Below, piece after piece: positions 1 to 34,037 of a stretch of DNA of 34,037 bases; the first letter of the stretch is position 1, and the number at the start of each line of letters is the position of its first letter. Where the stretch lies: positions 75,433 through 109,469 of the forward strand of contig JAHJSB010000012.1 of assembly GCA_018830285.1 (NCBI GenBank), read 5' to 3'. The notes under the pieces are model-generated. The model had not been told where the DNA came from. It was given only the letters and a program-made list of their open reading frames with translations, and did not search any database. Both the position numbers and the translations under genes were made by a program. Source of the stretch: Alphaproteobacteria bacterium (GTDB lineage: Bacteria > Pseudomonadota > Alphaproteobacteria > Caulobacterales > Hyphomonadaceae).

Positions 1-18
1 GGAGAAATTTAGCGTCCC

Positions 19-492
19 ATGAGCACTGCAAAGACAAAACTCGACACCGGCCTCGTCCGGGAACTGGCCGCGATCCTGCGGGAAGCGGACCTCGGCGAAG
101 TGGAAATCGAGCATGACGGCCTGAGAATCCGGGTCAGCAAGCCGGCGGCACCTGTGATGCAAAACGCGGTCATGGCCGCGCCCGTCGCTGCAGCCCCCGC
201 CGCCGCCGCTGTTGCAGCCCCCGCCGCTGCAGGCGCGCCCGCAGCCCCAGCCGTATCGGACAATGCGATCAAATCGCCCATGGTCGGCACCGTCTACCTG
301 TCCCCTGAACCCGGCGCCAAACAGTTCTTCAATATCGGTGACAAGGTCAAAAAAGGCGACACGCTGATGCTCGTCGAAGCCATGAAGACCTTCAATCCGG
401 TCGAAGCCGACCGCGCCGGCACCCTGACAGCGCTTTACGTCACCGACTCGCAGCCGGTGGAATTTGGCGAACCGCTGGCCCTGATTGAATAG
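19..492 (+). CDS. accB: Biotin carboxyl carrier protein of acetyl-CoA carboxylase
   Basis: This 157-residue protein carries the biotin that shuttles CO2 between biotin carboxylase and carboxyltransferase in the acetyl-CoA carboxylase complex, the first committed step of fatty acid synthesis (cytoplasm). The N-terminal ~42 residues form the AccC-binding region, followed by an Ala/Pro-rich flexible linker (about 43-80) and a C-terminal biotinyl domain. The biotinylation motif EAMKTFN is present, with the acceptor at Lys123. Length and layout are normal for the family. The ATG is preceded by GGAGAA at the very start of the window, a plausible ribosome binding site about 12 bases upstream. accC begins 2 bases after the stop, so the two are almost certainly cotranscribed. 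Confidence 0.97.
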
Positions 493-493
493 C

Positions 494-1864
494 ATGGCCG
501 AGCAACGCACGATCAAGAAGGTCCTGATCGCCAATCGCGGCGAGATTGCCCTGCGAATTCACCGCGCCTGCAAGGAAATGGGCCTGATGACGGTTGTGGT
601 TCACTCCACCGCCGACCGGGACGCCATGGCCGTGCGCCTTGCCGACGAAAGCGTCTGTATCGGCCCGCCGCCCTCCTCGGAAAGCTATCTCAAGAAATCC
701 CAGATCCTCGCGGCTGCTGAAATCACTGGCGCCGACGCGATCCATCCCGGCTACGGCTTCCTGTCGGAGAACGCCCAGTTCGCCGAAATGGTCGAGGCTC
801 ACGGCCTGGCCTTCATCGGCCCGACGGCCGAGCATATCCGCATCATGGGCGACAAGATTGCCGCCAAGGTGGCGATGATCGAGGCCGGTGTGCCCTGCGT
901 GCCGGGCTCCGAAGGTGCGCTGACCTCCATTGCCGAAGCCAAGAAGGCCGCCAAGAAGATCGGCTTCCCGGTCCTCGTGAAGGCCTCCGCCGGTGGCGGT
1001 GGTCGCGGCATGAAGCTCGCAAGAACCGAAGCCGACCTTGAAAACGCGGTGAAAACTGCCAAGACCGAGGCCAAGGCCGCGTTCGGCGACGACGCCGTCT
1101 ATCTCGAAAAATACCTCGAAGGCCCGCGCCATATCGAAGTCCAGATCATTGCCGACACGCATGGCAACGTGGCGCATCTCTGGGAGCGAGACTGTTCGCT
1201 CCAGCGTCGCAACCAGAAAGTCTTCGAGGAAGCCCCTTCGCCGGCCCTCAACCAGGCCCAACGCGAGGAAATCGGCGGTATCTGCGCCCGTGCCATGGAA
1301 AAGCTCGGCTATCGCGGCGCCGGTACGATCGAGTTCCTCTATGAGGACGGCAAGTTCTACTTCATCGAAATGAACACCCGCCTGCAGGTCGAACATCCCG
1401 TCACCGAGATGATCACCGGCATCGACCTCGTGCGCGAACAGATCCGCATTGCTGAAGGCAAGGAGCTCTCGTTCCGCCAGGAAGACGTGATGCTGGTCGG
1501 CCACGCCATCGAGTGCCGGATCAATGCCGAACACCCGGAAACCTTCGTGCCTTCACCTGGCCTGATCACGGATTTCCATGCCCCGGGCGGCCCGGACGTG
1601 CGACTCGATAGCGCCGCCTATGCCGGCTACCGCATCCCACCGCATTATGATTCGCTGATCGGCAAGCTCATCGTTCACGGTCGCACACGCCGCGAATGCA
1701 TCATGCGCCTGCGCCGCGCGCTGGCCGAAATGGTTGTCGGCGGCGTCTTCACGACGCTCGACCTGCATCGCCGCCTCGTCGACAATGAAGACGTGCTGGC
1801 CGGAAACTACAATATCCACTGGCTCGAAAAATTCCTCGCCGAAAACAAGATCACGGCCGAGTAA
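494..1864 (+). CDS. accC: Biotin carboxylase subunit of acetyl-CoA carboxylase
   Basis: ATP-dependent carboxylation of the biotin on AccB. The 456-residue protein has the whole biotin carboxylase fold: an N-terminal domain opening with [11 protein letters not shown], an ATP-grasp domain with the glycine-rich loop [12 protein letters not shown] (163-174), the block [20 protein letters not shown] (231-250), and the metal/catalytic segment [14 protein letters not shown] (292-305) containing the Glu, Asn and Arg residues of the active site. A TTG three codons earlier (485) would overlap the accB stop; I prefer the ATG at 494 because it gives the usual family N-terminus. Translation is probably coupled to accB. 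accA and accD are not in the window. Confidence 0.97.
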
Positions 1865-1937
1865 AGCCCGGGCCTTCTCAACAGCTGGCGCAGTCTGCCC
1901 CATGGACAGGCGCGCCAGCGAGATTCATATTCAGATC

Positions 1938-2660
1938 ATGTCATCGCGCTTCGGAACCCAGGACCTGCTCGCCTGCTATCGCCGGGGCGTCTTCCCGATG
2001 GCGGATTCGCGCGATGATCCGAACCTGTTCCTCGTCGATCCCGACTTACGCGGCATACTTCCGCTCGACGCCTTCCACATCCCCCGACGCCTGAAGCGCA
2101 CCGTGATCCAGGAACCCTACCGCGTGACCGCCGACACGGCGTTCACGCGCGTCATGGAATTTTGTGCCGAGGAAGGTGCCGGGCGCGAAAGCACCTGGAT
2201 CAATTCCGCAATCCTCAATCTGTACAGCAGCCTGCACCGCGAGGGGCACGCCCACTCCATCGAATGCTGGGACGGCGACCAGCTCGTCGGCGGGCTGTAC
2301 GGCGTCGCGATTGGCGGGGCCTTTTTCGGTGAGAGCATGTTTTCGCGCGCCACCGACGCGTCAAAGATAGCGCTGGTTCATCTCGCTGCCCGCCTGATCG
2401 CCGGCGGCTACACGCTGCTCGACGCGCAATTCCACAACCCGCATCTCGAACAATTCGGATTGATCGAAATTTCGCGCGCGGATTTCAAGGCCCGCCTGCG
2501 CGACGCGCTGACGGTCACCGCGGATTTCTATTCCGGGGTAGGCTCGGTATCCAGCGACGGCGGGACATCGTCCAGCAGTGGCTCGTCGGCCGGTGCGATG
2601 ACGGGCGCTGGCAGCTTCACCGGGGCTGGCGCAGTACAGCGGATCACCCAGATATCATAG
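1938..2660 (+). CDS. aat: Leucyl/phenylalanyl-tRNA--protein transferase
   Basis: Adds Leu or Phe from aminoacyl-tRNA to N-terminal Arg/Lys of proteins, marking them for ClpS/ClpAP degradation (bacterial N-degron pathway). Recognised by [11 protein letters not shown] near the N-terminus, the block [20 protein letters not shown] (85-104) and the signature [20 protein letters not shown] (131-150). Start at 1938 gives the usual N-terminus and 240 residues; an in-frame ATG at 1902 is an alternative, and neither has a strong ribosome binding site. The family-like part ends near residue 195. The last ~43 residues are Ser/Gly-rich low complexity and are encoded on the antisense of the DUF2155 gene, a 133-bp tail-to-tail overlap. 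The tail is probably not functional sequence; loss of an earlier stop is a likely origin. Confidence 0.93.
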
Positions 2661-3049
2661 ACGGGGTGCTCCAGCGCGCTGAGGCCGGGCGAAGATGCAT
2701 ACATCCAGCCTGAGAAAAGTTCCGGGTTCTCTTCGCTCACCGTTTCCACCACATCGGCCGACACGGCAGCATCCATCGTTTCGACGGCAACAGGTTGCGT
2801 CGAATGTATTTTCAGGAAAGCCGCGCTTTCCGGCGCTTCTTCAGGCGGTGTCTGGTAGCAGGCCTTCAGCTCCACTTTCAACGAACCGAACACGACCGGT
2901 TCACCGACCTTCACGTCAATGTCCGTCGAACGCCCGGTGATCTTGTCCAGGGCCCGCAATGTCGCCGTGTTCTTCTGGTCGAACGTCGCTGCGTGCGCAG
3001 CACCAATCAGGCCGAGGCCAACGGCAGATGCAGCAAGGAATCGGATCAT
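2528..3049 (-). CDS. Exported DUF2155 family protein
   Basis: A 173-residue protein of the alphaproteobacterial DUF2155 family, function unknown. Residues 1-20 form a signal peptide (hydrophobic core then AHA-A cleavage site), so it should be periplasmic. Conserved family features visible here are LDKITG, the [18 protein letters not shown] block with Cys63, and [20 protein letters not shown] followed by DIWVIRC; the two Cys could form a disulfide. The last ~35 residues are Pro/Ala/Asp-rich and overlap the 3' end of aat on the other strand. The start codon overlaps the mlaD stop (ATGA), so it is likely coupled to mlaD. The linkage to MlaD and the complex I accessory subunit recurs in alphaproteobacteria, as I remember it. 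Confidence 0.88.
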
Positions 3050-3726
3050 TGTCCGTCGTCTCCGGCAGGATAGGGATCGTCAGCGGGTGCCACAGCCGGC
3101 TCGGATGGCGTTGCGGCCTCAGGAGCGGGCTCGGGCGGGCCAGCGGGCTTCGGCTCGGGCGTCGTTACGGCGTCAGGTTTTTTCTTCGGCGCGGGCTTCG
3201 GGGCCGGCTGTGAGACAGGCTCAGGTGCTAGCTCAGGCATCGCGACCGGTTCCTCTGCACTTGCGGCCGCATCGCCGCCACCGCCGCCTGCAAACGAGGC
3301 AAACAGGGTCAGCAGGTCAACACTGCCGCGCGTGTAAAGGATTTCGCCGGTGCCATCCTGCGGGATCGTGTCGAAGCCGCCACCCGGCTCGAGGCCGATA
3401 TAGGCACCGCCGAGGAGACCGTCCGTCGAAATGCGGGCATCGGTATCGTCGGGAAGCTCCCATTTCTTGTCGAGCGACAGGGTCAGCACCGCTTCGAATC
3501 GCGTCGGATCGCCTTCGATCGATTTGACAACGCCGGCTTTTACGCCAGCAATCCGCACGTCGGACCCGCGCGATATCCCGGACACGTTGTTGAACCGGGC
3601 CAGCACATTGTACTGGTCACCCTTGGTTTCAGCATCGCCACCAACGGCCAGCGCGAACCAGAGGAAGACTGCTGCAACGGCCACGACCAGCGCGCCGACA
3701 AGGGTTTCGAAGAACGACTCACGCAT
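3046..3726 (-). CDS. mlaD: MlaD-like MCE-domain lipid transport protein
   Basis: Substrate-binding subunit type of the Mla system, which moves phospholipids between the outer and inner membranes. Of 226 residues, 9-29 form an inner-membrane anchor, about 38-115 an MCE domain (ARFNNVSGISRGSDVRIAGV, then STDGLLGGAYIGLEPGG), and DLLTLF at 137-142 resembles the MlaD helix region. About 147-226 is an unusually long Gly/Pro/Ala/Glu-rich, probably disordered tail. The gene starts inside the end of the NDUFA12-like gene (8-bp overlap) and its stop overlaps the DUF2155 start. The partner permease and ATPase genes (mlaE, mlaF) are not adjacent. Family assignment is firm; direction and cargo of transport cannot be read from sequence. 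Confidence 0.9.
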   Translation of the reverse strand: MRESFFETLVGALVVAVAAVFLWFALAVGGDAETKGDQYNVLARFNNVSGISRGSDVRIAGVKAGVVKSIEGDPTRFEAVLTLSLDKKWELPDDTDARISTDGLLGGAYIGLEPGGGFDTIPQDGTGEILYTRGSVDLLTLFASFAGGGGGDAAASAEEPVAMPELAPEPVSQPAPKPAPKKKPDAVTTPEPKPAGPPEPAPEAATPSEPAVAPADDPYPAGDDGQ

Positions 3727-4111
3727 CGGGTGTCCAGGCCTCGTAGTCGCCGTCGGACTTCTGGCGCCGGGCGCCTTCCGACAGGCTGCCTTTCGGCTTC
3801 ACGGCGTACGGCGTGCCGGTCATGTTCGGGGTATGATCGGTTTCCCAGTCGCGCCGCTCCAGCGGCATGTGGGTCGGGGGTTCGTTCACCGTGTGGTGCA
3901 GCCAGCCATGCCAGTCGGCCGGTACTTTCGACGGCTCGGCCAGGCCCTTGTACATCACGTACCGGCGGTGGCGCCCTTCAAGCGACGCCTTGCGATCCTC
4001 GAAATAGCGATTGCCGTATTCGTCGGTACCGACATAGCCGCTGCGCCGCTTGATATCGAAAGAGGCGCCCACGGTTATACCGCTCCACCAGGTGAAAATC
4101 TGCTTCAGCAT
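3719..4111 (-). CDS. NDUFA12-like accessory subunit of respiratory complex I
   Basis: A 130-residue homologue of mitochondrial NDUFA12 (B17.2), an accessory subunit found in alphaproteobacterial NADH:ubiquinone oxidoreductase. Visible family features are the N-terminal FTWWSG segment, GYVGTDEYGNRYFED, the RRYVMYKG stretch, and WHGWLHHTVNEPP with its Trp/His cluster. It acts at the cytoplasmic face of the inner membrane at the junction of the complex I arms. It is first gene of a minus-strand cluster with mlaD and the DUF2155 gene; the ~190 bp upstream are shared with the divergent FG-GAP gene. The nuo operon itself is not in the window, which is usual for this subunit. Confidence 0.92.
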   Translation of the reverse strand: MLKQIFTWWSGITVGASFDIKRRSGYVGTDEYGNRYFEDRKASLEGRHRRYVMYKGLAEPSKVPADWHGWLHHTVNEPPTHMPLERRDWETDHTPNMTGTPYAVKPKGSLSEGARRQKSDGDYEAWTPDA

Positions 4112-4139
4112 AGTCTGCCTGTCCTGACGTGACTTGATG

Positions 4140-4256
4140 GCCGCAATATGGCGTCAGTCGGCCTGTTAATCCAGACCGCCCCGGCAGGCAATGCGCCGCA
4201 TCCGGCCGATGCTCCAGCCTATGCGCCGATATGGCTGACTCAGCTGCCGATATGGC
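4140..4256. promoter_or_regulatory. Phased direct repeats in divergent promoter region
   Basis: Two perfect copies of the 11-mer GCCGATATGGC lie at 4225-4235 and 4246-4256, exactly 21 bp apart (two helical turns). A related GCCGCAATATGGC is at 4140-4152. Each copy is itself a short dyad, GCC-N5-GGC. They sit between the NDUFA12-like gene and the FG-GAP gene, 45 to 76 bp upstream of the latter's ATG. The arrangement suggests an operator for a dimeric regulator; this is inference and could be chance. Confidence 0.3.
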
Positions 4257-4300
4257 CTAGCATTGTTGGTCTGGACACCATCGTGAAAGAGGCAGGTCGC

Positions 4301-5188
4301 ATGAACGTGAACGGCAAACTCACCATCATTGCCGTCCTGGTCGCCGCCCTCGGCGCATCGAACCAGGCGCAGACCCGCCCCGAATCGCACGACAGGGCGC
4401 CAGAATACCGCGTTTCACCCTATTTCGTCTTCGACGACGCACGCACGAATACTGTGCGCGCCGACGCCGCCACCGTCCAGAACGGCGCGCCAGCCGCCAT
4501 CTCACTCAACAATGGCACCGGCCAGTTCGCTCTGGCAGGCGATCCGGACGGCGAAGCGATCAACGCGGTCCTTGCAGATGTGAACGGCGACGGCACGCCA
4601 GATCTTGCAATCGCCCGGCGAACCGGCGTCAGCCTCCTCCTTGCCGGCGACGGCAGGGGCGGCTTTGGCCTTGCGACGCCACTGGCGGGCACCGAATCCG
4701 GTGCCACCGGGATCGCTGCAGCGGACGTGGACGCAGATGGCGATACAGATTTCGCGATCGCCCGCGGTGACGGACAGGACTGCCTCATCCTGCTCAATGA
4801 TGGCCAGGGCCAGTTCATGCCACGCCCCGTAGACGGCAGCGCCGGCAGCTATGCCCAGATCCTGCTGGAAGACGTCACGGGGGACGCCCGGATCGATCTC
4901 GCGCTGTATGCCTTCGACGGCGACAATCCGTTGTTTACAGGCGACGGCACCGGGCAGTTCAGGCGCGCCGGCAATCTCGATGCCCCGGACCAGCCCGTCG
5001 ACGTCGCCGGCCGGCCCGATCCGTTCGCCGATCCGACCCTGCCAAATCCGGGCCAGTACGACCTCCCCTTCCGCATTCTCGTCACGCCCGCCCTCGATGG
5101 CGGAACAGAATTCACGCCAGGTATCGTGCTCGATGATTCGAACGGTGACGGCTTGCCGGACCTCATCTTCCGGAATCCAGCCGAATAG
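4301..5188 (+). CDS. Exported FG-GAP/VCBS-repeat protein
   Basis: A 295-residue protein with a signal peptide (about 1-24: MNVNGKL, hydrophobic core, then AQT), so periplasmic or secreted. It has VCBS/FG-GAP type repeats with Asp-rich calcium-binding loops: DVNGDGTPDLAI (93-104), DVDADGDTDFAI (142-153), DVTGDARIDLAL (191-202) and DSNGDGLPDLIF (279-290), interleaved with NNGTGQF, GDGRGGF, NDGQGQF and GDGTGQF turns. This predicts a partial beta-propeller stabilised by calcium. The start at 4301 was chosen because it opens a signal peptide and is preceded by GAAAGAGG at good distance; the frame is open back to 4148 but that extension has no family feature. No enzymatic domain is visible; adhesion or surface binding is a guess. 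Confidence 0.82.
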   Translation: MNVNGKLTIIAVLVAALGASNQAQTRPESHDRAPEYRVSPYFVFDDARTNTVRADAATVQNGAPAAISLNNGTGQFALAGDPDGEAINAVLADVNGDGTPDLAIARRTGVSLLLAGDGRGGFGLATPLAGTESGATGIAAADVDADGDTDFAIARGDGQDCLILLNDGQGQFMPRPVDGSAGSYAQILLEDVTGDARIDLALYAFDGDNPLFTGDGTGQFRRAGNLDAPDQPVDVAGRPDPFADPTLPNPGQYDLPFRILVTPALDGGTEFTPGIVLDDSNGDGLPDLIFRNPAE

Positions 5189-5255
5189 GCGCCAGATTCA
5201 GCCGCCATCCCCACAATAATCCACCTCCAGCAGTTGAAGCTGCGCGCCGCACCCG

Positions 5256-5270
5256 TCACGCTCTGCGTGA
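5256..5270. other. Short hairpin upstream of NrdJ-like gene
   Basis: TCACGC and GCGTGA form a perfect 6-bp stem with a 3-base loop, 22 bases before the ATG of the next gene and just before its ribosome binding site AAGGAG (5281-5286). No T-tract follows. It could be a weak terminator remnant for the FG-GAP gene or a leader structure. Confidence 0.3.
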
Positions 5271-5292
5271 GTGATTCGCGAAGGAGCCGCTT

Positions 5293-7533
5293 ATGCCTGA
5301 CCAAAGCCGGGACGAAATCCTGACCGCCGCCGAATCCGATGGCCTCATATCGCCCGAGACGGCGTTCGGCACACTCTGCCGTGCTGCCGGGCTCACACCG
5401 GCCGACATGACGCCCATGGCCCTTGACGGGCTCGCTGCGTCGGCCTCAGCCGCCAGCCTGCAGAGCGTGTCCCAGCTCGCGCTCGCCGAAATGCTCGAAC
5501 GCCTCGGGCCCGCCCCTCGCAATGCCGAACTGGCCGAGGCCCTCGCCTCGGGCCTGCCACAGGACCTGCTCGAAGAAGCCCTTCGCCTGCCCGGCGGCAT
5601 CCTGCGCACTGCCGACGCCCTGCGCGCCGCCGCTGTCGATACGCCAGCGCCGCCACCCGCCGTCTTCACCGCCCGGCCTGTCGACATCGCGATCGAGCCA
5701 TCCCTGCTGGCTGCGCTGAAGGAAGGCGCGGAGATCCTCTTCCTGAAGGATGCCCTGCCGCCAGCCGCTGCGCCCGCCCGCATGGTCGATGTCTCGCAAG
5801 CCGTCAGCCCGGACGGATTCGAGGACGAATTCCTCATCTCCGCCGTAGAAGCCGCCACTGCTGACATGAAAGACGGGATCATCGTCCTAACCGGCCTTGG
5901 CGCTGCCGTCATGGCGCTCGGCCTCGACTATGCCTCCGATGCGGGCATCGCCGCCGGTGCCGCCATGTCGGCGCTCGTTCGCTCAGCCGCTGCCGGCGCC
6001 GCATTCAGCGCGAGCCATGCCAAAGCGCTCGGTCTTCAGGCCCGCAAGTCGGGCAGCAAGCGCCCGTGCCGCGTCATGATCCTGCCCGTCACCGATCCGA
6101 TGGCTGCCCTGCCCGATTGCGAAAGCGACGCCGCCGCACCGGTCCGCGCCGTACTCACCTATGGCGACGACGCGCCCAGCCTCACCCGCGCCGCGCGAAT
6201 CGGCCTCGCCGCCCGCGCGCCCGAAGCCCTGCCCGGCGTACTCGACCGGATATCCAATTCAGGCACGCAGGATCTCGAAACGGCACTCGGCATCGCGCGC
6301 CTGCGCGACCGGGGCTTCACCGAAGCCGCACTCGACCGGGTGGGCCGCGCGCTCGGCGAGGGCCTGCCGCTCAATGCTGCCTTCTCGCGCTGGGTGCTCG
6401 GCGACGAGATCATCTCCCATGACCTGAAGCTCACGCCCGAGAATTTTGATGCCGACGGGCGCGGCGTGCTGTCCGCCATGGGCTTTTCGCGCGCAGACAT
6501 CGCCAAAGCCGAGGCCGCTCTCGACGGCGCAGGTGAGGCCATCGCCGCGCGCGCGCTGCAGGAATGCGGTTTCGTGATCGACGTGTCACCGACGGACGAA
6601 ATCCGCTTTGCTGTCGCCTGCGACAAGGCGCTGGGCGGCGGAGTCGTCGTTTCGGTCAGTGCCCGCGCCGGTCTCGACATGGCCGAAGCCGTCATTGCAG
6701 ACGGCCTGTCGGCCCATCTGGTCGGCCATCGCGCGCCTGCCGGTGAAGACGTCCGTGACCGGATGGAGCATATCCTCTCCCTCGCCGAGGAACTCGCCGA
6801 CGAGGCTGACCTGCCGCAATCATCGCCGGAATTCCGCGAAGCCCGGTCCGCCGCCCGCACCCGCCTGCCCGACCGGCGAAAGGGCTATATCCAGAAAGCC
6901 ACCGTCGGCGGCCACAAGGTCTATCTCCACACCGGCGAATTCGATGACGGCCATCTCGGTGAGATCTTCCTCGACATGCACAAGGAAGGCGCCGCGTTCC
7001 GCAGCCTGATGAACAATTTCGCCATCGCCACCTCGATCGGCCTGCAATACGGCGTGCCGCTGGAAGAATTCGTCGATGCCTTCGTGTTCACCCGCTTCGA
7101 GCCGGCTGGCCAGGTCACCGGAAACGACCGCATCACGCGCGCCACGTCTATCCTCGACTACATCTTCCGGGAACTGGCCGTGTCCTATCTCGGCCGCGAC
7201 GATCTCGCCGAAGTCGATGTCACGCACGACGGGCTTGGCCGCGGCGCGGGCGATGCCACGCGCGAGCCGGCGGAATTCACCGAAGAGGCGGCCCAGATCA
7301 TCTCGCGCGGATTCTCTCGTGGCCACCTGCCCGACAATATCGTCATCCTCGACAAGCGCCGCGCCGAGAAACAGGCCGAATCGGATCTTGACGCCGGCGC
7401 CGAGGAACTTGAATCGCCCGCCTATCTCGAACAGGGCTGTGAATCCTGTGGCAGTTTCACGGTTTTCACCATCAGCGATGAGGGCGACACGTCCTGCGAC
7501 ACGTGTGGCGAAGAAGGCCGCGTCTCCAAATAA
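5293..7533 (+). CDS. NrdJ-derived protein with intact C-terminal domain, no reductase motif
   Basis: This 746-residue protein resembles the C-terminal part of alphaproteobacterial class II (adenosylcobalamin) ribonucleotide reductase NrdJ. About 525-640 is very NrdJ-like, with [58 protein letters not shown] and [17 protein letters not shown]. The tail also fits: [11 protein letters not shown] (677-687) and two CxxC pairs, Cys716/719 and Cys735/738. Weaker likeness extends upstream: [14 protein letters not shown] and FSRWVLGDE (341-372), GFSRADI (397-403), and about 198-250, which resembles the barrel helix region after the catalytic loop. The catalytic NPCxE-type motif, the TINMP-type loop and the N-terminal half (substrate and allosteric parts) are absent; residues 1-190 are Ala/Leu-rich and unrecognised. 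NrdJ is about 1,200 residues as I remember. The AAGGAG six bases before the ATG is strong and the frame is intact, so it is probably expressed but not a reductase. Confidence 0.8.
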
Positions 7534-7674
7534 TCACGCCGGTTCCGGAGACGTCGTCTATCAGTTCAGGTAAGGGAGACTTTCGCGCGACAGTTTGGCA
7601 ACACTTGGCGCACTTCTGCAGTTGTTACGGTTTGTTCAGTATAGCAGGATAAGACAACGCGATATTCCGAGTAC

Positions 7675-8418
7675 ATGACTGGTATGCTTTTCCGCCTGAA
7701 CTTGCTTGCCGTGATCGCCCTCTTGGGCGTGTCGGTCCCTTCCGTTGCGCAGGGCAAGCCGGTTGCGTGGCAACCCGGCTATGTCGGATCGTGCGGCGGA
7801 TGCAATCTTGCGGGTCGCAACATGTCCGGCTGGACGCTCAGCGGGGCGAACTATCCCGGTGCCAATCTCGAATTCGCCTTCATGCGCGGCATCCAGGCCA
7901 CCAGCGCCAATTTCGAAGGCGCCAATGCGTCCGGCGTCGACCTGCGCACGGCCGTCCTGACATCAGCCCGTTTCTCCGATGCCGTCCTGTCGAATGCCCG
8001 CCTGATGGGCGTTCAGGCCACCGGTGCCGAATTCCGTAAGACCATCCTGCGCGGCGCCAACATGCAGGGCGCGCTGATGGTTGGTGCCAATTTTTCGGAA
8101 GCAGACCTGGGCGAGACCCAGCTCGATGAGGCTGACCTTTCTGGCGCAAACCTTACCGGTGTGAAATTCGACAAGGCCGTGATGAAGGCAACCATCCTCA
8201 ATGGCGCCAACATGACGGGCGTCATGATGACTGGCGCAGATGTCGCTGGCGCCTCGTTCCGCGACGTGCGGTTCATCGCAGCCGACCTCTCCGGCATGAC
8301 ACATCACGACCTGGCAAACTTCACCGGCGCCTGCAGCTCGATCGACACGCTGATGCCACCCGGCCTGCTGCTGCCGCTGTGTGGTGATGTCATCATGGCG
8401 AGCACCACAGCGCAATAA
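7675..8418 (+). CDS. Exported pentapeptide-repeat protein
   Basis: A 247-residue protein with an N-terminal signal peptide (hydrophobic about 8-24, cleavage near VAQG) and pentapeptide repeats of the A(N/D)LxG type from about residue 43 to 210, for example NLAGRNMSGWTLSGANYPGA and LSGANLTGVKFDKAVM. This predicts a right-handed quadrilateral beta-helix outside the cytoplasm. Two Cys sit at the N-cap (Cys40, Cys43) and two after the last coil (Cys220, Cys236), likely disulfides capping the helix. The ATG at 7675 or the one at 7684 could start it; no clear ribosome binding site decides. No partner domain is present, so function is unknown; DNA-gyrase mimicry, known for cytoplasmic members, does not fit an exported protein. 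Confidence 0.85.
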   Translation: MTGMLFRLNLLAVIALLGVSVPSVAQGKPVAWQPGYVGSCGGCNLAGRNMSGWTLSGANYPGANLEFAFMRGIQATSANFEGANASGVDLRTAVLTSARFSDAVLSNARLMGVQATGAEFRKTILRGANMQGALMVGANFSEADLGETQLDEADLSGANLTGVKFDKAVMKATILNGANMTGVMMTGADVAGASFRDVRFIAADLSGMTHHDLANFTGACSSIDTLMPPGLLLPLCGDVIMASTTAQ

Positions 8419-8441
8419 GCACGCATTCACACGCCCCGCAG

Positions 8442-8515
8442 CCCCGGCGAACGCCGGGACCTCAGGCAATTGAAGATATCAGGCGAGCCGCATGAGACCA
8501 CGGCTTTCGCCGGGG
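8442..8515. repeat. Inverted GC-rich repeats between convergent genes
   Basis: CCCCGGCGA (8442-8450) is matched in inverse by TCGCCGGGG at 8507-8515, and CCCGGCG/CGCCGGG (8443-8458) is also a tight local palindrome. The element fills the 159-bp gap between the ends of the pentapeptide gene (+) and aspS (-). It may act as a two-way terminator. Its look (CCCCGGCGAA-type hairpins) resembles dispersed intergenic repeats of alphaproteobacteria; copy number cannot be judged here. Confidence 0.45.
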
Positions 8516-8577
8516 ATACAGCCTATGTGTGAAGGAGGATATCCAAAACGATATTCCCCAATAGGGCGACTATAGAC

Positions 8578-10401
8578 TCAGGTTTTCACCTGAGGCGCGA
8601 GCCGGATGTTCAGCTCTTTCAGCTGCCTGTCGTCGACCGGGCTCGGTGCGCCCATCAACAGGTCCCGCGCCTGCTGGTTCATCGGGAACAGGATCACGTC
8701 ACGCAGGTTCTCGACCTCGGCCAGCAACATCACGATCCGGTCGACGCCCGGTGCAATCCCGCCATGCGGCGGCGCGCCATAGCGGAACGCGTTCAGCATG
8801 CCGCCAAACTTCTCTTCCACCACTTCCGGGCCATAGCCAGCCAGTTCGAATGCTTTCAGCATCAGGTCAGGCCGGTGGTTCCGGATTGCGCCGGATGACA
8901 GTTCGATGCCGTTGCAGACGATGTCATACTGGTAGGCCTTGATGTCGAGTTGCTTCTCCACCGTGTCGGCTGCCAGCAGCTTCTCCATGCCGCCCTGCGG
9001 CATCGAGAACGGGTTATGGCTGAAATCGACCTTCTTGTTGTCTTCGTCCCATTCATACATCGGGAAGTCGATGATCCAGCAGAAGCGGAAGATGCCCGGC
9101 TCGATCAGGCCCAGCTCCTCGCCGATTCGTGTCCGGGCAGCCCCGGCCAGTTTCACGGCATTGGTCTTGTCGCCCGCCGAGAAGAACAGCGCGTCTCCGG
9201 CTTTCACGCCAGCCGTCCCGGCCAGTGCGGCAAGGGCTTCAGGCGCAAAGAACTTGGCAATCGGGCCCGTGCCCGCCAGCTTGCCGTCCTCTTCCACGAA
9301 GCGGATATAGCCAAGCCCGGGCGCCTGCATCTCTTTCTTGGCCCAGGCATCCATCTTGTCGAAGAAGCTGCGCGGCTGCTCGGCGGTGTTCGGTGCCGGA
9401 ATGGCGCGCACAATGCCGCCGCCATCCACGATCTTCTTGAACACGCCCAGCGTCACGTCTTCGCGCGTCACCACGTCGGACACGTCGCAGATGACGATCG
9501 GGTTGCGCAGGTCCGGCTTGTCGGAGCCGTATTTCAGCATCGCTTCGGCAAACGGGATATGCACGAACGGCTCGTCCGGCACGGTGCGGCCCTTGCCGTC
9601 CCAGTCCGCGAATTCCTCGAACACGCCGCGCAACACGGGTTCGATGGCGTTGAACACGTCTTCCTGCGTAACAAAGCTCATTTCGATATCGAGCTGGTAG
9701 AATTCGCCCGGGCTGCGGTCAGCGCGCGCATCCTCGTCGCGGAAGCAGGGCGCAATCTGGAAGTAGCGGTCAAAGCCCGACACCATCAACAGCTGCTTGA
9801 ACTGCTGTGGCGCCTGCGGCAGCGCATAGAACTCGCCCGGATGGATCCGGCTTGGCACCAGGAAGTCGCGCGCGCCTTCCGGGCTGGAGGCCGTCAGGAT
9901 CGGCGTCTGGTATTCGGTAAAGCCCTCACCCACCATGCGCTGGCGCAGGCTGGTGATCACGTTCGAACGCAGGATCATGTTCTTGTGCAGCGTCTCGCGG
10001 CGCAGGTCGAGATAGCGGTGCTTGAGGCGGATATCTTCCGGATAGTCTGGCTCGCCGAACACGGGCAGCGGCAACTCGGCAGCCTCGGACAGTACTTCCA
10101 CCGACCCAGCCACCATTTCGATCTCGCCGGTGCCAAGGTTCGCGTTCACCAGGCTCGCATCGCGCGCCACGATCTTGCCCTCGATGGACAAGACGCTCTC
10201 GGTGCGCAGGCGCTCGACCGTCTCGAATCCGGGCGCGCCGGGATTGAACACGACCTGCGTCAGGCCATAATGGTCGCGAAGGTCAATGAACATGACACCA
10301 CCATGGTCGCGGCGGCGGTGCAGCCAGCCGGACAATTTGACGGTTTCGCCCACGTGGGACGCGCGAAGTTCACCGCAAGTATGGGTGCGATAGGCATGCA
10401 T
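8578..10401 (-). CDS. aspS: Aspartyl-tRNA synthetase
   Basis: Class II aminoacyl-tRNA synthetase of 607 residues, the normal bacterial length with a GAD insertion domain. The N-terminal OB-fold anticodon-binding domain contains [19 protein letters not shown] (25-43). Motif 2 is seen in [20 protein letters not shown], and motif 3 in the C-terminal [15 protein letters not shown]. His33 in RRRDH is the residue usual in non-discriminating enzymes that also charge tRNA-Asn; this is an inference. The ATG has GGAG about 12 bases upstream. The gene diverges from rnd across a 97-bp gap. Confidence 0.97.
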
Positions 10402-10445
10402 CGGATCGTTTCTCCGGAAAGGCAGTCATTAGAAATCAGGGCCGC

Positions 10446-10474
10446 AAGGGCATTTAAGCCCTTTCACTTGTCAA
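10446..10474. promoter_or_regulatory. Hairpin and TTGACA box between aspS and rnd
   Basis: AAGGGC (10446-10451) and GCCCTT (10458-10463) form a 6-bp stem around an AT loop. On the minus strand TTGACA (10469-10474) resembles a -35 box for aspS, but the AT-rich stretch that could serve as -10 lies too close for a standard spacing. The region must hold the promoters of both divergent genes; exact elements are uncertain. Confidence 0.25.
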
Positions 10475-10498
10475 GGGCCTGCGATACGCAACCGGATC

Positions 10499-11665
10499 AT
10501 GACTGACAACTCCTTGACTCCTATTACTGAGCAGTCGGCGCTCGAAGACCTGTGCGGCAAACTCGCCGAATCGGACTTCATCTGCGTCGATACTGAATTC
10601 CATCGGGAAACCACCTACTGGCCGGAGCTCTGCCTCGTGCAGGCTTCCGCCCCCGGCGTGGAGGGCCTGATCGACCCGCTGGCCGAGGATCTGGACATTG
10701 GTCCCTTCCTCGACCTGATCGCGGCCGACAACCGGGTGAAAGTGTTCCACGCTGCCCGGCAGGACATCGAAATCTTCAATCGCCTCATCGGCCATCCGCC
10801 CGGGCCGATCTTCGACACCCAGATCGCCGCCATGGCGCTCGGCTTCGGTGATTCGATCTCCTACGACAATCTCGTCCAGCGCGTCGTGCGCCGCCAGATC
10901 GACAAATCCAGCCAGTTCACTGACTGGATGCGCCGTCCGCTCAGCCAGAAACAGCTCGTCTACGCCCTTGGCGACGTCACGCACCTGCGCGACATCTACC
11001 TGATCATGCGCGAAGAACTCGAGAAGACCGGTCGCATGGGCTGGGTACGCGAGGAAATGGCGGACCTCGAAGATCCGGTCAAATACGACACGGACCCGAT
11101 GAAGGCCTGGCAGCGCCTGAAACTGCGCAAGCCCAAGAAGGATTATGCCGCCGTGGTTGTTGCCGTTGCCGCATGGCGCGAACGCCTCGCGCAGGACCTC
11201 GACAAGCCGCGCCGCCGTATCCTCAAGGATGACGCGATCCAGGAAATCGCCGCCCAGAAGCCGCGCAATGAAGGCGACTATGGCCAGTTGCGCGCCGTGC
11301 CCAGCGGCTTCGTCCGCTCGAAGCATGGCCAGAGCCTGATGGATGCCGTCACCGAGGCCATCGACAATCCGGACAAGTACGCTCCCGAGCTGGAACCGCG
11401 CGTGCAGAACGCCCAGATTCCAGCCGGCGCGCCGGAATTGCTGAAAGTCCTGCTCAAACATGTCAGCGACGAGCACAATGTCGTGCCGCGCCTCATCGCC
11501 AATGCCGCCGATATCGACCGCATCGCGCGCGGCGAGACCAGCGAAGACATCGCCGCCATGACCGGCTGGCGCTTCGACATGTTCGGCAAGAAGGCCCAGG
11601 CCCTGCTCAATGGCCACCTCGCCGTCTCGTTCGAAGGTGGCGAAATCCGGCTCTTCGACGTCTGA
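10499..11665 (+). CDS. rnd: Ribonuclease D
   Basis: A 3'-5' exoribonuclease of the DEDDy family, acting on tRNA precursors and other structured RNAs in the cytoplasm. The 388-residue protein shows all exonuclease motifs: Exo I CVDTEFHRE with Asp31 and Glu33, Exo II VFHAARQDIEIFN with Asp89, and Exo III with Tyr155 and Asp159 (YALGDVTHLRDI). The C-terminal half carries HRDC-type domains, with the canonical spacing after the ~200-residue exonuclease domain. It is divergent from aspS and convergent with ppx. Confidence 0.95.
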   Translation: MTDNSLTPITEQSALEDLCGKLAESDFICVDTEFHRETTYWPELCLVQASAPGVEGLIDPLAEDLDIGPFLDLIAADNRVKVFHAARQDIEIFNRLIGHPPGPIFDTQIAAMALGFGDSISYDNLVQRVVRRQIDKSSQFTDWMRRPLSQKQLVYALGDVTHLRDIYLIMREELEKTGRMGWVREEMADLEDPVKYDTDPMKAWQRLKLRKPKKDYAAVVVAVAAWRERLAQDLDKPRRRILKDDAIQEIAAQKPRNEGDYGQLRAVPSGFVRSKHGQSLMDAVTEAIDNPDKYAPELEPRVQNAQIPAGAPELLKVLLKHVSDEHNVVPRLIANAADIDRIARGETSEDIAAMTGWRFDMFGKKAQALLNGHLAVSFEGGEIRLFDV

Positions 11666-11727
11666 CACACGCCCATCCAGCTTGCAGGTCGATGCGTGGG
11701 GTGAAGGCGGATATCGCGTGAAGCGCT

Positions 11728-11752
11728 CATCCTGAGCGAAGTCGAAGGACGG
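11728..11752. repeat. Dispersed intergenic repeat in the rnd/ppx gap
   Basis: The 121-bp gap between the convergent rnd and ppx genes contains TCATCCTGAGCGAAGTCGAA followed by GGACG. This matches, from memory, a very common small intergenic repeat of alphaproteobacteria whose full form ends in GGATG so that CATCCT and AGGATG pair. Here the right end is changed to GGACG, so the outer pairing is imperfect. It could help terminate transcription from both sides. Confidence 0.55.
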
Positions 11753-11786
11753 GCGCGGGCGAGTCTGGTACGCGCCGTGTTCCGCC

Positions 11787-13268
11787 CTAGCGAGTCACGA
11801 CCGTCGGCTTGAGCCGCAACTGGTTTGCCGTCTGCGTCAGGCGCCGCAACACCGTGTCTGACACCATCGGCTCGTCCACTTTCAGCACGTGCAGCTCCAG
11901 GTTCTCGCCCTTGCGCGCCAGGCTCGCGCGTTTCAGGATCGGCCCCGACCGTCCCGAGAACACTGCACCCAGCCGCATCGCGCTGCCCAGTTGACGCGCC
12001 CGTTCAGCCTGCTCGTCGCTTGTCAGGCTCAGGTACTCGCCCGGTCGTTTGAAATCCTTCTCGTACCGGCACCCGACAGCAAAGGCGATCATGCCCCGCT
12101 CTGCATGCGTCACGCCCGCATAGGGCGCCCGCAAGGCCTGCTCGTAGGCCAGCAGCGCCCGGTGGTCCGGATGGAAGCGCCCGGCGCTGTCAGCCATCAT
12201 GCAGGCAGCCTTCTCGATCCGCGCGTCAGCAGCCGGAGACCCGAACAGGTCCGGCTCCGGCGCGAATGCAGGGCTGACAAATTCGTGCAGCGCCTGCCCG
12301 AAGGCAATCTGGTTCTGGTCCAGCCGCCCGAACGCGATCACGCCGTCAAGCAGCGGGTCTGTCACCGCCGCGCCGGTCAGGTCGCGCAACACGCCTTCGC
12401 GCAGTCCGCCCGATGAAATCGTCACGCCTTCCAGCGGGCTGATGGCCAGGACTTCTTCCAGGATGATCGCGGCGATCGGCAGGTGTTTCGCTCGCCGACG
12501 GTCGACTTTTTCCACCCTGCTGCGCGCGGTCGCATTGCTGACGCTGTCCACGCAAAGCTTCGCGGCCCGTGCCACCTGTCCCTCGTTCATCTGGTATCCC
12601 TGCAACACGTGCAGCGGATAGTTCTCGATCTCCATGTTCAGGCGCGCAAACGATCGCCACGCGCCGCCCACGGCATAGAACCGCCCCTCTGCCCCGGGCA
12701 GCACTTTCGAGGACTTGAGTTCCGCGCGCACTTTCCTGCGCAACTCGCGCAGGTCGCTGGCTTCCTCGGCCAGCGACAGCGGGCCCAGCAACAGGCTTTC
12801 GCCTCGCGCCTTGCCAGAGCCGATCCTCTGGAATTCGATGCTCGATCCGCCAAGGTCGCCCATCACGCCCTTCGGTCGATGGAAGCTCGCCTCCACCCCC
12901 AGCGCCGACAGCCGCGCCTCGTCAGCGCCCGCCAACACCATGACCGGTCGCCCCAGCACCCGTCCGGCCTTTCTCACGAAGTCTGCCCCGTCGCTCGCCT
13001 CGCGGACGGCGGCGGTGGCGACAGCCGTGTAATTGCGCAAATGCAGGGCCTTCAGGATCGCGCGATACCGGCTCAGCGCGCTCAGCGCCGACTCCCGTCC
13101 CGTCGGTGACAGGGTTCCGCGCTGGATCAGCCCCTCGCCCAGTCCAGCCATGACCTTCTCGTTGAATGTCTGGAGGATCGACGCGCCCAGCACGTCATAG
13201 ATCACCAGACGCACCGAGTTTGAGCCGATATCGATAATTCCTGCGCGCTCGGTTTTCGGAAACATCAT
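11787..13268 (-). CDS. ppx: Exopolyphosphatase (Ppx/GppA family)
   Basis: Hydrolyses terminal phosphate from inorganic polyphosphate; GppA-type activity on pppGpp is possible in the family. The 493-residue protein has the sugar-kinase/HSP70-like ATPase fold signature [16 protein letters not shown] near the N-terminus and the phosphate-binding loop [11 protein letters not shown] (134-144), followed by a long C-terminal helical domain as in full-length Ppx. The start overlaps the ppk stop (ATGA), so synthesis and breakdown of polyphosphate are translated from one message. Two adjacent ATGs (13268 and 13265) exist; the first overlaps the ppk stop. Confidence 0.94.
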
Positions 13269-15439
13269 GCCGGTTTGCTTCCCCGGTGCGACAGTCTTGG
13301 CGGCAGGCTGACCTCCAGCGCGCTGCCCCGTCCCGACAGGCTTGGATTGTCCATGAAATACCGGTGCGCCGCGAACGCCGTGTCCGGGTTCTCCGGCATG
13401 AAGCGGTGATAGGTGCCGTCCTCATGCATGATCCAGCTCTGCAGCTCGTCATTCAGGTTGGCGACCATGATCTGGTTCAACACCTGCCGGTGCACGGTCG
13501 GGTTTTCGATCGGCACCAGCGCCTCGACCCGGCGCGTCAGGTTGCGCGGCATCCAGTCTGCCGACGAGATGAACACTTTGGCGTTCGGTGACGGCAGCGC
13601 CTCGCCACTGGCAAAGCAGACGATCCGCGAATGTTCCAGGAACCGCCCGACAATGCTCTTGACCGTTATCGTCTCCGACAGGCCCGGCACGCCCGGCCTG
13701 AGGCAGCAGATGCCTCGGACCACCAGCGTAATCGGCACGCCAGCCTGGCTGGCGCGATACAGCGCATCGATCACTTCGCCGTCGACCAGGGAATTCATCT
13801 TGGCCCAGATGCCGCACGGCTTGCCCTTTTTCGCGGCCGAGACCTCGTCCCCGATCATCCTGATCAGGTCCTGCTTCAGGGACAGGGGCGACATGGATAT
13901 CTTCTCGAGAACCGGACCGACACGCGGTGGTTCGCGATAGGCCGTCACGAAATTGAACAGGCGGTTGGCATCCCGCCCCAGCGCTGCATCGGCGGTGAAC
14001 AGGGACAGGTCGGTATAGATGCGCGCATTGATGGGATGATAGTTCCCAGTTCCGAAGTGCGTATACGAACGAAGCTCCGTGCCTTCGCGTCGCACCACCA
14101 TAGACACCTTGGCGTGCGTCTTGTATTCGATGAACCCGTAAACGACCTGCACGCCGGCCCGTTCCAGGTCGCGCGCCAGCCGCAGGTTCGCTTCCTCGTC
14201 GAACCGCGCCTTGATCTCGACCAGCGCTGTCACGTTCTTGCCGGATTCCGCCGCCTCGATCAGCGCCGCCACGACCGGCGAGTTCGACGTCGTCCGGTAC
14301 AGCGTCTGCTTGATCGCCACGACCGCCGGATCGGCCGCCGCCTGCCGGATGAACTGCACCACCACATCGAAACTCTCAAACGGATGGTGGACCAGGATGT
14401 CCTTGGCCCGGATCGCGGCAAAGCAATCGCCGCCCATCTCACGGATGCGTTCGGGATAGCGCGGCTCATAGGGCGGGAATTGCAGGTCCAGCCGGTCGTC
14501 GACGATCAGTTCCGACAGCTGCGCCATGCCGAGGATGCCGTCATACAGCACCGTGTCGGCCTGCTCGGCGCCGATCTCGTGCGTGATGAACTCGCGCAAG
14601 ACCTGCGGCGCGCTCGACTGCATCCTGAGGCGCACGATACGCCCCCGGCGGCGCTGCTTCAGCATCACCTCGAACTCGCGAATCAGGTCTTCGGCCTCTT
14701 CCTCGATCTCGATATCGCTGTCGCGCACGACGCGGAACAGGCAGCGGGCCTTTTCCTTGAATCCGGGGAACAGGTCGCCGAGGAACATGCCGATCACGTC
14801 TTCCAGCGCAACGAACCGCATATGGCCCTTTGTCGATTTAGGCAGCCGGATGAAGCGGCGCACAAAGGCCGGCAGAGGCACGATCCCGACATGGCCTTCC
14901 CCGCCAGACTCCGACACAAGATCGACCGCGATCGAAAAGCCGAGATTGGGAATGAACGGGAACGGGTGCGCCGGGTCCACGGCCAGCGGTGTCAGCACCG
15001 GAAAGATATTGTTGCGAAAATAGGTCTCGAGCTCGGCACGCTCTTTCTTGGTCAGCGCATCGGCCGACAGGACGTGAATATTCTCCGCCGCCATTTCGCC
15101 TTTCAGCGTGCGCCACTGTTCCTGCTGGTCGGCGATCAGGCGCAGCGACGCCTTTTCGATCTGCTCGACCTGTTCGGATGGCTTCAGTCCGTCCTGGCTC
15201 GCCTTCACGATACCCGCCCGCACCTGTTCGCGCAGGCCCGCATAGCGCACCATCTCGAACTCATCGAGATTGCTCGCCGAGATCGACAGGAAGCGCAGGC
15301 GCTCCAGCAACGGGTGCGCCTGGTTGGCGGCTTCCTCGAGCACACGCTGGTTGAACTCCAGCCAGGACAGCTCCCGGTTCAGGAACCGGTCTGGCGACGT
15401 CATCAGCGCCTTGTTGGTCCGTAGTGTTCCGTCTGCCAT
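13265..15439 (-). CDS. ppk: Polyphosphate kinase 1
   Basis: Builds inorganic polyphosphate from ATP. The 724-residue protein has the four-domain PPK1 layout: an N-terminal helical domain with [16 protein letters not shown], a head domain, and two PLD-like catalytic domains. The autophosphorylated histidine is His442 in [10 protein letters not shown], followed by [17 protein letters not shown] (376-383) and [19 protein letters not shown] are further conserved PPK1 blocks. Start at 15439 is the first ATG; Met13 (15403) has an AAGG at good spacing and also precedes the conserved region, so it is a real alternative. It follows hdaA by 25 bases and overlaps ppx. Confidence 0.96.
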
Positions 15440-15464
15440 GTCTGCCCGTCAGCCCTTCTGTTCG

Positions 15465-16160
15465 TCAATCCAGCTTCGGCCCGCCCGGCCCGTCCGCTTC
15501 CATTGCGTCGAGTACGTCCTTGACCAGCGGCACGCTTGGCGCCCGGCCAAGGTCGGTCACCTCGTCACTCAGCCTTTCGGCAAAACACTCAATGGCCTCA
15601 TAGGAGAGATCAAGCCGCGGAACCAGATATTTGAGGACATCCGGCTCCAGTTTGAGGAAATGCCGCACCGCCGCCGCTTTCAGCCGCCCCAGCATCATCG
15701 CCTCGTCCGGCGCATAGATTTCCGCCACGGGCATCGAATTCAGGCGCGACTTCAGGTCGGGCGACGGCGCCTGCCAGTTTGGCGGCGCCCGATTGGCCGT
15801 CAGCAACATCCGCCCCGACCCGGCCGAAACGAGATTGATCAGCGACAACATCCGGTCGCCCGCCGGCACACGGTCGGCGCCGTCGATCGCCGTATAGGTT
15901 GCCGCCCGGGCCTCCACGTCGCGTGCCTTCAGGCCAGCGAACGGCTTGGCCTCAAACACGTCCCCGCCGAACTGCCGCGCCCAGGCATGGGCAATCGTCG
16001 TCAGGCCCGCTTTCGGCGGCCCGACAAGGCACAGGACCGGCGTCGGCCAGTTCTCCGGCCGCTGCACGATACGCAGGGCCGTTTCATTCCCGGGAGACAT
16101 CACAAGATCGGAAAACCCGAGCCCCGGGGCCGGAAATCCAAAACTCAGCTGATCGGGCAT
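15465..16160 (-). CDS. hdaA: DnaA-related replication regulator HdaA, altered P-loop
   Basis: A 231-residue DnaA-like AAA+ protein of the Hda/HdaA group, which with the DNA polymerase sliding clamp promotes hydrolysis of DnaA-bound ATP to prevent over-initiation. The N-terminal QLSFGF (4-9) fits the clamp-binding motif. Sensor I-like LLTANRAP (119-126) and the arginine-finger segment DLKSRL (135-140) are present. The Walker A is GPPKAGLTT (47-55): the invariant lysine position is Leu53, and the Walker B is reduced (TAIDGADR). Nucleotide binding may therefore be lost or altered. It sits in a minus-strand run DUF2066-hdaA-ppk-ppx, an order I remember as common in alphaproteobacteria. Confidence 0.87.
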   Translation of the reverse strand: MPDQLSFGFPAPGLGFSDLVMSPGNETALRIVQRPENWPTPVLCLVGPPKAGLTTIAHAWARQFGGDVFEAKPFAGLKARDVEARAATYTAIDGADRVPAGDRMLSLINLVSAGSGRMLLTANRAPPNWQAPSPDLKSRLNSMPVAEIYAPDEAMMLGRLKAAAVRHFLKLEPDVLKYLVPRLDLSYEAIECFAERLSDEVTDLGRAPSVPLVKDVLDAMEADGPGGPKLD

Positions 16161-16186
16161 ACCGGGCCTGCCGACTCTGTTCAGCT

Positions 16187-17212
16187 CTATTGCCTCGCCG
16201 CAGCAGACACAGCCGAACGCAGCACCAGGCCCTTGGCATCAGGCGCCTCTGCCAGTGACACGCCGCGCTGCAGCAGGTCGTTCTGCAGCCTTGGCTCGTC
16301 GCCCGCATAGGCAAACGTCACCAGCGCGCCATCACGGGCGATCGCGGTAATCTTGAAATCGGACACCAGCGGCGACCGCGCCAGCGCGCTGCGCAGCGTG
16401 TTCCACTCGGCCAGCGACGTATAGCGGACGCTGGCACTGGTCGTCGTGCGGGTGCCGCCCCGGATGATCGAGCGCCGCTTCCAGTCCTCGTCGAGGAATT
16501 CGGCCGCCGCATCGGCTGCGCCTTTCAGCGTCGTCGCATAATTCGTGGTGCCGAGCAGTTCCGTCCCGGCCGCCGTCACCGTCGACAGCGTCGTGCGATA
16601 CGCACCGTTGCGGCCTTCAAGTTCCGCCAGCACGCCGCGCCGCGCGCCGACCGTCGCCGCTTCGGTGGAGAAGGCCGACCAGTCAGAGAAGGCCGTATAG
16701 CCCGGATTGGAGGCCGTCACATAAGGCGCCAGCGCGTTGGGATTGCCTGCGCCCAGCGCCTGGCGCCAGTCTTCCTGCGCCTGGTAATTCGATGCCAAGG
16801 GTACGATCAGGCTCGTCGGGCCCTGCGTGTCGACATAGGGCACGCCGATACTGTCGAGGTGCGCCCGAACCATCAGCGGGTTCAGCACGACGGACAGGAC
16901 GCCGCGATAGCGCCCGGCACCGGCGGTCTCTTCCTGCACGTCCACTGCCGCCGAGAGGCGCTCTGCGAGGGCATAATCCACTGGCAGGCCGCCCGCCGAG
17001 GCGCGATCATCCGACAGCGTGATCTTGGTCAGCAGCGCGCGCGCCGCCTTCTGCCGGGCCACCGACATGGCCTTTTCACGGGCTTCGATGACGCTCGCCG
17101 CCTGCTCATCGACTTCGATATTGCGAACGGTGTAGACATCGCGCGTATCCGCACCCGCTGGCAGCGAAGCGGCGCAGGCGAGGAATACCGAGGCGAGAAG
17201 CAAACGAATCAT
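16187..17212 (-). CDS. Exported DUF2066 family protein
   Basis: A 341-residue protein of the DUF2066 family, function unknown, often encoded just upstream of hdaA. Start at 17212 ([20 protein letters not shown]) opens a signal peptide of about 21 residues and has GGGAGG 10 bases upstream; an earlier in-frame start at 17248 lacks both. The mature part begins with [12 protein letters not shown] and a helical segment rich in Ala and Lys ([19 protein letters not shown]), the region I associate with this family. There is no catalytic motif. It is likely periplasmic and cotranscribed with hdaA, 26 bases downstream. Confidence 0.82.
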
Positions 17213-17319
17213 GGTCAACGACCTCCCTGTCAGCCTTCCTTGTAGCAAGCCAATGCGGAGGCTGGAACCGCAAGCAACACTGGATCAGGCGATTTCCCCA
17301 TGCTAACGCGCGAAGCATC

Positions 17320-18345
17320 ATGACCGAAACGCCCAAAACTCCCCTGTCTTACCGTGATGCTGGTGTCGATATTGAGGCAGGCGAACGCCTCGTCGGCGCC
17401 ATAGGCCCAATGGCCAAAGCCACCGCCCGCGCCGGCGTGATGGGTGGCCTCGGCGGCTTCGGCGCCTTGTTTGATTTGAAGAAAGCGGGATATGACGACC
17501 CGATCCTGGTTTCCGGCACGGATGGGGTCGGCACCAAGCTGATGCTCGCCTTCGAGGTCGGACAACACAATACGGTCGGCATCGACCTCGTGGCCATGTG
17601 CGCCAATGATGTGTTGGCGCAGGGCGCCGAGCCCCTCTTCTTCCTCGATTATTTTGCCACCGGCAAACTCGAAGGCGGCATCGCTGAAGCGGTCGTGTCC
17701 GGCATTGCCGAAGGCTGCCGCCGGTCCGGCTGCGCCCTCGTCGGCGGCGAGACCGCCGAAATGCCCGGCATGTACCCGCCCGGCCACTATGACCTGGCTG
17801 GTTTTGTCGTCGGCGCCGTCGACCGCGACAAGGTCCTGCCGCGCATGGACGATATGGTCCCGGGCGACGTCCTGATCGGCATTGCCTCGTCGGGCCCGCA
17901 TTCCAACGGCTATTCCCTGATCCGCCGCATCGTCGAGCGCGAAGGCCTGAACCATGCCTCGCCCTCGCCCTTCAGCAACCAGACGCTCGGCGAGGCCCTG
18001 CTCACGCCGACCCGGCTCTACTCGCATATCGCCCTGCCGCTGATCCGTTCGGGCCTTGTCAAAGGCCTCGCTCATATTACCGGCGGCGGCCTCACCGAGA
18101 ACACGCCGCGCATGGTGCCAGGCCACCTGACGCCCGTCATCGACCGCAAGGCCTGGACCCCGCTCCCGGTCTTCCAATGGCTGCAACAGGCCGGCAATGT
18201 CACCGAAGACGAGATGCACCGCACCTTCAACATGGGCATCGGCCTCATCTTTGCGGTCGCCGCTGAAGACGCGGACGCCGCCATGGCCCAGCTCAATGAA
18301 GCTGGCGAAAACCCCGTCATCCTCGGCCACCTCGCCGCGAAATGA
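17320..18345 (+). CDS. purM: Phosphoribosylformylglycinamidine cyclo-ligase (AIR synthetase)
   Basis: Fifth step of de novo purine synthesis: ATP-dependent closure of FGAM to AIR. The 341-residue protein has the PurM ATP-binding fold with [13 protein letters not shown] (65-77), [45 protein letters not shown] and [14 protein letters not shown]. Length is standard. It is divergent from the DUF2066 gene and its stop overlaps the purN start (ATGA), giving the classic purMN pair. Confidence 0.97.
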
Positions 18346-18932
18346 AGCGCCTCAAGCTCGCGATCCTGATTTCCGGCCGCGGCTCGAACATGGAGGCGCT
18401 GCTGAAGGCCGCCGCCGCGCCCGACTATCCGGCCGATCCTGTGCTCGTCCTCTCCAACCGCCCCGACGCCATCGGCCTTGAGACCGCGCTGGAGGCTGGC
18501 GTTCCCGCCCTTGCCATTGACCACAAGCCTTTCGGCAAGGACCGCGAATCCTTCGAGCGCGCCGTGGACGCCGCCCTCACCGAGGCCGGCGCCGAGATCA
18601 TTGCGCTGGCCGGCTTCATGCGCGTCCTGACGCCCTGGTTCGTGGGCAAGTGGCAAGGCCGGATGATCAATATCCACCCCTCGCTCCTGCCGAAATACAA
18701 GGGCCTCGACACCCACCAGCGCGCCCTCGACGCAGGCGACGCCGAAGCCGGCGCGACCGTCCACTGGGTCAGCCCCGGCGTCGATGATGGCGAAATCATC
18801 CAGCAGGCCAGCCTCCCCATCCTTCCCGGCGACACCGCCGAAACCCTTGCCGCCCGCCTCCTGCCCGTGGAGCACGCGCTCTACCCAGCCGCGCTGGCAA
18901 AGGCATGCGCGGTCGTGGCCTCCGTGGGCTGA
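18342..18932 (+). CDS. purN: Phosphoribosylglycinamide formyltransferase
   Basis: Transfers a formyl group from 10-formyl-THF to GAR, the third step of purine synthesis. The 196-residue protein has the N-terminal phosphate loop [11 protein letters not shown] (11-21), the catalytic block [20 protein letters not shown] with Asn110 and His112, and Asp148 in [13 protein letters not shown], corresponding to the Asn-His-Asp triad of the E. coli enzyme. Translation is coupled to purM. Confidence 0.97.
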
Positions 18933-18986
18933 GCCACCCGAAACATCCGGAATTGTATCTTTGTTGATGGCGGCAGATGCGGTATG

Positions 18987-19011
18987 ATCTCCAGATTGAG
19001 CCGGAGATTTT
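18987..19011 (+). terminator. Possible terminator after purMN
   Basis: ATCTCC (18987-18992) and GGAGAT (19003-19008) form a 6-bp stem with a 10-base loop, followed by TTT then ATG. The stem is short and the T-tract weak. It lies 55 bases after the purN stop in an otherwise gene-free 241-bp stretch that must also contain the promoter of the GNAT gene. Confidence 0.4.
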
Positions 19012-19173
19012 ATGTCCCGATAATATTGGCGCGCATGGTGCGGCCAAAACAAGTTGCAGAAGATCAGTCTCGCCGTGCCTCGCCACGCCGAGCCCTTTGA
19101 CTTGAACCACAAAATCCCAAAAACACGCGGCTGACATTCGCCGGGCTGCAAACCATGAAAGAGGTCTCTGACA

Positions 19174-19602
19174 ATGATCAGGCCCTATACTGACCACGAC
19201 GCTGACGCCGTGGTGTCCATCTGGCGTGCTGCCAGCGAACGCGCCCATCCGTTTCTGTCCATTCCGTTTCTCGACGCGGAGGCGGAGAATGTGAGGAACA
19301 TTTATCCACAGTTCGCTGAAATCTGGGTGCTGGAAGACGATGGCAAGCCCATCGGCTTCATCGCGCTGCTCAATGCAGAAGTCGGCGCCATCTTCCTCCA
19401 GCCCAAGCACCATGGGCAAGGCCACGGCCGCGCCATGATGGATTTCGCGGTGGCGAAGAGGGGAGCCGTAACGCTAGACGTTTTCAAGGCTAATGCCATC
19501 GGCCGTGCCTTCTATGACCGATACGGCTTCAGACAGGTGGGTGAGTACGTTCACGAAGCCTCCGGGCAGGAAACGCTGAAACTGGCATTCACGCCGGCTT
19601 AA
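19174..19602 (+). CDS. GNAT family N-acetyltransferase
   Basis: A single GNAT domain of 142 residues. The acetyl-CoA pyrophosphate-binding motif A is FLQPKHHGQGHGRAMMDFA (74-92), with HGQGHG replacing the usual R/QxxGxG. Motif B-like NAIGRAFYDRYGF (108-120) follows. The acceptor cannot be predicted; the size and pattern are like YjaB-type small-molecule or protein acetyltransferases. The ATG is preceded by GAAAGAGG at a good distance. It stands alone, followed by a strong hairpin. Confidence 0.87.
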   Translation: MIRPYTDHDADAVVSIWRAASERAHPFLSIPFLDAEAENVRNIYPQFAEIWVLEDDGKPIGFIALLNAEVGAIFLQPKHHGQGHGRAMMDFAVAKRGAVTLDVFKANAIGRAFYDRYGFRQVGEYVHEASGQETLKLAFTPA

Positions 19603-19615
19603 GGCTGACACATCC

Positions 19616-19641
19616 GGGGCGCCGCTTTCGGGTGGCGCCCC
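19616..19641 (+). terminator. Hairpin after GNAT gene
   Basis: GGGGCGCC (19616-19623) and GGCGCCCC (19634-19641) pair perfectly over 8 bp around a 10-base loop, 13 bases after the acetyltransferase stop. No T-tract follows, so it is terminator-like but not canonical. Confidence 0.5.
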
Positions 19642-20022
19642 ACTTGCCCACAGCCAGCGTCCACCCGACAGGTAGCAGAAGGCGTCTTCCCCCCCCTCAC
19701 CCCCCCAATCCCCATCCCGCAGCCCGCCCGCCGCCATGCCATACTCCCCCTGCTGCTCGGAACCGTATTGCTATGCGGGCGGCAGCAAGGGGGGGAGGCC
19801 GGGGCGCAACCAGCCTACCCAAAACACACTCAATGCCAGCAGCCCCGTATCCCCCGCTCGCTTCAAACGCAAAGACCCGGAGGGCCCCCGCCCGTCCGGC
19901 CTTTCGTGCTGGAGCACACCCCGGACCGGCCCCTTGCAGATCCGCACGTCCCGCGTTCTATTCACGGGCACGATCCGGCACGTGCCGGCGCCATCACCGA
20001 AAACGGGGGGGAGGCCCGGCAC
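19642..20022. other. C/G-run rich gap without a supported gene
   Basis: This stretch has no gene I can support. It contains clustered homopolymers: C8 at 19689-19696, C7 at 19700-19706, G7 at 19789-19795 and G7 at 20005-20011. GGGGGGGAGGCC occurs twice (19789-19800 and 20005-20016); the second provides the GGAGG before the hydrolase start. A frame 19736-20026 (96 residues) ends in an ATGA overlap with the hydrolase, but its Arg/Pro/Ser/Gly composition and GGG/AGG codons look non-coding. In the hydrolase frame a stretch reads LPLLLGTVLLCG, lipoprotein-signal like, with no start codon before it; it may be a remnant. Confidence 0.45.
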
Positions 20023-20967
20023 ATGACAGTCTTGCGCGTCTTCCTCATCGCCGCCGCGCTCCTGCTGCTGGCCATGATTGCGTTGGCCCTGCTGGCACTG
20101 GCCGAAACACGGCAGCGGATTGCCGCGCTGGAGGCAGAGCGGGCGCTCGCCGACACCCGGCACGGCCAGATCGAATATGCCAGCTGGGGCAGTGGACCGC
20201 CCGTGCTCGTGGTTCATGGCGCGGGCGGCGGGTTCGATCAGGGCCGCATCCTGGCGCAGGCGATTGGCGGCGACGGGTACAGGTGGATTTCCGTTTCGCG
20301 CTTCGGATATCTCGGCAGCGCCCTGCCCGAAACGCCCTCGACAGCGGCGCAGGCAGAGGCCTTCGCCGATCTCCTCGATACGCTGGGCATAGGCCGCGTC
20401 AGCATCCTCGCCATGTCGGGCGGCGTGCCCCCGTCCCTCCAGTTTGCCGCCATGTTCCCTGACCGGATCGACCGGATGATGCTGCTGTCACCGGCCCCGT
20501 TCACGCCTTTTTCGCCCGCAGTGGAAGACCGGCCGATCCCGACCTGGGCCTATTCAGCGCTGCTCGGCAATGACGTGATCTACTGGACGCTCACCAAGGT
20601 CGCGCGCCGCCAGCTGGAGGCCGCCTTCGATGCCCGCGCCGACCTGCGCGAGGGCCTGTCAGACGAAGAGGCCCTGTTCGTTCGCGATCTGATCGACACC
20701 TTCCTTCCCGCCTCGCGCCGCCTCGCCGGGGCCAATAATGAGGGCGCCGCCGTCGATCCGTCAGCGGTCTACAATCTGGAAGCCACCCGCGCGCGCGCCC
20801 TCATCGTGCATGCGCGCGACGACCGGCTGAACCCGTTCGTGGTCGGATCGACCCTCGCCGCCCGCATCCCCCAAAGCCGCTTCCTTGCGCTGGACCGCGG
20901 CGGCCACCTCCTCCTCGGCCACCACGCCGACCTGCGCCGCGAATTCGACAGCCTGCTGGCCGACTGA
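20023..20967 (+). CDS. Membrane-anchored alpha/beta hydrolase
   Basis: A 314-residue alpha/beta hydrolase-fold protein. Residues 4-27 form a single N-terminal membrane segment or uncleaved signal, followed by a charged helix; the domain is probably periplasmic. Fold markers are the oxyanion loop VLVVHGAGGGFDQG (61-74), nucleophile elbow LAMSGG with Ser132 (Ala in place of the first Gly), acid Asp267 in HARDDRLNP, and His295 in DRGGHLL. The start was chosen for GGAGG eight bases upstream and the membrane segment; the frame is open back to a TTG at 19768 without recognisable content. The substrate is unknown. Confidence 0.85.
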   Translation: MTVLRVFLIAAALLLLAMIALALLALAETRQRIAALEAERALADTRHGQIEYASWGSGPPVLVVHGAGGGFDQGRILAQAIGGDGYRWISVSRFGYLGSALPETPSTAAQAEAFADLLDTLGIGRVSILAMSGGVPPSLQFAAMFPDRIDRMMLLSPAPFTPFSPAVEDRPIPTWAYSALLGNDVIYWTLTKVARRQLEAAFDARADLREGLSDEEALFVRDLIDTFLPASRRLAGANNEGAAVDPSAVYNLEATRARALIVHARDDRLNPFVVGSTLAARIPQSRFLALDRGGHLLLGHHADLRREFDSLLAD

Positions 20968-21105
20968 CAGCAATGGCGCAAAGGCGGACCCGGCACGTCT
21001 TGTCCGAACACCTTGTGGATGCGGCGCCGCGAGGCACTGGCTATAATGCGATTGACGATATAACCTTTTGGGACAGATGCAATTTGCGTCACGGAGAGAA
21101 GATTC

Positions 21106-21570
21106 ATGATTAAAAGCTTGGTCGCTGCAGCGGTACTCGCCACGACAGTTTGCGCAGCCTACGCGGACGAACCGATGACACTGGAAGCGGTTTCGGCATC
21201 AGCGAAAGAAGGCATAGACTTTGTCGGCAATGACTACATTTTTGCTCGGCAAGCCACCAACCCGGACCTTCTGCTCCTGGACGTGCGCACGGAGCGCGAA
21301 TTCAATCTTGGCCACATCCCCGGCGCCACATGGATGGCGCGAGGCGTGGTGGAGTTCCAGATTGCCAGGACGGTGCGCGATGCCGACACCGAGATCATTA
21401 TTTACTGCGAGACTGGAAATCGCGCGGCGCTCGCGAAGAAGGCGCTGGACGCTCAAGGCTATCGGAATGTCGCGGCCCATCAGGGCTTCGAGACCTGGTC
21501 CGAGGCGGGACGACCGCTGGAGAACGAGATTGGCACGCTCCAGCTCATTGAAGGGCGGAATGGTAATTAG
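21106..21570 (+). CDS. Periplasmic rhodanese-like sulfurtransferase
   Basis: A 154-residue protein with a signal peptide (about 1-20, ending AAYA-D) and one rhodanese domain. The active-site loop is YCETGNRAA with Cys101 (CxxGxR type), and the preceding LLLDVRTEREFNLGHIPGA is the usual rhodanese entry motif. It may carry sulfane sulfur or act in thiol redox reactions in the periplasm; the partner is unknown. GGAGAGAAG precedes the ATG. It converges on ndk. Confidence 0.9.
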   Translation: MIKSLVAAAVLATTVCAAYADEPMTLEAVSASAKEGIDFVGNDYIFARQATNPDLLLLDVRTEREFNLGHIPGATWMARGVVEFQIARTVRDADTEIIIYCETGNRAALAKKALDAQGYRNVAAHQGFETWSEAGRPLENEIGTLQLIEGRNGN

Positions 21571-21613
21571 ACTGACGTTGACAGAGTCACAAATAGCCGC
21601 CGCCCGCAGGCAC

Positions 21614-21644
21614 AAAAAAACCGGAGAGCGAAGTGCCATCCGGT
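21614..21644 (-). terminator. Rho-independent terminator of ndk
   Basis: On the minus strand, ACCGGA and TCCGGT (21639-21644 and 21620-21625) form a stem around a 13-base loop and are followed directly by a run of seven T. It is a good intrinsic terminator 29 bases after the ndk stop. Confidence 0.8.
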
Positions 21645-21673
21645 CTTTCCGTCTGCAAGAGAAGCAGGAAGCG

Positions 21674-22096
21674 TTAGCCGACGATCTGGTCAGCCGTGAA
21701 GAATTGTGCGATTTCGATTTCGGCGTTCTCGGCGGAGTCCGAACCGTGGACCGAGTTTTCGCCAATCGACAGCGCGAACAGTTTGCGGATTGTGCCTTCG
21801 GCAGCGTCGGCCGGGTTGGTTGCGCCCATCACGTCGCGGTATTTCGCAACGGCATCTTCGCCTTCCAGAACCTGCACCACAACCGGCGCAGAGGTCATGA
21901 ATTCCACCAGTTCGCCAAAGAAGGGGCGCGCCTTGTGCACGCCGTAGAATTCTTCCGCCTGCGCCTGGCTCATCTGGATGCGGCGCTGGGCGACGATGCG
22001 CAGGCCGGCCTTTTCGATCACGGCATTGATCGCGCCGGTCAGGTTACGCTTGGTCGCGTCGGGCTTGATGATGGAAAAGGTACGCTGGACAGCCAT
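21674..22096 (-). CDS. ndk: Nucleoside diphosphate kinase
   Basis: Equilibrates NTPs and NDPs by a phospho-histidine ping-pong mechanism. The 140-residue protein is standard length; it has the N-terminal [14 protein letters not shown], the Kpn-loop region, and the active-site signature with His117 in [15 protein letters not shown] lies upstream of the ATG. It is followed by a strong intrinsic terminator and diverges from the yjdM-like gene. Confidence 0.98.
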
Positions 22097-22242
22097 GGAG
22101 AAGTTCCTGTTGTGGGGAAAGTGGAGTGTTGGCGCGGCCTATAGCGGCGCCCGCCCGCTGGGGCAAGCATTCAGGGCTGCGCTTGCGCAGGCGCTGGATG
22201 GGGCTTAGGGGCGCGTATCACGACGAGCCAAGGACCCCCGCC

Positions 22243-22578
22243 ATGAGCACCCTGCCGCCCTGCCCCAAATGCCAGTCCGAATTCACCTATGAAGACGGCC
22301 CGATGCTGGTCTGCCCGGAATGCGCCCATGAATGGGCCGCAGGCGAGCCGGCCGAGACGGGCGGCAAGGTCATCAAGGATTCCAACGGCAACCCGCTCGC
22401 CGATGGCGACACGGTCACCGTGATCAAGGATCTGAAAGTGAAGGGCTCATCGCTGGTCGTCAAACGCGGCACCAAGGTAAAGAACATCCGCCTCACCGAC
22501 GGCGACCATGACATCGACTGCAAGATAGACGGCATCGGCCAGATGGGCCTCAAATCGGAATTCGTGAAGAAGGCCTAG
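22243..22578 (+). CDS. yjdM: YjdM/PhnA-type zinc-ribbon protein
   Basis: A 111-residue protein of the YjdM family (formerly called PhnA, alkylphosphonate uptake protein, although no phosphonate role is established). The N-terminal zinc ribbon has Cys7/Cys10 and Cys24/Cys27 (CPKC, CPEC), followed by a small SH3-like domain with [20 protein letters not shown] and [12 protein letters not shown]. The start at 22243 has AAGGA upstream and the usual length; the frame is open further upstream but without family sequence. It ends tail to tail with holC, sharing CTAG. Confidence 0.93.
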
Positions 22579-23048
22579 ACGCCTGCCTCGCTCCAGCCGC
22601 CCTTGGGCGTCTGCTGGAAATAGCGGGTCACGAGGCCGGCATCCTTCGCCGCCTTGAACTGCGCCCGCGCCTTTGTCCGCGCGCCGCTGTCGCCATCGTC
22701 GAACATCACCATGCAGCGCGTATAGGGCGCGTCCACCGGCACCTCGACCCCGTCCATCAGCACCAGCGCCGCTGCCCCGTTCACATTATCCGCCTTGGCC
22801 GACAGAAGGATGGGCTGGCGTTTGGCATCCAGCCCCGGCGCCTCGGCCTGGCCATGGGGCAGGAAGCTCTTGTCCTCATAGGTCCACAGCGCCGCGTCCA
22901 GCGCGGCCCGGCGCTCGGCATTGGGCGACACGGCCAGCACGCGCCAGCCGGCCTCCAGGCATTTCGCCATCAACGGCGCCGCCGCCTGCTCCAGCGTCGT
23001 ACGGGAGAGATGGTAGAACCACCATTCAGGCGCCGGCGTATCCGCCAC
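22575..23048 (-). CDS. holC: DNA polymerase III chi subunit
   Basis: A 157-residue chi subunit, which links the clamp loader to SSB at the replication fork. Visible family features are the N-terminal [20 protein letters not shown], followed by [24 protein letters not shown], and the C-terminal [20 protein letters not shown]. It starts with GTG at 23048, with GAGG inside the end of pepA at good spacing and only 3 bases after the pepA stop, so it is translationally coupled. Its TAG overlaps the yjdM TAG on the other strand (CTAG). Confidence 0.92.
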
Positions 23049-23051
23049 AGG

Positions 23052-24518
23052 CTAGTCCTCGTAGTTTTCGGCGATCCAGCGGTCCAGCAGGCGCGGGCCG
23101 AAGCCGGAGGCCCAGCTGACATCCAGTGCCGCCTTCTCGCCCTCGACCCAGGCCACGCCGGCAATATCCAGGTGCGCCCATTTCACGCCGTCCTTGACGA
23201 AGCGCTTCAAAAACTGCGCCGCCGTGATCGAGCCGGCCGCCTTGCCGCCGATATTGCGCATGTCGGCAAACTTGGATTTCAGCAGGCTGTCATATTCCGG
23301 GCCCATCGGCAGGCGCCAGACGCGCTCGCCTTCGGTCAGGCCTGCCTTGGTCAGTTCGTCGGCAAGATCGTCGCTGCCGGTGAACAGGCCGGCATGATGG
23401 TGGCCCAGCGAGACCACGATGGCACCCGTCAGCGTCGCAAGGTCGACCATGGCCTTCGGCTTGAAATGCGCCTGCGCATACCAGAGCACGTCGCACAGGA
23501 CGAGACGGCCTTCGGCATCGGTGTTCTGGACCTCAATGGTCTGGCCGCTGGCTGACGTCAGGATATCGCCCGGGCGGATCGCATCGCCGTCCGGCATGTT
23601 CTCAACGAGGCCGACGAGGCCCACGACGTTGACCTTGGCCTTGCGCTCAGCCAGTGCCCGCATCGCGCCGGTCACGGCTGCCGCCCCGCCCATGTCGCCG
23701 CGCATCTCTTCCATGCCGGCGCCCGGCTTCAGCGAGATGCCGCCGGTGTCGAAACAGACGCCCTTGCCGACCAGGATTACCGGGTCCTCGCCCGGCTTGC
23801 CGCCATTCCATTTCATGATGCCAAGCTGGCTTTCCTTGCGCGAGCCCTGGCCGACGCCCAGCAGCGCGTTCATGCCGAGTTTCGCCATGTCCATCTCGCC
23901 AAGGATCTCCACCTCGACGCCAAATTCGGACAGGTCCTTCAGTTTCGCCGCAAAGCTCGCCGGATAAAGGTCGTTCGGTGGCAGGTTGACCAGGTCGCGC
24001 GCGAGCATCGTGCCCGCTGCAGCGGCGTCGAGCGGCACGAACGCCGCCTTGGCGGCCTTGGCATCGTCCACAATCACGGTCACCGAGGTCAGGCTGGGCT
24101 TCTGGTCGGGCTTCTGCTTGGTGAAATACGTATCAAAACGATAGGCCGCGAGCTTGGCGCCCAGTGCGACCCTTGCGGCATCCTCGGCGCTGCCCGCATG
24201 CACGGCAAGCGACTTGAACCCGCTTTTGGCGTGCGATTTCACGAGATTGGCCCCGATGGATTCCAGGGTCCGGGAATCGCGCTTCTTCGGCTTTCCGCCG
24301 CCAATCAGCACCGCGCGCCGGGAATCACTGCCCTTTGGCAGAACGATCAGGACTTGCTGGTCCTTCTTCCCATCGAATCGCGCGCCGGTCAGCGCCTCGG
24401 TGAGCAGCCCGCCAGACGCAGCATCCAGGCTCGCTGCACCAGCCGGTAAACCGTCGCCTTCATCAACAATGAAAGCTACGATGTCGGCCTTGGCGGCGTC
24501 GGCGAATGTGATTTTCAT
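23052..24518 (-). CDS. pepA: Leucyl aminopeptidase (M17 family)
   Basis: A cytoplasmic metallo-aminopeptidase of 488 residues that removes N-terminal residues, with two metal ions. The catalytic C-terminal domain shows GKGVCFDTGGISLKPG with Lys252, Asp257 and Lys264, Asp275 in MRGDMGG, and the M17 signature NTDAEGRL with Asp334, Glu336 and Arg338. The ATG at 24518 was chosen because GGAG lies nine bases upstream; the earlier ATG at 24533 overlaps that site. Members of this family can also bind DNA in E. coli. It is followed by holC and diverges from lptF. Confidence 0.96.
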   Translation of the reverse strand: MKITFADAAKADIVAFIVDEGDGLPAGAASLDAASGGLLTEALTGARFDGKKDQQVLIVLPKGSDSRRAVLIGGGKPKKRDSRTLESIGANLVKSHAKSGFKSLAVHAGSAEDAARVALGAKLAAYRFDTYFTKQKPDQKPSLTSVTVIVDDAKAAKAAFVPLDAAAAGTMLARDLVNLPPNDLYPASFAAKLKDLSEFGVEVEILGEMDMAKLGMNALLGVGQGSRKESQLGIMKWNGGKPGEDPVILVGKGVCFDTGGISLKPGAGMEEMRGDMGGAAAVTGAMRALAERKAKVNVVGLVGLVENMPDGDAIRPGDILTSASGQTIEVQNTDAEGRLVLCDVLWYAQAHFKPKAMVDLATLTGAIVVSLGHHHAGLFTGSDDLADELTKAGLTEGERVWRLPMGPEYDSLLKSKFADMRNIGGKAAGSITAAQFLKRFVKDGVKWAHLDIAGVAWVEGEKAALDVSWASGFGPRLLDRWIAENYED

Positions 24519-24601
24519 ATGAGTATTCTCCATTTGTGACGGAAACTAAACGTCGACGTGCGCAGTGCAACTCGTTAGCTAAGAAAAAATGACCTGTTTC
24601 A

Positions 24602-24613
24602 GGCAGGCCTGCC
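24602..24613. promoter_or_regulatory. 12-bp palindrome between pepA and lptF
   Basis: GGCAGGCCTGCC is a perfect palindrome in the 119-bp divergent gap, 24 bases before the lptF start. It could be an operator half-site pair or a chance match in GC-rich DNA. Confidence 0.2.
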
Positions 24614-24637
24614 GGAAAATGTTTCCCAATTGAGCGT

Positions 24638-25780
24638 ATGAGCAAAGTCCAGACCTACCTTTTCTACGAAGTCTTGCGTGCGGTGCTCATCATTGTCGGT
24701 GGCCTCGCCATGCTTGCGCTCCTGGCGCAAGGCCTGTCACGCACCGATCTCATACTCGAAAACCGCCAGTCCGCCCTGACTTACTTCTATATTGTGATGC
24801 TCGGCGCGCCGCAGGTCATCGCGCTGCTGACGCCGCTTGCCCTGTTCGTGGCCGGTGTCTGGTCGCTCAATCGCATCCACAAGGACAGCGAGATCGTCGT
24901 CGCCCAGGCCGCCGGCATGACGCCATGGCAGATCGCGTCACCGATCATGCGCCTCGCCGTCCTGTGCACAGTGGCCCACCTTGCTGTGAATCTCTGGGTC
25001 CAGCCTGCCGCCCAGCGCGCCATGCGCGAAACCGTATCAGTTGCCCGCGCCGACCTGGCCGCCGCCCTGATCCGCCCCGGCCAGTTCACCACCAATGGTG
25101 AGCGCCTCACCTTCTACGCCCGCGAGCAGATCAATGGCGAACTGCGCGGCGTGCTGATCTCCGACATGACGGATCCGGAATTCCCGACCGACATCCTGGC
25201 CCGCAGCGCGGCACTGGTGGAAGTGGAAGGGCGTCCGACCCTGCTCCTGCGCGAAGCAATCAGCCAGCAGCTGGATGACAACCAGCAACTGTCGATCCTC
25301 GAATTCGAACAGTACATGTTCGATCTGACGGATTTCATGAAAGAGGATTCCGACCTCGTCCTGAAGGCGTCCGACAAATACTTGTACGAACTCTTCTTCG
25401 TCGACCGATCGAACTATTTCGAGACCAAGGAGGCTGACAGCCTGCTCGCCGAGGCCCATGCCCGACTCACCACCCCCCTGCTAAACATGGTGATGGCGAT
25501 GATTGCCGTATTCGCCGTGCTGGGCGGCGATTTCAGCCGCAAGGGCTATGGCAAGCGGATCGCGCTGGCCGGTGCCGGTGCGATCGTCGTGCTGATTGTC
25601 CAACTGGCGCTGCAATCCTCTGCCGCTGACGATCCTTCACTCAACAGTCTCCAATGGTTATTGCCCATCGGCGTGTTTGGCGTGCTCGCTTACATCTACT
25701 TCCATCGCGGGCGAAAAATCGGGCAGGTCGAACGGCCCAACCTTGACCGGATCCTTCCCGGCAAAGGGGCGCCTGCATGA
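24638..25780 (+). CDS. lptF: LPS export permease LptF
   Basis: An inner-membrane subunit of the LptB2FG ABC transporter, which extracts lipopolysaccharide from the inner membrane and feeds the Lpt bridge. The 380-residue protein has transmembrane segments near the N-terminus (about 12-35, 53-75, 98-120), a large periplasmic beta-jellyroll domain, and three C-terminal membrane segments (about 276-298, 308-328, 340-355). The cytoplasmic coupling segment DSEIVVAQAAGMTPWQI (87-103) is characteristic of the LptF/LptG family. It overlaps lptG by ATGA. Confidence 0.94.
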   Translation: MSKVQTYLFYEVLRAVLIIVGGLAMLALLAQGLSRTDLILENRQSALTYFYIVMLGAPQVIALLTPLALFVAGVWSLNRIHKDSEIVVAQAAGMTPWQIASPIMRLAVLCTVAHLAVNLWVQPAAQRAMRETVSVARADLAAALIRPGQFTTNGERLTFYAREQINGELRGVLISDMTDPEFPTDILARSAALVEVEGRPTLLLREAISQQLDDNQQLSILEFEQYMFDLTDFMKEDSDLVLKASDKYLYELFFVDRSNYFETKEADSLLAEAHARLTTPLLNMVMAMIAVFAVLGGDFSRKGYGKRIALAGAGAIVVLIVQLALQSSAADDPSLNSLQWLLPIGVFGVLAYIYFHRGRKIGQVERPNLDRILPGKGAPA

Positions 25781-26901
25781 ATTTCACCTTCTCCCGCATC
25801 CAGCGCTACATCCTGCGCGAATGCCTGAGCGGCCTCGTGCTCGTGCTGGGCGTGCTGCTGCTGGCCATCCTGATGATCGACGTTGTCGAACAGCTGCGCA
25901 CCGTTGGCGGCGACGTAAAACTCAGCCTCGCTGGCGCCCTTCGCCTGTCGTTGATGAAGCTGCCGCTGATCATGGAGCAAACCCTGCCCTTCGCCATTCT
26001 CGTGGCCTCCATGCTGGCCTTTACCCGGCTCAACCGCCGGTCTGAACTCTCGATCATCCGCGCCAGCGGCATTTCGGCCTGGCGCTTCCTCGCCCCTGTT
26101 ATCGTCATGGCCCTCGTGCTCGGCATCTTCACCACTACGGTGCTGAACCCGTTTGCAGCTAAGCTCACCGAATCCTTCGAACTCGAACGCGCCCGCCTGC
26201 TCGATGACGGTCGCCAGACCATGGCGGTCTCCGATACCGGCGTCTGGCTGCGCCAGGGGGACGATTCCAGCCAGATCGTGATCCATGCCCGGCGCGTCGA
26301 GGAAGGCGGCATCGTGCTCGTCGACGTCAAGATGATTGAGGAAGAACGCCTCTTTGCCGGCAACCGGCCAACCAATGACTATACGTTCGTGCGCCGCATC
26401 GACGCGACCCGCGCCTATCTCCGCAATGGCTTCTGGCAACTGGAGAACGTGGTCGAGAACGTCCCGAACCTGCCGCCGGAGCGCAAGGCAAACCTCGCCA
26501 TCCCGACTTCGCTCGACGCGGTCACCCTGCTCGACAAGTTTGCCTCGCCCAACACGATCGGCTTCTGGAATCTGCCCCGCTTCGTCAACCAGACGCAGGC
26601 GGCGGGCCTCGATGCCTCGCGCTACAAGATGCGCTGGAACAGCCTGATGGCCACGCCGGCCCTGTTCGTCGCCATGGGCCTGATCGGAGCCATTGTCTGC
26701 CTGCGACTGTCGCGGCTTGGTGGCACATCGCGCCTGCTCGCCATCGGGTCGCTGATGGCTGTCGGCCTCTATTTCTTCACCCAGTTCTCGTCCAGCCTCG
26801 GGGCCACCGGGGCCGCGCCGCCAGTGGTTGCGGCCTGGAGCCCGCCCCTGTTCGTGCTCTTCTGCACGCTCACTTTCCTGGCCTATCGCGAAGACGGTTG
26901 A
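25777..26901 (+). CDS. lptG: LPS export permease LptG
   Basis: The second permease of LptB2FG. The 374-residue protein has the same layout as LptF: N-terminal membrane segments, a coupling segment ELSIIRASGISAWRFLAP, a periplasmic jellyroll domain, and C-terminal segments ending with YREDG. The ATGA overlap couples it to lptF, ensuring equal amounts of the heterodimer. lptB and lptC are not in the window. Confidence 0.94.
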   Translation: MNFTFSRIQRYILRECLSGLVLVLGVLLLAILMIDVVEQLRTVGGDVKLSLAGALRLSLMKLPLIMEQTLPFAILVASMLAFTRLNRRSELSIIRASGISAWRFLAPVIVMALVLGIFTTTVLNPFAAKLTESFELERARLLDDGRQTMAVSDTGVWLRQGDDSSQIVIHARRVEEGGIVLVDVKMIEEERLFAGNRPTNDYTFVRRIDATRAYLRNGFWQLENVVENVPNLPPERKANLAIPTSLDAVTLLDKFASPNTIGFWNLPRFVNQTQAAGLDASRYKMRWNSLMATPALFVAMGLIGAIVCLRLSRLGGTSRLLAIGSLMAVGLYFFTQFSSSLGATGAAPPVVAAWSPPLFVLFCTLTFLAYREDG

Positions 26902-26968
26902 TCCAGTTGCGGCCTTGACAGGCGGCGCCTGCCCACTCCATCACTCCCGCCCTTGAAGAGGTGCCCCC

Positions 26969-29551
26969 ATGAAACTTGTCGTCGTCGAGTCGCCCGCAAA
27001 GGCCAAAACGATCAACAAATACCTCGGCAAGGACTATAAGGTTCTGGCCTCCTACGGACACATCCGCGACCTGCCATCGAAGAATGGTTCGGTCGATCCC
27101 GACAATGATTTCGAGATGCTCTGGGAGGCCGACGCCAAGTCCGCCAAGCGCATCACCGACATCGTGAATGCGCTCAAAGAGTCCGACACGCTCATCCTCG
27201 CGACCGACCCGGATCGCGAAGGCGAGGCGATTTCCTGGCACCTGGTCGAGGCCCTGAAGAAGCGCCGCGCCCTCAAGAAGGACGTGCATGTCGAACGCGT
27301 CGTGTTCAACGCGATCACCAAGAATGCCGTTACCACGGCGATGGAACACCCGCGCCAGATCGACCAGGAACTGGTTGACGCCTATCTCGCCCGCCGCGCG
27401 CTCGACTATCTTGTCGGCTTCACCCTGTCCCCGGTTCTCTGGCGCAAGCTGCCCGGCAGCCGCTCGGCCGGCCGCGTCCAGTCGGTCGCGCTACGCATCG
27501 TCTGCGACCGCGAGAACGAGATCGAACTCTTCCGCCCGCAGGAATACTGGAACATCGCAGCCAGCTTGCGCGCTCCTGACGGCACCGATTTCGAAGCCCG
27601 CCTCCACGCGCTCGACGGCGATACGCTGAAGAAATTCACACTCGGCAACAAGGGTGACGCCGACAAGGCGCTCGAGATCGTCAAGACCGGCGGCTATTCC
27701 GTCGCCAGCGTCGAGGCCAAGCCGGTCAAGCGCAACCCGCCACCGCCCTTCATCACCTCCACCCTGCAGCAGGAAGCCTCCCGCAAGCTCGGCTTCGGCG
27801 CCAAGCGCACCATGCAGGCAGCTCAGAAACTGTATGAAGAAGGCCGCATCACGTACATGCGGACCGACGGCGTCAACATGGCCGAAGAGGCCTATGCCGC
27901 AGCCCGCAGCATGATCCAGTCGAACTATGGCGCCCGCTACCTGCCGGAAAACACCCGCCGCTATTCCTCCAAGGCCAAGAACGCGCAGGAGGCTCACGAA
28001 GCCGTCCGGCCGACCGACTTCAACCTGAGCCCGGAAGACTATCACGGCGACGGCGACCTGAAGAAACTCTACACCCTGATCTGGCGCCGTGCGGTGGCCA
28101 GCCAGATGGAAACCGCCCTGTTCGAGCGCACCACGATCGACCTCAAGTCAAAAGACCAGCGCGCCCTCCTGCGCGCCACTGGCCAGGTCCTCGTGTTCGA
28201 CGGTTTCATCAAGCTCTACACCGTCGGCCACGATGCCGGCGATGATGATGACGAGATCGAAGGCCGCCTGCCCAAGATGGAACAGGGCCAGCACGCCGAC
28301 CTGTTGAAGGCCGACGCCAACCAGTCCTTCACCGCTCCGCCGCCGCGCTATACCGAGGCCAGCCTCGTCAAGCGCCTCGAAGAGCTCGGCATCGGCCGCC
28401 CGTCCACATATGCTTCCACCATGTCGACGCTCGAAGACCGCGGCTATGTCCGCATTGAGGGCAAGGCGCTGGTGCCCGAGGACAAGGGCCGACTCGTCAC
28501 CGCCTTCCTCGAAAACTTCTTTGCCCGCTATGTCGAATACGATTTCACCGCCGGTCTCGAGGAAAAACTCGACGTCATTTCCGACGGCAAGCTCGACTGG
28601 AAGGCCTTCCTGCACGAGTTCTGGAAACAGTTCGCCGCCGACATTGACGGCACCAAGGACCTGCGCGTCTCCGCCGTGCTCGACGCCCTCAACGAGACGC
28701 TCGGCGCCTATGTCTTCCCGCGCACCGATGCCGACGGCAACCCGGTCGAAAACCCGCGCCAGTGCCCGCTCTGCAAGGAGGGCGAACTGTCCATGAAGCT
28801 CGGCCGGTTCGGCGCCTTCGTCGGCTGCTCGCGCCACCCTGACTGCAAGTTCACCCGCCAGTTCAGCGCCGATGGCGACGCCGCCGCTGCGATCAATCCC
28901 GATGGCAACGAGATCGGCATCCACCCGGAAACCGGCGAGATGATCTATCTCAAGACCGGCCGCTTCGGCCCCTATGTCGAGATGGCGAATGGCGAGAAGC
29001 CGAAACGCGCCTCGCTCACCAAGGCCGAGAAGGAAAAGCCGGAGGATCTGACCCTCGACCGCGCCGTGGAGCTGCTCATGCTGCCGCGCGAAGTCGGCCG
29101 CCACCCGGAAGACAACGAGATGATCCTCGCCAATTTCGGCCGTTTCGGCCCCTACGTCCAGCACGGCAAGACCTATGCGAACCTGAAAGACCCGGCGGAC
29201 GTCTTCTCCATCGGCCTCAACCGCGCCGTGGCGCTGATCGAGGACAAGAAGGCCAATCCGGGCCGTGGCCGCGGCGGCGCCACCCCGCTGAAGGAACTCG
29301 GCAACCATGCCGATGGCGAGCCCGTCCAGGTCTTTGCCGGCCGCTACGGGCCTTACGTGAAGCATGGCAAGGTCAACGCCACGATCCCGAAAGAGATCGC
29401 GCCCGAGACGATCACGCTCGAACAGGCCGTGGAATTGGTAAACGCCCGCGCCGCAGCTGCGCCCGCCAAGAAGAAGGCCGCTCCGAAAAAGGCCGCCGCC
29501 AAGAAGAAACCGGCCGCAAAGAAAAAGCCCGCCGCGAAGAAGGCCGACTGA
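26969..29551 (+). CDS. topA: DNA topoisomerase I (type IA)
   Basis: Relaxes negatively supercoiled DNA by a 5'-phosphotyrosine intermediate. The 860-residue protein opens with the TOPRIM domain (VVVESPAKAKTINKYLG, catalytic Glu8, and TDPDREGEAISWH with Asp80, Asp82, Glu84) and has the active-site Tyr296 in GRITYMRTDG. About residue 598 on is a C4 zinc ribbon (CPLCKEGELSMKLGRFGAF then VGCS and HPDC), followed by repeated zinc-less domains with GRFGPYV blocks. The last 30 residues are a Lys/Ala/Pro tail that probably binds DNA. ATG is preceded by AAGAGG. Confidence 0.97.
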   Translation: MKLVVVESPAKAKTINKYLGKDYKVLASYGHIRDLPSKNGSVDPDNDFEMLWEADAKSAKRITDIVNALKESDTLILATDPDREGEAISWHLVEALKKRRALKKDVHVERVVFNAITKNAVTTAMEHPRQIDQELVDAYLARRALDYLVGFTLSPVLWRKLPGSRSAGRVQSVALRIVCDRENEIELFRPQEYWNIAASLRAPDGTDFEARLHALDGDTLKKFTLGNKGDADKALEIVKTGGYSVASVEAKPVKRNPPPPFITSTLQQEASRKLGFGAKRTMQAAQKLYEEGRITYMRTDGVNMAEEAYAAARSMIQSNYGARYLPENTRRYSSKAKNAQEAHEAVRPTDFNLSPEDYHGDGDLKKLYTLIWRRAVASQMETALFERTTIDLKSKDQRALLRATGQVLVFDGFIKLYTVGHDAGDDDDEIEGRLPKMEQGQHADLLKADANQSFTAPPPRYTEASLVKRLEELGIGRPSTYASTMSTLEDRGYVRIEGKALVPEDKGRLVTAFLENFFARYVEYDFTAGLEEKLDVISDGKLDWKAFLHEFWKQFAADIDGTKDLRVSAVLDALNETLGAYVFPRTDADGNPVENPRQCPLCKEGELSMKLGRFGAFVGCSRHPDCKFTRQFSADGDAAAAINPDGNEIGIHPETGEMIYLKTGRFGPYVEMANGEKPKRASLTKAEKEKPEDLTLDRAVELLMLPREVGRHPEDNEMILANFGRFGPYVQHGKTYANLKDPADVFSIGLNRAVALIEDKKANPGRGRGGATPLKELGNHADGEPVQVFAGRYGPYVKHGKVNATIPKEIAPETITLEQAVELVNARAAAAPAKKKAAPKKAAAKKKPAAKKKPAAKKAD

Positions 29552-29556
29552 TCCGG

Positions 29557-29577
29557 GCCGGGCCCGCAAGGCCCGGC
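29557..29577 (+). terminator. GC hairpin after topA
   Basis: GCCGGGCC and GGCCCGGC pair over 8 bp around a CGCAA loop, 5 bases after the topA stop. There is no T-tract, and the peptidase gene starts 14 bases later, so it may only reduce read-through or protect the topA mRNA end. Confidence 0.5.
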
Positions 29578-29591
29578 ATGGACGTCACGCG

Positions 29592-30275
29592 ATGCGCCTC
29601 TCGCCCCGCCAGATCTTCCCCTATGCGGCCATCGCGGCCTGCGTGGCCTGGATCCTTGCGCTGCAGGGCCCGCCATCGCTGCCGCCCCTCACGGAAGAGG
29701 TCATCGCGCCCGCGCCTGCGCCCCGGCCAGCCCTGCCCGTGATCTACGACTTCCCCGTCACCCTGTCGCTCTGCCCCCGGCTCGGCATCGCCAACGCCCC
29801 GCACGCGGACCTCGCCCTGCATATTATCGGCTACACCGCCACCACCCGGGTCAATGGGGTCACCCTCGCCCGCGCCCCGGTCGAACGGGCCTGCTTCTCC
29901 TCCGGCTTCGGCGCCCGCAATGGCCAGGCCCATGCCGGCATCGACCTCTACAATCGCGATCCCGTGGCCATCTTTGCGGCGGGCGACGGTACGGTCCGCG
30001 AGGCGCATTACCGCCCCGATTACGGCAACATGCTGGTCATCGACCATGGCCACGGCGTCTTCACCCGCTACGCCCATCTCGCACGGCCCACGGGCTTTTC
30101 CGAAGGCGAAACGGTCGCCGCCGGCCAGATCATCGGCGTGATGGGCAACACGGCGGCCTACCGCATCCCCCGCCACCTCCACTACGAAATCCTCACCGGC
30201 ACATGGGGCCAGCAGGCGGGATCGTTCGCGCTGACGCCCGTCGACCCCCTGGCCCTGGAAGATACAATCCGGTAA
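29592..30275 (+). CDS. Membrane-anchored M23 family peptidase (LytM type)
   Basis: A 227-residue protein with an N-terminal hydrophobic anchor (about 9-25) and a Pro-rich stretch (26-50), then a LytM-type zinc peptidase domain. Metal ligands visible are His114 and Asp118 in SGFGARNGQAHAGIDL, and His197 in RHLHYEI, with His162 in RYAHLA. This domain normally cuts peptidoglycan cross-bridges in the periplasm. All ligands are kept, so it should be active rather than an EnvC-like activator. Cys61 and Cys101 may form a disulfide. It is close behind topA. Confidence 0.9.
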   Translation: MRLSPRQIFPYAAIAACVAWILALQGPPSLPPLTEEVIAPAPAPRPALPVIYDFPVTLSLCPRLGIANAPHADLALHIIGYTATTRVNGVTLARAPVERACFSSGFGARNGQAHAGIDLYNRDPVAIFAAGDGTVREAHYRPDYGNMLVIDHGHGVFTRYAHLARPTGFSEGETVAAGQIIGVMGNTAAYRIPRHLHYEILTGTWGQQAGSFALTPVDPLALEDTIR

Positions 30276-30326
30276 ATTTCTCTTTCTAGGAGACTTTTTA
30301 ATCCAGTGATTGTATAGCCCCGCTTG

Positions 30327-31046
30327 ATGGGCGGACAAGCACAACTCGGCACTCAGATCAGGGCGGTCCTCCCGCTCGTGGAAAAACTGTCGTTATCGCG
30401 GCAGAAAAGGCTGAACCGGCTCGTCCGGCAATTCCTGCACGATGTCGAATTCCGCGATGCCAGCGTGAAGGATCCCACGCCGGAAGCTCCCCTCAGGGTT
30501 GCATCCCATGCCTGCCTCATCTTGCTGAACCGGCAGCAGGACCGCTTCCATATCGGCCTGCGCATCGTCATCCATGCCAACGGCATTGATCCGCGGCCGG
30601 GCGGCAAGGCACGCCAGTTCCGGTGGGGCCACATAGACATCGACTGGGCCGAAATCAGTCAGGATGGCGCCACATCCGCCGCAGGCATCACACGCGTGAT
30701 GCACGAATTCGCCCACCGGCTAGACAGCCACAATATGCGCGCCAACAGCACACCGGCCTTGCTTTCCACCCAATGCCACGCCACATGGGCCAAAGTGATG
30801 GAGGAGGAACGCGACGTCCTCTGCGCACGACTGGACTATGGCGTCCCAACGCCCATCGATCCCGCCGCTGCGACAAGTCACGCCGAATTTTTCGCATGCA
30901 CAACGGAAGCCTATTTCGAGCAACCGGACATGCTGCGGTACCATTTTCCCCGTGTCTACGCACAGCTGGCCCATTTCTACGAGGACGGCGCGCAGGCATT
31001 TCCCACAAGCCTTTCCTTTGAGAATCCCCTATATCCACACACATGA
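30327..31046 (+). CDS. MtfA-like zinc peptidase (M90 family)
   Basis: A 239-residue protein similar to MtfA, the E. coli M90 aminopeptidase that also regulates glucose uptake through Mlc. The zinc motif HEFAH (126-130) is in VMHEFAHRLDSH, and the conserved AEFFACTTEAYFEQP (186-200) supplies the downstream Glu ligand; FPRVYAQLAHFYEDG follows as in the family. It is a little shorter than E. coli MtfA (about 265 residues as I recall). The ATG at 30327 follows a TTG; no strong ribosome binding site is seen, but the AT-rich stretch 30276-30326 differs from its surroundings. It overlaps rnr by ATGA. Whether an Mlc target exists is unknown. Confidence 0.87.
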   Translation: MGGQAQLGTQIRAVLPLVEKLSLSRQKRLNRLVRQFLHDVEFRDASVKDPTPEAPLRVASHACLILLNRQQDRFHIGLRIVIHANGIDPRPGGKARQFRWGHIDIDWAEISQDGATSAAGITRVMHEFAHRLDSHNMRANSTPALLSTQCHATWAKVMEEERDVLCARLDYGVPTPIDPAAATSHAEFFACTTEAYFEQPDMLRYHFPRVYAQLAHFYEDGAQAFPTSLSFENPLYPHT

Positions 31047-33325
31047 CATTTCCAGATAAACAGACTGTCCTCGATTACATTCGGGACAACCCCACCGCCA
31101 CCACGAAGCAAGCCATCGCCAAGGGCCTCCGGGTCAAGGGCGAGGAACGCAATGTTCTGCGCGCCATCCTCAAGGAACTCGAAGCCGAAGGCGCGCTTGA
31201 GCGTACCGGCAAACGCGCCTGGGCCCAGGCCGACCGGCCGCCGCCCACCGGCGTCGTCGAGTTCACCCATGTCGACAAGCAGGGCGACCTGATCGGCAAG
31301 TCCATCGGCGACAATGGCCCGTTCGGTCCCGACATCATCTATGCCGGCCCGTCGGGCAAGCCGAAGGCGAAAGCCCCCGGAATCGGCGACCGGGCCCTCT
31401 GCAAGATCAGCGAACGCGACGGCGAATGGCGCGCCCGTTCCATCACGATCTTTGAAAAACGCCTCTCCGACCGCCTGATCGGCCTCTATTCCACCGGCCC
31501 GCGCGGCGGCAAGGTCTCGCCCGCCAGCCGCAAGGAACGCCGCGAATTCGTGATCCAGGACGCCGACACGCTCGGCGCCAAGGATGGCGACCTCGTGATC
31601 GCCGAACCCAAGCCCCAGGGCCGGCGCCATTATGGCCCGGCGCTTGGCGAGATCACCGAGATCATCGGCCACATTTCCGATCCGCGCTCGGCCAGCCTCC
31701 TCGCCATCCATGCCCACGACATCCCCACCGAATTCCCGGAAGCCGCCCTCGAACAGGCGCGCAACCCGAACCCGGCACCCAGCGAACGCGAAGACCTCAC
31801 CCAGATCCCCCTCATCACCATCGACCCGCACGATGCGCGCGACCATGATGATGCCGTCTATGCCGAAAAGCTGGATGATGGCTGGCGCGTGATCGTCGCG
31901 ATTGCCGATGTCGCTGCCTATGTCACCGAGGGCTCGCCCCTCGACAAGGAAGCGCTCAAGCGCGGCAACTCCACCTATTTCCCCGACCGCGTCGTGCCCA
32001 TGCTGCCCTTCGAGCTATCGGCCGACGAATGCTCGCTGAAGGAAGGCGAACTGCGCCGCACGCTGGCCGTCGAGATGATCTTCGGCACCGATGGCCACAA
32101 ACGTTCCCACCGCTTCATTCGCGGCATGATGAAATCGGCTGCCAAGCTATCCTACGAGGAGGCCCAGGCCGCCATTGACGGCAAGCCCGGCGGCAAGGCC
32201 GGCGAATTGCTGGAAGACGTGCTCAAGCCGCTATGGGGCGCCTATGCCGCCCTCGCCAAGGCGCGCGACAAGCGCGCACCGCTCGATCTCGACCTTCCCG
32301 AGCGCCGTATCCAGTTCAAGGAAAATGGCGAGATTGACGGCATCTACACTAAGGAACGCCTCGAGGCCCACCGCCTGATCGAGGAAATGATGATCCAGGC
32401 CAATGTCGCCGCAGCCGAAACGCTGGAGCGCCAGAAAAGCCCGCTCATCTACCGCGTCCACGACACGCCGACCGATGCCAAGATCGCGGCCTTTGCCGAA
32501 TTCCTGCAGACCATCGAACTGAAATGGTCGATCGGTGAACGGCCCCAGACGCACAGGTTCAACAAGCTGATCGGCGAACTGAAGGACGGCGAATACGACC
32601 AGATGGTCACCCAGATGATCCTGCGCACACAGGCCCAGGCCATCTATAGCGAGGAAAACCTTGGCCATTTCGGCCTCAACCTCGTGCGCTATGCGCACTT
32701 CACCTCGCCGATCCGCCGCTATGCCGACACGATCGTCCACCGCGCCCTGATCGCGTCGCTGAAGCTCGGCCCTGACGGCCTCAGCAAGGAAGCCGCCTCG
32801 CAGCTGGAACAGACCGCCCAGCACATATCCGATACCGAGCGCCGCTCGATGGCTGCCGAGCGCGAAGCCACCGACCGCTATCTCGCGATCTTCCTGAAAG
32901 ACCGCGTCGGCGCCGAATTCGAGGGCCGCATTACCGGCGTCACCGGGTCCGGCCTGTTCGTCCAGCTCGCCGGCATCGGCGCTGACGGATTCATCCCGAT
33001 CTCCTCGATCTCGAACGATTACTGGGTCCAGGACGAAGCCGCTATGGCGCTCTATGCCCGCGGCAGCGGCGAAACCTACAGCCTCGGCCAGACCGTCCGG
33101 GTCAAGCTGAAGGAAGTCACGCCCCTGCAGGGCGGCCTGCTGCTGCAAATGCTGTCCGATCCGATGCCCGCGCCGGAAGGCCGCAAGGAACAGCGGCGCA
33201 ACATGGATCTCGGCCACGTTCCCCGCCGTAAGGGTGGACCGCCGCGTTCCGGCAAGCCAAAGTTCAACAAGAAGACGCTCCCCAAGCACAAGAGAACAAG
33301 CCGCGCCAAGGGACCAAAGAGATGA
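31043..33325 (+). CDS. rnr: Ribonuclease R
   Basis: Processive 3'-5' exoribonuclease of the RNase II family that degrades structured RNA. The 760-residue protein has an N-terminal winged helix, cold-shock domains, the RNB catalytic domain with TIDPHDARDHDDAV (Asp261, Asp267, Asp269, Asp270 match the metal-binding Asp set of E. coli RNase R), an S1 domain (about 635-715), and a Lys/Arg-rich tail. The block HFTSPIRRYADTIVHR is also diagnostic. Start overlaps the preceding peptidase stop and end overlaps the NUDIX start. Confidence 0.96.
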   Translation: MTFPDKQTVLDYIRDNPTATTKQAIAKGLRVKGEERNVLRAILKELEAEGALERTGKRAWAQADRPPPTGVVEFTHVDKQGDLIGKSIGDNGPFGPDIIYAGPSGKPKAKAPGIGDRALCKISERDGEWRARSITIFEKRLSDRLIGLYSTGPRGGKVSPASRKERREFVIQDADTLGAKDGDLVIAEPKPQGRRHYGPALGEITEIIGHISDPRSASLLAIHAHDIPTEFPEAALEQARNPNPAPSEREDLTQIPLITIDPHDARDHDDAVYAEKLDDGWRVIVAIADVAAYVTEGSPLDKEALKRGNSTYFPDRVVPMLPFELSADECSLKEGELRRTLAVEMIFGTDGHKRSHRFIRGMMKSAAKLSYEEAQAAIDGKPGGKAGELLEDVLKPLWGAYAALAKARDKRAPLDLDLPERRIQFKENGEIDGIYTKERLEAHRLIEEMMIQANVAAAETLERQKSPLIYRVHDTPTDAKIAAFAEFLQTIELKWSIGERPQTHRFNKLIGELKDGEYDQMVTQMILRTQAQAIYSEENLGHFGLNLVRYAHFTSPIRRYADTIVHRALIASLKLGPDGLSKEAASQLEQTAQHISDTERRSMAAEREATDRYLAIFLKDRVGAEFEGRITGVTGSGLFVQLAGIGADGFIPISSISNDYWVQDEAAMALYARGSGETYSLGQTVRVKLKEVTPLQGGLLLQMLSDPMPAPEGRKEQRRNMDLGHVPRRKGGPPRSGKPKFNKKTLPKHKRTSRAKGPKR

Positions 33326-34037
33326 ACACGCGCCTGCCGGGTCTGAAATCTGCCTATGACAAGGAGGATGATGGCGACGTCGTCCTGACCAGCCAGCCCA
33401 GCCCACGTCCGAAGGATGCCGCCACGCTGATCCTGGTCCGCCGCGACGGCCCCGCGCCGCGCGTCCTGCTCGGCAAGCGCTCCGGCGGGCACAGCTTCAT
33501 GCCGGACAAGTACGTGTTCCCCGGCGGCCGGGTGGACCCGCACGACGCCCGCGCGCCCACGCTCACCCCCCTCGCCGCCCCCGTCGCCACCCAGCTCGCC
33601 ATCGGCACCCGCCGCGCGCCCCATGCCTTCGCCCTGACCGCCATCCGCGAGACGTTCGAAGAGACCGGCCTGATCGTCGGCCGCGAGGCTGAAGCAACCG
33701 GCAAGCCGCCCCAGGGCTGGAGCCGCTATTACAGCGAGGGCGTGATGCCCTGCCTCCAGTCCTTCCAGTTCATCGGCCGCGCCATCACCCCGCCCTACCG
33801 GCCCAAGCGCTTTGATGCCCGCTTCTTCATGGTCGACGCCGAAGACGCCCTGATCGACACGCGCCCGCCCGTCGACGGCGCCGAACTGTCAGACCTGCAA
33901 TGGGTCACGCTGGCAGACGCGCTGGACCTCGACCTGCCCTCCGTCACGCGCTTCATGCTGGGCGAGATCGGCGAGCGGCTGGACAGGCCGGACGCCCCGA
34001 AAGGCCCGCCTTTCCTGCGCTGGACCCGCAATGGCCA
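33322..34037 (+). CDS. NUDIX hydrolase, 3' end outside window
   Basis: The frame opens with ATG in an ATGA overlap with the rnr stop and stays open to the window end (238 codons, partial). It has a NUDIX domain: VFPGGRVDP (about 63-71) and AIRETFEETGL (about 108-118) form the two halves of the Nudix box, separated by an insertion of about 40 residues, as in NUDT19-like hydrolases. The catalytic REX2EEXG residues are intact. Likely substrates are nucleoside diphosphate derivatives or CoA-type compounds; the sequence does not decide. Confidence 0.85.
   Translation, partial: MNTRLPGLKSAYDKEDDGDVVLTSQPSPRPKDAATLILVRRDGPAPRVLLGKRSGGHSFMPDKYVFPGGRVDPHDARAPTLTPLAAPVATQLAIGTRRAPHAFALTAIRETFEETGLIVGREAEATGKPPQGWSRYYSEGVMPCLQSFQFIGRAITPPYRPKRFDARFFMVDAEDALIDTRPPVDGAELSDLQWVTLADALDLDLPSVTRFMLGEIGERLDRPDAPKGPPFLRWTRNG

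Follow-up and report, generated by a model that had tools for sequence, protein, structure and literature searches.

A degenerate B12-dependent ribonucleotide reductase gene in Hyphomonas and its relatives probably persists for its TSCPD tail

The window analyzed here is a stretch of 34,037 nucleotides from a 3.56 Mb alphaproteobacterial genome (G000; Hyphomonadaceae, assembly GCA_018830285.1). It contains a degenerate nrdJ gene whose product, P0001, has its nearest named proteins in Hyphomonas (Table 1). As stated in a preliminary description made from the letters of this DNA, the reading frame is uninterrupted and is preceded by a strong ribosome binding site. Against Pfam, the sole match of P0001 is to TSCPD (residues 534–629, E = 1.1e-10), with a score of 42.2 bits that exceeds the gathering cut-off of 22.8. 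The best match to the NCBIfam profile for B12-dependent ribonucleotide reductase (RNR), NF005736, pairs residues 519–698 with profile positions 966–1145 (E = 1e-87) and, at 294.9 bits, lies under the equivalog cut-off of 1737. An orthologue of P0001 is present in 25/25 genomes of the same genus, in every case without internal stops; those of G001 and G015 are in two pieces each, on different contigs.

Table 1 Features of the window at and around the degenerate nrdJ gene (position 1 is the first nucleotide of the window)
Feature	Position	Strand	Basis or remark
aat, in block accC-aat-DUF2155-NDUFA12	1734..2660	+	block at 15/18 compared loci
Ribosome binding site AAGGAG	5281..5286	+	6 bases before ATG; sequence read directly
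Degenerate nrdJ (P0001), 746 aa	5293..7533	+	single open frame, 746 codons
Retained helical insert 1 of alphaproteobacterial NrdJ, residues 61–115	5473..5637	+	aligns with true NrdJ reference 276–350
RNR barrel remnant without catalytic residues, residues 116–335	5638..6297	+	alignment and predicted fold
Retained helical insert 2 (RGF...GF), residues 336–410	6298..6522	+	aligns with reference 718–810
End of barrel remnant and linker, residues 411–518	6523..6846	+	alignment and predicted fold
Basic lead-in and TSCPD (IscU-like) domain, residues 519–640	6847..7212	+	PF12637, NF005736
Conserved linear motif (ISRGFSRG...), residues 670–683	7300..7341	+	between TSCPD and zinc ribbon
Zinc ribbon, four cysteines, residues 716–739	7438..7509	+	the two thiol-relay cysteines of NrdJ absent
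Pentapeptide-repeat protein, downstream neighbor	7675..8418	+	PF00805; apparent signal peptide, by eye
aspS, locus-marking neighbor	8578..10401	-	8/18 compared loci; also beside SAR11 stand-alone gene

P0001 is ~440 residues shorter than a true NrdJ reference of 1188 aa, with deletions corresponding to reference residues 1–110 and 144–266 and several smaller ones. The N-terminal half was at first thought to be simply missing. Instead, residues 1–480 are predicted to form a shrunken RNR barrel carrying deletions, and the predicted fold is clearly RNR-like, which bears out a structural relation of this part to NrdJ. Landmarks of NrdJ noted at about residues 198–250, 341–372 and 397–403 do align with NrdJ, and the alignment confirms that NPCxE and the SKTINMP-type motif are absent. 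AlphaFold2 block means are low for residues 511–710 (28–58; 72–85 for the zinc ribbon), and the TSCPD part was therefore modeled from the SAR11 form described below, using a 41-row alignment. This model gave no Foldseek match at E 0.001, and no PDB chain was found for P0001 by sequence. The barrel of alphaproteobacterial NrdJ has been solved for Rhodobacter sphaeroides (7B9P and 7B9Q) with a construct of 925 residues that ends before the tail.

Catalytic and tail residues were compared in an alignment of 17 true NrdJ and 64 degenerate proteins of the order Caulobacterales. The degenerate rows represent part of the 112 genomes with this form plus a few genus members outside the sample, and the counts leave out the true NrdJ of G091 (L098, on G091:C44), a 1112 aa frame that ends in unrelated residues, with the tail out of frame near the end through either a genuine frameshift or an error of assembly. 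The thiyl cysteine is kept in 17/17 true NrdJ and in 0/64 degenerate rows. Both active-site redox cysteines, and both the Asn and the Glu of NPCxE, are likewise found in 17/17 true NrdJ, compared with 0/64 (first cysteine), 1/64 (second cysteine), 0/64 (Asn) and 1/64 (Glu) of the degenerate rows. Judged by its residues, P0001 would not be a class II RNR enzyme, as the thiyl and active-site redox cysteines are gone.

The tail, initially described as intact, does contain TSCPD and both CxxC pairs (residues 716/719 and 735/738), but has four cysteines where NrdJ has six. By alignment, each of the four zinc cysteines is kept in 64/64 degenerate rows, the tail redox cysteines are found at neither place in any of them (17/17 in true NrdJ), and the stretch from the ribbon to the end has exactly four cysteines in every degenerate row. 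In the S. nassauensis enzyme, a class II RNR, Cys933 and Cys945 are the proposed redox pair and four other tail cysteines are the proposed zinc ligands (PMC5704485). The two cysteines lost from the P0001 tail correspond by alignment to this redox pair, and thus the tail would be without means of NrdJ-style electron relay.

Identity to the true-NrdJ consensus over the catalytic stretch (reference residues 651–675) is 0.97 in true NrdJ vs 0.17 in the degenerate set; over the tail (reference 951–1025) it is 0.87–0.93 across the degenerate set. The helical inserts have values of 0.29–0.39 in the degenerate set, although they are the more variable regions in true NrdJ (0.59–0.66), and the barrel stretch at reference 526–550, with 0.43, matches the inserts in its retention. 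Relative to another class II-type RNR of G000, insert 1 is a clear insertion of 84–86 aa in true NrdJ and insert 2 an insertion in several pieces; the alignment of the T. maritima NrdJ skips both regions. The lead-in P[DE]RR[KT]GYIQK is present in 62/64 degenerate, 16/17 true and 74/80 SAR11 (Pelagibacteraceae) sequences, and the linear motif [ITV]S[KR]G[FYL]xR in 61/64, 15/17 and 67/80, respectively. G057, which has a run of N in TSCPD, was scored as a miss for two motifs.

Nei–Gojobori counts for P0001 and five congeners, with some pairs near saturation, give an overall dN/dS of 0.11–0.32, below 1 as the preliminary description would have it. Values are 0.01–0.07 for the lead-in and TSCPD (residues 519–640), 0.02–0.18 for insert 1, 0.02–0.12 for insert 2, 0.14–0.34 for residues 411–518, 0.15–0.56 for the barrel remnant (residues 116–335) and, in the four pairs giving a value, 0.10–0.34 for the zinc ribbon stretch. 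On these estimates, purifying selection appears to be strongest on the inserts and the tail. The synonymous divergence pS is lower in the tail (0.27–0.60) than in the barrel remnant (0.51–0.65), which suggests that the DNA or RNA itself may be under some constraint. With catalysis lost, purifying selection acting and the fold kept according to prediction, P0001 can be regarded as a putative RNR pseudoenzyme. The core of the preliminary description, that of a selected, non-enzymatic relative of NrdJ, is in line with the dN/dS well below 1, the orthologues throughout the genus and the predicted RNR-like fold.

Gene order was compared at 18 loci, 12 with the degenerate gene and 6 with a true nrdJ, with genes named from Pfam. 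The accC-aat-DUF2155-NDUFA12 block adjoins the degenerate gene on one side at 12/12 loci and adjoins true nrdJ at G028, G032 and G040 (family f5). The shared synteny indicates that the degenerate gene is the nrdJ orthologue and not a duplicate beside nrdJ, and from sequence and gene order it appears to be an in-place descendant of a B12-dependent nrdJ. The case for syntenic descent is weakened by the absence of the block at three of the six true-nrdJ loci (G027, G035 and G036). Another neighbor, mlaD, is found at 8/18 loci. A pentapeptide-repeat family with apparent signal peptides occurs at 17/18 nrdJ or degenerate-nrdJ loci (L035–L051), including the true-nrdJ loci L043 and L046, where upstream synteny is gone. 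Near the locus, a polyphosphate kinase gene lies next to an exopolyphosphatase gene (11787–15439). A search of the window for NrdR-box-like sites, allowing up to three mismatches to a consensus, gave 0 matches vs 0.5 expected by chance.

Across the order, the tail was identified in 150 out of 160 genomes. The degenerate form is present in 112, true NrdJ in 38 and neither in ten, and when a full-length nrdJ was sought alongside the degenerate form, as the preliminary description proposed, the parental-type NrdJ was never found in the same genome (0/160). True NrdJ was called by PF02867 (E up to 1e-20) on the tail-bearing frame, and the matches listed reach far below true-NrdJ scores. By family, true NrdJ occurs in 32/32 genomes of f5 and 6/31 of f4, and the degenerate form in 33/33 of f1, 29/32 of f2, 31/32 of f3 and 19/31 of f4. 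Three of the 112 degenerate frames are short (G099, G113 and G095, the last on a contig that ends inside the stretch fetched). Frameshifted relatives, which would have pointed to decay, were not the pattern: one internal stop was found among the 150 listed tail matches.

Some PF02867 gene was found in 159/160 genomes of the order. The exception, G156, is a carrier of the degenerate form and perhaps reflects an assembly gap. In the Hyphomonas genus, 15/25 genomes are without a large RNR subunit except NrdA, 9/25 have a further RNR gene and G010 has a fragment. An NrdA-type gene is present in 41/41 relatives, carriers or not, and NrdB in 40/41. The NrdA proteins of G000, G027, G269, G377, G388 and G411 score above the NF006577 cut-off (ribonucleoside-diphosphate reductase subunit alpha). 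We assign NrdA to class I because of the name of this family, the presence of NrdB in the relatives and motifs that we take to be those of class I RNR. A second RNR of the source genome, judged by eye to be of class II type (NPCGE, six-cysteine tail), adjoins an NnrS gene (G000:C51; L001, L052). One more PF02867 gene of this genome lies on a frame of 612 aa (G000:C19:27872–29272).

In a tree of all shared modules with 13 true rows, 26/26 chosen degenerate rows from four families form one clade (support 100/100), although common loss of catalytic constraint can draw such rows together. With the tail alone, the test of whether the degenerate forms of the order are one clade gives a p-AU of 0.393. 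One old loss in the order is the simplest reading of the single clade. This is complicated by the NrdA tree (25 rows), in which the true-NrdJ members of f4 are nested among degenerate carriers; either true nrdJ was regained in f4 or the two genes have different histories. In the same NrdA tree (L209–L233), a branch of great length (1.29) sets the SAR11 and G388 proteins apart from the others, which would fit the presence of two kinds of NrdA.

Beyond the order, the tail was identified in 156 genomes of a class sample of 250, incomplete genomes included, and most of the listed frames are of NrdJ length. At the threshold used it was not found in 94/250 genomes of the class sample and 10/160 of the order, which argues against a vital role of the tail. 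SAR11 bacteria are among the commonest cells of the sea. In the SAR11 family f102 (Pelagibacteraceae), 27/28 genomes have a stand-alone TSCPD gene and 28/28 have NrdA. Family f158 of the same order, represented by genomes that are 77–100% complete, has full NrdJ in 29/30 genomes as the only PF02867 match. The frames of G269 (Pelagibacteraceae) and G377 are 278–280 aa long and contain just TSCPD; accC lies upstream of them and aspS downstream. Of 41 loci that are named as Pelagibacteraceae or Pelagibacterales and span at least 12.5 kb, 37 have motifs resembling those of AccC and AspS, each on the strand expected. Identity of the TSCPD module between the window and two SAR11 genomes is 71–72%, compared with 58–59% for AspS, 52–55% for AccC and 28% for Rnd. 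The SAR11 stand-alone proteins start with a conserved stretch of ~55 residues (L117:3909–4073; A2 columns 1–55), for which no Pfam match was found in the two proteins scanned.

Other genomes have intermediate forms. G388 has a degenerate 918 aa frame in which PF08471 and part of the barrel are still detectable. Frames of 282–289 aa in G180 and G411 contain TSCPD and a four-cysteine ribbon and lie ~2 kb from aat and accC, and frames of 530–667 aa in G198, G329 and G271 are without the ribbon and are followed by a gene of YjgF type, so named by Pfam in G198. An NrdA-length PF02867 gene (620–659 aa) is present in all eight genomes, that is, in these six and in G269 and G377. The zinc ribbon is absent from the SAR11 and G198/G329/G271 forms and thus is not core. 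The same outcome is seen, to differing degrees, in several alphaproteobacterial families with class I-type NrdA, down to the bare TSCPD protein of SAR11; the surviving forms have roughly 750–1000 residues in Hyphomonas and relatives and about 270 in SAR11. Given the separation of the families, the losses outside the order were probably independent.

Families f31 and f104 (L125, L126 and L127) have a strongly diverged degenerate NrdJ without a zinc ribbon, and these genes abut or overlap a YjgF endoribonuclease-like gene (Pfam, L127). A short TSCPD protein adjoins a similar YjgF-like gene, by eye, at L119 and L120. Among the matches listed, 20/120 stand-alone relatives have a reductase-type name. 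P0129, P0131 and P0238, for example, bear the public names ribonucleotide reductase or ribonucleoside-diphosphate reductase alpha chain and have no Pfam catalytic domain.

We propose that this nrdJ orthologue, without catalytic or thiol-relay cysteines, probably survives because its TSCPD tail has a second, reductase-independent job. Alphaproteobacterial NrdJ would then be bifunctional, and where class I RNR supplied dNTPs the barrel would have been free to decay. That NrdA of class I type is the common companion of the losses suggests that NrdJ catalysis is dispensable. The tail has outlasted the enzyme in several families and in streamlined genomes, and changes more slowly than a tRNA synthetase, which argues that it is kept for its own sake. 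It may be retained as a predicted assembly module whose basic lead-in and TSCPD face would contact a conserved partner, either a protein or a nucleic acid; the zinc ribbon would then have a structural role and the dead barrel would serve as a platform. The lead-in and the linear motif that follows TSCPD are the candidate contact sites. The job of the tail would require no reduction, thiol relay, zinc ribbon or barrel. Most speculatively, assembly may be responsive to purine dNTPs, given that the S. nassauensis NrdJ forms oligomers with dATP or dGTP that depend on its tail, the cysteine-rich domain (CRD) (PMC5704485). By this analogy, a nucleotide-dependent assembly module is a reasonable first guess for the tail. 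A broader version, which we hold tentatively and rate as somewhat short of probable, is that the NrdJ tail is a housekeeping protein that couples some conserved partner to the dNTP or replication state of the cell, with RNR catalysis as the dispensable part, such that a pseudo-reductase or a bare protein may remain once a lineage has switched to class I RNR.

The partner could be NrdA itself, with P0001-type proteins acting in trans on class I RNR, their platform and tail binding NrdA to tune or localize dNTP synthesis. The constant company of NrdA-type genes (41/41 relatives and 28/28 f102 genomes; NrdB in 40/41 relatives) is consistent with such a regulator, as is the reported self-association of class II chains via their tails (PMC5704485). 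However, the ten tail-less genomes of the order all carry PF02867 genes, f158 has the tail without an NrdA-length match, and in G156 the degenerate gene occurs without any PF02867 match; we consider this role rather unlikely. Alternatively, the tail may bind nucleic acid or the replisome or ribosome, a property by which NrdJ too would position itself and which the free forms would retain. The Arg/Lys-rich lead-in conserved in degenerate, true and SAR11 sequences points in this direction, and TSCPD identity above that of AspS is as expected for a slow-changing partner; we regard this as a minority possibility. A role as ligand sensor, in which the dead barrel would continue to bind nucleotides or cobalamin and pass a signal on via the tail, is improbable given that the stand-alone SAR11 form has no barrel. 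Searches of Rfam at the gathering threshold, riboswitches included, gave no match in the window or at L047, L046, L044, L050 and L135.

The preliminary description also suggested that the protein might bind NrdJ or compete for its thiol-transfer tail. We reject this reading, as 112 genomes have the degenerate form, 38 the true form and 0 both, and the thiol-relay cysteines are lost. Split class II RNRs do exist (PMC9669993), and P0001 might accordingly be one half of an enzyme, with another gene for the catalytic half in the manner of NrdJa/NrdJb; the preliminary description named such a half as a finding that would count against it. PF02867 is found only in NrdA in 15/25 Hyphomonas-genus and 28/28 f102 genomes, with no catalytic class II half, and the relay cysteines are gone, so that a split enzyme is very improbable and falls away unless NrdA itself is the partner. 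To the idea of a decaying pseudogene, to which the faster evolution and many deletions of the barrel remnant might point, we give next to no credence. The gene is stop-free in 25/25 same-genus genomes with a dN/dS of 0.11–0.32, 26/26 rows form one clade, and conservation across the order rules this reading out.

If the TSCPD tail does have a reductase-independent job, a textbook enzyme would have a second function, located in a domain for which, according to a 2022 source, no role had been reported (PMC9669993). In one order, a family whose genomes have only NrdJ and another that pairs class I NrdA with the bare tail together provide a natural experiment that isolates the function of the tail, and the question of TSCPD function is directly testable in a small protein. 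The stand-alone relatives named as reductases are not reductases, and their names could bias annotation-based counts of B12-dependent metabolism. In a literature search with most subscription papers outside its coverage, no account emerged of a family of bacterial pseudo-reductases retained for the tail, and the word TSCPD was retrieved only in texts on a methanol oxidizer and on health records. Already known are inactive herpesvirus RNR homologues (PMC5469499) and separately encoded class II tails (PMC9669993).

P0001 differs from the IscU/SufU scaffolds in that there is no cysteine in residues 519–640, nor in 80 SAR11 tails, and a cysteine-free TSCPD module implies no IscU-type Fe–S site. 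To our knowledge, the betaherpesvirus R1 homologues are viral, have a separate origin and have no TSCPD tail. What UL45 and M45 share with P0001 is that they are noncatalytic homologues of RNR retained for a different role (PMC5469499). The split NrdJa/NrdJb enzymes resemble the SAR11 form in that the tail is encoded apart from the catalytic barrel (PMC9669993, PMC4520616), but here there is no class II catalytic partner in the 15 Hyphomonas-genus and 28 f102 genomes and there are no redox cysteines. Read by sequence, the P0001 tail resembles the S. nassauensis CRD in having four cysteines at the proposed zinc places, whereas the CRD relays electrons via two further cysteines that are absent from P0001 (PMC5704485). 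The same source describes what is the reverse case, in which some Frankia and a few Alphaproteobacteria have two NrdJd, only one of them with the CRD (PMC5704485). With alphaproteobacterial NrdJ (NF005736/PRK07562), P0001 shares the locus, the order of modules, the conserved central tail and the predicted barrel fold, and it differs from this NrdJ in its shorter length and in the loss of the thiyl, active-site redox and tail redox cysteines.
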